DNA of 64,000 nucleotides. Origin: Rhodanobacter humi (GTDB taxonomy: Bacteria; Pseudomonadota; Gammaproteobacteria; Xanthomonadales; Rhodanobacteraceae). The stretch covers positions 3,286,001 to 3,350,000 of the forward strand of contig NZ_JBGBPY010000001.1 of assembly GCF_041107455.1 (NCBI RefSeq), in the 5' to 3' direction. A program made the translations under genes and the position numbers. Shown here in pieces: positions 1 through 64,000 of this stretch; within the stretch, counting starts at the first letter, position 1, and every line of letters begins with the position of its first letter. The notes beneath the pieces were generated by a model that was given only the letters and a program-made list of their open reading frames with translations, was not told the origin of the DNA and did not search any database.

Positions 1-2
1 GG

Positions 3-104
3 CGCACGCCCGAGGGCAGCCTGGCGCAGCGCACCTCGCCGGGTGCGGGCCACGACCTGCGCCTGGACGAATTGCATGATAGGCTTGGACGTCTAGACGG
101 CTGA
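3..104 (+). CDS. argH: C-terminal tail of an upstream gene, probably argininosuccinate lyase
   Basis: Only the last 33 codons are inside the window; the frame is open from the left edge and stops at TGA 102-104, 14 bp before proB. The residues SLAQRTSPGAG followed by a leucine-rich helix resemble the end of argininosuccinate lyases, which typically read S(V/L)xxRxSPGG near the C-terminus. In xanthomonads argH is the usual neighbour upstream of proB, which supports the call. The fragment is too short to be certain; any other arg-cluster gene cannot be excluded. Confidence 0.5.
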   Translation, partial: RTPEGSLAQRTSPGAGHDLRLDELHDRLGRLDG

Positions 105-118
105 ACGAGGTTCAGGTG

Positions 119-1291
119 ATGGCGGCTGTGGAAAGTGCGAGGCACTCGCTGGACCAGCCGCTGCCGCATTGGCGGCGTGCCGTGCTCAAGGTGGGCAGCA
201 ACCTGCTGGCGGCCGATGGCGGCGGCCTCACCGCGCGCCATGCGGCGGCTCTGGCCGGTTTCGTGGCCGCGAGCCATGCCGCCGGACGGCAGGTGGTGCT
301 GGTTTCCTCGGGCGCGGTGGCTGCGGGTCGCGCGCTGCTGCGCGAGCACGCGCCAGCCTCCGGCGACCTCGCGGCGCGGCAGGCGCTGGCGGCGCTGGGC
401 CAGGCGCCGATGATCGCGCTGTGGCAGTCGCTCTCGCCGCGGCCGGTGGCGCAGGTGCTGCTCACCCATGACGACCTGCGCAACCGCCGCCGCTACCTCA
501 ATGCGCGAACCACCTTGCGCGGCCTGCTGGCGCTGGACGTGCTGCCGGTGGTGAACGAGAACGACACCGTGGCGGTGGACGAACTGAAGCTGGGCGACAA
601 CGACAACCTTGCCGCCATCGTCGCCGCGCTGGTCGACGCCGACCTGCTGCTGATCGCCTCGGACGTAGCCGCGCTGTACAGCGCCGATCCGCGGCGCGAT
701 CCCGCCGCCGTGCCGCTGGCGCGCGTCGCCGCGCTCACGCCGGAGATCCTCGCCATGGCCGGCGGCAGCGGCAGCACGGTCGGCACCGGTGGCATGCGCA
801 CCAAGCTGGAAGCCGCGGCGAAGGCGGCCGCGGCGGGCATTCCCACCGCGCTGTTTGGCGGGCGCGACGAGGCGACCGTGCATGCACTGGCAGCGGGTCG
901 CCTGCACGGCACCCTGATCGACGCCGCGGGTACCCGCATGCAGGCGCGCAAGTACTGGCTGCGCCATGCGCCGGCCGCGCCGGGCTGCATCCGCGTGGAT
1001 GCCGGTGCGGCGCGTGCACTGGCCGGCGGTCGCGCCTCGCTGCTGCCGGGCGGCATCGCCGGGGCGCAGGGTGAATTCCAGCGCGGCGACCTGGTGGAGA
1101 TCACGGATGCCGACGGCAAGGCGGTGGCGCGCGGCCTCAGCCAGTACGCCGCCGCCGAGGTGCGCCGGCTGGCCGGCCGGCACAGCCGCGACATCGAGGC
1201 CGTGCTGGGCTACACCCATGGCCACGAGATCGTGCACCGCGACGACCTGGTTACGGTAGCGACCGAAACCACGGGAGGCATCGAGGCATGA
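119..1291 (+). CDS. proB: Glutamate 5-kinase
   Basis: Phosphorylates L-glutamate to gamma-glutamyl phosphate, the first step of proline synthesis, in the cytoplasm. About 390 residues with the amino-acid-kinase fold first (GSNLLA near the N-terminus, SSGAVAAG, the NENDTV and LGDNDNLAA substrate motifs, then [12 protein letters not shown]) and a C-terminal PUA domain from about residue 280. ATG 119 is preferred over the in-frame GTG 116 because GAACGAGG (103-110) then has an 8-nt spacing. The stop overlaps the proA start by 4 nt (ATGA), so the two are translationally coupled. Length and motifs match the full PUA-containing family; feedback inhibition by proline is known for the family, not visible here. 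Confidence 0.96.
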
Positions 1292-2544
1292 GCGAGATCC
1301 GATCCCTGGCGCTGGCCTGCCGCGAGGCGGTGCCGACGATCGCCGCGCTGGACAGCGCCGCCAAGGCGACGCTGTTGCGCGACATGGCGACGGCGCTGGA
1401 AGCGCGCTGTGACGACGTGCTTGCTGCCAATGCGCGCGACATGGCGGCGGCCGCGGCCAAGGGCGTGCAGGGCGCGATGCTGGATCGCCTGCGCCTGGAC
1501 GCGGCGCGCGTGGCGGGCATCGCCGCCGCGCTGCGCGAGGTGGCCGAATTGCCCGACCCGGTCGGCCAGGTGACGCGCCGCGAGACGCGGCCCAACGGTC
1601 TCACGGTGGAGCGCGTGCGCATCCCGCTGGGCGTGATCGCGATGATCTACGAGGCGCGTCCCAACGTCACCGCCGACGCCGCGGCGCTGTGCCTCAAGGC
1701 CGGCAACGCGGTGATCCTGCGCGGCGGTTCCGAGGCGATCCATTCCAACACCGCGATCGCCACCGCGCTGCACGAGGCCTTGCATGCGCACGGCTTGCCG
1801 GCAGCAACGGTGACGCTCGTGGAAGATTTGCGCCGCGACACCATGGTCGAGCTGCTGCAGCTCACCGACATCGTCGACCTCGCGATCCCGCGCGGCGGCG
1901 AGGGGTTGATCCGCTTCGTGGCCGAGCACGCGCGCGTGCCGGTGATCAAGCACTACAAGGGCGTGTGCCATCTCTACGTGGACCGCGCGGCCGATCTCGA
2001 TCTGGCGCTGGACCTGCTGATCGACGGCAAGACCTCGCGTCCCGGCGTGTGCAACGCGCTGGAAACCCTGCTGGTGCATCGCGACGTGGCCGCCGACTTC
2101 CTGCCGCGCGCCGCGCAGGCGCTGCGCGAACGCGGCGTGGAATGGCGCGGCGACGCGGCCAGCCGCGCGCTGGTGCCCGACATGCATGCGGCCAGCGAGG
2201 ACGACTACGCTGCCGAGTTCCTCGATCTGATCCTCGCCGTGCGCGTGGTGGACGACCTCGACGAAGCCATCGCCCATATCCGCCGCTACGGCTCCGACCA
2301 CACCGAAGTCATCGCCACCCGCGACGAAGCCGCGGCGCAACGCTTCGTGCAGGCGGTCCGCTCGGCGGTGGTGATGGTCAATGCTTCGTCGCGCTTCAGC
2401 GACGGCGGCGAACTGGGCCTCGGCGCCGAGATCGGCATCTCCACCACGCGGCTGCATGCCTACGGCCCCATGGGTGCCGAATCGCTCACCGTGGAGCGTT
2501 TCGTGGTGCACGGGGAGGGGCAGGTGAGGCATCCGCGGACCTGA
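1288..2544 (+). CDS. proA: Gamma-glutamyl phosphate reductase (glutamate-5-semialdehyde dehydrogenase)
   Basis: Reduces gamma-glutamyl phosphate with NADPH to glutamate-5-semialdehyde, which cyclises on the way to proline. 418 residues, the normal family length. Visible signatures are [17 protein letters not shown], the glycine-rich [10 protein letters not shown], and the catalytic cysteine within [12 protein letters not shown] at about residue 255, plus [19 protein letters not shown] near the C-terminus. It starts at ATG 1288 inside the proB stop codon, so proB and proA form one operon. After the stop, about 190 bp without a convincing gene precede a short leader frame and the pirin gene. 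Confidence 0.97.
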
Positions 2545-2738
2545 TCCGGTCATCGCGCGAGGTTGCTGTTGCCGGCCCGGCTCTTGGCCTCCCATATCGT
2601 TCACCCGGACCTGACGGGTCGTGGTATCCAATGCGTGCCGGTTCCCGCCGGGAGCCGCGCAGGCACACCGTCCGTTCGCCCTTCCCATCGCATCGGCGCC
2701 GGCAGGCATGCCCGTCGATTCCATGCGAGGAGTGTCGT

Positions 2739-2783
2739 GTGAACTTTCGCCTCATCCCCGCGGTATGCCGCAAGCCAGCATGA
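2739..2783 (+). CDS. Possible 14-residue leader peptide overlapping the pirin start
   Basis: A GTG start at 2739 lies 6 nt after a strong Shine-Dalgarno GAGGAG (2727-2732) and opens a 14-codon frame (VNFRLIPAVCRKPA) whose TGA overlaps the likely pirin ATG at 2780 (ATGA). The pirin start itself has no good ribosome site, so this mini-frame could deliver ribosomes by termination-reinitiation. Nothing in the peptide suggests a function, and it may be fortuitous. Confidence 0.25.
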   Translation: MNFRLIPAVCRKPA

Positions 2784-3619
2784 CATTGCGAACCATCCAG
2801 GCTCTCCTGCCTGCCCAGCGCGTCATCGACGACGGCGACATGCTGTTGTGGCGCGCGTTGCCGCTGCCGGCGCGCTCGTCGCTGGGGCCGTTCGTGTTCA
2901 TCGACCACTACCAGCACCGCAGCCGCCGCGGCATCGGCGATGCACCGCATCCGCACGCCGGCATCGAGGTGATCAGCTACCTGCTGGAGGGTGGCGTCGA
3001 GCATCGCGACAGTGCAGGTTTTCACGATCGACTGGGACCGGGCGATGCGCAGTGGATACGCGCAGGGCGCGGCATGCTGCACGCCGAGCAACCCACCGGT
3101 GGTCGTCACGGCCTGCAGCTGTGGACCAGCCTGCCGCCCGCGCAGAAACATGCCGAGCCCGCCTACGCCTCGTTCCGTGCCGCCGACATCCCCGAAATCC
3201 AGCGCGACGGCGCGCAGGTTCGGGTCATCGCCGGTTCGCTGGAAAGCGCCCGGGGGCCGATGCAGACCGCGACCCCGACCCTCTTTGCGCATATCCATCT
3301 GGCGCCGGGTGCCAGCGTCACGCTGCCGGTCGATCCCGGCATGGAGCTGGGCCTGTACGTCACGGATGGCCATATCGTCGGCGGCCCTGGTCGGGCGCTC
3401 GGTGCGGAGGCGCTGGCCGTGCTCTCGCCCGGCGAGCAAGTCAGCGTGACTGCCACCCGTGATGGCCCCGCCAGCGTCGCACTGCTGGGTGGCGAACCGG
3501 CCGAAGGTCCGATCCTGTTTTCCGGCCCGTTCGTCATGGACACCCCGGAGCGACTGGCGCAGGCGAAGCACGATTTCGCCAGCGGCAAGATGGGGCGGCT
3601 CGACGGCGTTCCGTTCTGA
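2780..3619 (+). CDS. Pirin family protein (cupin, quercetinase-like)
   Basis: Two-domain cupin of the pirin family, 279 residues from ATG 2780. The metal site is intact: PHPHAGIEVISYLLEG supplies two histidines, then VEHRDS and RGMLHAEQP give the remaining His and Glu ligands of the N-terminal cupin. Bacterial pirins of this type include quercetin 2,3-dioxygenases and redox-sensing co-regulators; the substrate here cannot be read from sequence. The open frame extends upstream to GTG 2621, but that stretch is low-complexity and not pirin-like; starts at 2765 or 2780 fit the family, and 2780 overlaps the leader stop. An isochorismatase-like gene follows 46 bp later. Confidence 0.9.
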   Translation: MTLRTIQALLPAQRVIDDGDMLLWRALPLPARSSLGPFVFIDHYQHRSRRGIGDAPHPHAGIEVISYLLEGGVEHRDSAGFHDRLGPGDAQWIRAGRGMLHAEQPTGGRHGLQLWTSLPPAQKHAEPAYASFRAADIPEIQRDGAQVRVIAGSLESARGPMQTATPTLFAHIHLAPGASVTLPVDPGMELGLYVTDGHIVGGPGRALGAEALAVLSPGEQVSVTATRDGPASVALLGGEPAEGPILFSGPFVMDTPERLAQAKHDFASGKMGRLDGVPF

Positions 3620-3665
3620 TTATTCCAACGATGCCTCGGCGCCATCACTCGTGCAGGAGTCTCCC

Positions 3666-4298
3666 ATGGCCAGCGAACCGATCCGTGATCCGAAATTCGA
3701 TCATCTGCTGACGCCGGAGAATTGCGCGTTCATCGTCATCGACTACCAGCCGGTCCAGGTCAGCTCGATCCGTTCGATGAACCAGGACGAACTGGTGTTC
3801 AACATCGTGCACAGCGCCAAGGCGGCGGTGAACTACGGGCTGCCGATCATCCATTCCACGGTCAATGTCGCCACCGGCAAGAACAAGCCGCCGATCCAGC
3901 CGCTGATGGACGTGCTGGGCGCCTATCCCACCCACGACCGCACCACGATCAACAGCTGGGAGGACGTCGGCTTCAGGCAGGCGGTGCTCGCGACCGGGCG
4001 CAGGAAGCTCGTCATGACCGCGTTGTGGACGGAGGCTTGCCTGGCCTTTCCCGCGCTCGACGCCTTGCGGGAAGGCTACGAGGTCTACGTGGTTGCCGAT
4101 GCGGTCGGCGGCACCTCGGTGGCGGCGCACGAGGCGGCCCTGCGCCGCATCGAGCAGGCCGGCGGCAAGCTGATCAGCAAGACGCAGCTCTATTGCGAGC
4201 TGCAGCGCGACTGGGCCCGCGAAAAGACCGTGCCGGGCTTCATGGACGTGTTCGAGAGCTGGGACGGTTTCAATCCCGAGAAGGGCATCAAGAAGTAG
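3666..4298 (+). CDS. Isochorismatase-like (YcaC-type) cysteine hydrolase
   Basis: 210-residue single-domain hydrolase of the isochorismatase superfamily. The triad can be seen: Asp in AFIVIDYQP near residue 25, a Lys in the NVATGKNKPP loop, and the nucleophilic Cys in ALWTEACLAFPALDAL near residue 125, a spacing and context close to YcaC-family proteins. Substrate is unknown for most of this family. ATG 3666 is preceded by GCAGGAGTC. It follows the pirin gene on the same strand after 46 bp and the two probably share a transcript; pirin plus YcaC-like hydrolase pairs are common in stress or aromatic-detoxification settings, which is only a hint of role. Confidence 0.88.
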   Translation: MASEPIRDPKFDHLLTPENCAFIVIDYQPVQVSSIRSMNQDELVFNIVHSAKAAVNYGLPIIHSTVNVATGKNKPPIQPLMDVLGAYPTHDRTTINSWEDVGFRQAVLATGRRKLVMTALWTEACLAFPALDALREGYEVYVVADAVGGTSVAAHEAALRRIEQAGGKLISKTQLYCELQRDWAREKTVPGFMDVFESWDGFNPEKGIKK

Positions 4299-4352
4299 GC
4301 AGCGACACACCGTTTCCATGCCGCGCCGTCGGAACCGGCGGCCACCGTGCCA

Positions 4353-4368
4353 GCACGCCTCAGCGTGC
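4353..4368 (+). terminator. Small hairpin after the pirin-hydrolase pair
   Basis: GCACGC-CTCA-GCGTGC forms a 6-bp stem with a 4-nt loop about 55 bp downstream of the hydrolase stop. There is no clear T-tract, so it is at best a weak terminator. The rest of 4299-4449 shows nothing gene-like. Confidence 0.3.
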
Positions 4369-4449
4369 CTTGGTCGCGCGCTTCCGGTCGCGGGCTCGTC
4401 GTGTTCTGATCACCATCGCCGGCCTTCCATCCATCCCATGGAGCGTTGA

Positions 4450-5826
4450 ATGAATCTTCCCATCGTGCCGATCGCTTCCCTCGCGGATCTCATGGCCGCC
4501 CTTTCCGGGCCGGGTCCGCGCACGCTCGAACTGCAGACCTCGGTGCCATGTCCGTTTTCCATCACCCTGCCGCCGGGATTCGCGCTGACAGGCAAGGGCA
4601 AGGACGGCTGCCTGCTGGTGTTCGGCAACGGTGATGGCATCGGGCTCACCGCCGGCAATCGCGTGGCCCATCTCACCGTGGTCGCCACGCCGTCGGCCCG
4701 CGCGATCTACACCCAGACCGGCTTCGCCGACATGGGCCGCATCGCGCTGGAAGACCTGGACGTCACCGGGCAAGTCTCCATCATCACCCGCAGCGGCACC
4801 GACAAGCTGGACCTGTTGGTGGACAAGCTGCACATCGCCGCCTGCGACGCACGCCGCTACAGCGAGCAGCCGCAGAAATACGGCGTCAACGTGTACCAGG
4901 GCGCGTTGACCGTCTACAACTTCAATGGCGACGCCAATTCGACCATCCGCGCCACGCTCACCGGCATCTCCATGGGCGCGAAGAACGCCCCGGTGCTCGG
5001 CTCGGGCATCTTCGTCAGCGGCTTCGGCGACCAAGGCGGCTGGGTCGAGATCGACAAGCTCACCACCGGCGCGGTGCATTCCTGCGGCATGCTGCCGTAC
5101 GGCACCGCGGACATCATCACCGCCGGCGTGTTCGTCGTGTACGGCGCGAAAGCGAAGCGGGTGGAACACTTCGGCGAAGTGGTCACCTACGGCGTCAACG
5201 ACATGGTGCTGGACACCTGGGGCACGGTTGAGGAGTGGATCGCGCACGCGCCGGTGGTGTCCTGGGGGCCCAGCGGTATCGGCTTCGTCAACTTCGGCAC
5301 CGTGGAGCGCTTCGTCGCCGAGCGCGAGATCGTCACCCACGGCCTCGGCGCGCGCGGCTTCAACCAGTACGACGGCACGGTGAAGGACATCCGCTTCAAG
5401 TCGATCGAGACCTTCGGCGACGGTTCCATCGGCATCCAGGTGAGCAAGCCGGTCGGCACCATCACGGTGGACGAGGGCATCACCACGCACGGTTCGGTCG
5501 GCAACACCCTGGTCAAGGGCGTCAACATGCAGCTGCCGGCCGAGGCTTTCAGCGTCAAGCCTTGCGGCGTGGTCGAGAAGCTGGTGGTGCAGGGCGACCT
5601 CGTCACCCATGGCGCCAAGGTCACGACCTACGCCGTCGAAGGCGGCAAGGTCGGCGCGGTCGACATCAGGGGCCGGGTGCTCGCGCACGGCCAGGATGCC
5701 AACGCCGTGCTGGTCGCCGCCAAGGGCTCCACGCCGCTGACCAACGTGCGCGCCAGCGCGGCGGCCGGTAAGGCCTTGGTCGTGGACGATGGCGAGGTTA
5801 CCGATCGGACCGGCTGGTCGGGTTAG
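4450..5826 (+). CDS. Cytosolic right-handed beta-helix protein, function unknown
   Basis: 458 residues without a signal peptide or membrane segment. After the first 40 residues the sequence consists of short hydrophobic strands and turns recurring about every 20-25 residues, for example VVTYGVNDMVLDTWG, APVVSWGPSGIGFVNFG, REIVTHGLGARGFNQYDG and EGITTHGSVGNTLVKGV, with a recurring (T/S)(H/Y/W)G strand end. This is the pattern of a parallel beta-helix as in pectate-lyase-like folds. No catalytic residues of known polysaccharide lyases could be recognised, and the lack of a secretion signal argues against a secreted lyase. ATG 4450 has GGAG seven nt upstream. It is the third plus-strand gene after the pirin and hydrolase. 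Followed by 134 bp (5827-5960) in which I see nothing. Confidence 0.75.
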   Translation: MNLPIVPIASLADLMAALSGPGPRTLELQTSVPCPFSITLPPGFALTGKGKDGCLLVFGNGDGIGLTAGNRVAHLTVVATPSARAIYTQTGFADMGRIALEDLDVTGQVSIITRSGTDKLDLLVDKLHIAACDARRYSEQPQKYGVNVYQGALTVYNFNGDANSTIRATLTGISMGAKNAPVLGSGIFVSGFGDQGGWVEIDKLTTGAVHSCGMLPYGTADIITAGVFVVYGAKAKRVEHFGEVVTYGVNDMVLDTWGTVEEWIAHAPVVSWGPSGIGFVNFGTVERFVAEREIVTHGLGARGFNQYDGTVKDIRFKSIETFGDGSIGIQVSKPVGTITVDEGITTHGSVGNTLVKGVNMQLPAEAFSVKPCGVVEKLVVQGDLVTHGAKVTTYAVEGGKVGAVDIRGRVLAHGQDANAVLVAAKGSTPLTNVRASAAAGKALVVDDGEVTDRTGWSG

Positions 5827-5960
5827 CGTCGCCGGCCCCCGCCTGCACCGCCTTCGCAGTAGTCAGTTGGCGAACTGCTCCGTACGGCGGTGGGCTGAGC
5901 AGGAGTGGCGGTCTTGTGCCGGACTTCCGGTGCCCGCTGATGGATCAACTTTAGGCAGAC

Positions 5961-7784
5961 TCAATAACCCGCGGCGAGCCCGGCGGGGCGCCTGGGATCG
6001 TTCGCGCCTTCCAGCAGGCCGGTTTCGGGGTCGACCATGATCGCCTCGTCGGCGCCGATCGAATGGCGCGTCTTGAACGTGTAGCCCATGGCTTCCAGCG
6101 TCTGCCGGGTCTGCGGCGTGACCAGGCCGGGCTCGACGTACACCACGTCGGGATACCACTGGTGGTGCATGCGCGGCGCGTCGATCGCCTGCTGCACGTT
6201 CATGCCGTAGTCGATCACGTTGACGATGCTCTCCATCGTGGTCGAGATGATGGTGGCGCTGCCGGGGCTGCCGGTGATCAGGAACGGCTTGCCGTCGCGC
6301 AGCACGATGGTGGGCGTCATCGAGCTGAGCGGGCGCTTGCCCGGCTCGATCTGGTTGATCACGCCCTGCACCAGCCCGGCGCCGTTCGCCTCGCCGGGCT
6401 TGCCGGTGAGGTCGTCCATCTCGTCGTTGAGGAAGAAGCCGGTGTCGCCGGCGATCTGCCGGATGCCGAACAGGTAGTTGATGGTGTAGGTCACCGCGAC
6501 GGCGGTGCCGTTCTTGTCCATCACCGAGTAGTGCGTGGTGTGGTCGCCTTCAGGCGGGCCCAGGCTGCCCTGGACCTCGGACGAGGGCGTGGCCTTGTCG
6601 GGCAGGATGGTGGCGCGCAGCTTGTCCAGGTGCCCGGCCGAGAGCAGCCGGTCGATCGGGTTGTGCACGAAGGCGGGGTCGCCGAGGTAGGTGTTGCGGT
6701 CGGCGAAGGCGCGGCGCTCCGCCTCGACCAGGTAGTGCAGGCTCCTGGGCGATCCGTAGCTCCATTGGCCGAGCGCGTAGGGCTCGACCAGCTTGAGGAT
6801 CATGCACACGGTGATGCCGCCGGAACTGGGCGGCGGCGCGGACACGACGGTGTAGCCACGGTAGTCGCACTGCACCGGCTTGTCCCACTGCACGGTGTAG
6901 TCGGCGAAGTCCTGCATCGAGAGGATGCCGTGGTTGGCCCGGCTCGCCGCGACCAGCTTGCGCGCGATCGGCCCCTTGTAGAACGCGTCGGTGCCGCCCT
7001 TGGAGATCAGTTCCAGTGTGTGCGCCAGCTGCGTCTGCACCAGGCGCTGGCCGGCGATGTACGGCTTGCCGTGGTCGAGGAAGATCGCCGCCACGTTCGG
7101 GTGCTTGGCGAAGTCCTTCACGCTGTCGTCGAGGATGTCCACGTCGCCCTGTTCGAGCACGTAGCCTTGCTTCGCCAGCTTGATCGCCGGCGCGATGACT
7201 TGCTGCAGCGGCATCGTGCCGTATTTCTTCAGCGCCTCGTCCAGTCCCATCACCGTGCCGGGCACGCCCACGCCGAGCCAGGTGTCGGTGCTGAGTCCCG
7301 GGACCAGGTTGCCCTTGGCGTCCTGGAACATCGTCGGCGTGGCTTTCAGCGGGGCCTTCTCGCGGAAGTCGAGGAAGACGTTGCGGCCGTCCCTGAAGTG
7401 GATGGTCATGAAGCCGCCACCACCGATGTTGCCGCAGCAGGGATGCACCACGGCCTCGGCGTAGCCGACCGCCACCGCGGCGTCGATGGCGTTGCCGCCC
7501 TGCTTGAGGATGTCCAGCCCGACCATGGTGGCCAGGTGCTGCGCACTGACCACCATGCCGTGCTTCGCGGTGACCGGTCTGGCCTTGGCCAGCGCCGCTT
7601 GGGTGGCGGCGGGTGCGCTGGCAATCGCGGGAGTCTTCGGGGCGGCATCGCGGGCGTGCAGCGGCAGGCAGCATGCGGCGATGGCCGCGGCCAGCAGGTG
7701 GCGTCGCCATCCCGGAAGGGGGCGATGCCTGTGCGCCGTGCAGCTCGGCCCTGTCGGGGCTCGCGTCGTGTCGCGGTCGGACAT
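5961..7784 (-). CDS. ggt: Periplasmic gamma-glutamyltransferase
   Basis: Cleaves gamma-glutamyl bonds (glutathione and other gamma-glutamyl peptides) by hydrolysis or transpeptidation in the periplasm. 607 residues from ATG 7784: a signal peptide around residues 24-45 (WRRHLLAAAIAACC), the large-subunit start HGMVVSAQH, and the self-processing Thr nucleophile in GDHTTHYSV at about residue 417, which becomes the N-terminus of the small subunit. PSSGGI lies upstream and the C-terminus ends with GANDPRRPAGLAAGY, typical of the family. The frame runs on upstream to 7913, but a conserved promoter with its -10 at 7816-7822 and GTGGAG 10 nt before ATG 7784 fix the shorter start. Predicted co-regulation with dgcN and the TonB receptor through that promoter. 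Confidence 0.95.
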   Translation of the reverse strand: MSDRDTTRAPTGPSCTAHRHRPLPGWRRHLLAAAIAACCLPLHARDAAPKTPAIASAPAATQAALAKARPVTAKHGMVVSAQHLATMVGLDILKQGGNAIDAAVAVGYAEAVVHPCCGNIGGGGFMTIHFRDGRNVFLDFREKAPLKATPTMFQDAKGNLVPGLSTDTWLGVGVPGTVMGLDEALKKYGTMPLQQVIAPAIKLAKQGYVLEQGDVDILDDSVKDFAKHPNVAAIFLDHGKPYIAGQRLVQTQLAHTLELISKGGTDAFYKGPIARKLVAASRANHGILSMQDFADYTVQWDKPVQCDYRGYTVVSAPPPSSGGITVCMILKLVEPYALGQWSYGSPRSLHYLVEAERRAFADRNTYLGDPAFVHNPIDRLLSAGHLDKLRATILPDKATPSSEVQGSLGPPEGDHTTHYSVMDKNGTAVAVTYTINYLFGIRQIAGDTGFFLNDEMDDLTGKPGEANGAGLVQGVINQIEPGKRPLSSMTPTIVLRDGKPFLITGSPGSATIISTTMESIVNVIDYGMNVQQAIDAPRMHHQWYPDVVYVEPGLVTPQTRQTLEAMGYTFKTRHSIGADEAIMVDPETGLLEGANDPRRPAGLAAGY

Positions 7785-7815
7785 TCGCTGGGTCTCCACG
7801 CCATGTCCGGGCAGC

Positions 7816-7880
7816 ATAGTCACAGCCACGGTGACCGCTCCAATGAAAAGACGGGCACAAGGCATAACCGGCGATTGCGG
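7816..7880 (-). promoter_or_regulatory. LysR-type promoter of ggt (copy A of a shared element)
   Basis: On the plus strand: ATAGTCA (7816-7822; -10 TGACTAT for ggt), exactly 17 bp, CCAATGAAAAG (7840-7850; -35 side CATTGG), exactly 12 bp, then CATAACCGGCGATTGCGG (7863-7880), a T-N11-A-like LysR box. The same parts with the same spacings occur upstream of dgcN and between the TonB receptor and M61 genes. Predicted transcript start near 7809 gives a 25-nt leader for ggt. Confidence 0.8.
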
Positions 7881-7901
7881 GCGCGCCGCTGCCATGGGCC
7901 G

Positions 7902-7942
7902 GTAGGAGCGCACCCCGGACTTGATCCGGGGTGCGCTCCTAC
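7902..7942. repeat. Perfect 18-bp inverted repeat (REP-like hairpin)
   Basis: GTAGGAGCGCACCCCGGA, a 5-nt loop CTTGA, then its exact complement. It sits 9 bp after the sulfotransferase stop (7952) and upstream of ggt. The GTAGGAGCG ends recur in the repeat cluster at 27142-27221, so this is a member of a dispersed hairpin family that may also terminate transcription. Confidence 0.75.
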
Positions 7943-7951
7943 AGGGGCGGC

Positions 7952-9547
7952 CTATTCCGCCGGAATGCCCGCATCGCGCAGGCGCTGGCGCAGGCGGTCG
8001 AGCTTGTCGCCGTAGCGCGCGCTGCGTGCGGTGTCGCGGCGCAACGGCTGGCGCACCTGCGCCGCGCTGGGCGTGCTCAACACGGTGCGCGAGGTCTTGT
8101 GGAATTCCAGGCAGGCCGGCTCGAACGGCAGGCCGCAGAAATCCAGCAGGCGGCGGATGGTCGGTTCCGGTTCGGCGACCAGGGTTTCGTACTCAAGATC
8201 GAACACCCGATCCGGATAGCGTTCCAGCCAGAAGCGGGTCAGGCGAATGAAGTCGATGCAGTAGTCGGCCATCTCGTCGAGGTCGCAGGTGAAGCCGCTC
8301 TGCTCGGTGAAGAGCTGGCGGAAGCACGCCAGGCAGGTCTCCACCGGATCGCGCCGCACCACCACCACGCGTGCTGCCGGCAGCATCGCCAGCGCGGCGC
8401 CCACCAGATACCAGGTCACCAGGCTCTTGTCGGCGAAGCGCGGCTTGGCCTTGCGCCATGGCGCGGTGCGCGCGAGATATTCCTTGCCCAGGCGTTGCCA
8501 GTCCGTCGCGCTGGCATGCGGCGTCCACAGCGGGAACGCGGAGTGGCGGCGTCGCGTTTCCGCGTCGATCACCTGCGACAGGTCCTTGATCTCGTTCGCA
8601 CCCTCGACTTCCGCGTGCGAAGCGAGGATCTGCTCGACCAGGGTCGAGCCGGAGCGCGGGACGCTGACGATGAAGATGGCTTCGCGGCCCAGCGCGGGGT
8701 CCGGCGGGGCAGGCATGTCGTGCGCGAAGATGCGCTGGATCGCTTCCACGCGTCGCCGTTCGCCCGTGGCGTTCCAGTGCACGCGCTGGCGCCGCGAGGC
8801 ATTGGCCTGGCGGAACATCTCGAAGGCTTGCGCGTAATCACCCTGGTCTTCCAGCGCCTTGGCCATCGAGAAACCGAGCAGTTCGCGGTCGCGGGGCGAC
8901 TGCGCACCTCGCGTCATGGCCTGGCGCAGGTTGGCCGCATCCGCGGCGTCGAAGCGCACCGTGTTGAGGTTGGACAGGCCGAACCAGCCCTCGGCGTTGC
9001 CGGGGTCGACGCGCAGCACCGCGCGGAAGCCGGCCACGGCATCATCGATCCGGCCCAGGCTGGCTTGCGCCTTGGCCAGCGACAGCCGGGCCGGCAGATG
9101 TGCGGGGGCGAGTTCCAGCGCGCGCTGCAGCGCGGCGATGGCATCTTCCGTGCGCGCCTGCCGCCAGCATGCTTCGCCGAAGTTAAACCAGGCCGACGCG
9201 GAGGCGGGCGCCAGCTCGCAGGCGCGCTGCAGCTGCGCCATGGCTTCATCGATCTCGCCGCGTTCGTGCAGCGCGATGCCCAAGCCCACGCGCAGTTCGG
9301 CGTCTTCCGGCCAGACTGGCAGCACACGCCGGAAACAGTTGGCCGCGGTGGCCTGGTCGCCGCGGTGCTGAGCCATCACGCCGAGCATGCGCAACGCATC
9401 CGCGTCGTTCGGCGCCAATGCCAGCGCCTGCCGGATCGAGCGTTCGGCGGCGTCGAACTGCCGTTGCTGCCATTCCGCGCGCGCCCTCGCCAGCCACTGG
9501 GCGGCTGCGGGCGGCAGGGGCGTGGACTGCACGGTTTCGCTGCTCAT
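7952..9547 (-). CDS. TPR-repeat sulfotransferase family protein
   Basis: 531 residues with two parts. Residues about 10-255 are TPR-type helical repeats (ALAPNDADALRMLGVMAQHR, LAPASASAWFNFGEACWR, VDPGNAEGWFGLSNLN). Residues about 285-510 are a PAPS-dependent sulfotransferase domain: VSVPRSGSTLVEQILASH (about 290-307) is the 5'-phosphosulfate loop and RVVVVRRDPVETCLACF the 3'-phosphate-binding strand-helix. No signal peptide, so probably cytosolic. The acceptor is unknown; relatives in xanthomonads often lie beside Oar-like TonB receptors, as here. It lies 84 bp downstream of the receptor gene on the same strand, but a strong terminator separates them. Tyrosylprotein- or small-molecule sulfation are both possible. 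Confidence 0.85.
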   Translation of the reverse strand: MSSETVQSTPLPPAAAQWLARARAEWQQRQFDAAERSIRQALALAPNDADALRMLGVMAQHRGDQATAANCFRRVLPVWPEDAELRVGLGIALHERGEIDEAMAQLQRACELAPASASAWFNFGEACWRQARTEDAIAALQRALELAPAHLPARLSLAKAQASLGRIDDAVAGFRAVLRVDPGNAEGWFGLSNLNTVRFDAADAANLRQAMTRGAQSPRDRELLGFSMAKALEDQGDYAQAFEMFRQANASRRQRVHWNATGERRRVEAIQRIFAHDMPAPPDPALGREAIFIVSVPRSGSTLVEQILASHAEVEGANEIKDLSQVIDAETRRRHSAFPLWTPHASATDWQRLGKEYLARTAPWRKAKPRFADKSLVTWYLVGAALAMLPAARVVVVRRDPVETCLACFRQLFTEQSGFTCDLDEMADYCIDFIRLTRFWLERYPDRVFDLEYETLVAEPEPTIRRLLDFCGLPFEPACLEFHKTSRTVLSTPSAAQVRQPLRRDTARSARYGDKLDRLRQRLRDAGIPAE

Positions 9548-9580
9548 GTCGTCAAGCTACACAAGTCGCCCGATGGCTGC

Positions 9581-9608
9581 AAAAAAGCGCCGGGTATGAA
9601 CCCGGCGC
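9581..9608 (-). terminator. Rho-independent terminator after the TonB receptor gene
   Basis: On the minus strand a perfect 9-bp stem GCGCCGGGT / ACCCGGCGC with a 4-nt loop is followed by six T. It starts 24 bp after the receptor stop codon and lies 34 bp before the sulfotransferase start, so expression of the latter needs readthrough or its own promoter. Confidence 0.8.
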
Positions 9609-9631
9609 AGGGGGGAGTGCCTGCATGAAGA

Positions 9632-12600
9632 TCAGAAATCGTAGGAGACGGAGAAGCGCACGCTGCGCGGCGGATGGGTGTCCTGTATGCGGCCGTAGTC
9701 CGAATTGGGGCTGCTGGTGGTGCCGAAGAAGTCGTTGTAGAAGATCGTCGTCTGGTCGTTCAGCACATTGAACACGGAGAGGTTGAAATCGAGTTTCTGC
9801 TGCGCCCACTTCGGCTTGTAGTCAACGCTGAGATCGATGTCGTGGACCCACGGCGTGGTGCCGAGCGAGCCGGGTGGAACGGGTACGCCGCCGCACCAGT
9901 AATAGGTGCGTGAACCGTGCAGGCGGACCTGATTCGGGCCATAGGCACCACGACACATCACCGGCGTGCCCGAGGTGATGTACAGGTTGGCGCCGACCGT
10001 CCATTCCGGGGTGAGCGCGTAGGCGCCGAAGATCTTGAACTGGTGCTTGCGGCTGTTCGGCAGCACGCCGCCCGACCACTCCATGCGCTCCGGGAAGTCC
10101 CATGCGGTGGTGAGCGATTCGTAGGAGCCGCCCTGCTGCGAATACGTGCTCACCGGGCCTTCGGTGTTGCCCCAGGTGCGCGCGAACACGTAGTCGAACT
10201 TGGCGAACCACTTGCCGTCCCAGGCGTGCTCCAGCGACAGGTCCAGCGAGAGGTAGCGGCGTTCCGGCCCCTTCGGGAAGCGCTGGTCGGTGCCACTGAG
10301 CGTCACCGGCACGAGACCGCCGTTCGGATCCTTCATCCAGAGGTAGTTGGTCGCTCCCGGGTTGATCAGCACCAGGCTCTGCGCGTAGTTGGAGCAGTCC
10401 TGCGGCGTCATCCACGCATAGCCCTGCGCTCGGCCGGCGGCGCATTCGATCTGCTCGTCGTCGAAGTCGTCGATGATGCGATTCATCTTCTGGTAGGTGC
10501 CGGTGGCGCTGAACACCCAATCCGTACCCAGCATCTTGAACTGCTGCTGCAGGCCCAGCACGTAGTTGTCGGAGAACTCGGCCTTGGCGTTGCGCGCCGC
10601 GGAGACGCGCGGATCCTTCGCCTGGCCGTACTCGTTGTCGATCGATACGCCGGTCGACGGGGTTTGCGGCAGGGGTGTGAAGCCGGTCGGCACGCCGGTC
10701 ACCGGGTCGATGCCGGTGTAGGTGCCGTAGATGCCCGCATTCGTCACCGGTGCGGCGATGGACAAGGCCACGTTGGTCGGCAACGAGAGGAAATAGCGGC
10801 CGGCGTTGCCGAACACCTTCAGCGTGGAATCGCCGTGCACGTCCCAGCTGAAGCCCAGGCGCGGCGCCCACTGCGGCTTGGTCTCGCGGATGTAGGGCAC
10901 GCCGGAGGCGTCGTAGTTCACGAACTGGTCGTTGCGCAGGCCCAGGTTCAGCAGCAGGTTCGGAGTGACCTGCCAGTTGTCCATCACGTACTGGGCGCGC
11001 TGCGTCACGCGCACGCTGGCGACGCTGAGGTCGGTGTGCTGCTGCACGTAGTAGCAGTGGGTCTTGCCGTCGGGGCCGACGGCGCATTGGTTGGATGGCG
11101 CGACATAAGGCGGCACGTTGGGATCGAGGCCGAACACCGGTGTGCCCGGATCGGCCGCGCCGTATATCCACTGATAGCCCGGACCGGTGTTTTGCGAACC
11201 GTCGTTGAGGTCGTAGGAATTGATGTTGTCGATGCCGACCTGAAGGTCGTGGCTGCCCAGCTTCCAGTCGAGGCTGAGGCGGTAGTTGGTGATCGACTCG
11301 CGATGGTCGGGATCGGCGAGCGTGGAATTGGACTGCGCATTGATGATGCCGCCCGGCGGGGCGAAGCGCGGATCCTGCACGGATGCGCTGGCGATGTGCG
11401 GCAACTCGGGGTCGTAGCCCGGGTAAGCGGGCTGCGTCGAGTAGTACTGGCCGTGCATCTTGCCGTAGGTGGCGTTCAGCGTGATGTCGTCGGTGATGTA
11501 GGAGGTGTAGTTCAGCACCCCCATCTTGAACACGGTCTTGTTGTACTGGCCGAGGTAGGCGAAATCGCCTTTCTGCAGCGTGCCGTAGTCGAAGTTGTAG
11601 TAGGTGCCCTGCGTCTGGTGCGCGTTCTGCAGGTAGCTCAGCGTCAGCACGTTGCTGTCGTTGATGTTCCAGTTCAGCTTGCCGAACAATTTCGGGTCAT
11701 GCACGCTGAACAGGCTGGTGACGCCGTTGCCGAACTCCGGGGTGTTGCGATACCGGCTGTCGTCCTTCTCCGCGCTCAGGAAGAAGAACAGCTTGTCCTT
11801 GATCAGCGGGCCGCTGACGTAGGCGTCGTAGATCGTCTCCTGGGCCCGGTCGGCGTTGCGGTACACGGCCAGATCGCCGGGCGAGTAGGCCGGATCGCCT
11901 GCCATCAGCGGATTGGCGTAGCGGAGGTTGTCCGGCCTGGCACGCAGGCTGGCCGGCTGCCACAGCACGCGCGCGCCGAAGTGCCAGTCGTTGGTGCCGC
12001 TCTTGCCGATCTGGTTGATCACGCCGCCGATGGAGCGGCCGTAGCGAGCGTCATAACCGCTGATGTAGGTCTGCTGCTGTTCGATCGCGCCGTAGGGCAG
12101 GGTGACGCCGCCCGAGTTGTTGAGCGCCTCGGTGACGTTCATGCCGTCGACGTAGTAAGCGTTCTCCGCTGTGGAGGCGCCACCGAACACGTTCATCGGC
12201 GTGCCCAGCGGGCCGGTGCCCAGTTCGGGCGAGCCCATGTTGACGCCCGGTGCCAGCAGGGCGATGTCTTCGGCGGTGCGCGCCAGCGGCAGCTGCTGCA
12301 ACTGCTTGGAGGTGATCGTGGTGACCTGGTTGGTGGTGGTCACGTCGATCGGCGGAGTGACGTTGGCCGTGACCTTGATTGCATTGAGGTTCACCGCGTT
12401 CGCGGCGCCGGCCGCGAAATCGACGGCCACCGCGCCCGCCGCCACCGGCGAGACGTCGGTGCGGCTCTGCACGACCTTGCCGTCCTGCAGCAGCGACACC
12501 GTGTAGGTGCCGACCGGCAGGGTGATCGAATACCTGCCCGATGCACTCACCGGGATGCTGCGGTTGAAGCCGCCGGCGCCGGTGATCTGGATGGTTTCGC

Positions 12601-12757
12601 CCGGTGCCACCGGCACCGAACCGTAGATGGTGCCGTTGGTCGCCTGTGCCCAGGCCGTGCCTGCGGCGCCGCAGGCAAGCAGGCCGATGGCAAGGGGCAG
12701 CGCCTTGCGCCGGAAGACGTCGTTGCGGTACGGCGAGCGCCGGGATTTGCCCTTCAT
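9632..12757 (-). CDS. TonB-dependent receptor, Oar-like with carboxypeptidase-regulatory domain
   Basis: 1041-residue outer-membrane receptor. A signal peptide (LPLAIGLLACGAAGTAWAQ) ends near residue 38. Residues about 40-115 form a carboxypeptidase-regulatory-like beta domain (ISVSASG-type strands, GRYSITLPVGTYTVSL), then the plug (about 130-260, with DGMNVTEALNNSGGVTLP and YGRSIGGVINQIGKSGTND) and a 22-strand-type barrel ending in the aromatic VRFSVSYDF. Oar-like receptors take up peptides or proteins or act in their export; the ligand is not known here. Its neighbours (ggt, M61 peptidase, GltS) suggest peptide or gamma-glutamyl substrates. A LysR-type promoter 340 bp upstream points at it, implying a long 5' leader. 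Confidence 0.92.
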   Translation of the reverse strand: MKGKSRRSPYRNDVFRRKALPLAIGLLACGAAGTAWAQATNGTIYGSVPVAPGETIQITGAGGFNRSIPVSASGRYSITLPVGTYTVSLLQDGKVVQSRTDVSPVAAGAVAVDFAAGAANAVNLNAIKVTANVTPPIDVTTTNQVTTITSKQLQQLPLARTAEDIALLAPGVNMGSPELGTGPLGTPMNVFGGASTAENAYYVDGMNVTEALNNSGGVTLPYGAIEQQQTYISGYDARYGRSIGGVINQIGKSGTNDWHFGARVLWQPASLRARPDNLRYANPLMAGDPAYSPGDLAVYRNADRAQETIYDAYVSGPLIKDKLFFFLSAEKDDSRYRNTPEFGNGVTSLFSVHDPKLFGKLNWNINDSNVLTLSYLQNAHQTQGTYYNFDYGTLQKGDFAYLGQYNKTVFKMGVLNYTSYITDDITLNATYGKMHGQYYSTQPAYPGYDPELPHIASASVQDPRFAPPGGIINAQSNSTLADPDHRESITNYRLSLDWKLGSHDLQVGIDNINSYDLNDGSQNTGPGYQWIYGAADPGTPVFGLDPNVPPYVAPSNQCAVGPDGKTHCYYVQQHTDLSVASVRVTQRAQYVMDNWQVTPNLLLNLGLRNDQFVNYDASGVPYIRETKPQWAPRLGFSWDVHGDSTLKVFGNAGRYFLSLPTNVALSIAAPVTNAGIYGTYTGIDPVTGVPTGFTPLPQTPSTGVSIDNEYGQAKDPRVSAARNAKAEFSDNYVLGLQQQFKMLGTDWVFSATGTYQKMNRIIDDFDDEQIECAAGRAQGYAWMTPQDCSNYAQSLVLINPGATNYLWMKDPNGGLVPVTLSGTDQRFPKGPERRYLSLDLSLEHAWDGKWFAKFDYVFARTWGNTEGPVSTYSQQGGSYESLTTAWDFPERMEWSGGVLPNSRKHQFKIFGAYALTPEWTVGANLYITSGTPVMCRGAYGPNQVRLHGSRTYYWCGGVPVPPGSLGTTPWVHDIDLSVDYKPKWAQQKLDFNLSVFNVLNDQTTIFYNDFFGTTSSPNSDYGRIQDTHPPRSVRFSVSYDF

Positions 12758-13097
12758 GTATGCACTCCACTGTGGTGAAACGCCAGGTGCGGCGGCTTGC
12801 GGCCCGTCAGGGCCCGTTGTTTCATCGCATCGCGTGCGGAGCGAGGGCTTGCGTAACCCTGTTGGTCGCAGCCGTCGCCATGCCCTTGTCAGCCAATCGA
12901 TGACCCCTCGTCATGGATGGTTTGCGTGCCGGCTCCGGCAGCAGCGGGGCGGGCGGATCGAACGTGGACCTGGCGTGCCGGAACACGGCGGCGTCGCGGC
13001 ATGGATGCGGCGCGGCGACGTCTCGTGGACGAGGCCCGTGCCTTGCTGCGACGCACATCGAGCGGACATCCTCCATGCTCACAGTGCGTCACCGAGC
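12758..13097 (-). other. Predicted long 5' leader of the TonB receptor gene
   Basis: If the promoter at 13098-13162 drives the receptor, the mRNA begins near 13091 and has a leader of about 330 nt. I see no known riboswitch motif and no convincing small gene. A loose copy of the LysR half-sites (GCGTAACC-N5-GGTCGC) occurs near 12851-12868 but lacks the rest of the element. Confidence 0.4.
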
Positions 13098-13162
13098 GTA
13101 GTCCGCAGCGAGCGACAGTCGCCAATGAATAATCTTGCGCGCGCCATAACTGAGGGTTATGC
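13098..13162 (-). promoter_or_regulatory. LysR-type promoter between TonB receptor and M61 peptidase (copy B)
   Basis: GTAGTCC (13098-13104, -10 region on the minus strand), 17 bp, CCAATGAATAA (13122-13132), 12 bp, then the near-perfect palindrome CATAACTGAGGGTTATG (13145-13161). Spacing is identical to the ggt and dgcN copies. The -10/-35 side faces the TonB receptor; the M61 gene lies on the other side of the box, as the lysR gene does in the dgcN copy, so both may be controlled. Confidence 0.75.
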
Positions 13163-13243
13163 GTGCCATTCGGCGCTTGAAATTTTTCTCGCGAGGCGTT
13201 CCATTCGGCGCACACGCATTCCATTCGCGCACCGGGGAAACGC

Positions 13244-15133
13244 ATGAAACGATGGCCATTGCTACTGGGCACGCTTGCCCTCGTCGCGTCCGCATCCTGC
13301 ATCGCGCATGCGGATGCAGGCGTTCCCGCCAAGTCCGTCGAACTGGTGGTGAGCCTGCCCGATCCGGCGCAGAAAGTGCTGTACGTGCACGAGACGATGC
13401 CGGTCGCGCCCGGCAAGCTCACGCTGTACTACCCGAAGTACATTCCGGGCGACCATGCGCCGGACGGCCCCATCGGCACGATGATGGGGCTCGAAATCAG
13501 CGCCGGCGGCAAGCGCATCGCATGGCGGCGCGACGCCGTGGACATGTTCACCTTCCACCTCGATGTGCCGGCCGGCGTGGACAGTCTCGACATCCGCTTC
13601 CAGTTTCCGGACACGGACCGGATCACGCCGAACCTGATGGATCTCACCTGGGACCACGTGGCGCTGTACCGCGCGGGCGAGCCGACCAAGGCGCAGATGT
13701 TCGAGCCCACGTTGGTGATGCCCGCGGACTGGAACTACGGCACCGCGCTGGAAACCGCCACGCGCGACGGCGGGCGTGTCCGCTTCAAGCCCGTGCCGTT
13801 CAACACGCTGGTCGATTCGCCGGTGATCGCCGGCAAGCACTTCCGGCAGATCGACATCACCCCGGCGGGCTCCGGCGTGCATCGCTGGCTCGACATGGTG
13901 GGCGACAGCGAGGCCGCACTGCAGATCACGCCCGAACAGCTTCAGGGTTACCGCAACCTGGTCGTGCAGGCGCAGGCGTTGTTCAAGTCGCACCACTACA
14001 CGAACTACCACTTCCTGCTGACGCTGAGTGACCACACCTCGGTCGGCGGCCTGGAGCACCACCAGTCCAGCGACGACCGCGCACGTGGCGGCTCGCGCAT
14101 GTTCGCCGACCCGGAACATTTCATGCTCGACGGTTCGCTGCTGCCGCACGAGTACACGCATTCGTGGAACGGGAAATTCATGCGTCCGGAAGGCCTGTGG
14201 CAGCCCGACTTCGAGCAGCCCGAGATCGCCGACGGGCTGTGGGTGTACGAGGGCCTCACGGTCTACCTGGGCGACGCGCTGACCGCGCGCAGCGGCCTGT
14301 GGTCGGCGCAGGAATGGCGCGAGGCGCTGGCGTATCGCGCGGCGACGTTCGCGCATCGCCCCGGCCGCGAATGGCGGCCGTTGTCGGACACCACCCGGGC
14401 CGCACAGCTGCTGTACGGCGGGGACATGGGTTGGGTGAACTGGCGCCGCGCCACCGACTTCTACCGCGAAGGCCAGTTGCTGTGGCTGGCGGTGGACACG
14501 AAGATCCGCGCGCTCAGCCACGACAAGCGCACGCTGGACGATTTCGCGAAAGACTTCTTCGGCAAGGACGACGGCAGCTACGTCACCCGCACCTACACCT
14601 TCGACGACGTCGTCGCCGGCCTGAACACGGTGCAGCCCTGGGACTGGGCGAAATTCCTGCACGGCTGGATGGACGGCGTGGGCGACGAAGTGCCGCTGCT
14701 GTCCGGCATCGAGCAGAGCGGCTGGAAGCTGGTCTACACCGATACGCCTTCGCGCTACCAGAACGCTGTCGAGAACGTGGGCAAGAGCGAGTTCAGCGCG
14801 TCGGGCGTCGACGAGACGTTCTCGGTGGGGCTGTTCATCAACCACGACGGCAGCATCATGGACGTGTTGTGGCAAGGCCCGGCCTTCAAGGCGGGACTCG
14901 CACCGGGCATGAAGCTGCAGGCGATCGACGGGCACGCCTACACCCCGCGCGTCCTGCGCGACGCGATCGTGCGCGCGCAAAAGGACCGGCAGCCGATCCG
15001 GGTCCAGGCACAGATCGACGGCGTCAGCCGCACGCATGCGCTGCACTACGACGGCGGGTTGAAGTATCCGCACCTGGTGCGCATACCCGGCACGCCGGAT
15101 TACCTGGGTGAGATCCTCGCGCCGAAGCGGTGA
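13244..15133 (+). CDS. M61-family (glycyl) aminopeptidase with PDZ domain, exported
   Basis: 629-residue zinc aminopeptidase. A signal peptide (KRWPLLLGTLALVASASCIAHA) precedes an N-terminal beta domain; the gluzincin motif HEYTH lies at residues 302-306 with the third ligand in the following GLWVYEGLTVYLG helix. A PDZ domain occupies about residues 535-620 (VLWQGPAFKAGLAPGMKLQAIDG). M61 enzymes release N-terminal glycine or other small residues from peptides, here in the periplasm or outside. GGGGAAACGC precedes ATG 13244. It is divergent from the TonB receptor and shares its LysR-type regulatory region, which fits a peptide-scavenging role. Confidence 0.93.
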   Translation: MKRWPLLLGTLALVASASCIAHADAGVPAKSVELVVSLPDPAQKVLYVHETMPVAPGKLTLYYPKYIPGDHAPDGPIGTMMGLEISAGGKRIAWRRDAVDMFTFHLDVPAGVDSLDIRFQFPDTDRITPNLMDLTWDHVALYRAGEPTKAQMFEPTLVMPADWNYGTALETATRDGGRVRFKPVPFNTLVDSPVIAGKHFRQIDITPAGSGVHRWLDMVGDSEAALQITPEQLQGYRNLVVQAQALFKSHHYTNYHFLLTLSDHTSVGGLEHHQSSDDRARGGSRMFADPEHFMLDGSLLPHEYTHSWNGKFMRPEGLWQPDFEQPEIADGLWVYEGLTVYLGDALTARSGLWSAQEWREALAYRAATFAHRPGREWRPLSDTTRAAQLLYGGDMGWVNWRRATDFYREGQLLWLAVDTKIRALSHDKRTLDDFAKDFFGKDDGSYVTRTYTFDDVVAGLNTVQPWDWAKFLHGWMDGVGDEVPLLSGIEQSGWKLVYTDTPSRYQNAVENVGKSEFSASGVDETFSVGLFINHDGSIMDVLWQGPAFKAGLAPGMKLQAIDGHAYTPRVLRDAIVRAQKDRQPIRVQAQIDGVSRTHALHYDGGLKYPHLVRIPGTPDYLGEILAPKR

Positions 15134-15147
15134 GCCATTGCCTTGCG

Positions 15148-15174
15148 CCCCCTCTCCCACTTGCGGGAGAGGGG
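15148..15174 (+). terminator. Hairpin after the M61 gene
   Basis: CCCCTCTCCC and GGGAGAGGGG form a stem 15 bp after the M61 stop codon. There is no long T-tract. The same C/T-rich hairpin is a common repeat in xanthomonad intergenic regions, so it may be a repeat that also terminates. Confidence 0.45.
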
Positions 15175-15205
15175 TATGGGGAGAGGGGGCTCTTGCAAGC
15201 TTCAA

Positions 15206-15775
15206 AGCGGTTTCGGACGCCTGTCGGCGCCCGAGCTACTTCTCTTTTGCTTGTCCAAAAGAGAAGTAGCCAAGAGAAAACGACACCCCGATGCGGCGCT
15301 CTCCGGGCATCCTGCCCTCCGAGTACGTGAGGCGTGGCCGGGCTTTTCGGCCGGACTCCTGTCCGGTCGAAAAGGCGAGTCCATCCATGGCCTCGCCCGC
15401 TGCGCGGCCTGATCGTCCCCACCTCACCGCCGCATAGGGGCCCCGGAAAAGCAGCGCGCTCCTGCGCGCAGAAGCAACGGCCAGAGCAAGGCAAAACAAA
15501 GCGAAGCGCGGCAGGACTTCTTTCCTCAGCCATCGAGCACGGCGCGGTATGGCCGCACTGTGTATCGCGTAGGCGGGAATGGCTCCAAAAACCTCGAAAC
15601 GTCCTGCTTGTAATTCCGGCGGGTTGAATCAGGCCATTTCTCTTGGTTACTTCTCTTGACTCCGGGCATCCCGCCCTCCGCCCTTCGGGCCGGCTGCGCC
15701 GTTCGCCACCGCTCCTGCGGTGGCGTGGGCCAGCAAAGAGAAGTGACTCGGGCGCCGAAGGCGTCCGAAACCGCT
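15206..15775. repeat. 570-bp non-coding element with about 43-bp inverted terminal repeats
   Basis: The left end AGCGGTTTCGGACGCC (15206 on) continues through GGCGCCCGAG and ACTTCTCTTTT; the right end (to 15775) is its inverted copy with a few mismatches and one indel over about 43 bp. The interior holds no credible gene on either strand and includes partly repeated text (CCGGGCATCC, CCGCCCTCCG). This fills most of the 685-bp gap between the M61 gene and gltS. It looks like a dispersed, non-autonomous xanthomonad repeat. Confidence 0.65.
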
Positions 15776-15818
15776 CTGTTGTTTGACGATCGATCACACT
15801 TCCTCAAGCCACAAGCCG

Positions 15819-17024
15819 TCAATGCCAGGCGTTGACGAAGCCCGTGATGATGATCGCGTTCGTGAAATCGATCAGGAACGCGCCCACCACGGGCGCCACC
15901 AGGAACGCGCGCGGCGCGGGGCCGTAGCGTTCGGTCAGCGAACTCATGCAGGCCACGGCGTTCGCGGTGGTGCCCAGCATGAAGCCGGTGAAGCCGCTGG
16001 CCATCACGGCGGCGTCGTAGTCGCGCCCCATCAACTGCAGCAGCGGCCAGCAGCAGAACGCCAGCACCAGGATCGACTGCACCGCCAGGTTCGCCAGCAG
16101 CGGTAGCGCCAGGCCGGCCAGATCCCACAGATGCAGGTCCATCAGCGCCACGACGAGGAACAGCGAGAGCGCGGTGTTGCCGATCAGTTCCATCGCGCGC
16201 GTCGACAGCCCGAACCAGCCCAGGCGGTCGTCGATGTTGCGGATGATCGCGCCGACCAGCATCGCGCCGATGTAGCTCGGCAGGGTCACGCCCAGCCGGC
16301 CCAGGCCGTCGCCGATCCACGCGCCGATGCCCATCGCCAGCAGCATGTACACCAGGCTCTTGAGCCCGCCGTAGGCCGGATCGACGGTGCGCTGCTCGGG
16401 TGCCGTCGCCGCCATCGGTGCAGGAGTGTCCGCGCCTGCGGTTGTTGCGGAAGCCGGGCGCAGGCCATGGCGTTCGATCAGCATCGCCGCGATCGGCGAG
16501 CCGAAAATGGAGCCGAGCACGATGCCGGCCATCGCGTTGGCCAGCGCCACGCTCTGCGCGCCATGCACGCCGACCTTCTCGAACAGCGGCGCGAAGGCCA
16601 TCCCGGTGGCAGGGCCGCCGGTGAGCGTGACCGAGCCGGTGATCACGCCGAACAGCGGCGGCAGGCCGAAGGCCTTGGCCATGGCTATGCCCAGCAGGTT
16701 CTGCACCACCGCCAGCACGCTGGCCAGGGCGAGGAAGAGCAGGATCTGGCGGCCGCCGACCTTGAGCAGGCTCGCACTGGCGTTGAAGCCGATGCCGGTG
16801 AAGAACGCGATCATCAGCGGCTGCTGCCACGCGGTGTCGAAGCGTATCGGCGTGACGTCCCAGTGCCTGCACGCGAGCATGAACAGCGCCACCAGCAGGC
16901 CGCCGATCACCGGCGCGGGAATGCTGAAACGCATCAGCAGTGGCACGTGCCGACGGATCGCGTAGCCGACCAGCAGGAACAGCCCGCCGCAGGCCAGCGT
17001 CTGGATCGAGTCGAGTATCAGCAC
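15819..17024 (-). CDS. gltS: Sodium/glutamate symporter
   Basis: 401-residue inner-membrane protein with two inverted halves of five to six helices, the GltS/ESS family length. Signatures include RFSIPAPVIGGLL near the N-terminus, TGSVTLTGGPATGMAFAP in the first re-entrant region (about residues 130-150) and the mirrored FMLGTTANAVACM segment near the C-terminus. GltS carries L- and D-glutamate with Na+ in characterised homologues. It reads in the same direction as dgcN but is separated from it by a MITE-like element; with DgcN, uptake of D-glutamate is the natural reading. Own promoter not evident in the 45 bp before the element. Confidence 0.94.
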   Translation of the reverse strand: MLILDSIQTLACGGLFLLVGYAIRRHVPLLMRFSIPAPVIGGLLVALFMLACRHWDVTPIRFDTAWQQPLMIAFFTGIGFNASASLLKVGGRQILLFLALASVLAVVQNLLGIAMAKAFGLPPLFGVITGSVTLTGGPATGMAFAPLFEKVGVHGAQSVALANAMAGIVLGSIFGSPIAAMLIERHGLRPASATTAGADTPAPMAATAPEQRTVDPAYGGLKSLVYMLLAMGIGAWIGDGLGRLGVTLPSYIGAMLVGAIIRNIDDRLGWFGLSTRAMELIGNTALSLFLVVALMDLHLWDLAGLALPLLANLAVQSILVLAFCCWPLLQLMGRDYDAAVMASGFTGFMLGTTANAVACMSSLTERYGPAPRAFLVAPVVGAFLIDFTNAIIITGFVNAWH

Positions 17025-17068
17025 GCGCAGTGGTCCCGGGCGACGGCGGGCGTTTCTGCACTATGCCG

Positions 17069-17340
17069 TAAGAGCCTGTTCAATGTCTCCGCGTGGCCCG
17101 CGCCGGGAGCTGTTTGCACGCAGACCAAGGAAGAGCGAAGGAGTGGACGTCCGTCCACGACCGAGTGATGACGCAGGTATGTGGGCAAACAGACCCGGCC
17201 CGGTGGGTTGCCCTCGAATGGCCGCCATGCGGCGGCGCGCGGCTTGGCCTGCCAGCCAGGCAGGCGCTGCGCCACGCGCCACCACCTGACGGCCATTCGA
17301 GGGCAACGCGAGCTACGCGGAGACATTGAACAGGCTCTTA
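17069..17340. mobile_element. 272-bp MITE-like element between dgcN and gltS
   Basis: The ends are perfect 26-bp inverted repeats (TAAGAGCCTGTTCAATGTCT and six further bases at 17069-17094, mirrored to 17340). TA at both tips could be the target duplication of an IS630/Tc1-like transposase. A second internal inverted pair (GTTGCCCTCGAATGGCC near 17209 and its complement near 17289) strengthens the folding. No transposase is encoded. It begins 2 bp after the dgcN stop and lies 45 bp upstream of gltS. Confidence 0.75.
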
Positions 17341-17342
17341 GT

Positions 17343-18383
17343 TCACCCCGGGAAGCATGCAAGGAGGTTGTCCGCGATCGCCTCGACGCCCATGGTGACC
17401 GGATCCTGGCAGGGCAATCCGAACAGCGCGCCGACCCGTGCGCAGGCCGCCTGCGCTTCGCCTGCCGGCATCTTCGAGGTGTTCAGCGCGATGCCGACGG
17501 GCCGCACCGCGGGATTGGTCAGGCGGGCGGCGGCAAGGTTCGCTTCCATGCAGGCCACCAGCTCCGGGATCGGGTAGTGCGGCAAGCCGCGCATGTGCTG
17601 CCGCGTCGGCTCGTGGCAGAGCACCAGCGCATCGGGTTGCGAGCCGTGCAGCAGGCCCAGCGACACGCCGGCGTAGGAGGGATGGAACAGCGAGCCCTGG
17701 CCTTCGATCAGGTCCCAGCCGTCGTCGTCGCGCGCGGGCGAGATCGCCTCGGCGGCGCCGGAGATGAAATCCGCGACCACCGAATCCACCGGGATGCCCG
17801 CGCCGGCGATCAGGATGCCGGTCTGCCCGGTGGCGCGGAAATCCGCCGCGCAGCCGCGCGCGCGCAGCGAACGCTCCAGCGCCAGCGTGGTGTACATCTT
17901 GCCGACCGAGCAGTCGGTGCCTACCGTGAGCAGGCGCCGGCCGGCGCGCGGCTTGCCGTTGCCGACCGGGATGCCCGGTCCCGGCGCGCGCGCGTCGAAC
18001 AGCGCGCGGCCGTTGTGACGCGCGGCGGCCACGATGTCGGCGTTGTCGCGCAGCTTGTGGTGCAGGCCGGAGACCACGTTGAGCCCGGCGTCCAGCGCGG
18101 CGACGGCATCGGCGACGATCTCCGGGCCCATCACGCCGCCGGCATTCGCCGCACCGATCACCATGGTGTCGGCGCCGCGGGCCTTGGCCAGGGCGAAGTC
18201 GAGGTCGGGCAGGCCCAGCGTCACCGCGCAATCCGGGCGGCGGTGCTGGCCGAGGCAATGCTCCGACCGCCAGAACGCCAGTCCGCGCGCGGTCTTGATC
18301 GACAAGTCGTCGATCGCGCTGCCCAGGTACAGCAGGTAGGGCGGCCCCCAGCGGACTGCGGTTTCTGCGCCTTGGTTCGACAT
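17343..18383 (-). CDS. dgcN: DUF1611 protein, DgcN-type D-glutamate N-acetyltransferase
   Basis: 346 residues from ATG 18383. The DUF1611 architecture is clear: an N-terminal Rossmann-like part (LYLGSAIDDLSIKTARGLAFW, GADTMVIGAANAGGVMGPE, GLNVVSGLHHKL) and a C-terminal P-loop domain starting at GTDCSVGKMYTTLALE (about residues 155-170), then LIEGQGSLFHPSYAGVSLGL. Members have been described as DgcN, acetylating D-glutamate to N-acetyl-D-glutamate, which the racemase DgcA then inverts for L-glutamate metabolism. A LysR gene is divergent and GltS follows, as expected. The promoter -10 at 18435-18441 rules out the longer upstream start. No dgcA is present in the window. Confidence 0.85.
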   Translation of the reverse strand: MSNQGAETAVRWGPPYLLYLGSAIDDLSIKTARGLAFWRSEHCLGQHRRPDCAVTLGLPDLDFALAKARGADTMVIGAANAGGVMGPEIVADAVAALDAGLNVVSGLHHKLRDNADIVAAARHNGRALFDARAPGPGIPVGNGKPRAGRRLLTVGTDCSVGKMYTTLALERSLRARGCAADFRATGQTGILIAGAGIPVDSVVADFISGAAEAISPARDDDGWDLIEGQGSLFHPSYAGVSLGLLHGSQPDALVLCHEPTRQHMRGLPHYPIPELVACMEANLAAARLTNPAVRPVGIALNTSKMPAGEAQAACARVGALFGLPCQDPVTMGVEAIADNLLACFPG

Positions 18384-18434
18384 GCGGGCCGTGACTCCAT
18401 GAGGTTGCGTACCGCATCGCGCGGCGCGACGAGG

Positions 18435-18499
18435 ATAGTCAGCGGCCACCGCGGGCCGCCAATGAAAAGACGGCAAGTAGGCATAACCGACGGTTGTGG
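18435..18499 (-). promoter_or_regulatory. LysR-type promoter between dgcN and the LysR gene (copy C)
   Basis: ATAGTCA (18435-18441), 17 bp, CCAATGAAAAG (18459-18469), 12 bp, CATAACCGACGGTTGTGG (18482-18499). The position in the dgcN/lysR divergent space is the classic site for a LysR autoregulatory box and identifies the regulator that most likely reads all three copies. Predicted transcript start near 18428 gives a 45-nt leader for dgcN. Confidence 0.85.
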
Positions 18500-18589
18500 A
18501 TGCGCCATGCATTGCGGGCACAAGTTTGCCTGCAAAAACGTTATGTGCTGCACTCGAACGAGTCACGCCGCGAACCGGAAGGGAAGGCC

Positions 18590-19495
18590 ATGCGCCTGCG
18601 CTACATCGAGTTGTTCCATGCCGTGCTGAGCACCGGCAGCCTGACCGGGGCGGCCAGCCTGCTGAACATCTCGCAGCCGGCCGCGAGCAAGGCCTTGCAG
18701 CAGGCCGAGAACCACCTGGGCTTCGCGCTGTTCAGCCGCGTGCGCGGCCGCTTGCAACCGACCCAGCAGGCACTGCTGATGCGCCACCACATCGACCGCA
18801 TCATGCGGGAGATGTACGACCTGCAGCGCCTCTCGGCGAACATCACCCGGCCCGAGAGCCACCCGCTGCGGGTGACCTGCACGCCCACGCTGGCGCAGGT
18901 GGTGGTGCCAGACGCGATCGCCCGGCTGGGCAAGGTCTACCCCGGCACCATCGTCGAGCTGTACACCCAGCACTCGGCGGTGATGTGCGAGTCGCTGATG
19001 CTGCGCGAAACCGACATCGGGCTCACGCTGCAGGACCTGAGCCACCACGGCCTGCTCCAGCAGGCGCTGTGCCACGGCAACATCATGGTGGTCGCGCCGC
19101 CGGGCTGGTGGTCGGCGCGCGAACTCGCGCGGCCGCTGCCGATCGGTGAGCTGGCCGGCCAGCCGATGATCGGCATCACGGTGCAGGATGCGCTGGGCAA
19201 CATGCTGCAAGGTCACCTGGCCAAGATCGATCCCGCGCCGCGCACGAACGTCTGGGTGCAGACCTACCAGCTGGCCTGCGCGCTGGTCGCGCGCGGCGGC
19301 GGACTGGCGCTGGTGGACCCCTTCACCGCGCGCTGCAGCAAGGAACCGCTGCAGATGCGCCCGCTGAAACTGCAGCTCGACGTCACCCTGCGTGCCGCCT
19401 TCCGCTCGGACAACCCGTTGAACACGGTGCAGCGGCGTTTCCTCGACTACGTGCGCGAATTCGCGCAGGGCCTGCTGGCGGTCGGGGCGGCATAG
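18590..19495 (+). CDS. dgcR: LysR-family regulator, DgcR-like
   Basis: 301 residues from ATG 18590 (GGAAGGGAAGG upstream). The N-terminal winged helix is typical: YIELFHAVLSTGSLTGAASLLNISQPAASKALQQAE, residues about 4-40. The effector domain begins near residue 90 (LRVTCTPTLAQVVVPDAI) and has the two-lobe periplasmic-binding-like fold of LysR proteins. It is divergent from dgcN across 206 bp that contain a LysR box, so I infer that it controls dgcN and, through identical boxes, ggt, the TonB receptor and probably the M61 gene; D-glutamate or a derivative is the expected co-inducer. The symbol is by position and family, not by direct recognition. Confidence 0.8.
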   Translation: MRLRYIELFHAVLSTGSLTGAASLLNISQPAASKALQQAENHLGFALFSRVRGRLQPTQQALLMRHHIDRIMREMYDLQRLSANITRPESHPLRVTCTPTLAQVVVPDAIARLGKVYPGTIVELYTQHSAVMCESLMLRETDIGLTLQDLSHHGLLQQALCHGNIMVVAPPGWWSARELARPLPIGELAGQPMIGITVQDALGNMLQGHLAKIDPAPRTNVWVQTYQLACALVARGGGLALVDPFTARCSKEPLQMRPLKLQLDVTLRAAFRSDNPLNTVQRRFLDYVREFAQGLLAVGAA

Positions 19496-19611
19496 TCGTC
19501 GGTTCCAACCTCTCGCTGGCCGCGGCGAACCTTCGGACAGGCCCTCAAGCGCCGCCACGGCTTCGCCGATACAGCGACCAGGGCCATGCCGGCCGGGAGG
19601 GGAGACGCAAC

Positions 19612-20022
19612 GTGGACATCGAGCGATTCAGGAAGGAACACGTGGATCTGATGGCGGCAGTGACATCCCTGCGCGAGCTGGTGCAGCACGGGATCAGCGA
19701 ACAGGCCGTAGCCATCCACCGGCAGCTGTCGGCGATGAGTTCCGCGATCAAGCTGCATCTCGCCGCGGAGGACCGGATGCTCTATCCGGCCTTGGCCAGG
19801 GCGGCCGATCCGGTCGTCGCGCGAACCGGCCGGCAGTTCCAGGAAGAGATGGGCGGGTTGGCCGCCGCCTACATGGCGTTCGCCGCGCGCTGGAGCCTGG
19901 CCGCCAGGATCGCCGCGGACCCGCAGGAATTCCGCGACGACGCCAACAGCGTGTTCAAGGCGCTGCACCTGCGCGTGCAGCGCGAGAACCGCGAGCTGTA
20001 CCCGCTGGCGGAGCGCCTGTAG
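19612..20022 (+). CDS. Hemerythrin-like (HHE) domain protein
   Basis: 136-residue four-helix protein. Candidate metal ligands lie in RKEHVDLM, KLHLAAEDRMLYP and ALHLRVQRENRELYPL, the H...HxxxE...H...E arrangement of HHE cation-binding proteins that bind a diiron centre and handle oxygen, NO or iron stress. The start is GTG 19612 with GGGAGGGGAG 8 nt upstream; no ATG gives a better frame. It stands alone after the LysR gene (116-bp gap) with a convergent hydrolase on the other side. Not obviously connected to the glutamate genes. Confidence 0.85.
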   Translation: MDIERFRKEHVDLMAAVTSLRELVQHGISEQAVAIHRQLSAMSSAIKLHLAAEDRMLYPALARAADPVVARTGRQFQEEMGGLAAAYMAFAARWSLAARIAADPQEFRDDANSVFKALHLRVQRENRELYPLAERL

Positions 20023-20094
20023 GCCCGCGCGTGCGAGGTGTGCAAGCCTGCGATCCCGCCGCAAGCTTGCACCACCCTCAACCACCGACAGCGA

Positions 20095-21138
20095 TCATTT
20101 CGACGCGGACGATCCTTGCCGTTCTTCCCTGGCGATTGCCACGACTTGATTCACCGCATCGATCACGACCTGTGGATGGTCGTACTGGATGTAGTGTCCG
20201 GAGTTCGGCACGATCTCGTTCACGCCGCGTGTGGACATCGCGGCCACTTCCAGGTGCAGGGACTCCCACGACAGTGTGCGCTGGTTGCGGATCTCCTGAG
20301 TCTCGTCCTTCGCCTTCGGATAGGGCGAGTGGGTCAGCACGATGATTGGCATGTTGCCGTAGTGCTTGCGCGTGGCCCGCGTCTGGTCGGCGCTCGCGTA
20401 GGCCACGGACTCGCGTTCGGAGGCGATCGTGGCCTGCCAGCGCACGGTCGCGGCGTAGCGCGCCTGCGCTGCGTTGATGGCCGGGCTGAAGCGAGGATCG
20501 GGATCGCCGACGCATTTCTTGTAGGCCGGGGTGCCCGGAACGAGGCCGCGTTTCGCCTCGTCCACGCAGCGGCCGTATTCCTTCAGGAAGGCATCCCACT
20601 TGGCCTGCTGCCCCGGTGCGCCTATGGCCCATCCGCGTACCCATTGGTCTTCGTGCGAGCCTTCGACAGAGACCAGGCCGACCACCTCGTTAGGGTGGCG
20701 GTCGGCATACACGCGGATGTACATGCCCGCGGCGGAGTGGCCGACCAATACGTAGGGTGGTGCGATGCGGGCGGCCTTCAACAGCGTGTGCAGGTCGTCG
20801 GCAATGTTGTTCGCCGTACTCGGGCGATCCGGGCCGTCGCTGAAGCCCAGTCCAGCGCGGTCGTAGGAGCAGACACGCGTCTTGTTGGCGATGGTCGGTT
20901 GCACTAGTGCCCATGAAATTGTGGAGTCGCCCATGCCGGCATCCAAGATCACGGTCGGCGAACCGGAGCCAAGACAGTAGATGTTCATGCGACGCCCATG
21001 CCCCACGTCCACCAACTGCTGTGGTTTCGTGTAGACGGGATCGGTGACCAACGGCTTGGTCGCTTCCTGACTGGCGCATGGTTGCGCGAAGAGAACACCC
21101 ACGATGAGGCTTGCCATCACGGCGCTGCGTGCACTCAT
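20095..21138 (-). CDS. Exported alpha/beta hydrolase
   Basis: 347 residues from ATG 21138, which has a strong AGGGGAAGG site; a longer frame to 21207 lacks one. Signal peptide: ARSAVMASLIVGVLFAQPCASQ. The alpha/beta-hydrolase core shows TVILDAGMGDSTISW (oxyanion region), the nucleophile elbow VGHSAAGM near residue 130 and the catalytic His in VPNSGHYIQYDHP near the C-terminus. Substrate unknown; proline-iminopeptidase-like or esterase activity is possible. The gene is convergent with the hemerythrin gene. Confidence 0.85.
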   Translation of the reverse strand: MSARSAVMASLIVGVLFAQPCASQEATKPLVTDPVYTKPQQLVDVGHGRRMNIYCLGSGSPTVILDAGMGDSTISWALVQPTIANKTRVCSYDRAGLGFSDGPDRPSTANNIADDLHTLLKAARIAPPYVLVGHSAAGMYIRVYADRHPNEVVGLVSVEGSHEDQWVRGWAIGAPGQQAKWDAFLKEYGRCVDEAKRGLVPGTPAYKKCVGDPDPRFSPAINAAQARYAATVRWQATIASERESVAYASADQTRATRKHYGNMPIIVLTHSPYPKAKDETQEIRNQRTLSWESLHLEVAAMSTRGVNEIVPNSGHYIQYDHPQVVIDAVNQVVAIAREERQGSSASK

Positions 21139-21377
21139 ACCTTCCCCTGTTCGAGCGATTGGAACGAGCAATCCGGTGGATCGCTTGAAGTCTGCTCTGT
21201 TTAGCACAGTCCATCAGGCACCGGTGATATTCGATCCGGGCATGGATGCTTGGCAGAGCAGGGATGGGAGTCGTGTCGAGCTCGCGCCAATTGCCGTCGC
21301 CATTGCCGCGTGCGCAAACCTCGTCGCTGATGCACGGGAAGGACCGAAGGCTCAAGGATGTGGCGCAGTCTGGATGT

Positions 21378-21737
21378 TCATTCCGGCTGATGGCACACGA
21401 ATTCGATCAGGCGTCCGTCCGGGTCGCGCAGGTAGCCCGCGTAGTAGTTCGGGTGGATGTGCGGGGCGAGTGCGGGGGCGCGATCGAGCCGATGCCCCGC
21501 GGCCTCTGCCGTAGCGTAGATCCGGTCGACCAGTGCCCGGCTGGCGACGCCGAACGCGAAGTGGACGTGAGCCGACGGCTCGCCGACCACGATGAAGAAA
21601 TCCAGGTCGCGGTCGTTGCCAAAACCCTTGGCGGCGCCATCGACCTTCCGTTCGTAGCCGAGCGGGGCGAGCACGTCGCCGTAGAAGCGCAGGTTGGTGT
21701 CGAGGTCGCGGGTTTGCAGTTCGAGGTGGTCGATCAT
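21378..21737 (-). CDS. VOC/glyoxalase family protein
   Basis: 119-residue single-module vicinal-oxygen-chelate protein. MIDHLELQTRDLDTNLRFYGDVLAPLGYE opens the beta-alpha-beta-beta-beta unit and the end carries NYYAGYLRDPDGRLIEFVCH with the usual Glu ligand. His in IDHLEL and AHVHFAF could bind metal. Many such proteins are annotated as glyoxalase-like but their substrates are unknown. ATG 21737 is divergent from the Lrp gene across 127 bp, so the Lrp protein may control it. Confidence 0.88.
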   Translation of the reverse strand: MIDHLELQTRDLDTNLRFYGDVLAPLGYERKVDGAAKGFGNDRDLDFFIVVGEPSAHVHFAFGVASRALVDRIYATAEAAGHRLDRAPALAPHIHPNYYAGYLRDPDGRLIEFVCHQPE

Positions 21738-21864
21738 GTCGGTGCCTGCCAGTGGTGGGGCCGTTTCCGGGGTGCAGGCATGATCGTGGTTCGTGCTGCG
21801 GTTCGGCCGCACAATTCGGCCGTTCGCGGTTGCCGCGCCGCGACGGGTGCCGCTAAGGTGCGGC

Positions 21865-22335
21865 ATGGCTGAAGAACCCCTGCTCGACGATTTCGATCGC
21901 GCGATCTTGCGGCGCGTGCAACGCGACGCCCGCGCCACCGGCGAGGACATCGGCGCCGCCATCGGCCTCTCCGCAGCGGCCGTGCAGCGGCGGCTCAAAC
22001 GCCTGCGCCAGCTTGGCGTGATTACCGCGGAGGTCGCGGTCGTCGACCCGGCGGCGGTGGGTCAGGCGATGGGTTTCATCGTCGGCGTGGAGATGGAGCG
22101 CGAGCGCGCGGATGTACTCGACGCGTTCCGTCGCCAGGCGCGCACCGACCCCAACGTGCAGCAGTGCTACTACGTCACCGGCGGGACCGACTTCGTGCTG
22201 GTCGTGGTGGCGCACGACATGGCCGACTTTGAGGCGTTCACCCGGCGCCTGCTGCTCGAAAACGAGAACATCCGCCGCTACACCACGAACGTGGTGATGG
22301 CGCGCGACAAGGTGGGTCTGGTGGTGCCGGTGTAG
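21865..22335 (+). CDS. Lrp/AsnC family transcriptional regulator
   Basis: 156 residues. An N-terminal helix-turn-helix (LDDFDRAILRRVQRDARATGEDIGAAIGLSA, with AVQRRLKRLRQLGVI as recognition part) precedes the RAM/ligand domain (PNVQQCYYVTGGTDFVLVVVAHDM), the normal length for the family. ATG 21865 follows AAGGTGCGGC. It is divergent from the VOC gene and followed by 413 bp that hold a relic of kynureninase. In pseudomonads an Lrp-type protein (KynR) controls kynurenine genes, so a past or present role in that pathway is plausible. Confidence 0.92.
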   Translation: MAEEPLLDDFDRAILRRVQRDARATGEDIGAAIGLSAAAVQRRLKRLRQLGVITAEVAVVDPAAVGQAMGFIVGVEMERERADVLDAFRRQARTDPNVQQCYYVTGGTDFVLVVVAHDMADFEAFTRRLLLENENIRRYTTNVVMARDKVGLVVPV

Positions 22336-22393
22336 CGGCTCAGCCGCGGGCCCACGCCGGCACCACCCCGGCACCACCCCGGCGAACGTCGGG

Positions 22394-22504
22394 CCATCGG
22401 CAAGGTGGCTGTACGGGGGGGACGGGCGAGATGCGGCTCACGTCGGGCCCGCGCCAGTCGCCGGACGCGCCGTACCCAGCCAGGGGCTGGAGCAGTGCGC
22501 GGCC
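22394..22504 (-). pseudogene. Relic of a kynureninase C-terminal region
   Basis: Reading the minus strand, GRALLQPLAGYGASGDWRGP followed by DVSRISPVPP matches the C-terminus of the intact kynureninase at 25841-27115 (GRALFDYLMEHGVIGDWREP, DVIRISPAP) along about 37 codons, and the nucleotide identity is visible too (GGGCGAGATGCGG, CACGTCGGG, CGCGCCAGTCGCCG). Nothing recognisable precedes or follows it, so it is a decayed fragment. It lies in the otherwise gene-free stretch 22336-22748 between the Lrp gene and the oxidase operon. Confidence 0.7.
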
Positions 22505-22609
22505 GTCCTTCATCCATGTCGGCCATTGCGCGCCACGCGATCGTGGCGATCGGCGCATGCGCGCAGCCAGGATATTGCGTGGGAACGTGGTCGATGCGGA
22601 TTTTTGCGA

Positions 22610-22650
22610 TTGACCTGCATCAAGGCAAAGCGTGCCTGCGCGCCTAGACT
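22610..22650 (+). promoter_or_regulatory. Class II Fnr/Anr promoter of the cbb3-type oxidase operon
   Basis: TTGACCTGCATCAA (22610-22623) differs in one base from the Fnr/Anr consensus TTGAT-N4-ATCAA. A -10 hexamer TAGACT lies at 22645-22650, so the predicted start at about 22657-22658 places the Fnr box centre at -41.5, the geometry of Fnr-activated promoters. The ccoN start codon is 91 bp further on. Low-oxygen induction of the oxidase is therefore predicted. Confidence 0.75.
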
Positions 22651-22748
22651 CCGGGGATTCCAGCCATGCGGATCGCATGGCGGCGACCTCGACACGCGCC
22701 TAGGTTTCCCGCGACGTGTGCCGGATCCTGACCGGGAGAAGGCGAATC

Positions 22749-24185
22749 ATGGCAGTGGCCGTGCAGGATACGGGCGCCGGAGGCGACGGCGCCACGCATG
22801 GGCGAACCAGCGCGGAAGACGATGGTGCGCTCGCCGCGATCTTCAAGGCGTACACCGTCAGCGCCACGTTCTGGTTGCTGTTCGGCACCGCGGTGGGCCT
22901 GCTGCTGGCGTTCAAGTTCGGCGCGCCGGATTTCTGGGCGGGGAAATACCTGACGTTCGGCCGGCTGCGCCCGATCCACACCAATGACGTGTTCTACGGC
23001 TTCGCCAGCATCGGCCTGGTGGGCACGGCGTTCTACGTCACCGCGCGCAGCTGCGGCACGGGGCTGTACAGCACGAGGCTCGCGTGGCTCAGCCTGTGGC
23101 TGTTCAACATCGCCGCGGTGGCCGGCACCATCGCGCTCGACCTCGGCTGGAACTGGGGCGACCTCGAATACCGCGAATGGCCATGGCCGATCCGGCTGGT
23201 GTTCTTCATCGCGTTGCTGGTCACCGTGTGGAACCTGCTGGCGACGATCGCGCGGCGTGCCTCGCACGACATCTACCTGTCCAACTGGTACATCATCGGC
23301 GGCTTTTTGTGGACGCTCGTGATCTGCCTGGTGGCGATCCTGCCGTGGTACCAGCAGGGCCTGGGCCAGGTGGCCATCTCCGGCTACTTCATGCACAACG
23401 CGGTGGGCATGTGGTTCACGCCGCTGGCGCTGGGGCTGTTCTATTACGCGATACCCAAGGTGCTGAACCGGCCGATCTATTCCTACGCGCTGGGCGTGCT
23501 GGCGTTCTGGACCAACCTGGTGTTCTACCCGATGCTGGGCGGGCACCATTTCCTGTTCAGTCCGTTGCCGTGGTGGCTGCAGACCACCGCGATCCTCTGC
23601 AGCGTGGGCATGCTGGTGCCGGTGCTGGGCGGCAGCGCGAACTTCCTGCTGACCATGCGCGGGCGCTACCACGGGCGCATCGAGTCGTACCCGCTGGCGT
23701 TCCTGTTCATCGCCGTGCTGTGCTACCTGGTCGGTTCGACCCAGGGCACGGTCGAGGCGCTGCGCTCGCTGCAAGCGGTGTGGCACTTCACCAGTTTCAC
23801 CGTGGGCCACTCGCACCTGACGATGTACGGCTTCGTCAGCTTTGCGGTGTGGGGCGGCATCTACGCGCTGCTGCCGCTGGCCACCGGCAAGAACCCTGGG
23901 CGACTGGGCGTGGCGATGCACTTCTGGCTGGCGCTGGTGGGCATGTCGATCTACGTGATCGCGCTGTCGATCGGCGGCACCCTGCAGGGGCTGGACTGGG
24001 TGCATGGCGTGCCGTTCATCCAGTCGGTGGTCGACATGGCGCCGTACTACCTGTGGCGCGGCGTGGGCGGCATCCTGATGTTCCTGTCGCATCTCGTGTT
24101 CGCATGGAACGTGTGGCGCATGACCGCGGGCAAGCCCGGCAACGCGCCCTCGCCGATCATGGAGCCCGAAGGAGCGGCGGCATGA
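22749..24185 (+). CDS. ccoN: cbb3-type cytochrome c oxidase subunit I (divergent CcoN)
   Basis: Catalytic haem-copper subunit in the inner membrane, 478 residues, about twelve helices. Recognisable ligand regions are FGRLRPIHTNDVFYG (low-spin haem side), YFMHNAVGMWFTP (first CuB His), RPIYSYALGVLAFW (Tyr that in cbb3 oxidases cross-links in helix VII), LGGHHFLF (CuB His pair) and FTVGHSHLTMYGFVSF (haem ligands). ATG 22749 follows GGGAGAAGG; an upstream in-frame ATG at 22716 lacks this. The stop overlaps the next gene (ATGA). Compared with standard CcoN the helix-VI/VII text is divergent and CcoP is missing from the operon. Likely expressed at low oxygen through the Fnr box upstream. Confidence 0.9.
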   Translation: MAVAVQDTGAGGDGATHGRTSAEDDGALAAIFKAYTVSATFWLLFGTAVGLLLAFKFGAPDFWAGKYLTFGRLRPIHTNDVFYGFASIGLVGTAFYVTARSCGTGLYSTRLAWLSLWLFNIAAVAGTIALDLGWNWGDLEYREWPWPIRLVFFIALLVTVWNLLATIARRASHDIYLSNWYIIGGFLWTLVICLVAILPWYQQGLGQVAISGYFMHNAVGMWFTPLALGLFYYAIPKVLNRPIYSYALGVLAFWTNLVFYPMLGGHHFLFSPLPWWLQTTAILCSVGMLVPVLGGSANFLLTMRGRYHGRIESYPLAFLFIAVLCYLVGSTQGTVEALRSLQAVWHFTSFTVGHSHLTMYGFVSFAVWGGIYALLPLATGKNPGRLGVAMHFWLALVGMSIYVIALSIGGTLQGLDWVHGVPFIQSVVDMAPYYLWRGVGGILMFLSHLVFAWNVWRMTAGKPGNAPSPIMEPEGAAA

Positions 24186-25162
24186 ACATGACACGGAAGA
24201 TGTTCGTGATCTTCGGCGGTGCGCTCGCCCTGTACGTGCTGATCGTGATGCTGATCGCGGTGATCCCGGCGATCGAGCTGTCGCGGACCGCGCCCGGGCC
24301 CGGCGTGCAGCCGCTGACGCCGTTGCAGGCGGAAGGCCGCGCGGTGTTCGCCGGCAACGGCTGCGGCTATTGCCATACCCAGCAGGTGCGCCCGCTGCCG
24401 GAGGACAAGGTGTTTGGCCGTCCCTCCGCGCCGGGTGATTTCAGCTACCAGACGCCGGAGCTGCTCGGTTCCGAGCGCACCGGTCCGGACCTCACCAACG
24501 TGGGCAACAGCAAGCCCAGCGACGTGTGGCAGTACATCCACCTGTACGACCCGCGCGCGGTGGTGCCGCAGTCGATCATGCCGAACTTCAGGTTCCTGTT
24601 CCGCGTGACGGACCAGTTGCCCGCGGGCGAGACGGCGGTGCCGGTGCCCGCGCAGTTCGCGCCGAAACACGGCTACGTGGTCCCCACGCCACAGGCGAAG
24701 GCGCTGGTGGCCTACCTGCTGTCGCTGAAGCAGCAGCCGATCCCGGGCTATGCGGTGCATGGCACGGGCGAGCCCGCCGCGGCATCGACCGCTGCAGCGG
24801 TGCCGGTGGCCGCGGGTGGCCATGCATATGACGCCACCAAGGGCAAGGCATTGTTCGAGGCCAATTGCGCGGCCTGCCACCAGGCCAGCGGCGAGGGCGT
24901 GCCGGGTGCGTTCCCGCCGCTCAAGGGCAATGCCGCGGTGGACAACGACGACCCCACGCTGCACATCCGCACCGTGCTGCATGGCGCCAGCGGCGTCGTG
25001 ATCGGCGGCGTGAAATATTCCAGCGTGATGCCGCCATTCGCCGGACAGCTGAGCGACGACGACATCGCCAACATCGCCAACTACGAACGCTCATCGTGGG
25101 GCAACCATGCCAAGCCGGTGACGCCGGCCGCTGTGGCAGCGCTGCGTGCAAGCGGCAAGTAG
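24182..25162 (+). CDS. ccoO: CcoO-like subunit fused to a second cytochrome c domain
   Basis: 326 residues: one N-terminal membrane anchor (MFVIFGGALALYVLIVMLIAV), then a CcoO-type mono-haem domain with CGYCH at 61-65, the CcoO signatures QVRPLPEDKVFGRPS, SERTGPDLTNVGN and HLYDPRAVVPQSIMP, and after an Ala-rich linker (about residues 200-215) a class I cytochrome c with CAACH at 229-233 and a Met ligand in SSVMPPFAG. The second domain takes the place of CcoP. It overlaps ccoN by 4 nt. Ordinary CcoO has one haem and CcoP is separate with two; such a fusion gives two c-haems in total. Confidence 0.88.
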   Translation: MNMTRKMFVIFGGALALYVLIVMLIAVIPAIELSRTAPGPGVQPLTPLQAEGRAVFAGNGCGYCHTQQVRPLPEDKVFGRPSAPGDFSYQTPELLGSERTGPDLTNVGNSKPSDVWQYIHLYDPRAVVPQSIMPNFRFLFRVTDQLPAGETAVPVPAQFAPKHGYVVPTPQAKALVAYLLSLKQQPIPGYAVHGTGEPAAASTAAAVPVAAGGHAYDATKGKALFEANCAACHQASGEGVPGAFPPLKGNAAVDNDDPTLHIRTVLHGASGVVIGGVKYSSVMPPFAGQLSDDDIANIANYERSSWGNHAKPVTPAAVAALRASGK

Positions 25163-25174
25163 GCGGAGGCAATC

Positions 25175-25339
25175 ATGCACAACATGCTGATGGGACCCCT
25201 GTGGGGCATCGTCGCGGTGGCGGTGGTCGTCGGGGTGGCGACGCTGGCGTGCTTCATCGCGATGTTCAAGTACCTGGCGCATCCGGGCGAATCCAGCCCG
25301 GACCATCCGAAGTACTCCATCCTGCGCCGGGATCGTTGA
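25175..25339 (+). CDS. Small membrane protein of the oxidase operon (CcoQ-like)
   Basis: A 54-residue frame with a good ribosome site (GGCGGAGG, 4-5 nt before ATG 25175). One transmembrane helix (PLWGIVAVAVVVGVATLACF) is followed by FKYLAHPGESSPDHPKYSIL. Size, position between cytochrome subunits and topology resemble CcoQ/CcoM-type accessory peptides, though no sequence motif proves it. Gaps of 12 bp on either side place it firmly in the operon. Confidence 0.8.
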   Translation: MHNMLMGPLWGIVAVAVVVGVATLACFIAMFKYLAHPGESSPDHPKYSILRRDR

Positions 25340-25350
25340 GGAAGACCGCC

Positions 25351-25824
25351 ATGCCCAACCCGCACGTTCGCGTTTACATCGACGACGACCCGGCACCGGT
25401 CATCGACAAGGAGTTGCCCACCCAGCTCGAACTGGACACCCGCCGGCTGGCAGACGGCCCGCATCGCCTGATCGTGCGCGCGGAGGACCGGAACGGCGTC
25501 GAGGGCGTCGAGGAGATCGCGTTCCACGTGCAGAACGGCCCCGGCATCCTGGTGACCGGCCTCAGGCCGGGCTCGACCCAGAGCGGCACGCTGCAGCTGA
25601 AGGTGGACGCGTTCAGCGCCGGCGATCCGTTCGATCCGCGTCGCGCCGAGGCACGTTCGGCCATTCCGACCTGGGTGTGGGTGCTGTTCCTGTTCGTGAT
25701 CGCGTGGATCATCTTCTACGTGGCCACCGAATGGGCCATCCCGGTGAAGTACCGGGACACGCCCACCTTCGGTGCCCCGGCCGCAAGCGCGCCGGTCGCG
25801 CCGCCCGCGGGCACGGCCCGGTAG
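25351..25824 (+). CDS. Membrane-anchored beta-domain protein of the oxidase operon, unknown
   Basis: 157 residues starting 12 bp after the small membrane protein (GAGGAAG before ATG 25351). Residues 1-90 look like an immunoglobulin-type beta domain (VRVYIDDDPAPVIDKELPTQ, GPHRLIVRAEDRNGVEGVEE, a cytochrome-oxidase-associated pattern also seen in copper-domain proteins); a single helix WVWVLFLFVIAWIIFYVATEW follows near residues 110-130 and the tail is Ala/Pro-rich. No CxxxC copper site was seen, so it is not a CoxB-type CuA subunit. I infer an assembly or structural subunit of this oxidase. The kynureninase gene is convergent 16 bp later. Confidence 0.65.
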   Translation: MPNPHVRVYIDDDPAPVIDKELPTQLELDTRRLADGPHRLIVRAEDRNGVEGVEEIAFHVQNGPGILVTGLRPGSTQSGTLQLKVDAFSAGDPFDPRRAEARSAIPTWVWVLFLFVIAWIIFYVATEWAIPVKYRDTPTFGAPAASAPVAPPAGTAR

Positions 25825-25840
25825 CCGGAACCTTGCGCCG

Positions 25841-27115
25841 TCAGGTCCTGGCCCACGCCTGCGCCGCCTTGGCGAAAGCAAGGCAGTCGGCGAAACGGTT
25901 GTACAGGGGCGCGGGCGAGATGCGGATCACGTCGGGTTCGCGCCAGTCGCCGATCACGCCGTGCTCCATCAGGTAATCGAACAGTGCGCGGCCACGCGCG
26001 CGGCCACCGAGCACGCGGATCGACAGCTGGGCGCCGCGGCGTGCGGGGTCGGCGGGCGTCACCACCTCCAGCACGTCGGCCAGTTGCGTGTTCACCAGCC
26101 ACTCCAGGTAGCCGGTGAGCCGCAGCGACTTCTCGCGCAGCTTGGCCATGCCGGCGCGATGGAAGATGTCCAGCGAGACGCGCAGCGGCGCCAGCGCGAG
26201 GATCGGCGGGTTGCTGAGCTGCCAGCCGTCGGCGCCGGGCGTGGGCACGAATTCGGGACCCATCAGGAAGCGCGACGACTTGTCGTGGCCCCACCAGCCG
26301 GCGAAGCGCGGCAGCACGGCGCGCGCATGACGTTCGTGCACGAAGGCGCCGCCCACCGCGCCGGGGCCGGAGTTCAGGTACTTGTAGCTGCACCAGATCG
26401 CGAAGTCGGCGCCGCTGTCGTGCAACTGGATCGGCAGGTTGCCCACGGCGTGCGCGAGGTCGAAGCCCACCGTGCAGCCGTGCCGGTGGCCGAGTTCCGT
26501 GATCGCCTTGAGATCGAAGGCCTGACCGCTGCGGTATTGCACGCCGGGCAACAGCACCAGCGCGATGCGCGGGCCGTGTTCGGCCAGTGCGCGCTCGATC
26601 GCGGCGATCGACAGCGTGCCGTTCGGTTCGTCGGGCTCGAGTTCGATCAAGGCGTCGGCGGGATCGTGGCCGTGGAAGCGCACCTGCGATTCCAGCGCGT
26701 AGCGATCGGTGGGAAAGGCGCCGGCCTCCATCAGGATCGCGGGGCGTTCGGCGGTGGGCTGGTAGAAGCTCACCATCATCAGGTGCAGGTTCACGCCCAG
26801 GGTGTTCATCGCCACCACTTCGGACGGCTGCGCGCCGACCACTTCGGCGAGGTGGTCGCGCACGAACTCGTGGTAGTCCATCCATGGCAGCCGACCCTTG
26901 AAGTGGCCTTCCACGCCCAACTGCGCCCAGTCGTCCAGTTCGGCGGTCAGCGCGGCGCGCACCGCGCGTGGCTGCAGGCCCAGCGAGTTGCCGCAGAAAT
27001 AGGCGCTGTCATGTCCCGCGTGTGGCGGGATCAGGAACTCGTCGCGGAACGCGCGCAGCGGGTCGGCCGCATCGGCGGCCTGGGCCCAGGCGGCGGTGGC
27101 TTGGTAGTCGGACAT
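25841..27115 (-). CDS. kynU: Kynureninase
   Basis: PLP enzyme of the fold-type I class that cleaves kynurenine or 3-hydroxykynurenine to (hydroxy)anthranilate and alanine. 424 residues, normal length. Signatures: FCGNSLGLQPRAVR at the start, AMNTLGVNLHLMM, VGFDLAHAVGNLPI and the PLP lysine in CSYKYLNSGPGAVGG at about residue 245. ATG 27115 is preceded by CAGGAACC. ACMSD lies upstream on the same strand with one small exported protein between, giving the tail of a tryptophan-to-2-aminomuconate route; kmo and haao are not in the window. A decayed copy of its 3' end lies at 22394-22504. Confidence 0.95.
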   Translation of the reverse strand: MSDYQATAAWAQAADAADPLRAFRDEFLIPPHAGHDSAYFCGNSLGLQPRAVRAALTAELDDWAQLGVEGHFKGRLPWMDYHEFVRDHLAEVVGAQPSEVVAMNTLGVNLHLMMVSFYQPTAERPAILMEAGAFPTDRYALESQVRFHGHDPADALIELEPDEPNGTLSIAAIERALAEHGPRIALVLLPGVQYRSGQAFDLKAITELGHRHGCTVGFDLAHAVGNLPIQLHDSGADFAIWCSYKYLNSGPGAVGGAFVHERHARAVLPRFAGWWGHDKSSRFLMGPEFVPTPGADGWQLSNPPILALAPLRVSLDIFHRAGMAKLREKSLRLTGYLEWLVNTQLADVLEVVTPADPARRGAQLSIRVLGGRARGRALFDYLMEHGVIGDWREPDVIRISPAPLYNRFADCLAFAKAAQAWART

Positions 27116-27141
27116 CGGGGTTCCTGCGTGGGGTGCCGACC

Positions 27142-27221
27142 GTAGGAGCGGCTTCAGCCGCGACCCCGGCGTTGTATCGCGGCTGAAGCCGCTACTGCAT
27201 CGCGGCTGAAGCCGCTCCTAC
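27142..27221. repeat. REP-like cluster, three copies of a 20-nt palindromic unit
   Basis: GTAGGAGCGGCTTCAGCCGC at 27142 and two inverted copies at 27177-27195 (slightly short) and 27200-27221. Together they can fold into a hairpin. This is a very common dispersed repeat in xanthomonads. The last copy supplies the stop codon of the gene ending at 27218. Confidence 0.85.
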
Positions 27222-27739
27222 TGCAGCCGTGCGGCGACCGCATCGCAGCCGCGGTCGAACGCGGCGATCCAGGCGGCGCCGGCCTGGCTCTGCTGGGGAC
27301 GCACGCAGCGCAGCTGGATCGCGCGGCCGTCCTTGAACCAGTAGCGCTCGCGGTAGCTGGACGCAACGCCGGCCTCGCGCGCGGTGTAGCTGTAGCTGTT
27401 CGGCTCGGGCGCCTTCGCCACGGTCTGGTAGCCGGGCAGCGCCATCGCCGCGGCGGTGGCCTGGTCCATCCAGGCGCGGAAGCCGTTGATGTCGGGCACC
27501 TGCTTCACCGTCACCGTGACGCGGGCCAGCACGACATGGCCGGTGGGCGAGGGGTCGGGCACCTGGAACGCGCGCACTTCCGGGTCGCCGTCGGTCTGCA
27601 TGATGTCCAGCCAGCCGTCCGGCGTGCTGAAGTTCACGCTGCCGTTGGCCATGCTGACATCGGCGGCGGGGGCGGGAGCAGTTGCCAGCAGGCCGACGGC
27701 GAGCGCGATGGCGGAAACGGTCGAGCGCAGATAACCCAT
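27218..27739 (-). CDS. Exported protein of unknown function
   Basis: 173 residues from ATG 27739 (GAGGGAATC upstream). Signal peptide: TVSAIALAVGLLATAPAPAA. The mature part is a small soluble domain (VNFSTPDGWLDIMQTDGDPEVRAFQVPD, then ARVTVTVKQVP, a YWFKDGRAIQLRCVRP strand and two Cys that could pair). I do not recognise the family; the pattern resembles PsbP-like or DUF-type stress proteins. The stop codon TAG is formed by the REP repeat, so the original C-terminus may have been longer. It lies between ACMSD and kynU and is probably co-transcribed with ACMSD, which ends 11 bp upstream. Confidence 0.7.
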   Translation of the reverse strand: MGYLRSTVSAIALAVGLLATAPAPAADVSMANGSVNFSTPDGWLDIMQTDGDPEVRAFQVPDPSPTGHVVLARVTVTVKQVPDINGFRAWMDQATAAAMALPGYQTVAKAPEPNSYSYTAREAGVASSYRERYWFKDGRAIQLRCVRPQQSQAGAAWIAAFDRGCDAVAARLQ

Positions 27740-27749
27740 GCAGATTCCC

Positions 27750-28772
27750 TCAGGCGGTAGTGTCGGGTGCGAAGCGGTGCCTGGGCAGGCCCAGCCATTC
27801 CAGCGCGGTGCCGTGGAACAGGCGGGCGCGGGAGGCATCGTCCAGCCCGAGGGCCTCGATGCCGCTGCCGGGCTCCTGTTCGCCCAGCGGGAAAGGATAG
27901 TCGGTGCCCAGCATCACCTGCTCGACGCCCGTCACATCCAGCAACCAGCGCAGCGCCTGGTCGTCGTGCACGCAGGAGTCGAAATAGAAGCGCTTGAGGT
28001 ATTCGCGCGGGTTGCGCGGGTTGTCGGTGGCCACCAGGTCGGGGCGCATCTTGAAGCCGTGCTCGATGCGGCCGATCGTCCACGGGAAGCTGCCGCCGCC
28101 GTGGGCGAGCATCACGCGCAACTTCGGCAGCCGTTCCAGCACGCCGCCGAAGGCGAGGCAGCAGGCCGCGCGCGACTGCTCGGCGGGCATGCCCACCAGC
28201 CACGGCATCCAGTACTTCGGCATGCTGGCCATGCCCATCATGTCCCAGGGATGCACCAGCACCGCGGCGCCGAGGTCGGCGGCGGCCTCGAAGAACGGGA
28301 ACAGTTCCGGCGCGTCGAGGTTCCAGTCGTTGCAGTGCGAACCGATCTGCACGCCTTGCAGGCCCAGTTCGTCGATGCAGCGCTCCAGCTCGCGCACGGC
28401 GAGGTTCGGCGCCTGCAGCGGCACCGTGCCGATGCCGGCGTAGTGGCGCGGGAAGTCGCGGCACATGCCGGCCATGTGGTCGTTGAGGTGCCGGTGCAGC
28501 TCCAGCGCCTGGTGTCCCGGCGCCCAGTACGAGAACAGCACCGGCACGGTGGAGATCACCTGCACGTCCACGCCGAAGCGCGCGTAGTCGTCGATGCGGG
28601 TCTGTGGGTCGAAGGCCGAATCCCACACCTCGCGAAAGAACTTGCCGTCCTTGTAGATGCGGTGGCGGCCGTCGGTGTGGGTCATCACCGGGAAGCGCTC
28701 GTCGCCGTACTTGGCGGCGAGGTTCGGCCAGTCGCGGGGCAGGATGTGCGCGTGGGTGTCGATCTTGAGCAT
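27750..28772 (-). CDS. 2-amino-3-carboxymuconate-6-semialdehyde decarboxylase (ACMSD)
   Basis: Zinc amidohydrolase-superfamily decarboxylase that turns ACMS from 3-hydroxyanthranilate oxidation into 2-aminomuconate semialdehyde. 340 residues, family length. The metal ligands are visible: HAH in KIDTHAHILPRDW, His in AAVLVHPWDMMG near residue 175, His in MLAHGGGSFPW near residue 225 and Asp in LGTDYPFPLGEQ near residue 290. With kynU it belongs to the kynurenine branch of tryptophan degradation. Other pathway genes are missing here. Upstream 28773-28962 is the divergent promoter region with the kinase gene. Confidence 0.93.
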   Translation of the reverse strand: MLKIDTHAHILPRDWPNLAAKYGDERFPVMTHTDGRHRIYKDGKFFREVWDSAFDPQTRIDDYARFGVDVQVISTVPVLFSYWAPGHQALELHRHLNDHMAGMCRDFPRHYAGIGTVPLQAPNLAVRELERCIDELGLQGVQIGSHCNDWNLDAPELFPFFEAAADLGAAVLVHPWDMMGMASMPKYWMPWLVGMPAEQSRAACCLAFGGVLERLPKLRVMLAHGGGSFPWTIGRIEHGFKMRPDLVATDNPRNPREYLKRFYFDSCVHDDQALRWLLDVTGVEQVMLGTDYPFPLGEQEPGSGIEALGLDDASRARLFHGTALEWLGLPRHRFAPDTTA

Positions 28773-28962
28773 CCGGGCAGTTTAGAGCCTTGCGGCATAT
28801 GCGTCGTGCCGCGTACGCACAATGCTGGGCCGGCGCGGCGCCGATCGGGTGGCGGGAGGCGGGTGTCGCTGCGGGTCCGGCACATGCGCACCGGGCTTGC
28901 GGAAGCCTATACTTCCCGGTCTGAAAGCGTGCCAGGGAGCGACGCGAACAGGGGGAAAAGCT

Positions 28963-31707
28963 GTGAACGAGGAGCGTCGATTACGTTACCTCCGCGCGAA
29001 ACCGATCGCACTGGCGGCGCTGGATCTGGCCGAGGCGGAGCGTGAGTCCTACGTGGTCGCGTGTTGCCGCGGCGACGAGGACATGCGGGACGAAGTGCGC
29101 TGGATGCTGGAGGCCGCCGAGGCGACCGTGGGCTGCGCAAGCCTGCCGCGCCTGGCGGCGGCGACGGATGTCGTCGGCAGCCTGATCAGCGCGGCGGGCA
29201 GTAGCGGATACCACATCCTGCGCCGGCTGGGCGAGGGCGGCGGCGGCGTGGTCTATCTGGCCGAGCGAACGCTGGGCGAGGGCACGTCGGACGAGTTGCG
29301 CCAGCGGGTGGCGATCAAGTTCCTGCACACCGGCGGCATCTCCGGATGCGAGCCGCTGCGGCGCTTCACGGAAGAGCGGCGCATCCTCGCCACGCTCAAC
29401 CATCCCAACATCGCGCACCTGATCGACGGCGGCACCACCAGCGACGGCCGCTCGTTCCTGGCGCTGGAGTACGTGCAGGGAGAGCGCATCGACCGCTGGT
29501 GCGAGCGCCACGAGTTGCCGCTGCGCGAGCGGATGGCGCTGTTCCTCAAGGTGTGCGCGGCGGTGCATTACGCGCACCAGCACCTGGTGATCCACCGCGA
29601 CCTCAAGCCGGGCAACATCCTGGTGACCGACGAGGGCGAGCCGAAGCTGCTGGATTTCGGCATCGCCCGGCTGCTCGACCATGTCGGCGGCGTGGCGGCC
29701 ACGCAGACGCAGACCGACATGCGCAGCCTGACCCTGGCCTACGCCAGCCCCGAGCAGCTGCACGGCCGGCCGCTGGGCACCGGCGCCGACGTGTGGTCGC
29801 TGGGCGTGGTGCTGTACCAGCTGGTCTGCGGGCTGCGTCCGTTCGGCGACAGCGACGAGGCTTCGCCGATGAGCCTGACGCAGGCCATCGACACCGGCAA
29901 GCTGTTGCCGCCGAGCAAGCGCCTGCGCAAGTCCGGTGCGACGTCGTTGTGGCACGAGGTGCCGGCGGACATCGACGCGATCGTGATGAAGGCGCTGCGC
30001 CGCGATCCCTGCGAGCGCTACGCCGGCGTGGATGCGCTGGCCGCCGACCTGCAGCGCTACCTGGCCGCGCGGCCGGTGCGCGCCCGGCAAGGCGCGGCCT
30101 GGTATCACCTGCGGCTGTTCGTGCGCCGGCATGCCGTGGGCGCCAGCGCGGCGGCGCTGGTGCTGGCGCTGCTGGTGTCCTTCGCGGTGCAGCGGATGCA
30201 GCAGATGCGGCGACTGGAGCTGGAGCGCGACAAGACCGCGGCGATCGCCGGCTTCCTGCAGAACCTGTTCGAGAACGCCGACCCCACCCACGCGCACGGC
30301 AGCCAGGTCACGGTGCGCGAGGTGCTGGACCGCGGCGCGGCCACGCTGATGTCGCAGCGGGACATCCCGGCGCCGGTGCGGGTCAGCCTGCTGCTGTCGA
30401 TGGGGCGTTCGTACAACCAACTCGGCCTGGGCGGCCAGGCGATTCCGCCGTTGCAGGAGGCGCGCAAGCTGCAGGCGTCCTACGACGCCGACGTGCTGGA
30501 GCGCGGACAGGTGCTGGCGGCGCTGGGGCGCGCCTATTCCACGGTGATCAACCTGTCCGCGGCGATCCCGCTGGACCAGGCGGCGATGAAGCTGCTGGCG
30601 CAGGCGCCCGGCGACCATGCCGATGAAATCCTGCGGGTGCGCATCAACCTGCTGTACAACGAACTGGGCGGCTCGAACGAGACGGCCGAATCGGTTGCCC
30701 GCGAGACGCGTCAGGTGCTTGCGCAGCTCGATGCGCGCAGGCAGCCGGACCGCGAACTGCACCTGCAGGCCGAGGCCGTGCTGGCGATGGCGCAGGGGGC
30801 GATGGACGACGACGCCGGCGCGATCGCCAGCGCGCGGCAGGCGTTGCATGAAGCGCAGCGCCTGTACGTGCAGGACGACCCCGCGCTGGTCTACTACCGC
30901 TTCGTGCTGGCGCTGGTGTCGATGCGGCAGGACCCCGCCGGTTCGGTGCAGCTGTTCCGGCGCGCCATCGCCGACTACGACCGGCAGGTGGGCTCGGTCG
31001 GCCCCGGCATGTCCGGGCTGCTGACCTATTTCGGCATGGCGCTGCACCAACTCGGCAGCCTGCCGGATGCACGCGATGCGCTGGAACGTTCCGCGAAGCT
31101 GGCGCAGTCCTTCGCGCACGAGTCGCCCGATTTCCAGCTCTACACGCTGACCGGGCTGGCCAGGGTGTACATGGACATGGGACGCAGCGCCGACGCTGCG
31201 GCACTGCTGCAACCGCAGCTGGCACAACTGGAGCGGCGCGCGCGCGACGGTTCGCCGTGGGCGCGGGAAAATCGCGCGAACGCCCTGGTCGTGCTGGGCG
31301 AGGCGGCGCTGGCGCAGGGCGATGCGGCCTCGGCCATGCGCAACTTCAGCGCGGCACTGGCGCAGATGGGCACGTCGGGGTCGCGGGAACTGCCCGATGC
31401 CTGGGGCCGCACGCTGGCCGGCCTGGGCGAGGCCGCCCTGCTCGACGGGCATCCCGGGCAGGCGGCGCAGTGGCTGGCGCAGCTGACGGACTTCAACCGC
31501 GCGAGCAAGGCCGCACCCGCGTCCCGCGGCGTGGCCGATGCGGCGCGGCTGGATGCCAGGCTGCGCCAGGCGCGCGGCGGCACGGCCGGGCGGCCACGGC
31601 GGCCGGGCAGGCGTCCGCGACGCCGCCGCGGGAATCGTGCCGTGGCCCGGCTCCGGCCGCTGCGGCAGTCGATTCGTCATCGGCGCCGTGTCACGATGCG
31701 CCGCTGA
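28963..31707 (+). CDS. Hanks-type Ser/Thr protein kinase with transmembrane helix and TPR domain
   Basis: 914 residues from GTG 28963 (GGGGGAAAAG upstream). A short helical N-terminal part is followed by the kinase domain from about residue 85: RRLGEGGGGVVYLAE (glycine loop), VAIKFLH (ATP lysine), VIHRDLKPGNIL (catalytic loop, near 210) and LLDFGIAR (DFG), then YASPEQL. One transmembrane helix (ASAAALVLALLVSFAVQRM) lies near residue 400, and the extracytoplasmic part is TPR-like helices. The ECF sigma gene follows 40 bp later. In Xanthomonas citri and Vibrio such kinases (PknS, PknT) activate their ECF43 sigma factor by phosphorylation and control type VI secretion; regulation of similar targets here is inference. 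Confidence 0.92.
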   Translation: MNEERRLRYLRAKPIALAALDLAEAERESYVVACCRGDEDMRDEVRWMLEAAEATVGCASLPRLAAATDVVGSLISAAGSSGYHILRRLGEGGGGVVYLAERTLGEGTSDELRQRVAIKFLHTGGISGCEPLRRFTEERRILATLNHPNIAHLIDGGTTSDGRSFLALEYVQGERIDRWCERHELPLRERMALFLKVCAAVHYAHQHLVIHRDLKPGNILVTDEGEPKLLDFGIARLLDHVGGVAATQTQTDMRSLTLAYASPEQLHGRPLGTGADVWSLGVVLYQLVCGLRPFGDSDEASPMSLTQAIDTGKLLPPSKRLRKSGATSLWHEVPADIDAIVMKALRRDPCERYAGVDALAADLQRYLAARPVRARQGAAWYHLRLFVRRHAVGASAAALVLALLVSFAVQRMQQMRRLELERDKTAAIAGFLQNLFENADPTHAHGSQVTVREVLDRGAATLMSQRDIPAPVRVSLLLSMGRSYNQLGLGGQAIPPLQEARKLQASYDADVLERGQVLAALGRAYSTVINLSAAIPLDQAAMKLLAQAPGDHADEILRVRINLLYNELGGSNETAESVARETRQVLAQLDARRQPDRELHLQAEAVLAMAQGAMDDDAGAIASARQALHEAQRLYVQDDPALVYYRFVLALVSMRQDPAGSVQLFRRAIADYDRQVGSVGPGMSGLLTYFGMALHQLGSLPDARDALERSAKLAQSFAHESPDFQLYTLTGLARVYMDMGRSADAAALLQPQLAQLERRARDGSPWARENRANALVVLGEAALAQGDAASAMRNFSAALAQMGTSGSRELPDAWGRTLAGLGEAALLDGHPGQAAQWLAQLTDFNRASKAAPASRGVADAARLDARLRQARGGTAGRPRRPGRRPRRRRGNRAVARLRPLRQSIRHRRRVTMRR

Positions 31708-31747
31708 TGGTCGCCGAGCAGGCGACCGCAGGAACAGGAGCGAAGCA

Positions 31748-32305
31748 TTGAACGACACGGTCGAGGTGACCCGGCTGTTGCGCGACGCCCAGGCTGGCGA
31801 CCCGGTGGCCTTGAACGAGGCCTTGCGCCAGATGTACGACGCGCTGCACGGGATCGCCCGCGCCCAGCTCGGCAACGAGCAGATGGAGCGCACGCTGAGC
31901 GCCACCGCGCTGGTCAACGAGGCCTACCTCAAGGTCTTCGGCGGCACGCAGGCGCCGGACTGGGCGAACCGCCGGCACCTGCTGGGCGTGGCGGCGCGCG
32001 CGATGCGCGAGGTGCTGGTGGATTCGGCGCGCCGTCGCAACGCCGCCAAGCGGCCGCGCGAGGCCGACCGCCTGCAGATCACCGAGATCTCGATGGAGCT
32101 GTCCGACGGCGTCGACTACAGCGCCCTGGTCGAATGCTTGGACATGCTGGCCACGCTGGACCGCCGCCAGGCGGACATCGTGGCGATGCGCTTCTTCATG
32201 GGCATGAGCGCGGAGCAGATCGCGATGGCGCTGGAGATCTCCACCAGCACCGTGCAGCGCGAATGGCGGCTGGCGCGGGCCTGGCTGCAGCGCGAGCTGG
32301 CCTGA
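31748..32305 (+). CDS. ECF sigma factor (TIGR02999/ECF43 type)
   Basis: 185 residues. Region 2 is seen as ALRQMYDALHGIARAQLG through ATALVNEAYLKVFGG and WANRRHLLGVAARAMREVL; region 4 as LDRRQADIVAMRFFMGMSAEQ followed by IAMALEISTSTVQREWRLA. The start is TTG 31748, chosen because AGGAG (31734-31738) fits and no ATG/GTG begins the homology. It lies downstream of the kinase on the same strand, with a 14-codon frame bridging the kinase stop and this start. Family members of ECF43 are switched on by phosphorylation from the partner kinase rather than by an anti-sigma factor, and none is present here. Confidence 0.9.
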   Translation: MNDTVEVTRLLRDAQAGDPVALNEALRQMYDALHGIARAQLGNEQMERTLSATALVNEAYLKVFGGTQAPDWANRRHLLGVAARAMREVLVDSARRRNAAKRPREADRLQITEISMELSDGVDYSALVECLDMLATLDRRQADIVAMRFFMGMSAEQIAMALEISTSTVQREWRLARAWLQRELA

Positions 32306-32331
32306 AACCGGGGTCAGAGTGCACTTTTCTT
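32305..32331 (+). repeat. GGGGTCAGAGTGCA-type repeat at the sigma gene stop
   Basis: AAACCGGGGTCAGAGTGCAC follows directly on the TGA of the sigma gene. An inverted pair of the same unit occurs at 33734-33799. These units belong to a dispersed xanthomonad repeat family of REP type. Confidence 0.65.
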
Positions 32332-32425
32332 TTTACCCGACCCGTGTTTTTTGTTTTTGCTATACCTGCCACTTCGTGCGACCCGACTGGAAACTGCCGC
32401 ATCGCGAAGCCGCTGCCTGACAACA

Positions 32426-32464
32426 GCCCGATATCGCGCAGCGTCTTGCTGCGCAATATCGGGC
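32426..32464. terminator. 16-bp hairpin between sigma gene and SDR gene
   Basis: GCCCGATATCGCGCAG and CTGCGCAATATCGGGC form a nearly perfect stem (one mismatch) with a 7-nt loop, between the convergent ends of the sigma factor and SDR genes. No T-tract. It may separate the two transcripts. The remainder of 32332-32497 shows nothing. Confidence 0.5.
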
Positions 32465-32497
32465 GCCTTCCATCGACGGAACGCGCCTGTTGCCCGA

Positions 32498-33244
32498 TCA
32501 GCGCACGCCGCCACCTGCAAGCAGTTGCTCGCCGGTGAGCCAGTAGGAATCATCGGAAGCCAGGAACACGGCGATCGAGGCGATGTCGTTCGGCTGGCCG
32601 ATGCGACCCAGTGGCGTTTGCGCAACGGCGCCAGCTTCGAAGTCCGAGCCGATGAACCCGGCGGCATGGGTGCCCTCGGTTTCGATCATGCCCGGGTTCA
32701 ACGCGTTGACGCGGATCTTGCGCGGGCCCAGTTCGCGTGACAGCACGCCGGTGATGGCGTCCACCGCGCCCTTGGTGCCGGTATAGATCGCGCTGCCCGG
32801 CGGGGTGATGCGGGTGACGACGGATCCGATGTTGATGATGCTGGAGCCCTCGCCGAGATGCTTGCTGGCGGCCTGGGTCGTCAGCAGCAGGCCGAGCACG
32901 TTGACGTTGAAGTGCCGGTGGAAGTCTTCCTCGGTGATGCTCTCCAGCGGGGAGAACCCGTAGACGCCGGAGTTGTTGACGAGGATATCCAGCCGGCCGA
33001 ACTGCGCGATCGCCGCGTCGACGATGGCATTCGCGTCGGCCGCCTTCGAGACGTCGCCGCGCACGGCGACCGCCTTGCCGCCGGCCGCGTCGATCTCGGC
33101 GACGACGGCTTCGGCGCCGGCCTTGCTGGAGGCGTAGTTGACGACCACGGATGCACCGGCGGCGGCCAGTGATTTGGCAATGGCCGCGCCAATGCCTTTG
33201 GATGCGCCGGTGACGATGGCGACCTTACCTGTGAGCTTGCTCAT
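32498..33244 (-). CDS. SDR family oxidoreductase
   Basis: 248-residue classical short-chain dehydrogenase. TGASKGIG (residues 12-19) is the nucleotide loop, NNSG the structural motif, and Ser in NIGSVV with YTGTK the catalytic triad (Tyr-x3-Lys near residue 155). The YAS/NYASSK context suggests NADP(H) preference. Substrate unknown. It is divergent from an ArsR-type gene across a 97-bp space with an inverted-repeat operator, and the closest match in style is with regulator-controlled SDRs of stress or quinone response. Confidence 0.9.
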   Translation of the reverse strand: MSKLTGKVAIVTGASKGIGAAIAKSLAAAGASVVVNYASSKAGAEAVVAEIDAAGGKAVAVRGDVSKAADANAIVDAAIAQFGRLDILVNNSGVYGFSPLESITEEDFHRHFNVNVLGLLLTTQAASKHLGEGSSIINIGSVVTRITPPGSAIYTGTKGAVDAITGVLSRELGPRKIRVNALNPGMIETEGTHAAGFIGSDFEAGAVAQTPLGRIGQPNDIASIAVFLASDDSYWLTGEQLLAGGGVR

Positions 33245-33284
33245 GACAGTCCTGGGTTGCGGGGTGGGGAAGATTCTACTTCAA

Positions 33285-33305
33285 TAGTTCGCAACTTATG
33301 AACTA
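33285..33305. promoter_or_regulatory. Inverted-repeat operator between SDR and ArsR-like genes
   Basis: TAGTTC-N9-GAACTA lies 40 bp before the SDR start and 36 bp before the ArsR-like start. A palindrome in a divergent space next to a winged-helix repressor is the usual layout for self- and target control. Confidence 0.7.
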
Positions 33306-33341
33306 AAGAACCAGATGTCAAGAGCTGCTAGGATGATCGCC

Positions 33342-33725
33342 ATGAGACCGCTGATTCACCCGTCGATCGAGGACATCACCGTGGAGGGCATCCTGCATGC
33401 CCTGTCCGATCCCGTGCGGGTGGCGATCTATGCGGAACTGGCGGGCTCGGCGTGCACCAGCATCTGCTCGAACTTCCTGCAGGTCAGTGACCGCAGCATT
33501 CCCAAGTCCACGCTTTCACAGCACTTTCGTGCGCTGCGGGAAGCGGGCCTGGTGCGCAGCGAGCGGCATGGCGTGGAAATGCACAACACCAGCCGCTGCA
33601 CCGAGATCGAACAGCGCTTTCCGGGCTTGCTTCCCGCGATCCTGAAGGCGCATGGCGTCCAGTCCGCCGACCGCGCCCGCGCCGCCAGACGCAAGCAGGC
33701 CACCGCCAGGAAGCGGGGCGGCTGA
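33342..33725 (+). CDS. ArsR-family winged-helix regulator
   Basis: 127 residues from ATG 33342 (TAGGAT upstream; an earlier ATG at 33315 has no site). The winged helix is clear: ILHALSDPVRVAIYAELA, SIPKSTLSQHFRALREAGLV and RSERHGVEMHN. It lacks the CxC metal site of classic ArsR proteins; the two Cys in ACTSICSNF could be redox-sensitive. The C-terminus is Arg/Ala/Lys-rich (RARAARRKQATARKRGG). Divergent from the SDR gene, which it likely represses. Confidence 0.88.
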   Translation: MRPLIHPSIEDITVEGILHALSDPVRVAIYAELAGSACTSICSNFLQVSDRSIPKSTLSQHFRALREAGLVRSERHGVEMHNTSRCTEIEQRFPGLLPAILKAHGVQSADRARAARRKQATARKRGG

Positions 33726-33733
33726 GGTTGGCC

Positions 33734-33799
33734 TCAAACCGGGGCCAGCGTGCATTTCCGGGCCTGTTGATTCCAAATTGCACTCTGACCCCGGTTTTG
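33734..33799. repeat. Inverted pair of GGGGTCAGAGTGCA-type units
   Basis: CAAACCGGGGCCAGCGTGCA and the inverted TTGCACTCTGACCCCGGTTT frame a 66-bp element between the ArsR-like stop and the 3' end of the next gene. It could form a hairpin and act as a transcription stop for both. Confidence 0.7.
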
Positions 33800-33801
33800 C
33801 A

Positions 33802-34854
33802 TCACCAACTGGAATCGCGATCCTCGGGCACGATGGCGACGCCGTTCGTGGCGGTGCTGTTGATGGTGGCCAGACCTTTCAAGGTGAAGTTGCCGTCCCC
33901 GTCGACGTCGAAAATGGAGACGTGCGAGACGCTGCCGTTGGCATCGATCACCGCGGCCAGGCCATTGCGGTAGGTGATGTCGGTCGGGTTGCCATTGAAG
34001 GTCGTGACGACCGCCGCGTCCTGGATGATTTTTTCGCCGTAGACGGCATACCGCGACACCGACTTGCTCGGCGAATTGGCCGAGAACAGGAAGGGCCCGT
34101 CCAGCGTCACCCAGCATGGTGCGGACTGGGTGCCCGAACCGGTGACGGCCAGCACGGCGTCGTGCCGGACCAGGCTGATCTCGTTCGCATGGGCAATCGT
34201 CACGTAGGCGTCGTTGCCGCGCGTGGCCAGGCCGAACGGCGCATTGACGTTGGCGGGGATATGGGCAACCAGCATGGTCGCTCCGCTGACCGCGCCTTGT
34301 CCATCGAGGTTGACGGTTTCAATCGCATTGCTCTTTTCGCTGATGACCAGTTGGCCCCGCAGCGTTCCAACCTGCGCGGCCGAGCCGTCGCCAATGACCA
34401 GTTTCGCTTCGCCGTCCGCCGCCGCTTCGACGCCGTAGCGGTCGATCCGGTGCGATTCGATGTAGGACGCGGTCAGGATGTACAGGTGATGGTTGCCGAA
34501 GGCGACGCTCACGGGGTTTGTGAGGGCCGGGACAAGCTTCTCGAAACGCAGGGCGGCGTGCCCGCGGTCCTTCCCGAAGATCGATACGTTGCCCGAGCCG
34601 AAATTGACCACGGCGAGTCGATCGTGATCCTGGGCGATGCCGCCGGCGTTGCCGCTGACGCCTCCCGCGCCGCCGGTAGGAAGCTGTTCGAGCAGGGCGC
34701 CTGCCGTGTTGTAGACCATGAGCTGGTTGTGCGTCGTGTTCGACGCGGTCACGACCAGTGCCTGGTCGTCCCCCGATGGCGAAGTGCCTTGGGCGGCCAC
34801 GCCGCCGGCAATGATCAGCGAAAGCAAGCCGATGCCACAGGCTGATTTTTTCAT
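33802..34854 (-). CDS. Exported beta-propeller-like protein
   Basis: 350 residues from ATG 34854. Signal peptide: KSACGIGLLSLIIAGGVAAQ. Then seven-bladed-propeller-type repeats: strands such as LVVTASNTTHNQLMVYN, RLAVVNFGSGNVSIFG, PVSVAFGNHHLYILTAS, GLATRGNDAYVTIAHANEIS and LAAVIDANGSVSHVSIFD, a lactonase/YncE-like layout. Enzyme or binding function cannot be read. It belongs to no operon: its 5' end and promoter are duplicated in tandem (34727-35234). The product lies in the periplasm or outside. Confidence 0.78.
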   Translation of the reverse strand: MKKSACGIGLLSLIIAGGVAAQGTSPSGDDQALVVTASNTTHNQLMVYNTAGALLEQLPTGGAGGVSGNAGGIAQDHDRLAVVNFGSGNVSIFGKDRGHAALRFEKLVPALTNPVSVAFGNHHLYILTASYIESHRIDRYGVEAAADGEAKLVIGDGSAAQVGTLRGQLVISEKSNAIETVNLDGQGAVSGATMLVAHIPANVNAPFGLATRGNDAYVTIAHANEISLVRHDAVLAVTGSGTQSAPCWVTLDGPFLFSANSPSKSVSRYAVYGEKIIQDAAVVTTFNGNPTDITYRNGLAAVIDANGSVSHVSIFDVDGDGNFTLKGLATINSTATNGVAIVPEDRDSSW

Positions 34855-35234
34855 GTGCGTGTCCTCGACTGAAACGGTTCGGAATGACGACCCGGTCTGG
34901 AGTCGCCCTGCGGTGCTTTCAGGCGACCGGGATTGCGCCGGTCTTCCATCCATTCGTCGGGATACGGGGAAAGTTACCTCTTGTGCGTCGTGTTCGACGC
35001 GGTCACGACCAGTGCCTGGTCGTCCCCCGATGGCGAAGTGCCTTGGGCGGCCACGCCGCCGGCAATGATCAGCGAAAGCAAGCCGATGCCACAGGCTGAT
35101 TTTTTCATGTGCGTGTCCTCGACTGAAACGGTTCGGAATGACGACCCGGTCTGGAGTCGCCCTGCGGTGCTTTCAGGCGACCGGGATTGCGCCGGTCTTC
35201 CATCCATTCGTCGGGATACGGGGAAAGTTACCTC
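34727..35234. repeat. Perfect 254-bp tandem duplication of the propeller gene 5' end and promoter
   Basis: 34727-34980 and 34981-35234 are identical by eye over all 254 bases, with no gap between them. The unit covers the first 43 codons of the propeller gene and about 126 bp upstream. Identity implies a very recent event; an assembly artefact is also possible. Confidence 0.9.
34974..35108 (-). pseudogene. Truncated 5' copy of the propeller gene
   Basis: The upstream copy of the duplicated unit contains ATG 35108 and encodes the same signal peptide and the first 42 residues, then two foreign residues (KR) and a stop at the junction. If transcribed from the duplicated promoter it would make a 44-residue exported peptide, but it most likely has no function. 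Confidence 0.75.
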
Positions 35235-35378
35235 CGGTTTGTCGCTTCATGGAGACGACAACGGGTACTCGCGATTGCCGGAAAAGGAGGGCTGAGGCAG
35301 CACGTCGTTTTGCAAACAGGCGCCATGGCGTCGCAAAGGCCTATGCTGTCGGGACGATCGAGCCAAGAGGCTTCAGCC

Positions 35379-35600
35379 ATGGGCAATGTCTCCGGCAAGA
35401 CCAGCAACGGGTTTACCTATGAAGGGGACTACCAGCTGGCGAGCGCAGGTCGCGTCAACTGGACGGCGACCTTTCGCCATGACGGCGATTACGCCGGCAT
35501 GCGGCACGGCTGCGTGCATGGGATGCTCGGCATGTCCACGGCGGCCATTGACGAGGCGGTGAAGGGCGACATCGAGTCGACGTGGACGGATGCCGCCTGA
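35379..35600 (+). CDS. Small protein of unknown function
   Basis: 73 residues from ATG 35379 with AAGAGG 8 nt upstream. GNVSGKTSNGFTYEGDYQLA, VNWTATFRHDGDYAGMRHG and AIDEAVKGDIESTW suggest a compact beta-beta-alpha soluble domain without signal or membrane segment. I do not recognise it. It lies after the duplication and is convergent with the FUSC gene 6 bp later. Codon bias is similar to its neighbours, which supports a real gene. Confidence 0.6.
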   Translation: MGNVSGKTSNGFTYEGDYQLASAGRVNWTATFRHDGDYAGMRHGCVHGMLGMSTAAIDEAVKGDIESTWTDAA

Positions 35601-35606
35601 CCCTGG

Positions 35607-37658
35607 TTACCCCGCGGCTGCCGGGCACGCGCGCCGCAGCACGTGGGTCAGGGTGTCGATGTTGTCGGTCAGGCGGTCGCTGAGCCGGACCAGCGATTCG
35701 GCCTCGGCGTGCCCCTCGGCCTGCAGCGAGGCGCGCAGCGCCTGCTGCAGCGCGCGCAGGTCGGGGAGGGCATCGGGGGCGCGCTGCTCGTGCAGGGCGG
35801 TGGCGACGACCTGCACGGCATCCGCGCAGGTGGCGACGAAGGCGTTCGCGGCGGCGGGTCGCGTGGGCGACGCATCGCCCAGCGCTTCCAGCGCCATCGC
35901 GGTGCGCGCCAGCCGGTTGCCGTTGGCGAACAGCGCGCGCGCCAGTTCCAGCAGCGACGGCGGCGTGCCCGGTTCCGCCCGCATGCGTTCCAGCGAGGCC
36001 AGCGCGTTGCTGCGCGCGGTGCGTGCCAGGCTGCGCGTCTCGCGCTGCGCCTCGCGCTGTTCCGGATGCGCCAGCGCGCGCAGGTAGCCGGTGTAGGCGT
36101 CAAGCATCTCGGCCAGCGCGTCGTGCGCACGCCCGCGCTCCCAGGTGGGCCAGGCGAGATAAGCCAGCATCGCCATGCCGCAGCCCAGCGCGGTGTTGAT
36201 CACGCGGTCGGTCACCGCCACGCCGGAATCGACGCCCTCGAACGCGAGCAGGATCACCACGGTGCCGGTGAGCGCGGCCACCGCGATGCCGTAGTGCGCG
36301 TTGGCCAGCCAGCGGAACGCCATGCACAGCAACGCCATCAGCGCGAGGTGCGCCCACGGCGAGTCCGGCGTGAGGTGCAGCAGGGCGGTGGTCAGCACCA
36401 GGCCCAGCACCGTGCCCACCACGCGCAGCAGGCCGAAGTTGAAGGTGGCCGAGAAGTCCGCGCGCAGCACGATCGCCGCGGTCATCGGCAGCCAGTAGCC
36501 GTGCGGCAGCTGGAACAGCCGCGAGACCAGCAACGCCACGCTGAGGCAGACCGCCATGCGCACGGCATGACGGAACGCCACCGAGCGCGGCGTGAGGTTG
36601 GCGCGCAGCATCGCGCGCACCGAGCCGCTCTGCAGCGTGCGCGGCAGTTGCGTCTCCGCTGCCGCCGCCCGCAGTTCGCCGCGACTGCCGGCCCAGTTCG
36701 CGTTGCGCACCGCGGCGGCGAGCTGGCCGTCCAGTGCGCGCAGATGCGCGGTCAAGGCGTCGGGCACGGCGCGGGTGTCGTTGCGCAAGGCCGCCAGGGC
36801 GCGTTCCGCGCGTTGTGGCGGCTCGGCGTTTTCCAGCGCGCGCGCGACGGCATCCAGCACGCGTGCGGCGCGCAGGCGATAGCGGGCATGCGCCGCCGGA
36901 GCGGCATGCAGCTCGGATATCGCCATCAATTCCAGCCGGATGCGTTCGGCCAGCTCCAGCAGCACGGCGAACGCTTCCATCGCACGGCCGTGCGCGCGGT
37001 AGCGCCCGAGCAAGGTGTGCTGCAGCGCGGTCATCGCGTCGGTAAGCGCGGGGTTCGCATCATTGTCCTGGCCGGGCTGCCGCGCCAGCGCGGCGAGTCC
37101 CGCATACACCTCGGCCAGCGCATGGCGCTCCGGGCGATAGCGTTGTAGCGGCCAGGCCGCCACCGCGAGCAGGGCGAGCAGCAGGCCGCCGCAGGCGATC
37201 AGGGCGGAAGCGAGCAGGGCGTTCGTGGACGAGATTGGCGTGGCGGCGGCGATCACCAGCAGGATCATGCTGGTCATGCCCACACGCGCGGCATCCGCGC
37301 CGAACACCACCAGCATGCCGCCGCAGAAGCCGAACGCGGCGGTGGCCAGCAGCATCGGCAACAGCTGGCCGCCGATGGTGAAGCCCAGCAGCGCGGCGAG
37401 CCCCGCCACCAGCGCCGCCAACAGCAGCCGGCGCATGCGCTGGCGATAGGGGCCGGGCTGGTCGGAGAACATCGTGTCCAGCGCGCCGGCGCCCACACCC
37501 AGGCCGACCTCCGGATACCCCATGGCCAGGCCCACGCCCAGCGGCAGGACCACCGCGAGGGTATTGCGCAGCACCACCCACAGCGGCACGTCCGGCCGCT
37601 TGATGTGGGTCAGGCTTTCGACGAGCTGGGCGCGCAGGGAGTAGGCGCTGGATGACAT
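35607..37658 (-). CDS. FUSC family inner-membrane transporter (YccS-like)
   Basis: 683 residues: an N-terminal bundle of hydrophobic helices (NTLAVVLPLGVGLAMGYPEV, RMRRLLLAALVAGLAALLGF, LLATAAFGFCGGMLVVFGAD), a long soluble middle (about residues 200-370), and a second helix bundle beginning at FRHAVRMAVCLSVALLVSRLFQLP and including the FUSC signature HGYWLPMTAAIVLRADFSATF, then a soluble C-terminus. FUSC proteins such as AaeB or YccS are thought to export aromatic acids or similar. Substrate unknown. ATG 37658 has no overlap with neighbours; DinB lies divergent. Confidence 0.9.
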   Translation of the reverse strand: MSSSAYSLRAQLVESLTHIKRPDVPLWVVLRNTLAVVLPLGVGLAMGYPEVGLGVGAGALDTMFSDQPGPYRQRMRRLLLAALVAGLAALLGFTIGGQLLPMLLATAAFGFCGGMLVVFGADAARVGMTSMILLVIAAATPISSTNALLASALIACGGLLLALLAVAAWPLQRYRPERHALAEVYAGLAALARQPGQDNDANPALTDAMTALQHTLLGRYRAHGRAMEAFAVLLELAERIRLELMAISELHAAPAAHARYRLRAARVLDAVARALENAEPPQRAERALAALRNDTRAVPDALTAHLRALDGQLAAAVRNANWAGSRGELRAAAAETQLPRTLQSGSVRAMLRANLTPRSVAFRHAVRMAVCLSVALLVSRLFQLPHGYWLPMTAAIVLRADFSATFNFGLLRVVGTVLGLVLTTALLHLTPDSPWAHLALMALLCMAFRWLANAHYGIAVAALTGTVVILLAFEGVDSGVAVTDRVINTALGCGMAMLAYLAWPTWERGRAHDALAEMLDAYTGYLRALAHPEQREAQRETRSLARTARSNALASLERMRAEPGTPPSLLELARALFANGNRLARTAMALEALGDASPTRPAAANAFVATCADAVQVVATALHEQRAPDALPDLRALQQALRASLQAEGHAEAESLVRLSDRLTDNIDTLTHVLRRACPAAAG

Positions 37659-37768
37659 GGGGTGCGTGGCCGGCGGGGATGCGGGGATTCTGCCTTACGT
37701 CGCACGCAACTGTCCCGATCATCGCCAGGTTCACTACCATCGGATATGGCCCCCGCTGGATTCCGACG

Positions 37769-38305
37769 ATGTCGCTCAAGAACCATTTCGAATTGCTGGC
37801 CGGCTACAACCGGTGGATGAACGAAAAGCTCTACGACGCGGCGGCGCGGCTGGGCGAAACGGCGATGCGCGAGGACCGGGGTGCGTTCTTCGGCTCGGTG
37901 TTCGGGACGCTCAACCACCTGCTGGTGGCCGATACCATCTGGCTGAAGCGGTTCGCCGATCATCCGGCGGCATTCCGCGCGCTCGAACCCGTGCGGGCAT
38001 TGCCGCATCCATACACGCTCGCGGAGATCCTTCACCCGGAGTTCGAGCGGCTGCGCGAGGCGCGCATGGCGATGGACGAAACGACAGTCGCGTTCTGCGC
38101 GGAAGCGACGGACGAAGCGTATGAGCAGACGCTGGACTACCGGAATCGCGCGGGGCAGGCATTCACCCGGAAGTTCGGGCACCTGATGCAGCACTTCTTC
38201 AACCACCAGACCCATCACCGCGGGCAGGTCACCACGCTGCTCAGCCAGGCTGGCATCGATGTGGGTGTGACGGACTTGTCCGCGATGCTGCCTGAAGCGG
38301 GGTGA
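37769..38305 (+). CDS. DinB family protein
   Basis: 178-residue four-helix-bundle protein. Candidate metal ligands are His in TLNHLLVADTIW near residue 50 and the HHxxHH-like C-terminal HFFNHQTHHRGQVTTLL (His near 130 and 134), the DinB/YfiT pattern. Many act as thiol-dependent transferases; the substrate here is unknown. ATG 37769 starts the homology (SLKNHFELLAGYNRWMN); the open frame further upstream is a shadow. Divergent from the FUSC gene. Confidence 0.9.
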   Translation: MSLKNHFELLAGYNRWMNEKLYDAAARLGETAMREDRGAFFGSVFGTLNHLLVADTIWLKRFADHPAAFRALEPVRALPHPYTLAEILHPEFERLREARMAMDETTVAFCAEATDEAYEQTLDYRNRAGQAFTRKFGHLMQHFFNHQTHHRGQVTTLLSQAGIDVGVTDLSAMLPEAG

Positions 38306-38315
38306 TGGCGGGAGC

Positions 38316-38335
38316 GGCGCCGGCAAGCCGGCGCC
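38316..38335. terminator. 10-bp hairpin between DinB and efpL genes
   Basis: GGCGCCGGCAAGCCGGCGCC is a 20-bp palindrome-like hairpin between the convergent DinB and EfpL stop codons. No T-tract follows, so termination is only plausible. Confidence 0.5.
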
Positions 38336-38346
38336 GTCGTGGCACG

Positions 38347-38910
38347 TCAGGCGCGGCCGGCGAACTCGCCCGTCAGCGTGTTCACCCACACCTTCTCGTC
38401 GTTGGTGATGTACTCGGGCACCTGGATCTCCACGCCGGTGTTGAGCTTGGCGGGCTTGGTGCGCTTGGTGGCGCTGGCGCCCTTCAACTCCGGCGCGGTG
38501 TCGACCACGGTGAGCACCACGCTGGTGGGCACCTGCAGGCCGACCGGCGCGTCGTCGATCAGCTGCACGTAGAAGCCTTCCACGTCCTCGACCACGTAGC
38601 CGGCGTTGTCGCCCACCAGTTCGGGGCCGAGCAGGTACTGGGTGTAGTCCTCCGCGTCCATGAACACGAAGGCGTCGCCGTCCTTGTAGGAGAAGTTCGC
38701 GGCGCGGCGCACCAGGTCCATTTCCTTCAGGTCGTCGTCGGCGCGCAGGCTGAGGTCGTACTTGCGCCCGCCGGGGATGGAATACAGCGTGAAGCGGAAC
38801 GTGACGTTGCCGCCGCGCGCGGTGGGCGAGCTGCGCTCGATGTCGCGCACCTGGTAGACGGTGCCTTCGTGCTCGACCACGTTGCCTTTCTTGACGTCGG
38901 AAGCTTTCAT
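38347..38910 (-). CDS. efpL: EF-P-like factor EfpL (YeiP)
   Basis: 187 residues, three beta-barrel domains as in EF-P. The loop of domain I reads [10 protein letters not shown] (residues 25-34), the arginine-tipped SPTARG form of YeiP/EfpL rather than the lysine tip of [23 protein letters not shown] and the C-terminal [26 protein letters not shown] also match that branch. EfpL helps ribosomes at stalling motifs. The start ATG 38910 lacks a Shine-Dalgarno sequence; upstream is a GTGAG-rich stretch. No linked modification gene is present, in line with an unmodified arginine. Confidence 0.9.
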
Positions 38911-38919
38911 AAATGCAGA

Positions 38920-39018
38920 AGTGAGTGAGTAGGAGTGAGGAGTGAGAGAAGAGCAGCAAGGCATGGTGGAGTGGTGAGGCGAGCTTTTCTCACTTCTCAC
39001 TCCTCTCCACTCACTCCT
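38920..39018. repeat. GTGAG-rich inverted low-complexity stretch
   Basis: GAAGTGAGTGAGTAGGAGTG and GGAGTGAGAGAAGAG on one side, and the complementary CTTTTCTCACTTCTCACTCC and CCACTCACTCCTCGC on the other, flank a short centre. It fills the whole gap between efpL and the SDR gene and could fold into an imperfect hairpin in the efpL leader. Confidence 0.55.
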
Positions 39019-39021
39019 CGC

Positions 39022-39789
39022 TTACTTGGGCTGCAGCCGCACCGCGCCATCGAGGCGAATCGTTTCACCGTTGATGTAGCGGTTGCCGAGGATGAAGGCC
39101 ACGGTCTGCGCGAACTCCTCGGGCTTGCCGAGGCGCGAGGGGAACGGGATCGATGCGGACAGCGACTGCTGCACGGCCTCGGGCATGCCGTCCACCATCG
39201 GCGTCCAGAAGATGCCCGGTGCGATGGTCGCCACGCGGATGCCGAAGCGCGACAGCTCGCGCGCCATTGGCAAGGTCATGCCGACCACGCCGCCCTTCGA
39301 TGCCGAGTAGGCGGCCTGGCCGATCTGGCCTTCGTAGGCGGCGACGCTGGCGGTGTTGACGATCACGCCGCGCTCGCCATCCTCGCCCGCCTCGTTGCCC
39401 TGCATCAGCGCCGCGCCGGCCTTGGCCACGTTGAAGCTGCCGACCAGGTTCACCATCACGGTGCTGGCGAAGGTGGAGAGCGGCATCGGGCCTTCCTTGC
39501 CCAGCACGCGGCCGGCGCCGAGGATGCCGGCGCAGTTCATCACCACGTTGAGCCCGCCCATCGCCTCGCGTGCGGCGGCCACGTTGGCGGTCACTCCGTC
39601 CTCGCTGGTGACGTCGGTCTTGTAGAAACGCGCGGCTTTGCCCAGCGCCTGGGCGGCGGCCTGGCCCTTTTCCTCGTTGACGTCGAACAGCGCCACCTGG
39701 CCGCCGTGGGCGACGAGGTGCTGCGCCACTGCGTGGCCGAGACCGGAGGCGCCGCCGGTGATGATCGCCTTGACCTGATCGAGCTGCAT
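39022..39789 (-). CDS. SDR oxidoreductase, type II 3-hydroxyacyl-CoA dehydrogenase-like
   Basis: 255 residues. ITGGASGLG is the NAD loop; Asp in ALFDVNE indicates NAD preference; NCAG, Ser in NTASVAAYEGQIGQ and YSASK (near residue 165) complete the active site. The EGQIGQAAYSASKGGVVGMTLPMARELS run and the KPEEFAQTVAFILGN-INGETIRLDGA end closely follow HSD17B10/type II 3-hydroxyacyl-CoA dehydrogenases of branched-chain acyl-CoA degradation. A role in isoleucine/fatty-acid oxidation is therefore plausible. Sits downstream of no operon partner. Confidence 0.88.
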   Translation of the reverse strand: MQLDQVKAIITGGASGLGHAVAQHLVAHGGQVALFDVNEEKGQAAAQALGKAARFYKTDVTSEDGVTANVAAAREAMGGLNVVMNCAGILGAGRVLGKEGPMPLSTFASTVMVNLVGSFNVAKAGAALMQGNEAGEDGERGVIVNTASVAAYEGQIGQAAYSASKGGVVGMTLPMARELSRFGIRVATIAPGIFWTPMVDGMPEAVQQSLSASIPFPSRLGKPEEFAQTVAFILGNRYINGETIRLDGAVRLQPK

Positions 39790-39996
39790 GGAAGTTCCCG
39801 AAACGGATGCCGAAAGGCGGTAATGTTAGCCGAGCGGCGGCGGTTGCTGCAGGCTGAACGCGAAACCTGCCGGGTTCGGGCGGTTCATGCCGGGTTGGGG
39901 CGCCGGAGACGAGTTTTGTGCCGGGTCGCACGGGGGAGCCGGGCGACCGCCGGTACGATGCGGGCGGGTTCCATGATCCATCGAGTGGAGATCACC

Positions 39997-40449
39997 ATGA
40001 AGAAGCTGCAGAGTCTGTCTGTCGTGTGTGGCGTGATGCTGATGCTGGCCGGCGGCACTGCGCTGGCGCAGGACTACGACCACGGGCACGACCGGGGGCA
40101 TGACCGTCAACACCAGGACGATGGCGATCGCGGCCGCGGCCACGACGACGGTGGCGACCGCTACGTGCGTCACGACGATGGCGACGATCGTGGCCACGGG
40201 CATGGCCGCGGCCACGCCTACGGCCACTACAAGAACTGGCATGATCGCGGCGAGCACGAGGGCTGGTACAGGCGCGGCGGCTATCTGCCGGTGGAATACC
40301 GTGAGTCTCGCTATGTGGTGTACGACTGGCGCGCCGACCGTCTGCGCGAGCCGCCGCGCGGCTACCACTGGGTGCGCAGCGACAACGGCGACTTCCTGCT
40401 GGTGGCGATCACCACCGGCGTGATCGTCGACCTGCTGCTCAACCACTGA
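39997..40449 (+). CDS. RcnB-family periplasmic protein, His/Asp-rich
   Basis: 150 residues with a signal peptide (LQSLSVVCGVMLMLAGGTALAQ). Residues about 25-80 are an extreme His/Asp/Gly/Arg stretch (DYDHGHDRGHDRQHQDDGD and similar) that should bind metal ions. The C-terminal part YDWRADRLREPPRGYHWVRS, DNGDFLLVAITTGVIVDLLL is the RcnB/DUF-type domain. RcnB in E. coli supports nickel/cobalt homeostasis. GTGGAG precedes ATG 39997. No metal exporter is next door. Confidence 0.85.
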   Translation: MKKLQSLSVVCGVMLMLAGGTALAQDYDHGHDRGHDRQHQDDGDRGRGHDDGGDRYVRHDDGDDRGHGHGRGHAYGHYKNWHDRGEHEGWYRRGGYLPVEYRESRYVVYDWRADRLREPPRGYHWVRSDNGDFLLVAITTGVIVDLLLNH

Positions 40450-40474
40450 GGCCGGCCTGCACAGGCGGCATGAC

Positions 40475-40505
40475 GGCGCGTCCGCGGTGCGGGCGCGCCG
40501 TTTTG
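40475..40505 (+). terminator. Rho-independent terminator after the RcnB-like gene
   Basis: GGCGCGTCCGC and GCGGGCGCGCC form a stem (one bulge) with a GGT loop, followed by GTTTTG. It lies 25 bp after the RcnB-like stop and directly before the 3' end of the convergent GNAT gene. Confidence 0.75.
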
Positions 40506-41078
40506 TCATGGGACTCGGCCCAGCAGGGCATGCAGCGCCGGAGTTGCGGCAAGCGCCGCGAACGGCGTCACCGCCGGTGGCGGAAGCGTTGCCGTTTGCA
40601 GCTCCATCTGCCATACGCCCACGTCCCACCAGCGCCCCAGCTTCCAGCCGCACTGCCGCCACACGCCGGCGGCCGCGAAGCCCAGCGATTCGTGGAAGGC
40701 CACGCTGGTCGTACCGGGCAAGGTGATCACGCCCACCGCCTGGGTGAGGCCTTGCAGGCGCATCGTGTCGAGCAGGGTGCCGTAGAGCCGGCGTGCGATG
40801 CCGTGGCGCTGCGCATCGGGATGCACGTAGATCGAGGTCTCGGCGATCCAGTCGTAGGCGGCACGCTCGCGGAAGCGGCCCGCATAGGCATAGGCCAGCA
40901 CCTCGCCGGCTTCCTCCCACACCAGCCACGGGTAACGCGGCAGGCGGGCTAGGATGCGTTCGCGCATGGCGTCGACGCCGGGCAGCACGTTCTCGAAAGT
41001 GGCGACGCCGTCCGTGACGTGCGGCGCGTAGATCGCGTGGGTGGCGGCGGCATCCTCGCCGCGGGCGATGCGGATCAT
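40506..41078 (-). CDS. GNAT acetyltransferase, phosphinothricin-acetyltransferase-like
   Basis: 190 residues from ATG 41078. IRIARGEDAAATHAIYAPHV opens the fold, AYDWIAETSIYVHPDAQRHG with IARRLYGTLL is the acetyl-CoA-binding motif A (QRHGIAR), and GVITLPGTTSVAFHESLGF, GRWWDVGVWQ follow, all close to Pat/Bar-type N-acetyltransferases that protect from amino-acid analogues. The tail after about residue 165 (TATLPPPAVTPFAALAATPA) is longer than usual and looks unstructured. Last gene of a minus-strand run with a YdeI-like gene 13 bp upstream. Confidence 0.88.
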   Translation of the reverse strand: MIRIARGEDAAATHAIYAPHVTDGVATFENVLPGVDAMRERILARLPRYPWLVWEEAGEVLAYAYAGRFRERAAYDWIAETSIYVHPDAQRHGIARRLYGTLLDTMRLQGLTQAVGVITLPGTTSVAFHESLGFAAAGVWRQCGWKLGRWWDVGVWQMELQTATLPPPAVTPFAALAATPALHALLGRVP

Positions 41079-41091
41079 CGGACGGTGGCCT

Positions 41092-41694
41092 TCAGCATGC
41101 TTCGTACTTCCAGTTGCGCCGCTTGCCCTCGGCCAGCCACTCCAGCGTGGTGGCGAGGCGCTTCTGGCGGGTGGCATCGGTCTTGGCCTCGGTGATCCAG
41201 CCGACGTATTCGCGCTGCGCGCCGGGCGGGAAGGCTGCCCAGGTCTTGCGCGCGGCAGCGTGCTGCCGTTGCGCGAGCAACGCGGCGAGATCCTCGGGTG
41301 GCACCGGCGGCGGCTTGCTGCCTGGCTTGGGACGCACGTGTTTCACGCCGGCCCCGTTCAAGGCCATCGCCTTGCGGAGCAGGGCGGCCAGTTCCTTTTT
41401 CGGCGGCAGGTCCTTCAGCGAGGCGAGCTTGCCGAACTGGCCCATGCCGTCCCCGTCGTTGCCGCCGGTGACGTCCTTGGCCAGCCAGAAGCCGAAGCTG
41501 CAATGCTGCTTGAACGCGGCCATGTGGCACATCGGCGCACCCTGGTAGCTGAAGAACGGCATGCTCCACTTGATGCCCTCCTCCACCTCGGGACAGGTGG
41601 CGTGCACCGCGGCGCGCAGCTGTTCGAGGATGGGCCGGGCGAACTCGGCGGATTTGGCGATGTAGGCGTCGACGCGCGGATCGTGCTTGTTCAT
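41092..41694 (-). CDS. YdeI/DUF1801-family protein
   Basis: 200 residues. The N-terminal half is a DUF1801/YdhG-like domain (PILEQLRAAVHATCPEVEEG, IKWSMPFFSYQGAPMCHMAAF, HCSFGFW), and the C-terminal half is a YdeI-type OmdA helix domain (YVGWITEAKTDATRQKRLAT, TLEWLAEGKRRNWKYE). The first domain is linked to iron delivery in related proteins; function is unproven. It sits between two GNAT genes in one minus-strand run (gaps of 9 and 13 bp), so they are likely co-transcribed. Confidence 0.88.
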   Translation of the reverse strand: MNKHDPRVDAYIAKSAEFARPILEQLRAAVHATCPEVEEGIKWSMPFFSYQGAPMCHMAAFKQHCSFGFWLAKDVTGGNDGDGMGQFGKLASLKDLPPKKELAALLRKAMALNGAGVKHVRPKPGSKPPPVPPEDLAALLAQRQHAAARKTWAAFPPGAQREYVGWITEAKTDATRQKRLATTLEWLAEGKRRNWKYEAC

Positions 41695-41703
41695 GGCGTC
41701 ACC

Positions 41704-42192
41704 TCACAATTCGCGGATGAACCAGCGGTCGCAGCCGTGGTGGCCGGTACCGCCCAGCGGAGCGCAGATCGGCACGAAGCCGCTGCGCTGGTACAGCGCC
41801 TGCGCTGCATCCATGCCGGTGAGTGTTTCCAGGTAGCAGCGACGGAAGCCGTGCGCGCGCGCCGCATCGAGGCAGCGCTGCATCATTGCCGTACCGGCGC
41901 CGATGCCACGCGCTTGCGGCAGGAAATACATCTTGCGCAGCTCGCACACGTCCGCCTCGCCGCCGGCCAGCGGCGCCACGCCGCCGCCACCGACCACCAC
42001 GCCGTCGCACTCGACCACGAAGTAGCTGCAGCGTGGCTGCGCGTAGGCCGCGTACATCGCGTCCACCTCGGCATCGTGGATCGCGAAACCGGGGCCGTCG
42101 GCGCCGAACTCGGGCATCACCGCGCGGATGATCGCGGCCATCGCGACATCGTCGCGCGGTTCGATGGAGCGGATCAGGAAGGCGTCGGTCAT
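41704..42192 (-). CDS. GNAT family N-acetyltransferase
   Basis: 162 residues. IRSIEPRDDVAMAAIIRAVM starts the fold; the central FVVECDGVVVGGGGVAPL, CELRKMYFLPQARGIGAGTA (acetyl-CoA loop QARGIG) and RRCYLETLTGMDAAQALYQR, SGF are textbook GNAT. The substrate cannot be told. ATG 42192 overlaps the amidohydrolase stop by 4 nt (ATGA), so translation is coupled to that exported enzyme, and the YdeI-like gene follows after 9 bp. Confidence 0.9.
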   Translation of the reverse strand: MTDAFLIRSIEPRDDVAMAAIIRAVMPEFGADGPGFAIHDAEVDAMYAAYAQPRCSYFVVECDGVVVGGGGVAPLAGGEADVCELRKMYFLPQARGIGAGTAMMQRCLDAARAHGFRRCYLETLTGMDAAQALYQRSGFVPICAPLGGTGHHGCDRWFIREL

Positions 42193-43505
42193 GGCGTGCC
42201 TGCAGGTGTGCGATACACGGCGCCGTCCTTCATCACGAATACCGGATGCGCAAGGTCGCCGATGTGCGTGCTCGGATCGCCCGCAAAGGCGACGAGGTCG
42301 GCGTGCAGGCCGGGCGCGACGCGGCCGAACACGGCCTGCTGGCGCAGGATCTTCGCCGCCACATCGGTGGCGGCGTGCAGCGCCTGCGCGGGCGTCATGC
42401 CGTCGGCCACCATCGCGGCCGGTTCGCGCCAGTTCTCGCCGTGCGCGAACACGCCCACGTCGCTGCCGTTGCCGATCGTCACGCCCAACTTCAGCGCGGT
42501 GCGGAACGCGCGCGCGGACTCCTGCATGGTCGGCGTCGGCGCGGACTGTCCGGGCACGTAGTGCTGGAAGTACTCGGCGGTGGCTTCCACCGCGGTGAGC
42601 GTGGGTTCGTAGGCGATGCCCTTCTGCTTCATCAGGCGGAAGGTGGCCTCGCTGGCGCCGTAGCCGTGCTCGATGGTGTCCACGCCGGCCTCCACCGCGT
42701 CGCGCACGCCGGCCTCGCTGGCCGCATGCGCGGCGACCGGACGGCCGATCTGGTGGGCGGCATCCACGATGGCCCGGATCTCGGCCGGGGACAACGTGGG
42801 CATGGTCTGGCCGTGGTCGCCCACGCGGTAGTCGGCGTACAGCTTGATCCAGTCCGCGCCGCGCGCGGCCTGCTCGCGCACGGCCGCCACGGCGGCATCC
42901 GTGCCGGTGACCGGCTGCGCGCCCTGCGGCAGGTCCAGGTCGGGCCGGAAGCCGCGCGGACCCGGCCCGTAGCTGGCGGTGGCGACGATGGCGCGGGTGG
43001 CGACGAACAGGCGCGGGCCGGGAATCAGCCCTTCGTCGATCGCGCGCTTGATCGACACGTCGGCGAAACCGGCGCCCTCGGTGCCGAGGTCGCGCAGGGC
43101 GGTGAAGCCGGCGAGCAAGGTGTCGCGCGCGTGCTTTGCGGCTTCCAGCGTGCGGTAGTCCTGCGGCTCGGTGAGCACCTGGTCGTTCCACAACGTCTCG
43201 TTGTACGGATGCAGGAACAGGTGGGAATGCAGGTCGACCAGGCCGGGCGTGAGCGTGGCGCCGGGCAGCTCGACGCGCTGCACACCGGCGGGCGCCTGGA
43301 TGCTTGCGCGCGGGCCCACCGCGACGATCGCGCCGTCGTGCACCAGCACCGCCCAGCCGGCGTGCGCGGCGTCGCCGTCGGCGGTCCACACGCGGTCAGG
43401 CAACAGCAGCCAGTCACCCTTGGGCGTCGTCGCGGCGGCGGCGAGCGAGCAGAGCGCGAGCAGCAAGAGGGCCGCCGTCCACCGGATCATCGGGCTTGCG
43501 CGCAT
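42189..43505 (-). CDS. Exported amidohydrolase (prolidase/imidazolonepropionase-like)
   Basis: 438 residues with a signal peptide (IRWTAALLLLALCSLAAA). Amidohydrolase-superfamily metal ligands are complete: HSH in GLVDLHSHLFLH near residue 95, the carboxylated Lys in WIKLYADY near residue 225, His in PVAAHAAS, His in TIEHGYG and Asp in GNGSDVG near residue 350. Relatives include periplasmic Xaa-Pro/Xaa-Arg dipeptidases and prolidase-like carboxypeptidases of xanthomonads. A peptidase role outside the inner membrane is likely; specificity is unknown. Confidence 0.88.
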   Translation of the reverse strand: MRASPMIRWTAALLLLALCSLAAAATTPKGDWLLLPDRVWTADGDAAHAGWAVLVHDGAIVAVGPRASIQAPAGVQRVELPGATLTPGLVDLHSHLFLHPYNETLWNDQVLTEPQDYRTLEAAKHARDTLLAGFTALRDLGTEGAGFADVSIKRAIDEGLIPGPRLFVATRAIVATASYGPGPRGFRPDLDLPQGAQPVTGTDAAVAAVREQAARGADWIKLYADYRVGDHGQTMPTLSPAEIRAIVDAAHQIGRPVAAHAASEAGVRDAVEAGVDTIEHGYGASEATFRLMKQKGIAYEPTLTAVEATAEYFQHYVPGQSAPTPTMQESARAFRTALKLGVTIGNGSDVGVFAHGENWREPAAMVADGMTPAQALHAATDVAAKILRQQAVFGRVAPGLHADLVAFAGDPSTHIGDLAHPVFVMKDGAVYRTPAGTP

Positions 43506-43566
43506 CGTTCGTCCCCTCGTCGACCAAGGCTTCGATCATAACGAGTCAAGTGCGTTGACGAGCGGC

Positions 43567-44469
43567 TCAACCGACCGCGGTGCGTGCCTTGGTGACGCGG
43601 CTGGCGGTGTCCTTGTGCAGCTGCGCGGCCAGCCAGGCGCCGGTGGCGACCAGCAGGTCGAGGTCGATGCCGGTCTGCAGCCCTAAGCCGTGCAGCATGT
43701 AGACCACGTCCTCGCTGGCCACGTTGCCGGTGGCACCCTTGGCGTAGGGGCAGCCGCCGGTGCCGGAGACGGCGCTGTCCACCACGCGCACGCCTTCCTC
43801 CAGGCAGGCGAGGATGTTCGCCAGCGCCTGCCCGTAGGTGTCGTGGAAATGCACGGCCAGCGCGTCCATCGGCACTTCCTGCGCCACCGCGTGCAGCATC
43901 GCGCGCGCCTTCGCCGGCGTGCCGACGCCGATGGTGTCGCCCAGCGAGATCTCATGGCAGCCGAGTTCGTGCAGGCGTTTGGCCACGCGCACCACATCAG
44001 ACACCGGAACCTCGCCCTGGTAGGGGCAGCCGAGCACGGTGGAGACGTAGCCGCGCACCGCCACGCCGTCGGCCTGCGCGCGCTCCAGCACGGGCATGAA
44101 GCGGGCTATGGATTCGTCGATGCTGGCGTTGATGTTCCTGCGGTTGAACGCCTCGCTCGCCGCGGTGAACACCGCGATCTCCGTGGCGCCCACTTCGCGT
44201 GCCCGTTCGTAACCCTGCAGGTTCGGCACCAGCACGGGATAGCTCACGCCCGGCACCTTCCGAATACCAGTGAATACCTCCGCCGCGTCGGCGAGCTGCG
44301 GTACCCACTTCGGGCTCACGAAGCTGGTGGCCTCGATGATCCTGAGACCGGTGGAGGAGAGCCGGTCGATCAGCGCGATCTTCACTTCGGCCGGCAGCAG
44401 GGTCTTCTCATTCTGCAGGCCGTCGCGGGCGCCGACTTCGACGATGCGTACGTGGTTGTCAGTATTCAT
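43567..44469 (-). CDS. mvaB: Hydroxymethylglutaryl-CoA lyase
   Basis: Splits HMG-CoA into acetoacetate and acetyl-CoA, the last step of leucine degradation. 300 residues from ATG 44469. Motifs: VEVGARDGLQNE (metal and catalytic Arg), GCPYQGEVPVSD, HFHDTYGQ (metal His pair) and the catalytic Cys in GTGGCPYAKGATGNV near residue 235. A TTG four codons upstream overlaps the alaX stop and is a possible alternative start. In the same minus-strand run as alaX, liuD and liuC. Called liuE in pseudomonads. Confidence 0.95.
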   Translation of the reverse strand: MNTDNHVRIVEVGARDGLQNEKTLLPAEVKIALIDRLSSTGLRIIEATSFVSPKWVPQLADAAEVFTGIRKVPGVSYPVLVPNLQGYERAREVGATEIAVFTAASEAFNRRNINASIDESIARFMPVLERAQADGVAVRGYVSTVLGCPYQGEVPVSDVVRVAKRLHELGCHEISLGDTIGVGTPAKARAMLHAVAQEVPMDALAVHFHDTYGQALANILACLEEGVRVVDSAVSGTGGCPYAKGATGNVASEDVVYMLHGLGLQTGIDLDLLVATGAWLAAQLHKDTASRVTKARTAVG

Positions 44470-44477
44470 GGTTCGGC

Positions 44478-45191
44478 TCAATCCGCGAAAGTCACGGCCA
44501 CGCGCTTGTTGTGGCTGCCCTTGTTCTCGATCCTGCTGACGCGCAGCGCGCCGACTTCGCCGGTGCGCGCCACGTGGGTGCCGCCGCAGGGCTGCAGGTC
44601 CACGCCTTCGATCTCCACCAGGCGGATCTGCGGCAGGTGCAGCGGCGGGGTGACCGACATGGTGCGGATCAGCTCCGGCCGCGCGGCCAGTTCGGCGCCG
44701 CTGATGTGGCTGACGTGCAGCGGCGCATCGGCGGCCACGAGACGCTCAAGGCCCGCGTTGAGCGCGTCCGCGGCTAGCGCAAGGTCGAGGCCGCCGAGGT
44801 CGAAGTCCAGCCGGCCGCCGCGATCGGTGAGGTTGCCGCCGGTGACGCCGGCCTTGATCAGCGAGCCGAGCAGGTGCAGGCCGGTATGCATGCGCATGTG
44901 GCGGTGGCGGCGCTCCCAGTCCAGCGTCAGGCTGACCGCCGTGCCCGGCGCCAGCCGCGGTGCATCGGCGGGCAGCTGATGCAGGATCTCGCGCGTCTCG
45001 CGGTCGCGGCGGGTGTCGAGGATGGGCCAGACGCGGCCGTCGGCCAGTCGCAGCGTGCCAGTGTCGCCCGGCTGGCCGCCGCCGACCGGGTAGCAGACGG
45101 TGTCGGCCAGCACCAGGCCGGCCTCGTCGTGGCGCAGCACCTGCGTCTCGCAGCTGCGCAGGTAAGGATCGCTGTAGAACAGTTCGGCCAC
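44478..45191 (-). CDS. AlaX-type alanyl-tRNA editing protein
   Basis: 237-residue stand-alone editing domain that removes Ser or Gly from mischarged tRNA-Ala. The zinc/active-site motifs are visible: HTGLH (residues about 100-104) and CGGTH (about 200-204), and YPVGGGQPGDTGTL lies near the N-terminus as in AlaRS editing domains. The start is GTG 45191, seven nt after GAGGAG. It stands 20 bp after liuD and 8 bp before mvaB, so it is embedded in the leucine-degradation run, an odd partner for tRNA quality control. Confidence 0.9.
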   Translation of the reverse strand: MAELFYSDPYLRSCETQVLRHDEAGLVLADTVCYPVGGGQPGDTGTLRLADGRVWPILDTRRDRETREILHQLPADAPRLAPGTAVSLTLDWERRHRHMRMHTGLHLLGSLIKAGVTGGNLTDRGGRLDFDLGGLDLALAADALNAGLERLVAADAPLHVSHISGAELAARPELIRTMSVTPPLHLPQIRLVEIEGVDLQPCGGTHVARTGEVGALRVSRIENKGSHNKRVAVTFAD

Positions 45192-45211
45192 GGCGAGACT
45201 CCTCGGCAGGA

Positions 45212-47200
45212 TCAGTTGGCGAAGCGCACCAGCACGGCGTCGGCCTCGACGAAATCGCCTTGCGCGGCCGACACGCTCTCGATGGTGCCGGCGCGCGGTG
45301 CCTTCAAGGCCAGCTCCATCTTCATCGCCTCCATCACCAGCAGTTCCTGGCCTTCTTTGACACTGTCGCCGGGGCCGGCTTTCACCAGCACGATGCGACC
45401 GGGCATCGGTGCGATGATCTGGTTGCCGCCGCTGCTGTCGCTGGACTTCCACGCGTAGGCGGCGGCGCGGTCGAGGCGCCAGCGACGTCCGTCGGCATCG
45501 TGCAGCAACACGCGGCGCGTGTTGCTGCGCAGCGCATGGCGCTCGGCCTCGCCGTCGTAGCGGGCGCTGAGCGCGCCGTCGTCCAGCCGTGCGCCATGCA
45601 CGTCGCAGCTGGCCTCGCCGTGGCGCAACGCATAGTCGCCGGCGTGGCCGTGGGCCTCGATCTCGAAACGCGACTCGCCGCGCGTGAACGCGATGACGCG
45701 CTTGCCGGCATGGCCAACGCGCCAAGCGTCGGCGTTGGCCCAGGGCGAATGCGGGTCGGCGGGATTCGCCACCACGTGTTCCTCGTCGTGCAGCAGCGCG
45801 GCGGTGGCGGCGGCGAACAGCGTGCACGCGTCGGGCTCGCGCTGACCGGTGACGAATTCACCGAGATGGCGGTCGAGGTAGCCGGTGTCGATGCGCGCTT
45901 CGACGACGGCCGGATGCCGCGCCAGCCGTTCGAGGAAGGCGATGTTGGATTTCGGGCCCTCGATCTCGCATTCGGCCAGCGCCTGGCGCAGGCGTTCCAG
46001 TGCCTGCGGGCGATCCGCGTCCCACACGATCAGCTTGGCGATCATCGGGTCGTAGAAGATCGTCACCGTGTCGCCTTCGACCACGCCGCCGTCGAGGCGC
46101 ACGTGGCGCGACGGCACGGGCAGGCGCAGGTTGTGCAACTTGCCGGAGCCGGGCAGGAAGTTCTGTTCGGGGTCTTCGGCGTAGATGCGCACCTCGATGG
46201 CATGGCCATGCGAGACCACTTCGTCTTGCGTGAGCGGCAGCGGTTCGCCGTGGGCGACACGCAACTGCCATTCCACGAGATCGACATCGTGGGTCAACTC
46301 AGTGACCGGGTGCTCGACCTGCAGGCGCGTATTCATCTCCATGAAGTGGAAGTCGCCCGCAGGGCCCACGATGAATTCCACCGTGCCCGCGCCCACGTAA
46401 TTCACTGCGCGCGCGGCGGCGATGGCGGCTTCGCCCATCGCGGCGCGCTTCTCGGGCGTAAGGAAGGGCGAGGGCGTTTCCTCCAGCACCTTCTGGTAGC
46501 GGCGCTGCGCCGAGCACTCGCGCTCGCCGAGGTGGATGACGTGGCCGTGGCGGTCGCCGAACACCTGGAACTCGATGTGGCGCGGCTGCTCGATGTAGCG
46601 CTCCAGCAGCATGCTGGCGTCGCCGAACGCGGCCAGCGCCACGCGCTGCGCGGTGGCCAGCGCCTCGGGGAATTCGGCGTCGGAGCGCACGATCTGCATG
46701 CCCTTGCCGCCACCACCCGCCGAGGGCTTGATGATCAGCGGATAGCCGACTTCGTGCGCGCGCTCGGCGAGGAAGGCGTTGTCCTGGTTGTCGCCGTCGT
46801 AGCCGGGCACCAGCGGCACGGCGTGCTTCGCCATCAGGTGCTTGGCGGCGGCCTTGGAACCCATCGCCTCGATGCTCTCGGGGTCGGGGCCGATGAACAC
46901 GATGCCTGCGTCCTGGCAGGCGCGCGAGAACGCGGTGTTCTCGGAGAGGAAGCCGTAGCCGGGATGGATCGCCTGCGCGCCGCTCTTTTTCGCCGCGTCG
47001 AGGATCGCCTCGATGCGCAGGTAGGAATCCGCCGGCCGCGGGCCGCCGATCGGCCAGGCCTCGTCGGCGAGGCGCACGTGCTGGGCGTCGCGGTCCGCCT
47101 CCGAGTACACCGCGATACTGCGGATGCCGAGCCGGCGGCAGCTGCGGATCACGCGGCAGGCGATCTCGCCGCGGTTGGCGATCAGTACGCGTTCGAACAT
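45212..47200 (-). CDS. liuD: Biotin carboxylase/carrier subunit of an acyl-CoA carboxylase (methylcrotonyl-CoA type)
   Basis: 662 residues: biotin carboxylase domains (FERVLIANRGEIACRVIRSC, SAGGGGKGMQIVR, FMEMNTRLQVEHPVTELT) over about residues 1-450, a linker beta domain, and a biotinyl carrier domain at the end with EAMKMELALKAP (biotin Lys near 628). In context of liuC, mvaB and the liuB-type carboxyltransferase the substrate is most likely 3-methylcrotonyl-CoA from leucine. ATG 47200 and family length agree. The carboxyltransferase partner lies 3.5 kb away beyond the feo operon. Confidence 0.92.
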   Translation of the reverse strand: MFERVLIANRGEIACRVIRSCRRLGIRSIAVYSEADRDAQHVRLADEAWPIGGPRPADSYLRIEAILDAAKKSGAQAIHPGYGFLSENTAFSRACQDAGIVFIGPDPESIEAMGSKAAAKHLMAKHAVPLVPGYDGDNQDNAFLAERAHEVGYPLIIKPSAGGGGKGMQIVRSDAEFPEALATAQRVALAAFGDASMLLERYIEQPRHIEFQVFGDRHGHVIHLGERECSAQRRYQKVLEETPSPFLTPEKRAAMGEAAIAAARAVNYVGAGTVEFIVGPAGDFHFMEMNTRLQVEHPVTELTHDVDLVEWQLRVAHGEPLPLTQDEVVSHGHAIEVRIYAEDPEQNFLPGSGKLHNLRLPVPSRHVRLDGGVVEGDTVTIFYDPMIAKLIVWDADRPQALERLRQALAECEIEGPKSNIAFLERLARHPAVVEARIDTGYLDRHLGEFVTGQREPDACTLFAAATAALLHDEEHVVANPADPHSPWANADAWRVGHAGKRVIAFTRGESRFEIEAHGHAGDYALRHGEASCDVHGARLDDGALSARYDGEAERHALRSNTRRVLLHDADGRRWRLDRAAAYAWKSSDSSGGNQIIAPMPGRIVLVKAGPGDSVKEGQELLVMEAMKMELALKAPRAGTIESVSAAQGDFVEADAVLVRFAN

Positions 47201-47309
47201 GCGGGTTCCTTGGGCCGGTACGTGCAGTGCAAAGCCTTTGAAAGTTAGCAGATTGCTGCGCCGCAGCCGATGCGCAGCGCAGCAAACATGCGGCTTGCCG
47301 ATGCAATCT

Positions 47310-48101
47310 TCAGCCGGCGATCCACGCCGGCGCGCGCTTGTCGAGGAAGGCAGTGAGTCCTTCCTGACCTTCCGCCGACACGCGCAGGCGCGCGATCAGC
47401 TCGGCGTTGCGGTGGTCGATGCGTTCGGCGGCGTGCTCGTCGAGGCCGCCCATGCGGAAGGCCAGCTGCTTGGCCTCGCGCTGCGCTTCGGGGCCGGCCT
47501 TGGCGAGCAGCTTGAGCGCGAACGCCACGGCGTCGTCCAGCGCCTCGGGCGCGACCACCTGATGCAGCAGGCCGATGCGCTGCGCCTCGGCGGCGTCGAA
47601 CACCTCGCCGGTGAGGAACAGCTTGCGCGCCTGGCGCAGGCCGATCGCGGCGATCACGCAGGGCGAGATCACCGCGGGTACCAGGCCCAGCTTCACCTCG
47701 GTGAGGCCGAACTTCGCGCCGTCCGCACCGATCGCGATGTCACAGCAGGCGACCAGGCCCACGCCGCCGCCGTAGGCCGCGCCGTTGACGCGGGCGAGGG
47801 TGGGCTTGGGGCAGAACTGCAGGCTGCGCATCAGCCGCGCCAGGCGCAGCGAGTCGTCGCGGTTCTCCTGCTCGCTGGCCTTGGCCATGCCGCGCATCCA
47901 GTTCAGGTCGGCGCCGGCGGAGAAGCTGGCGCCGCTGCCGGTGAGCACGATGGCGCGTACCGCCGGATCGTGGCCGGCGCCCTCGATCGCGGCGGTGAGT
48001 TCGGCGATCAGCGCGTCGTCGAAGGCGTTGTGCACCTCGGGACGGTGCAGCGCCAGCGTGCGCACGCCGGCACGGTCGGTGATCTGTACGGAGGTGGGCA
48101 T
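47310..48101 (-). CDS. liuC: Enoyl-CoA hydratase (3-methylglutaconyl-CoA hydratase)
   Basis: 263-residue crotonase-fold enzyme. The oxyanion and active-site segments are FSAGADLNWM (near residue 65) and NGAAYGGGVGLVACCDIAIG (near residue 105), with AKFGLTEVKLGLVPAVISP after them and the catalytic Glu in FGLTEVKLG. FSAGADLNWM is typical of methylglutaconyl-CoA hydratases. Between liuD (109-bp gap) and the divergent feoA gene, with which it shares a 123-bp upstream region. Confidence 0.92.
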   Translation of the reverse strand: MPTSVQITDRAGVRTLALHRPEVHNAFDDALIAELTAAIEGAGHDPAVRAIVLTGSGASFSAGADLNWMRGMAKASEQENRDDSLRLARLMRSLQFCPKPTLARVNGAAYGGGVGLVACCDIAIGADGAKFGLTEVKLGLVPAVISPCVIAAIGLRQARKLFLTGEVFDAAEAQRIGLLHQVVAPEALDDAVAFALKLLAKAGPEAQREAKQLAFRMGGLDEHAAERIDHRNAELIARLRVSAEGQEGLTAFLDKRAPAWIAG

Positions 48102-48187
48102 GACCGGATCCTGCGTGGGGAATCCCGCCATCTTAAATCGTCGCGCGACACGGCCCGGACGGCCCTGCAACAAATGCGAAATGTGGC

Positions 48188-48209
48188 TACAATGCGAACC
48201 ATTCTTATT
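48188..48209 (+). promoter_or_regulatory. Fur box overlapping the feoA promoter
   Basis: AATGCGAACCATTCTTATT (48191-48209) agrees in 16 of 19 positions with the AATGAGAATCATTCTCATT form of a Fur site. It overlaps a -10 TACAAT (48188-48193) on the plus strand, ideal for iron-dependent repression of feoA-feoB. Confidence 0.75.
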
Positions 48210-48224
48210 TGTATCGGATCGACC

Positions 48225-48470
48225 GTGCGCTTGTCCGACTTGCCGAAGGGTGCCGTCGCCGTGGTGGATCGCGTGGACGATGCCCATGCGGACGACCCGA
48301 TTGCGCAGCGCCTGCGCGATCTCGGTTTCGTCGACGGCGAGGCGGTGCGGGTGGCGGCGGTGGCGCCGATGGGCGGCGATCCGCTCTTGATTCAGATCGG
48401 CTACACCCGCTTCGCCCTGCGTCGCGCCGAGGCGGCCCGGGTCAGCGTGCGATCCGAGGAGGCCGCATGA
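48225..48470 (+). CDS. feoA: Ferrous iron transport protein A
   Basis: 81-residue SH3-like protein that assists FeoB. VRLSDLPKGAVAVVDRVDD, IAQRLRDLGFVDGEAVRVAA and GDPLLIQIGYTRFALRRAEA, ARVSV show the usual FeoA layout. The start is GTG 48225; an in-frame ATG at 48192 lies in the -10/Fur region and would not be transcribed. The stop overlaps the feoB start by 4 nt. Confidence 0.9.
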   Translation: MRLSDLPKGAVAVVDRVDDAHADDPIAQRLRDLGFVDGEAVRVAAVAPMGGDPLLIQIGYTRFALRRAEAARVSVRSEEAA

Positions 48471-50308
48471 GCGCGGACGCGCTGCGCATCGCCCTGGTGG
48501 GCAACCCGAACTGCGGCAAGACCGCGCTGTTCAACCTGCTCACCGGCGGCCGGCAGAAGGTGGCGAACTACGCCGGCGTCACCATCGAGCGCAAGGAAGG
48601 CCGCTTCGTGGCGCCGTCCGGCCGCGTGCTGCAGATCCTCGACCTGCCCGGCGCCTACAGCTTCGACGCGGTCAGCCCCGACGAGCAGATCACCCGCGAC
48701 GTGCTGGAAGGCAACTACCCCGGCGAGGCGCGGCCCGACCTGATCGTCTGCGTGGCCGACGCCACCAACCTGCGCCTGCACCTGCGCTTCCTGCTGGAGG
48801 TGCGGCGGCTGGGCCGCCCGGTGGTGCTGGCGCTGAACATGATGGACGCGGCGCGCCGGCGCGGCATCGTGATCGACGTGGCCGAGCTGTCGCGCCGGCT
48901 GGGCCTGCCGGTGGTGGAAACCGTGGCGGTTCGGCGCGGCGGTGCGCGGGCGCTGGTGGAGCGCGTGGACGGCGAGCTGCCACTGCCAGCGCAGGCGCAG
49001 GCCGACGATGCGGCCAGCCGCGCCGACCTGCATGCCGAGGTGCGCGAGCTGCTCGCCGCCACCGTGAGCATGCCGCGTGCGACCGCGAAGCTGGACGATG
49101 CGCTGGATCGCTGGGCGCTGCATCCGGTGTTCGGCCTCGCCATCCTCGCGGTGGTGATGTTCCTGGTGTTTCAGGCGGTGTACGCCGCCGGCAAGCCGAT
49201 GAGCGACCTGATCGGCGACGGCTTCGGTTGGCTGGGCGAGCATGTCGCCGTGCTGATGCCGGAAGGCCCGCTGCAGAGCCTGGTGGTGAACGGCATCTTC
49301 GGCGGCCTGGGCACGGTGCTCGGCTTCCTGCCGGTGATCCTGGTGCTGTTCTTCTTCATCCTGATGCTGGAGGAATCCGGCTACCTGCCACGCGCGGCGT
49401 TCATGCTGGATCGCCTGATGCTGTCGGTGGGACTGACCGGGCGCTCGTTCATCCCGCTGCTCTCCAGTTTCGCCTGCGCCATCCCCGGCATCATGGGCAC
49501 GCGCAGCATCCAGGATCCGCGCGACCGCCTCGCCACCATCTTGGTGGCGCCGCTGATGACCTGCTCGGCGCGACTGCCGGTGTACGCGCTGCTGATCGCC
49601 GCCTTCATCCCCGCGCACCGCGTGTTCGACCTGTTCAACCTGCAGGGGCTGGTGCTGTTCGCGCTGTACCTCGCGGGCATCCTCGGCGCGATGGCGGTGG
49701 CTTGGGTGATGAAGCACCTGCACCGCGACCGCAGCGAGCATGCGCTGCTGATGGAACTGCCGGCGTACCGGCTGCCCAAGCTCCGCGACGTGGCGATCGG
49801 CCTGTACGAGCGCGGCGCGATCTTCCTGAAGCGGCTCACCGGCGTGATCCTCGCGCTGACCGTGCTGATGTGGTTCCTCTCCACCTTCCCGGGCGCGCCG
49901 GCGGGCGCGACCCTGCCGGCGATCGACTACAGCTTCGCCGGCTACATCGGTCGCGGGCTCGCGCACATCTTCACGCCGATCGGTTTCAACTGGCAGATGA
50001 GCCTGGCCCTGATCCCGGCGTTCGCCGCGCGCGAAACCGCGGTGGCGGCGCTGGCCACCGTCTACATGGTGGGCGGTGAAGTGTCCGGCGACGGACTGGC
50101 GCATGCGCTGGCGAGCCAGATCTCGCTGCCCAGCGCGCTGTCGCTGCTGGTGTGGTTCGCCTACGCGCCGCAGTGCATGTCCACGCTGGCGATCATCAAG
50201 CGCGAAACCGCGTCGTGGCGCAACGTGGCGATCTCGTTCGGTTACATGTTCGTGATGGCCTACGTGGCGTCCCTGCTCACCTTCCAGATCGCGAGCGCGC
50301 TGACATGA
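48467..50308 (+). CDS. feoB: Ferrous iron transporter B
   Basis: 613-residue inner-membrane Fe(II) transporter with an N-terminal G domain (GNPNCGKTALFN, DLPGAYSF, NMMD for G1, G3 and G4; residues about 10-165), a helical GDI-like part, and two gate regions plus about eight membrane helices (FLPVILVLFFFILMLEESGY, LPRAAFMLD, SCAIPGIMGTRSI, CSARLPVYALLIAAF). Shorter than the E. coli protein (773), a usual length for xanthomonads. Overlaps feoA and the following small gene by 4 nt each, so a tightly coupled operon under Fur. Confidence 0.95.
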   Translation: MSADALRIALVGNPNCGKTALFNLLTGGRQKVANYAGVTIERKEGRFVAPSGRVLQILDLPGAYSFDAVSPDEQITRDVLEGNYPGEARPDLIVCVADATNLRLHLRFLLEVRRLGRPVVLALNMMDAARRRGIVIDVAELSRRLGLPVVETVAVRRGGARALVERVDGELPLPAQAQADDAASRADLHAEVRELLAATVSMPRATAKLDDALDRWALHPVFGLAILAVVMFLVFQAVYAAGKPMSDLIGDGFGWLGEHVAVLMPEGPLQSLVVNGIFGGLGTVLGFLPVILVLFFFILMLEESGYLPRAAFMLDRLMLSVGLTGRSFIPLLSSFACAIPGIMGTRSIQDPRDRLATILVAPLMTCSARLPVYALLIAAFIPAHRVFDLFNLQGLVLFALYLAGILGAMAVAWVMKHLHRDRSEHALLMELPAYRLPKLRDVAIGLYERGAIFLKRLTGVILALTVLMWFLSTFPGAPAGATLPAIDYSFAGYIGRGLAHIFTPIGFNWQMSLALIPAFAARETAVAALATVYMVGGEVSGDGLAHALASQISLPSALSLLVWFAYAPQCMSTLAIIKRETASWRNVAISFGYMFVMAYVASLLTFQIASALT

Positions 50309-50658
50309 GCACCGGCCTGCTGATCCAGTACATCGTGCTCGGCCTGATCGTGGTGGCCAGCGTGCTGGTGCTGATTCGCAAGCTGGCGCCGCAGCTCAGC
50401 AACCGCTGGCTGGCGGCGTGGTCGATCCGGCTGGCGCGACGCGATTCGCGCTTCTCGAAGGCGCTAGCCCGTCGCCTGCAGCCGAAGCAGGCCACCGGCA
50501 ACTGCGCCGACGGCTGCTCCACCTGCGGCGCCTGCGGGCCGAAGAAGCCGGCTGCGGCTGCGCCAGCGCCCATCGCATCGCGCGGCCCGGGCGCTTCCGG
50601 CCAAGCCCGCATGGCGGTGGAGCCGCTGCCGTTGCACTTTCGCCCGCGCGCCCGTTAA
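50305..50658 (+). CDS. Small membrane protein with Cys cluster, FeoC position
   Basis: 117 residues. One N-terminal helix (LIQYIVLGLIVVASVLVLIR) is followed by an Arg-rich cytosolic part and CADGCSTCGACG, a four-Cys motif that could bind an Fe-S cluster or iron. It overlaps feoB by 4 nt. Proteins of this position in xanthomonads are unrelated to FeoC in sequence but may have a like role; I recall a DUF6587 label for them but cannot confirm. The stop is followed by the convergent carboxyltransferase gene. Confidence 0.75.
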   Translation: MSTGLLIQYIVLGLIVVASVLVLIRKLAPQLSNRWLAAWSIRLARRDSRFSKALARRLQPKQATGNCADGCSTCGACGPKKPAAAAPAPIASRGPGASGQARMAVEPLPLHFRPRAR

Positions 50659-50716
50659 ACGGAACGGCGATGCCACCACGTGACAGGGTGGACGGCGCCG
50701 CACCGTGGGCGCCGGG

Positions 50717-52324
50717 TCACATGCGGAACACACCGTAGCGCTGCGGCTCGATCGGCGCATTCATCGAGGCGGAAATCGCCAGCCCCAGCACGCGCCGGGT
50801 GTCCGCCGGGTCGATGATGCCGTCGTCCCATAGCCGCGCGCTGGCATAGTACGGGTGGCCCTGGCGCTCGTACTGTTCGCGGGTCGGCGCCTTGAAGGCA
50901 TCCTCTTCTTCCGCGCTCCACGTCTTGTCGGCGGCCTCGATGCCGTCGCGCTTCACCGTCGCCAGTACCGATGCGGCCTGTTCGCCGCCCATCACGCTGA
51001 TGCGCGCGTTCGGCCACATCCACAGGAAGCGGGCGCCGTAGGCGCGGCCGCACATCGCGTAGTTGCCGGCGCCGAAGCTGCCGCCGATCACCACGGTGAA
51101 CTTCGGTACGTGCGAGCAGGCCACCGCGGTGACCATCTTCGCGCCGTCCTTGGCGATGCCGGCCTGCTCATATTTCTTGCCGACCATGAAGCCGGTGATG
51201 TTCTGCAGGAACACCAGCGGCACGTTGCGTTGGTTGCACAGCTCGATGAAGTGCGCGCCCTTGAGCGCGCTCTCGGCGAACAGGATGCCGTTGTTCGCGA
51301 CGATGCCCACCGGGTAGCCGTGGATGTGCGCGAAGCCGGTGACCAGGGTCTTGCCGTAGCGCGCCTTGAATTCGTGGAACTCGGAGCCGTCGACGAGGCG
51401 CGCGATCACTTCGCGGATGTCGAACGGGCGGCGGGTGTCCTCGGGGATCACGCCGTAGAGTTCCTCGGCGGAATATTTCGGTTCCGCCGGTTCGGCCAGC
51501 GCGAGCGGCATGGCCTTGGTCCGGTTGAGATGGCCAATGATGTCGCGCGCGATCGACAACGCATGCGCGTCATTCTCGGCGTAGTGGTCGGCCACGCCGG
51601 AGATCGAGGTATGCACATCCGCACCGCCCAGCGTCTCGGCGTCCACCACTTCGCCGGTCGCCGCCTTCACCAGCGGCGGACCGCCCAGGAAGATCGTGCC
51701 CTGCTCGCGCACGATGATCGTCTCGTCGCTCATCGCCGGCACATAGGCGCCGCCGGCGGTGCACGAGCCCATCACTACCGCGATCTGCGGGATGTTCAGC
51801 GACGACATCCGCGCCTGGTTGTAGAAGATGCGGCCGAAGTGTTCCTTGTCGGGAAACACCTCGTCCTGCAGCGGCAGAAAGGCGCCGCCGGAATCGACCA
51901 GGTAGACGCAGGGCAGGCGATTCTCCAGTGCCACTTCCTGCGCACGCAGGTGCTTCTTCACCGTCATCGGGAAATAGGTGCCGCCCTTCACCGTGGCGTC
52001 GTTGGCGACCACCACCACCTCGATGCCGTTGACGCGGCCGATGCCGGTGATCAGGCCGGCGGCGGGCGCTGCGTCGTCGTACATGCCGTGCGCGGCCAGC
52101 GGCGACAGTTCCAGGAACGGCGAGCCGGGGTCGAGCAGGGCGCGGATGCGCTCGCGCGGCAGCAGCTTGCCGCGCGCGACGTGTTTCTCGCGTGCCTTCG
52201 CGCCGCCGCCTTCGGCCGTGCGCGCGAGTTCCCGGCGCAGCTCGTCGGTGAGCGTGCGCAGGCGCGCGCTGCTGGCCTGGAACTCGGCGGAGCGGGGATC
52301 GATCTGCGAGACAATGACACTCAT
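50717..52324 (-). CDS. liuB: Acyl-CoA carboxylase carboxyltransferase subunit (methylcrotonyl-CoA type)
   Basis: 535 residues, the MccB length. [55 protein letters not shown], the oxyanion [16 protein letters not shown], and the C-terminal [20 protein letters not shown] and [16 protein letters not shown] are hallmarks of methylcrotonyl-CoA carboxylase beta. The partner is the biotin subunit at 45212-47200. It reads in the same direction as liuC-liuD-mvaB but is separated from them by the feo operon of opposite direction, so it must have its own promoter or relied on an older contiguous operon. Confidence 0.93.
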
Positions 52325-52424
52325 GCGCGGCGGCCGTCGAGATGAAACCGTGGATGATACCGGCTGCGCCGTGCAGTGAAATCGCCAACCCCCAAAAGCG
52401 GGTCGGGACGGCCCTTTTTGAAGA

Positions 52425-52671
52425 GTGCGGCCATGGATGGCCGCCCGTTTGACTTTTGCGTTCAAGGACGAACGCACAAGATTGAGCCGTGCGGCCACGG
52501 ATGGCCGCACGTTTGATTCTCGCGTTCAAGGACGAGCGCACGAGATTGAGCCGTGCGGCCATGGATGGCCGCCCGTCTGATTTTCGCGTTCATGGACGAA
52601 CGCAGATGGTTGAACAGTGCAGCCAGGGTTGGCCGCCGGTTTGATTCCTGCGTTCAAGGACGAACGCACAG
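52425..52671. repeat. Tandem array, 3.9 copies of a 64-bp unit with two hairpins each
   Basis: Units at 52425-52488, 52489-52552, 52553-52616 and a partial 52617-52671. Each holds GCGGCCATGGATGGCCGC (with changes) and TGCGTTCAAGGACGAACGCA, two separate palindromes. Units differ by 6-14 bases, so the array is not new. No spacers of unique sequence, hence no CRISPR. It fills most of the 419-bp gap between liuB and the lipoprotein gene. Confidence 0.9.
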
Positions 52672-52691
52672 ATACAGTTGCAAATACGCCC

Positions 52692-52722
52692 AAAAAAACG
52701 GCCGCACAGGGCGGCCGTTTTT
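52692..52722 (-). terminator. Bidirectional rho-independent terminator
   Basis: AAAAACGGCCGC - ACAGG - GCGGCCGTTTTT: an 8-bp GC stem flanked by A and T runs on both sides. It lies 21 bp after the lipoprotein stop on the minus strand. Confidence 0.9.
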
Positions 52723-52743
52723 CCGAACGAAGCAGTAGCAGAA

Positions 52744-53133
52744 TCAGTGCTTCATCGCGTCCTTGGCCTTGCTGGCAGCGTCCTTTGCGGCGCCAGCGGC
52801 GTCCTTCGCGGCGTCGGCAGCCTTGCCGGCGGCGTCGGAGGCGTTGTCGGCAGCGCTCTTCATCTTGTCCATCGCGTTGGCGGCGGTGCCGGCGGCGGCC
52901 GGAGCGGCGGCGGTGGAAGCCGGAGCAGCAGCGGTGGAGGCCGGGGCAGCAGCCGGAGCGGCAGCGGTGGCGGCCGGGGCAGCCTGCTCGGCAGCCTTCT
53001 GCGCCTGGTCGGCAGACTGCTGCGCCTGGTCAGCAGACTGCTGGGCGTTCTGCGCGGAATCCTGCGCGCCGTTGCTGCAAGCCGCCAGCAGCGCGACGAG
53101 CGCGGAGGCGAGTAGGGTACGCGTAAACTTCAT
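52744..53133 (-). CDS. Ala-rich lipoprotein of unknown function
   Basis: 129 residues from ATG 53133 (AAAGGAGATC upstream, a very strong site). The lipobox LLAAC gives a mature N-terminal Cys near residue 19. After it comes a Gln/Ser/Ala repeat (SADQAQQSADQAQKAAEQAA), an Ala/Pro/Thr linker with twofold APASTAA, and a C-terminal amphipathic helix of AxxAA/AKDAA type. The composition recalls Lpp- or LEA-like helical proteins. No conserved domain can be recognised. Own promoter and terminator make it a monocistronic gene, and the strong ribosome site suggests high expression. Confidence 0.8.
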   Translation of the reverse strand: MKFTRTLLASALVALLAACSNGAQDSAQNAQQSADQAQQSADQAQKAAEQAAPAATAAAPAAAPASTAAAPASTAAAPAAAGTAANAMDKMKSAADNASDAAGKAADAAKDAAGAAKDAASKAKDAMKH

Positions 53134-53297
53134 GGTGGATCTCCTTTGCCGTGGAATGCCGAATGGCCGTTTATTAATAGCGCTTTCCCGCGTCCTGCGC
53201 CATAACTTTCGGAGCGTCGCTTCAGACTCCGTTGAAAGCCGGTTCAACGCGCTTTCAGCGAAAGAGTATCGGAACGCCGTCGTTACGGCTCCGTGAT

Positions 53298-54482
53298 TCA
53301 GGCTAGGCATTCCACCGCGATCGCCGTGGCCTCGCCACCGCCGATGCACAGGCTGGCGATGCCGCGCTTGAGGCCGCGGGTTTTCAGGGCGTTGAGCAGG
53401 GTCACCACCAGGCGCGCACCGCTGGCGCCGATCGGGTGGCCGAGGGCGCAGGCGCCGCCGTTGACGTTGAGCTTGTCGTGCGGAATGCCGAGTTCGCGCA
53501 TCGGCGCCATCGCCACCACGGCGAACGCTTCGTTGACCTCGAACAGGTCGACGTCGCTGATTTTCCAGCCGGTTTTTTCCAGCAGCTGCTGGATCGCGGC
53601 CACCGGGGCGGTGGTGAACCATTCCGGTTCCTGCGAGTGGGTGGCGTGGGCCACGATGCGGGCCAGCGGCTTGAGGCCGCGCGCCTTGGCGTCGTCGGCC
53701 GACAGCAGCACCACGGCGGCGGCGCCGTCGGAGATGCTGGACGAGCTGGCCGCGGTGATCGTGCCGTTGTCCTTGCGGAAGGCGGGCTTGAGCGAGGGGA
53801 TCTTGGCGATGTCGGAGCGGCCGGGCTGCTCGTCGGTATCCACCACCACGTCGCCCTTGCGGCCGGCCACGGTGACCGGAACGATCTCGCCGGCGAACGC
53901 GCCGGACTGCTGCGCGGCCAGGGCGCGTTTCACCGATTCCGTCGCGAACGCATCCTGCTCCTCGCGGCTGAAGTGGTACTTGTCGGCGCACAGCTCGCCG
54001 AACACGCCCATCGCCTTGCCGTCGTAGGGGTTGGTCAGGCCGTCCCAGGCCATGTGGTCGACCAGCTTGCCGTCGCCGTAGCGGATGCCGGTGCGGGCCT
54101 GCACCATGTGCGGCGCGTTGGTCATCGACTCCATGCCGCCGGCCACCACGATGGCCACCGAGCCGGCCTTGATGAGGTCGTGGCCCAGCATGATCGCCTT
54201 CATGCCCGAACCGCAGACCTTGTTGATCGTGGTGCAACCGGCGGCCGGCGGCAGTCCGGCCCCCAGCGAAGCCTGGCGGGCCGGCGCCTGGCCGAGGTTG
54301 GCCGGCAGCACGCAGCCCATGATGACCTCGCCAACATCGGCGGCGGCCACGCCGGACTGTTCCAGCGCGGCCTTGATCGCCGTGGCGCCCAGCTTCGGCG
54401 TGGGCACGCCGGTGAACTGGCCGAGGAAGGAGCCGATGGCGGTGCGCTTGGCACCGGCGATGACAACACTGACGTCGGACAT
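53298..54482 (-). CDS. Acetyl-CoA C-acetyltransferase (thiolase)
   Basis: 394 residues of the biosynthetic/degradative thiolase family. Nucleophile Cys in INKVCGSGMKA near residue 90, His in NGGACALGHPIGASGARL near residue 350, and the second Cys in ASLCIGGGEATA near residue 380. GAPPxx-type loop TTAPVAAIQQLLEK and EVNEAFAVVAMAPM also fit. It can split acetoacetyl-CoA, the end product of leucine and ketone breakdown, which fits the nearby liu genes. ATG 54482 is preceded by GGAGACC. The open frame extends far upstream but is a high-GC shadow of the protease gene. Confidence 0.94.
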   Translation of the reverse strand: MSDVSVVIAGAKRTAIGSFLGQFTGVPTPKLGATAIKAALEQSGVAAADVGEVIMGCVLPANLGQAPARQASLGAGLPPAAGCTTINKVCGSGMKAIMLGHDLIKAGSVAIVVAGGMESMTNAPHMVQARTGIRYGDGKLVDHMAWDGLTNPYDGKAMGVFGELCADKYHFSREEQDAFATESVKRALAAQQSGAFAGEIVPVTVAGRKGDVVVDTDEQPGRSDIAKIPSLKPAFRKDNGTITAASSSSISDGAAAVVLLSADDAKARGLKPLARIVAHATHSQEPEWFTTAPVAAIQQLLEKTGWKISDVDLFEVNEAFAVVAMAPMRELGIPHDKLNVNGGACALGHPIGASGARLVVTLLNALKTRGLKRGIASLCIGGGEATAIAVECLA

Positions 54483-54719
54483 GGGGGTCTCCGCAAACAC
54501 GAATGGCGCGTGGCGCCGGGGAAGCAACCTGCCGATTATCGCAGCCGATGGCGCAGTGCGGCAAACCGGCTGGCGGCATGCGCACGGGATTCGCAATCGC
54601 CTCTGGCCGGGTCGGCGTTGTGCCACACTCCGCTTCCACCGGAGCCATGCCGACAGGCGTTGCCGAGGCCGTGGCTCTTTCGAGGTGGCGGGCGTCGTCC
54701 AGGGAGCAGGGGAGAGGTC

Positions 54720-57524
54720 ATGAATTCGCAAGGGGATTGGGCCGCGTGCGGCCTGCGTTGTTGCCAACTGGCGATTGCCGTCAGCATGGCCCTGAGCCTG
54801 GCGGCCTGCGGTGGTGGTGGGGGCGGCGGCAACGTCAAGCCGACACCTGCGGCACCGGCACCAGCACCGGCCCCAGCACCAGCCCCAGCACCAGCACCAG
54901 CACCAGCCCCGCCGCCGCTGGACGCGCAGCTGTCGATCACCAACACCTACGCCGCCCACAACGCGGGCTACACCGGCGCGGGCGTGACCATCGGCGTGGT
55001 GGACAGCGGCATCATGCACTCCAATCCGACCGTGTCTGGTCGGGTTGCGCAACCCGAACTGATCTACGTCGATCCGACGAAGAACAATACCAGCGTGGAC
55101 GCCGTGGACAGCCACGGCACCTGGGTCGCGGGAATCGCCGCAGGCACGTCGTTCGCCAAGTTTCCGGGTGGTATCGCGCCCGGTGCCAGCCTGGTTTCGG
55201 CGCGCATCATCAATGACACGCCGCCGCCGGACGACGGCACCGGCAACGGAAATCCGGTGACTGCAACCGACGCGAACTTTTTCGCGCAGACGCTCAACCC
55301 GGCACTGATGCAGGCCGGCGTGAAAATCCAGAACAACTCCTGGGGCGGTATCTACTGGGATACCACCAACGCCTCGATCAACACGGCGTTCGGCCAGGCC
55401 TACCAGCCGTTCGTGCAGCAGGGCGGACTGGTGGTATTCGCGGCAGGCAACAGCTCGCAAAGCGATCCCAGCGACATCGCCAGCCTGCCTACCGTGGCAC
55501 CGGGCTTGGGCCTGGACAAGGGCTGGTTGGTGGCGGTGGCGGTGAACAGCAACAGCCCCACCCAACTGGCGAGTTATTCCAACGCCTGCGGCCGTGCGAT
55601 GAACTACTGCCTCGCCGCGCCCGGCGACGTGATCGTGCTGGACAAGGACACCATTTCCAGTACCACCAGTCCCACCTACTGGCAGGTCAGCGGCACCTCG
55701 TTTGCCGCACCGATGGTGTCCGGCGCGGCGGCCTTGGTGTGGCAGGCTTACCCGTACTTCAGCAACGATCTCGTGCGGCAGACCCTGCTCGGTACCGCCG
55801 ATCCGCTGGGTGGTTCGCAGCCCAACCCCACCTTCGGCTACGGCGAGCTGGACGTGGGCCGCGCGGTGAACGGGCCGATGCAATTCAACTGGGGCGACGT
55901 CACCGTCAGCTTCAGCGGCAGCTCGAGCTGGAACAACCCGATTTCCGGCGCGGGCGGCCTGATCAAGCAGGGTACGGGCACGCTCAACCTCACCCAGCCG
56001 TCCAGCTACACCGGCCTCACCCAGGTGCAGGCCGGCACCTTGAGCGCGAAGTCGCTGGCGGGTGCCGTCACGGTGGCCAGCGGCGGCACGCTGGCGGTTG
56101 GCAGCAGCAACCTCGCGGTTGGCGGCAACTACACGCAAGCCGCCGGCGGCATCTTGGCGGTATCGCTGGGCTCGGCGTTGAACGTGGCCGGCACGGCCTC
56201 GATCGCCGGCAACCTGCTGGTGACCGGCACCAATGCGGGCTACACGGTGAATGCGCACACCAATGTGCTCGTCACGCAGAAGGGTCTCACCGGCACTTTC
56301 GCCGCGCTGACGACGGCATCGAACGTGCTGCTCACCGCCTCGCTCAATTACGACACCATGTCGGCCTGGCTCAACGTGGGGCAGGTGTCGGTGACCGCGG
56401 TGCAGGGCACCAGTTACACCGCCGCCTCGTACGGTGCGGCGCAGCGCGTGGATGCGGCGTTCGGCCAACTCAACACGCAATTGGGCACCGCCACCGCCTC
56501 GGGCACGCCGGTGGCCAGCGGCTTCGTCGCGGGCGCGGCCAGCCTGCAGCAGACCGCCACCCTGGCCAACCTGCAGCAGTCGCTGGAGAGCCTGTCCGGC
56601 CAGTTGCACGCGGCCAGTACCGCGATGACCTTCGAGGCAATCGACGCGGGCACGCGCGCGCTGTCCTCGCGCTTCGACCAGTTGCTCGATGCGCCGCAGC
56701 CGGGGGCATGGACACAGAATCTCGGTTACGAAGGCGGCATGTCGCGCAGCGGATACGGCAACGTGGACTACAACCTGTCCGGCGCGCTGGTCGGGCAGGA
56801 CTTCCGCGTGGATGGCAGCGGCGTGGCCGGTTTCGCGCTGAGCCAGAGTCGGAGCATGGGACTGCTGGACGCCAGCGCGGATCGCAGCTACAGCCACGCA
56901 GTGGAAGGCATGCTTTACGGCGGCGCGCTGCGCGGCAACTGGTACGCGATGGGGCGTCTGGGCGTGGGTTCCTACCGGGAAACCATGCGCCGCACCCTGC
57001 AACTGGGCAGCCAGTTCGGCGGCGTGGGCAGCGACAGTCGCGGCAGCTACGGCCTGGCCTACGGGGAGAGTGGTTACCGGTTGAACCTGGGCCACACCCG
57101 CGTGACGCCGTATGCGAGCCTGGAGTACGCGCAGATCCGCGACAGCGGCTTCGACGAACTGGGTGGCGACGGCTTCGGCCTGAAGTCCGGTGCGCTCACC
57201 ACCGCGCGCTGGCAGGCGGGCCTGGGCCTGCGTGCCAGCCGCGACTGGCAGCTGGCGCGCGGCGGCAGCCTCAGCCTGCAGGGGCGGCTGGCATGGCAGC
57301 AGTCCTTCGGCCTGCACGGCGAGGCGTTCGACGCCAGCTTCACCGGCATGAACCAGTGGGCGCCGCTGGGAGGTGTCGGCCTGTCGCGCTACGGCGGCGT
57401 GACCGGCGCCACGCTGGACTGGAGCATGAGCCCGCGCAGCAACCTGACGCTGGGCTACGACCGCTACTTCGGCCAGTACAACGAGGCGACGATGGCCACC
57501 TTGAACTACCGCTGGTCGTTCTGA
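54720..57524 (+). CDS. S8 serine protease autotransporter with lipobox
   Basis: 934 residues. An N-terminal signal with lipobox LSLAAC near residue 31, a Gly run, and a Pro/Ala repeat (PAPAPAPAPAPAPAP, residues about 40-62) precede the subtilisin domain: Asp95 in GVVDSGI, His132 in DSHGTWVAG and Ser327 in GTSFAAPMV. A beta-helical passenger part with autotransporter repeats (GAGGLIKQGTGTLNLTQPSS, YTGLTQVQAGTLS) lies at about 400-560, and the last 270 residues form the outer-membrane barrel ending in NYRWSF. This is an NalP/SphB1-like architecture, exposed on or released from the surface. ATG 54720 follows GGGGAGAGG. Confidence 0.92.
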   Translation: MNSQGDWAACGLRCCQLAIAVSMALSLAACGGGGGGGNVKPTPAAPAPAPAPAPAPAPAPAPAPPPLDAQLSITNTYAAHNAGYTGAGVTIGVVDSGIMHSNPTVSGRVAQPELIYVDPTKNNTSVDAVDSHGTWVAGIAAGTSFAKFPGGIAPGASLVSARIINDTPPPDDGTGNGNPVTATDANFFAQTLNPALMQAGVKIQNNSWGGIYWDTTNASINTAFGQAYQPFVQQGGLVVFAAGNSSQSDPSDIASLPTVAPGLGLDKGWLVAVAVNSNSPTQLASYSNACGRAMNYCLAAPGDVIVLDKDTISSTTSPTYWQVSGTSFAAPMVSGAAALVWQAYPYFSNDLVRQTLLGTADPLGGSQPNPTFGYGELDVGRAVNGPMQFNWGDVTVSFSGSSSWNNPISGAGGLIKQGTGTLNLTQPSSYTGLTQVQAGTLSAKSLAGAVTVASGGTLAVGSSNLAVGGNYTQAAGGILAVSLGSALNVAGTASIAGNLLVTGTNAGYTVNAHTNVLVTQKGLTGTFAALTTASNVLLTASLNYDTMSAWLNVGQVSVTAVQGTSYTAASYGAAQRVDAAFGQLNTQLGTATASGTPVASGFVAGAASLQQTATLANLQQSLESLSGQLHAASTAMTFEAIDAGTRALSSRFDQLLDAPQPGAWTQNLGYEGGMSRSGYGNVDYNLSGALVGQDFRVDGSGVAGFALSQSRSMGLLDASADRSYSHAVEGMLYGGALRGNWYAMGRLGVGSYRETMRRTLQLGSQFGGVGSDSRGSYGLAYGESGYRLNLGHTRVTPYASLEYAQIRDSGFDELGGDGFGLKSGALTTARWQAGLGLRASRDWQLARGGSLSLQGRLAWQQSFGLHGEAFDASFTGMNQWAPLGGVGLSRYGGVTGATLDWSMSPRSNLTLGYDRYFGQYNEATMATLNYRWSF

Positions 57525-57589
57525 ACCGGTCCGGTGGCGATGCGATCGCGCATCGCCGCCGCGGCATCAGGGTTGGCGCAAGTGCGCGC

Positions 57590-58459
57590 TCAGTCGCGCG
57601 GGCCCCGCGTCATCCAGCCGGTGCCGCGATACGAATCCGCCACCACCGCGGCGCCCGCCGTGATCGCGCTGGACATCAGGAAGGCCGACCACGCACCGCT
57701 GTCATGCGGCTGCGCGAACAGCGGCGGCAACCAGACCAGCACGGTGATGACGCCCAGCATCGCCGCCTCCAGCGTGGCGGCCAGGCGCGGCCACAGCCCG
57801 AACAGGAGGCCGATGGCGGTTGCAAGGCTGCCCGCGCCGGTCAGGTACGCCCAGCCATGCCGCCAAGGCAGCCACGCCGGCACGAAGCCGGCCGTGATGT
57901 CGGCATAGAAGTAGTGCGAAAGGCCGATGGTCGGCAGCGCCAGCACGAACAGCAGCCGCGCATTGCGGATGCCGTTGCGGCCCGCGAGGAAGCGGCCATC
58001 CGGTTTCGCCAGCGTGGCGAACACCGTCCACGCGCCGGCGAGGATCACCGCGATTTCGCCCGCGCCCAACCACACCGCCTCCATCGACGGCGCGTAGAGA
58101 ATGGCCGGGAATTTCAGCAGCACCATCCACAGCAGCGCGAACACCGACATCGTGCCGGCGGAAACCTTCGCGAGGCGAGGGAGCAGGATGCCGATACCGG
58201 TCGCCAGCTCGACCAGCGCCGTGAGGTAGATGAAGAAGCCTTGCGCAGGCAAATGTGCAATCGGAATGCGCTGCCAGACGCCGGCGAAATCACCGAACAC
58301 CAAGCCACGCAAGCCCAGCGCGATCATCACCAGCGCAAGCAGCATTCGGCCAGGGCCGATACCGCGCGCGGTGGAATCGTTCGCACCGACGACGAGGCAG
58401 GCTGCCAGCCATGCGGGCACCCCTGCGCGCCTGTCGTTCACCACGATTGCTGCAGTCAT
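57590..58459 (-). CDS. DoxX-like inner-membrane protein
   Basis: 289 residues from ATG 58459 (AAGAGGGTGG upstream). About eight hydrophobic helices, among them GRMLLALVMIALGLRGLVFG, FFIYLTALVELATGIGILLP, VFALLWMVLLKFPAIL and LFVLALPTIGLSHYFYADIT. The two-fold layout of G(L/I)xxL(V/F)P segments resembles DoxX/DoxD family proteins. No enzyme or transport role can be given. It reads alone, convergent with the protease gene. Confidence 0.75.
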   Translation of the reverse strand: MTAAIVVNDRRAGVPAWLAACLVVGANDSTARGIGPGRMLLALVMIALGLRGLVFGDFAGVWQRIPIAHLPAQGFFIYLTALVELATGIGILLPRLAKVSAGTMSVFALLWMVLLKFPAILYAPSMEAVWLGAGEIAVILAGAWTVFATLAKPDGRFLAGRNGIRNARLLFVLALPTIGLSHYFYADITAGFVPAWLPWRHGWAYLTGAGSLATAIGLLFGLWPRLAATLEAAMLGVITVLVWLPPLFAQPHDSGAWSAFLMSSAITAGAAVVADSYRGTGWMTRGPRD

Positions 58460-58549
58460 CACCCACCCTCTTGCGGAGCTGCATGAGCACAGGGCGTCGA
58501 GCGTAATCAGGGTGGTCTGCCCGGGCAACGACCACTTTGGGTGGAAATT

Positions 58550-59361
58550 TCAGACCAATTCGACCTGCACGCCGGCGTTGCGCAGCGCCTCGACGGTCTC
58601 GGCGGGTGCGCTGCTGTCGCTGATCACCTTGTGCAGCTGGCGCACCGGCGCGATCACCGACAGGCTGCGCTGGCCCAGCTTGCTGGAATCCAGCACGGCG
58701 ACGGTCTGCCGCGCCACGCGGATCATCAGCGCGTTGAGCGCGGATTCCAGCGGGTCGGGCGTGGTCACGCCCACCTCGGGGTCGAGGCCGTCCACGCCGA
58801 GGAACAGCCGGTCGGCAGACAGCTTGGCCAACGCGTGCTCCGCGTCGGGGCCGACCAGCGAATAGGAGGTCTGGCGCAGCAGGCCGCCCAGCATCATCAC
58901 GCGGACGTGCGGCAGGCCGGACAGCTCCAGCGCGATGTTCAGCGCGTTGGTGATCACGGTGAGCGACTCGAACTTGCGCTGGCGGATCTGCCGCGCGATC
59001 TCCACGGTGGTGGAACCGGAGTCGAGGATGATCGTCTCGCCGTCGCGGATCATCGCCGCCGCCGCCTGGCCGATGCGCAGCTTCTGCGCCTGGTGGCGGG
59101 TTTCCTTGATGTTGAGCGGGATGTCGCTGCTGACCGGGATCACCGGCAGCGCGCCGCCGTGCGAGCGCACGATGGCCGAGGCATTTGCCAGTGCTTCGAG
59201 GTCGGCGCGGATGGTCACGGCCGAGGTGGCGAACTTGTTCGCCAGCTCCTCCACCGTGGCGCGGCCGTGTTCCTCCACGTGCTCCACGATCAGGCGACGG
59301 CGTTCGCCGAGCAGCAGGCGATGGCGGGGTGGGGCGGTGGGCTTGGCAGCTGGGAGTTTGC

Positions 59362-59365
<4 letters not shown>
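58550..59365 (-). CDS. DeoR/GlpR-family repressor, AgaR-like
   Basis: 271 residues. The N-terminal HTH (RRRLIVEHVEEHGRATVEELANKF, SAVTIRADLEALA) is followed by the sugar-phosphate-sensing domain with DGETIILDSGSTTVEIARQI and TVITNALNIALEL. It is the last gene of a minus-strand pair, overlapping the amidohydrolase stop by 4 nt. The adjacent aldolase, SIS and kinase genes and TTTCGTTTTGTTTC-like sites near 61757-61775 suggest control of an amino-sugar or hexose-phosphate cluster. Confidence 0.9.
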
Positions 59366-60579
<1,214 letters not shown>

Positions 60580-60656
60580 GGTGCAACTACCTGATTCGCT
60601 TCTTGCGCCGGACAAACTACACCGCGGCAGGCGCCATGTGCGGCGGGAGTCAACAC

Positions 60657-60745
60657 CCGTCATTCCTGCGAAGGCAGGAATCCCGTAACTTTGCTTCGAG
60701 CGACCCGCGAAAGGCGCTGGATCCCGGCTTTCGCCGGGATGACGA
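60657..60745. repeat. GTCATTCC...GGGATGAC dispersed repeat
   Basis: CCGTCATTCCTGCGAAGGCA and the related end GGCTTTCGCCGGGATGACG frame about 85 bp. Such paired hairpins occur in very many proteobacterial genomes. It lies between the aldolase and amidohydrolase genes (minus strand), which makes a single long transcript less certain. Nothing else was seen in 60580-60772. Confidence 0.75.
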
Positions 60746-60772
60746 GTGGTGGGGCGGTGAAGGCCGCAAGCC

Positions 60773-61690
60773 TCAGCGCGGATGCTTCGCCATGATGCCG
60801 TGCACCTGGCGCACGAGGTTCACCGCCTGGTCGAACGGGCGCAGCCACATGTTGCGGCCGAACATCACGCCGTTCGCGCCGGACTGCATGTAGTGCTCCA
60901 CCTTGCGCAGCACCGCGTCGTCGTCGTCGTTCTTCTCGCCGCCGGAGAACAGCACCATGGTGCGGCCGGCGGAGCGCACCACGCGGGCGCAGCGGGCGGT
61001 GGAGTCTTCCTGCAGCTTGTCGTACGGCGCCGGCACGTTCGCCACGCTGTCGTTCGGCTCGTGCAGCTTCACGATGTCGGCGCCCAGTTCCAGCGCCACG
61101 CGCGCGGCGTAGTCCTGCGCGTACAGCGTGTTGGTGCCGCCCCTGGCGTTGACCGCGCTGCCACGCGGGTAGGACCAAAGTACCAGCGGCATGCCGTAGC
61201 GCTCGCAGTCGCGGCGAACCTGCTCGAACTGGCGGAACTCGTCGTGCTGGCGCGGCGAGCCCACGTACATGGTGTAGCCCACGGCGTCGGCGCCGAGGCG
61301 CACTGCGTCTTCCACCGAGGCGAACAGCGGCGAGGTGGCCTCGGCGTCGCTGGGGATATTGGTCTTGCCGTTGAGCTTGAGGATCAGCGGCACGCGACCG
61401 GCGTACTCGGCCATGTACTTCTCGGCCAGGCCGATGCCCAGCGCGATGGCAGAAAAGCCACCGGCTGCGGCGAGTTCGAACTGGTAGCCCGGATCGACGG
61501 CCGGCGGATGGGGAAAGAAGTCGGTGGGGCCATGCTCCAGGCCCTGGTCCAACGGCAGCACCAGCAGGCTGCCGTTCTTCGGACCCGAGCCGTACAGCAG
61601 GCGCCACAGGCGGGCGCGCTTGCCCTGTGACAGCGCGAGTTTCGAAAACTTTTCGGAAGCTTGCGAAGGTACTTGTAAGTTCTGATTCAT
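60773..61690 (-). CDS. Class I fructose/tagatose-bisphosphate aldolase (DhnA/FbaB type)
   Basis: 305 residues. LLVLPLDQGLEHGPTDFFPH is the phosphate-side signature of the DhnA/FbaB class I family; VGSPRQHDEFRQFEQV, LVLWSYPRGSAV, LGADIVKLHEP (candidate Schiff-base Lys near residue 187), MVLFSGGEKNDDD and GVMFGRNMWLR follow. In this cluster the substrate may be fructose-1,6- or tagatose-1,6-bisphosphate. ATG 61690 lacks an obvious ribosome site; the frame is open further upstream but without family resemblance. Divergent from the SIS gene. Confidence 0.88.
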   Translation of the reverse strand: MNQNLQVPSQASEKFSKLALSQGKRARLWRLLYGSGPKNGSLLVLPLDQGLEHGPTDFFPHPPAVDPGYQFELAAAGGFSAIALGIGLAEKYMAEYAGRVPLILKLNGKTNIPSDAEATSPLFASVEDAVRLGADAVGYTMYVGSPRQHDEFRQFEQVRRDCERYGMPLVLWSYPRGSAVNARGGTNTLYAQDYAARVALELGADIVKLHEPNDSVANVPAPYDKLQEDSTARCARVVRSAGRTMVLFSGGEKNDDDDAVLRKVEHYMQSGANGVMFGRNMWLRPFDQAVNLVRQVHGIMAKHPR

Positions 61691-61775
61691 TTCGAATACG
61701 CTGCAGTGGTGGGCGGATGGCTTCACATTCGAACGAAATGAGTCAAATGTCAATACTTGGAAACAAAACGAAAGC
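61684..61775. promoter_or_regulatory. Probable DeoR/AgaR operator region with three TTTCG motifs
   Basis: On the minus strand GCTTTCGTTTTGTTTCCAA (61757-61775) fits the published AgaR pattern of TTTCRTTTYRTTTY. Related TTTCG motifs lie at about 61725-61742 (CATTTCGTTCGAATG) and 61686-61697 (CATTTCGAAT). They cover the divergent start region of the aldolase and SIS genes. Confidence 0.6.
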
Positions 61776-62961
61776 ATTCGACAGTCTAGCCGCGCTGGCG
61801 GCGGCTGCGCCGGCGGCGCAGCGCGAGCTCGGCTATGCCGATACGTTGCGCGAGATCCTGCAGCAGCCGACGACCTGGCAAGCCACCGCCGCGCTGCTGC
61901 GCGAACCGTCGGTGCAGGCGCAGCTGCAAGCGGCGCTGACGCCGCGCCCCGCGCAGATCGTGCTGACCGGTTCGGGCAGCTCGATCTACGCCAGCGAATG
62001 CATTGCGCCGGACCTGCAGCAGGCACTGGGTGTGCCGGTGCAGGCGATCGCCGCGGGCACCTTGCTCACGCACTGGCGCCGCGCGCTGCCGCCGGGTGGC
62101 GGCCTGCTGATCTCGATCGCGCGCTCGGGCGACAGCCCGGAGAGCGCCGGCGTGGTCGACCAGTTGCTGGCGCATGCGCCGGACTGGCGCCACCTCGCGA
62201 TCACCTGCAACGCGAACGGCAAGCTGGCCACGCAGTACCGGAACGAGCCGCGCTACTTCTCTCTGGTGCTGGACGAGCGCACCAACGACCGCAGCCTGGT
62301 GATGACCTCGAGCTTCACCAACCTGGTGCTGGCCGGCAGCGGGCTGGGTGGCCGCGCCGACACGGCCGGCGTACAACGCCTCGCCGGTTGCGTGCAGCAC
62401 GTGTTCGAGCAGCAGTCCGATGCGCTGGCGGCGATCGCATACCGCAACTTCGATCAGGCGGTCTACCTCGGCAGCGGCGGTGCGCTGGGCGCCGCGCGCG
62501 AGGCCGCGCTGAAGATGCTGGAGATGAGCGCCGGCCGCGTGCGCACGATGGCCGAGACCTTCCTCGGCCTGCGGCACGGCCCGATGTCCAGCCTCGACGA
62601 GCGCACCCTGGTGGTGGCCTTCCTCTCGCCCGACCCGGCGGTGCGCGCCTACGAATACGACTTGCTGCGCGAGCTGGGCCGCAAGCGGCTGGGCCTGGCG
62701 CGCGTGCTGGTGGGCGAGGGCATCGCCGACGACGTGATCGGCGCGCAGGACGTGGCGGTGGATCTCGCCGGCCTTGCGGCGAGCGACGACGCGCTGCCAC
62801 TGCTGGCCGACGTGGCGGTGGGTCAGGTACTGGCGTTCTTCCGCTGCCTCGCGCTGGGCGGCAAGCCCGATGCGCCGGCGCAAGGCGTGCTCACCCGGGT
62901 GGTCGAGTCCTTCGCGCTGCATGCCGCGGGCACCACACAGCGTGAGGAGCGCAAGGCGTGA
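61717..62961 (+). CDS. SIS-domain sugar isomerase/deaminase (AgaS-like)
   Basis: Up to 414 residues. Two SIS domains: VLTGSGSSIYASECIAPDLQ, SIARSGDSPESAGVVDQLL and TCNANGKLATQY in the first, and YLGSGGALGAAREAALKMLE, AETFLGLRHGPMSS in the second, the AgaS/GlmS-isomerase-like arrangement; AgaS deaminates galactosamine-6-phosphate to tagatose-6-phosphate. Three in-frame ATGs (61717, 61738, 61747) are possible; none has a strong ribosome site and operators overlap them. The stop overlaps the next kinase GTG. Confidence 0.85.
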   Translation: MASHSNEMSQMSILGNKTKAFDSLAALAAAAPAAQRELGYADTLREILQQPTTWQATAALLREPSVQAQLQAALTPRPAQIVLTGSGSSIYASECIAPDLQQALGVPVQAIAAGTLLTHWRRALPPGGGLLISIARSGDSPESAGVVDQLLAHAPDWRHLAITCNANGKLATQYRNEPRYFSLVLDERTNDRSLVMTSSFTNLVLAGSGLGGRADTAGVQRLAGCVQHVFEQQSDALAAIAYRNFDQAVYLGSGGALGAAREAALKMLEMSAGRVRTMAETFLGLRHGPMSSLDERTLVVAFLSPDPAVRAYEYDLLRELGRKRLGLARVLVGEGIADDVIGAQDVAVDLAGLAASDDALPLLADVAVGQVLAFFRCLALGGKPDAPAQGVLTRVVESFALHAAGTTQREERKA

Positions 62962-63884
62962 AGCGCATCCTCGTCGCCGGCGAACTCAACGTCGACCTGG
63001 TGTTCCGGGACTGCCAGGCGTTCCCCGCGCCGGGACGCGAGGTGCTGGCCGAAGACGCGCTGGTCGTGCCGGGCAGCTCCTCGATGATCTGCGCGATGGG
63101 GCTGGCGCGGTTGGGCAATCCGGTAGCCTTCGCCGGCAAGGTCGGCGTGGACGGCTGGGGCGGCTTCTGCGTCTCGGCGTTGCAGGGCGCCGGCATCGAC
63201 GTGGCCGCGGTGCACCGCGATCCCGCGCTGCGTACCGGCATCACCGCCTCGTTCTCCACCAGCAGCGACCGTGCGCTGGTCACCTTCGCCGGTGCGATCG
63301 GCGCGCTGCGCGCCGCGGACGTCGGCGACGAACTGCTGGCGAGCGCCGACCACTTGCACGTGTCCTCGTATTACCTGCAGAGCGCCTTGCGCCCGGAACT
63401 CAAGTCGCTGTTCGTGCGGGCAGGCAAGTTGGGCCTAAGCACCTCGCTCGATCCCGGTTTCGACCCCGAGCAGCGCTGGGGTGACGAATGGCACGACTTG
63501 CTCGCCGAGGTCGACCTGTTCCTGCCGAACGACGTGGAACTCGCCGGCATCAGCGGATGCGAGTCGATGCTCGATGCCATGCGCGCGCTGGACAATGGCC
63601 GCACCCGCATCGTGGTGAAGCGCGGCCGGAACGGTTGCGCCACGCTGGACGGCGCCAGCAAATTGATCGAAGCGCCGGCCTTCGCGGTGGACGCGGTGGA
63701 CAGCACCGGCGCCGGCGACTCCTTCGACGCCGGCTTCCTGCATGCGTGGCTGCGCGGCCTGTCGCTGACCGAGGCCTTGCGCTGGGGCAATGCCTGCGGC
63801 GCGCTCTCCACCCGCGGCGTGGGCGGCACCGCACGCCAGGCCGACGAGGCCGAGGCGAAAGCGCTGCTGGGGAGCGCCGCGTGA
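62958..63884 (+). CDS. PfkB/ribokinase-family carbohydrate kinase
   Basis: 308 residues from GTG 62958, which overlaps the SIS stop. ILVAGELNVDLVF at the start, GSSSMICAMGLARLGNPVAF for the sugar-binding loop, LFLPNDVELAGISG and the ATP/catalytic DSTGAGDSFDAGFLHAW (catalytic Asp near residue 253) are all present. Substrate not certain: in an AgaS-like context it could phosphorylate an amino sugar or hexose. Overlaps the second kinase by 4 nt. Confidence 0.9.
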   Translation: MKRILVAGELNVDLVFRDCQAFPAPGREVLAEDALVVPGSSSMICAMGLARLGNPVAFAGKVGVDGWGGFCVSALQGAGIDVAAVHRDPALRTGITASFSTSSDRALVTFAGAIGALRAADVGDELLASADHLHVSSYYLQSALRPELKSLFVRAGKLGLSTSLDPGFDPEQRWGDEWHDLLAEVDLFLPNDVELAGISGCESMLDAMRALDNGRTRIVVKRGRNGCATLDGASKLIEAPAFAVDAVDSTGAGDSFDAGFLHAWLRGLSLTEALRWGNACGALSTRGVGGTARQADEAEAKALLGSAA

Positions 63885-64000
63885 TCACGGTCGTCGGCAT
63901 CAACACCGCGATCGACCACCTGATGCGGGTAGACACGCTGCACCTGGGCGAGGTCAACCGCACGGTGCACGAGCAGGTGTTGCCGGGCGGCAAGGGTCTG
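63881..64000 (+). CDS. Start of a second PfkB kinase (1-phosphofructokinase/tagatose-6-phosphate kinase-like), cut by window end
   Basis: The frame begins at GTG 63881, overlapping the previous stop (GTGA). The 40 residues visible, ITVVGINTAIDHLMRVDTLH, LGEVNRT and LPGGKGL, correspond to the N-terminal strand and the GGKG sugar loop of FruK/LacC-type kinases. Such an enzyme would make the bisphosphate that the aldolase at 60773-61690 cleaves. Confidence 0.75.
   Translation, partial: MITVVGINTAIDHLMRVDTLHLGEVNRTVHEQVLPGGKGL

Follow-up and report, generated by a model that had tools for sequence, protein, structure and literature searches.

A three-copy LysR-type promoter in Rhodanobacter humi and a DguR-type regulon probably directed to the salvage of peptidoglycan-derived peptides

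The window analysed here is a stretch of 64,000 nucleotides from Rhodanobacter humi (contig NZ_JBGBPY010000001.1, positions 3,286,001 to 3,350,000). The relevant genes and promoter elements are listed below by position within the window; E values are from a model built on other genera.

5961..7784, minus strand: ggt, gamma-glutamyltranspeptidase (PF01019); start 7784 chosen here, with element A 56 bp upstream
7813..7879, minus strand: element A, ggt promoter, reading towards ggt; palindrome 7863-7879, CTTTTCATTGG box 7840-7850, -10 TATGCT 7813-7818; E 1.4e-11
7952..9547, minus strand: TPR-sulfotransferase, behind the TonB receptor and probably in the same operon
9632..12757, minus strand: TonB-dependent receptor (Plug and barrel), first gene behind element B; leader of about 330 nt
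13095..13161, minus strand: element B, TonB receptor promoter; palindrome CATAACTGAGGGTTATG 13145-13161, box 13122-13132, -10 TACGCT 13095-13100; E 1.9e-11
13244..15133, plus strand: M61 family aminopeptidase, divergent neighbour of element B
15819..17024, minus strand: gltS, sodium/glutamate symporter, behind dgcN
17343..18383, minus strand: dgcN (DUF1611), behind element C; solved relative 7xrj
18432..18498, minus strand: element C, dgcN promoter; palindrome 18482-18498, CTTTTCATTGG box 18459-18469, -10 TATCCT 18432-18437; E 1.9e-17
18590..19495, plus strand: LysR-type regulator, homologue of Pseudomonas DguR and putative reader of elements A-C

The LysR-type protein contains the domains HTH_1 (PF00126, 8.3e-17) and LysR_substrate (PF03466, 2.4e-28). 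The product of dgcN, which we take to be a D-glutamate N-acetyltransferase, is encoded at a locus where no dgcA was found among the surrounding genes, the operon of dgcN included. A riboswitch was looked for in the long receptor leader, and the window gave no Rfam match at gathering scores.

Direct reading of the three places gives the order (A/G)TAGTC(A/C), 17 bp, CCAATGAA(A/T)A(A/G), 12 bp, CATAAC-N5-(G/A)TT(A/G)(T/C)G, with equal spacings in all three. This order and these spacings had been described in the initial annotation, and direct reading, pattern search and the other-genera model all bear them out; the right half-site GTTNTG, which had been assigned to every copy, is present in B and C, but copy A, before ggt, has ATTGCG. 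The box formerly given as 'ATAGTCA' overlaps the reverse complement of a -10 hexamer, which reads TATGCT, TACGCT and TATCCT on the minus strand, and this conserved -10 (TATGCT) sets the direction of the element. As a rule, promoters of the LysR family carry a palindrome of the T-N11-A type at about -65 and, close to -35, a second site. Elements A-C have a palindrome of this type, a second site and a fixed spacing to the -10, and thus the canonical layout, with the palindrome near -65, CTTTTCATTGG near -35 and the -10 TATGCT, positions being counted from the inferred transcription start.

A 40-base core pattern, derived from the same three sites, matches three times in the window at up to 3 mismatches and not once in 100 dinucleotide shuffles; the whole genome of 4,146,847 bases likewise holds three matches, and the reversed control none. 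The independent test is a model of 75 positions trained exclusively on 77 sites from other genera; a first look with it scored 150 of 1880 candidates. In the genome of the window it recovers exactly elements A, B and C, with no further match at E 1 or below, and the regulon there consists of ggt, the receptor with the TPR-sulfotransferase, and dgcN-gltS only.

Conservation of the element and its co-occurrence with lysR were computed directly in 147 genomes of the family. At up to 1 mismatch the element is present in 29/29 lysR-positive genomes versus 1/118 lysR-negative ones, the exception being a fragmented genome (G128), and in six lysR-less congeners the best match to the other-genera model is no better than E 0.07. 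A scan of related genomes, set beforehand as a test, found the element enriched before dgcN orthologues (23/28, versus 0/18 dgcN paralogues), receptor orthologues of at least 69% identity (25/27) and, among the best 50 ggt matches, ggt copies of lysR-positive genomes (9/26, versus 0/24 in lysR-negative genomes). The proposal that one LysR-type promoter is kept in three copies by selection agrees with this recurrence before orthologues in other genera. Pairing of elements with genes used 113 listed elements, 46 dgcN and the best 50 ggt, 22 M61 and 45 receptor matches of longer lists, some of the gene matches being partial genes. With up to 2 mismatches allowed, 31 genomes together contain 103 matches; the counts are not independent, because the genomes are related, and the loci were picked by pattern matches.

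Matches with 3 mismatches occur also in the lysR-less genomes G057, G084 and G144, and one with 2 mismatches in G063. A related 3-mismatch element of another genus (genomes G050, G036, G065 and G091; loci L083-L086) adjoins a different LysR, a penicillin amidase and an ECF sigma factor; it does not belong to the same regulon, and these loci were removed before flanks, first genes, spacing and half-site subtypes were counted.

Among 96 sites with fetched flanks, two lie at the edge of a locus and the other 94/94 face a gene in promoter direction. The first genes, called by a simple coding-score script and not by curated annotation, are TonB receptors (29 + 14), dgcN (23), members of the ggt family (14), D-aminoacylase-like genes (4), amidohydrolase (3), glucokinase (2) and five others with one each; ggt here denotes a BLAST cluster, which extends to more distant family members than the best-50 list. 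The TPR-sulfotransferase is found in 23/29 element-receptor chains, and DgcN-GltS is the commonest element-dgcN chain (7/23). Geometry is equally constant: the gap between box and palindrome is identical in 91/91 sites when gaps of 0-40 are permitted, and the -10 stands at column 87 in 81/96 sites and at column 86 in 8/96, sites having been chosen independently of the -10. The half-site subtype tracks the target, with GTTGTR in 23/23 dgcN sites and GTTATG or GCTATG in 26/29 receptor sites.

Operons behind elements in relatives include DgcA, LysA, DapF, D-amino-acid transaminase and DadA, and in two genomes a murQ operon. In the fetched loci of 29 genomes dgcA occurs in 16, the group MurQ/GH20/BadF kinase/MurA paralogue in 3, DapF in 3, muramoyl-alanine amidase in 5 and NamZ in 2; the loci of this group, DapF, the amidase and NamZ all belong to one genus (g24). 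LysA (8 genomes) and D-amino-acid transaminase (10) are spread over two genera. None of the MurQ, GH20, BadF kinase, MurA paralogue, DapF, amidase, NamZ, LysA and D-amino-acid transaminase genes belongs to the window's own regulon. The -10, the operon partners gltS and TPR-sulfotransferase, the relation to DguR and the wider regulon of relatives were absent from the earlier account.

Control by a single LysR protein had been proposed for the receptor, ggt, dgcN and the M61 peptidase; elements before orthologues agree with it for the first three, but control of M61 by element B is unsupported, since the promoter, by its conserved -10, points away from M61. Among the best 22 M61 matches an element lies 1.5-1.65 kb off in 8, and a permease gene stands between the two in 7/7 fetched loci of those 8. 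An alignment of five own-genus M61 intergenic regions has a conserved block, GGCGCTTGAAA, but no clear -10 of an M61-facing promoter was seen.

In dguRABC, dguA is accompanied by genes for RidA and a binding protein and is divergent from dguR. The window lysR adjoins dgcN, not dguA (DAO) with RidA and binding protein, and is therefore classed as DguR-type and not as DguR itself. Its product is 51% identical to a dguA-adjacent Stutzerimonas homologue, the comparison being with homologues of this kind. In a quick tree the Rhodanobacteraceae proteins form a clade (SH-aLRT 100) that falls among Pseudomonadaceae proteins encoded next to dguA; the very long branch of the outgroup makes the position of the root uncertain. 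A homologue is present in 27/119 Pseudomonadaceae genomes, with a dguA-like gene beside 27/27. Direct computation also places the element in dguR-dguA intergenic regions: 18/27 homologues have it (related pattern, up to 3 mismatches) 20-76 bp from the lysR start, 9/27 have none within 3 mismatches, and in 8 genomes an exact CCAATGAAA-N14-CATAAC-N5-GTTATG adjoins lysR. No element was found in the Pseudogulbenkiania and Comamonadaceae genomes searched; a second Pseudogulbenkiania locus carries one with 3 mismatches, and a Comamonadaceae homologue lies near MurQ, amidase, Peptidase_S13 and M74. The effector domain is only 42% identical to the DguR group, so the inducer could have changed; the partly kept motifs TQHS/T, QTYQLA and DPF/LTA are suggestive only of induction by D-Glu or D-Gln.

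All three copies lie within 10.7 kb, which would fit a recent duplication of a single promoter segment, or chance, with no common regulator behind them. This origin was rejected as vanishingly improbable: the spacers are unlike, the shuffles gave no match, the other-genera model finds the same sites, orthologous genes of other genera carry the element, and the half-site subtype goes with the target, dgcN or receptor. Genomes of this kind encode many LysR-type regulators, whose half-sites resemble one another, and a reader other than the adjacent protein might be imagined on that ground; we hold this very improbable, as the presence and absence of lysR match those of the element and the six lysR-less congeners have no better match than that given above. 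The adjacent LysR, already named as the obvious reader, thus stays the likely one.

The same regulator and regulon might instead serve other gamma-glutamyl or D-amino-acid compounds, such as glutathione, gamma-glutamyl dipeptides, poly-gamma-glutamate or free D-amino acids. The small regulon of the window's genome and the confinement of DapF, amidase and amino-sugar genes near elements to a single genus speak for such a purpose, which we nevertheless consider unlikely: DgcA, LysA, DapF, D-amino-acid transaminase, DadA and D-aminoacylase-like genes stand in the family's operons behind elements, MurQ does so in two genomes, and the Comamonadaceae homologue has the neighbours named above. We regard it as quite probable, from sequence comparison, that a DguR-type regulator, probably sensing D-glutamate, has been rewired to the salvage of peptidoglycan-derived peptides.

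Under this salvage reading the LysR protein (18590-19495) would activate the promoters at elements A-C. A tetramer would occupy two sites, the palindrome CATAAC-N5-GTTRTG, centred at about -65, and CTTTTCATTGG, which lies at about -38 and adjoins the -35; with inducer bound, most likely D-glutamate, a weak sigma-70 promoter with the -10 TATGCT would be opened. Outer-membrane import through the TonB receptor and its TPR-sulfotransferase partner would be switched on, together with ggt for cleavage of gamma-glutamyl bonds, gltS for import of glutamate and dgcN for conversion of D-Glu. The DguR-type protein would have kept its operator and exchanged its target, from a Pseudomonas-like dguABC D-Glu dehydrogenase to the scavenging of gamma-D-Glu peptidoglycan peptides in Rhodanobacteraceae, where D-Glu, an amino acid typical of peptidoglycan, would be the signal. 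Both the substrate and this direction of evolutionary exchange are what we infer from gene content and homology.

According to PMC10926688, the dguA promoter is regulated by DguR in the catabolism of D-Glu. Like DguR-dguABC of P. aeruginosa, the present system has a LysR-type regulator whose gene diverges from an operon for D-Glu catabolism, and its operator geometry is that of many Pseudomonadaceae dguR-dguA gaps; it differs in its usual partner, dgcN instead of the D-Glu dehydrogenase dguA, and in a wider regulon, which takes in TonB receptors and ggt as well as, in relatives, genes for D-amino acids, DAP and amino sugars. The DgcN-DgcA D-glutamate pathway (PMC12363236, PMC10845958) is matched by the DUF1611 DgcN of the window and by dgcA in loci of relatives, whereas here a DguR-type promoter joins dgcN to outer-membrane import and ggt, and the window operon is without dgcA. 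AmpR/AmpC muropeptide sensing likewise pairs a LysR-type regulator with a peptidoglycan-derived signal, but AmpR, according to PMC13046382, controls beta-lactamase via muropeptides of wall turnover, in contrast to the import and catabolic genes here.

In the titles, abstract openings and some passages surveyed, with few subscription papers among them, no paper connects the scavenging of peptidoglycan with DguR or with a LysR regulon. To our knowledge, little work has been done on TonB receptors and regulators that specifically serve external peptidoglycan peptides. The chances seem evenly balanced that a D-glutamate-sensing LysR is a master switch of peptidoglycan scavenging from outer membrane to cytoplasm, in which dedicated TonB receptors, with sulfotransferase partners, take up muropeptides or stem peptides and D-Glu is the signature of foreign cell walls. 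The element provides some 100 candidate target promoters across roughly 30 genomes, with a defined operator, regulator and inducer hypothesis, and gives the uncharacterised TPR-sulfotransferase, receptors and beta-lactamase-fold hydrolases a testable context. It may be a case of a regulator that keeps its DNA site while, in its regulon, a scavenging programme takes the place of a single enzyme operon.

The elements A (upstream of ggt), B (upstream of the TonB receptor, with M61 divergent) and C (upstream of dgcN, with lysR divergent) are present in the window as the initial annotation described them, apart from one half-site: by direct reading of the sequence, copy A has ATTGCG as its right half. 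A 40-base core, a pattern derived from the three window sites themselves, has three matches in the window, none in 100 shuffles and three in the 4.15 Mb genome (up to 3 mismatches). Because this pattern stems from its own sites, a sequence model was built from other genera only (77 sites); this model, a first look of which scored 150 of 1880 candidates, delivered the same three sites in the genome (E 1.9e-17 to 1.9e-11) and no further site at E up to 1. Since pattern and model find these three sites alone, the genome's regulon consists, within the reach of these searches, of these three promoters.

Promoter anatomy was read from 96 oriented and counted sites (up to 2 mismatches, flanks fetched), the three of the window included. 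In the direction of transcription the rough consensus is CCACAACCNNCGGTTATGCC - TGCCCGTCTTTTCATTGGYGG - spacer - TGACTATGCTC, the final part of which played no role in choosing the sites. Even so, 81 of the 96 sites have a TANN(C/A)T hexamer beginning at column 87 and 8 have one beginning at column 86, and the box-to-palindrome gap is constant in 91/91 (gaps of 0 to 40 allowed) among loci preselected by a fixed-gap pattern. With an inferred start about 7 bases past the -10, the palindrome is centered near -65 and the CTTTTCATTGG box lies near -38, the arrangement of a textbook LysR-type promoter. The ATAGTCA of the initial annotation overlaps the -10 as read on the opposite strand. Given this -10, the promoters point towards ggt, dgcN and the TonB receptor, and away from M61 and lysR. 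A gene lies in the promoter direction at all 94 evaluable sites, the remaining two being at a locus edge. The half-site subtype varies with the target, with GTTGTR at 23 of 23 dgcN sites and GTTATG or GCTATG at 26 of 29 receptor sites.

M61 had also been proposed as a target, and the element does lie within 2.2 kb on its divergent side in 20 of the best 22 matches. This role is unproven: the promoter faces away, and in 8 of these best 22 the element is 1.5-1.65 kb off, with a permease gene intervening in 7/7 fetched. G117, a lysR-negative genome, carries M61 and lacks the element.

Pfam identifies GGT, TonB receptor, M61, GltS, DUF1611/DgcN, LysR and TPR-sulfotransferase in the window; the receptor has Plug and barrel domains, and a carboxypeptidase-regulatory domain scores under its cut-off. 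Features of the window are:

7952-9547, TPR-sulfotransferase
12757-13095, leader of the TonB-receptor transcript, which would be about 330 nt
15819-18383, dgcN then gltS, without dgcA
18590-19495, plus strand, lysR

The TPR-sulfotransferase probably belongs to the receptor operon, because 23 of 29 element-receptor chains have it directly behind their receptor gene. The fetched loci of 13 of 29 genomes are likewise without dgcA. Rfam gave no family match in the window, the receptor leader included.

Among 147 genomes of the family, 38 hold a total of 113 matches at up to 3 mismatches (reversed control: 1 match). A lysR orthologue, 65-100% identical and fragmentary in two cases, occurs in 29 of the 147, and the element tracks it at up to 1 mismatch (29/29 lysR-positive versus 1/118 lysR-negative genomes), a comparison whose Fisher value overstates independence because the genomes are related. 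The lone lysR-negative genome with the element, G128, is in about 220 contigs, and other members of its genus have lysR. Order-wide, a slightly wider pattern (up to 1 mismatch) was found in 19 of 299 genomes, 16 of them from the family. Named relatives comprise Rhodanobacter, Dyella, Frateuria, Fulvimonas, Rudaea, one Luteimonas and several MAGs.

Within the 147 family genomes the element recurs at the proposed targets. The element lies within 700 bp upstream of 23 of 28 dgcN orthologues (at least 73% identity); four of the five misses sit inside a ggt- or receptor-led chain behind the element and the fifth is truncated at a contig end, while distant dgcN paralogues have it in 0/18. It precedes 25 of 27 TonB receptor matches at 69% identity or more, the misses being a partial match (G142) and a very fragmented assembly (G138) with the element at the end of a different contig, one carrying M61; at 57-66% identity it precedes 4 of 7, and at 49-56% none of the 11 among the matches listed. 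Within the best 50 ggt matches it precedes 9/26 in lysR-positive versus 0/24 in lysR-negative genomes.

The first genes behind the 96 sites are TonB receptor (29), dgcN (23), a second TonB receptor family (14), the ggt family (14), D-aminoacylase-like (4), amidohydrolase (3), glucokinase (2), and D-amino-acid transaminase, SSF transporter and serine hydrolase (1 each); two are unassigned and two sites lie at locus edges. Chains behind the elements, with identities from one representative per cluster, include dgcN-dgcA-ggt-lysA-(beta-lactamase-fold hydrolase), D-aminoacylase-dapF-transaminase and receptor-amidohydrolase-dadA-permease, and in one genome each SSF-murA-BadF kinase-murQ and glucokinase-GH18-SSF-murA-BadF kinase-murQ. 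The fetched neighborhoods of 29 genomes contain DgcA (16), D-amino-acid transaminase (10), LysA (8), N-acetylmuramoyl-alanine amidase (5), DapF (3), MurQ/GH20/BadF/MurA paralogue (3) and NamZ (2). The part made up of receptor, dgcN and ggt is widespread; LysA and the transaminase are limited to two genera, and DapF, amidase, MurQ and NamZ to a single genus (g24). At L054, L058 and L062 the chain of SSF transporter, BadF-type kinase and MurQ also includes a MurA paralogue; catabolic genes look like unusual company for a MurA-type enzyme.

A scan of the genome collection with the lysR alignment gave homologues beyond this group in Stutzerimonas (51%), Pseudogulbenkiania (43 and 41%), Vogesella (40%), a Comamonadaceae MAG (39%) and Roseomonas-like bacteria (36%). 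Around the Stutzerimonas and Pseudogulbenkiania homologues lie genes for a DAO-type oxidoreductase, a RidA-like protein and a binding protein, which we take to be the dguRABC layout. The lysR homologue occurs in 27 of 119 Pseudomonadaceae genomes, and a dguA-like gene adjoins it in 27/27, compared with 0/3 lower-scoring paralogues looked at. According to PMC10926688, DguR regulates the dguA promoter in D-Glu catabolism. Eighteen of the 27 genomes have an element of the same geometry (related pattern, up to 3 mismatches) at 20-76 bp from the start of lysR; the other nine have none within 3 mismatches, a degraded version being visible by eye in some, and 10 Pseudomonadaceae genomes without lysR have matches elsewhere at 2 or 3 mismatches. 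The window LysR is 67% identical to the dguA-adjacent group in the DNA-binding domain and 42% in the effector domain, versus 48% and 34% for three paralogues without dguA. In a quick tree of uncertain root the Rhodanobacteraceae clade nests among the dguA-adjacent proteins.

The Comamonadaceae homologue (L159:5769-15740) adjoins MurQ, N-acetylmuramoyl-alanine amidase, Peptidase_S13 and M74 murein endopeptidase, possibly an independent peptidoglycan cluster; the element search found no copy in that genome or in one Pseudogulbenkiania genome. Four genomes of another genus (L083-L086, about 8960-9400 each) carry a related element, CCAATGAAA-N14-GATAAC-N5-GTTATA, flanked on one side by a different lysR plus penicillin amidase and on the other by an ECF sigma/CHAT gene set; this appears to be a separate, second LysR system.

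The initial annotation was right about the regulon itself and about the adjacent LysR as its likely reader, and the LysR encoded beside copy C is a well supported candidate for reading the elements. That D-Glu is the inducer is a reasoned guess based on the relation to DguR. A literature search for DguR together with peptidoglycan found no publication. The functional account given initially is narrower than the data, which in relatives also include DAP, amidase and MurQ genes. Peptidoglycan as the source material is suggested because D-Glu, DAP and D-amino-acid handling co-occur with amidase and MurQ. The window's genome, with the three core operons only, makes a weaker case; for the family-wide gene content, the use of peptidoglycan-derived peptides would be the best-fitting purpose of the regulon.
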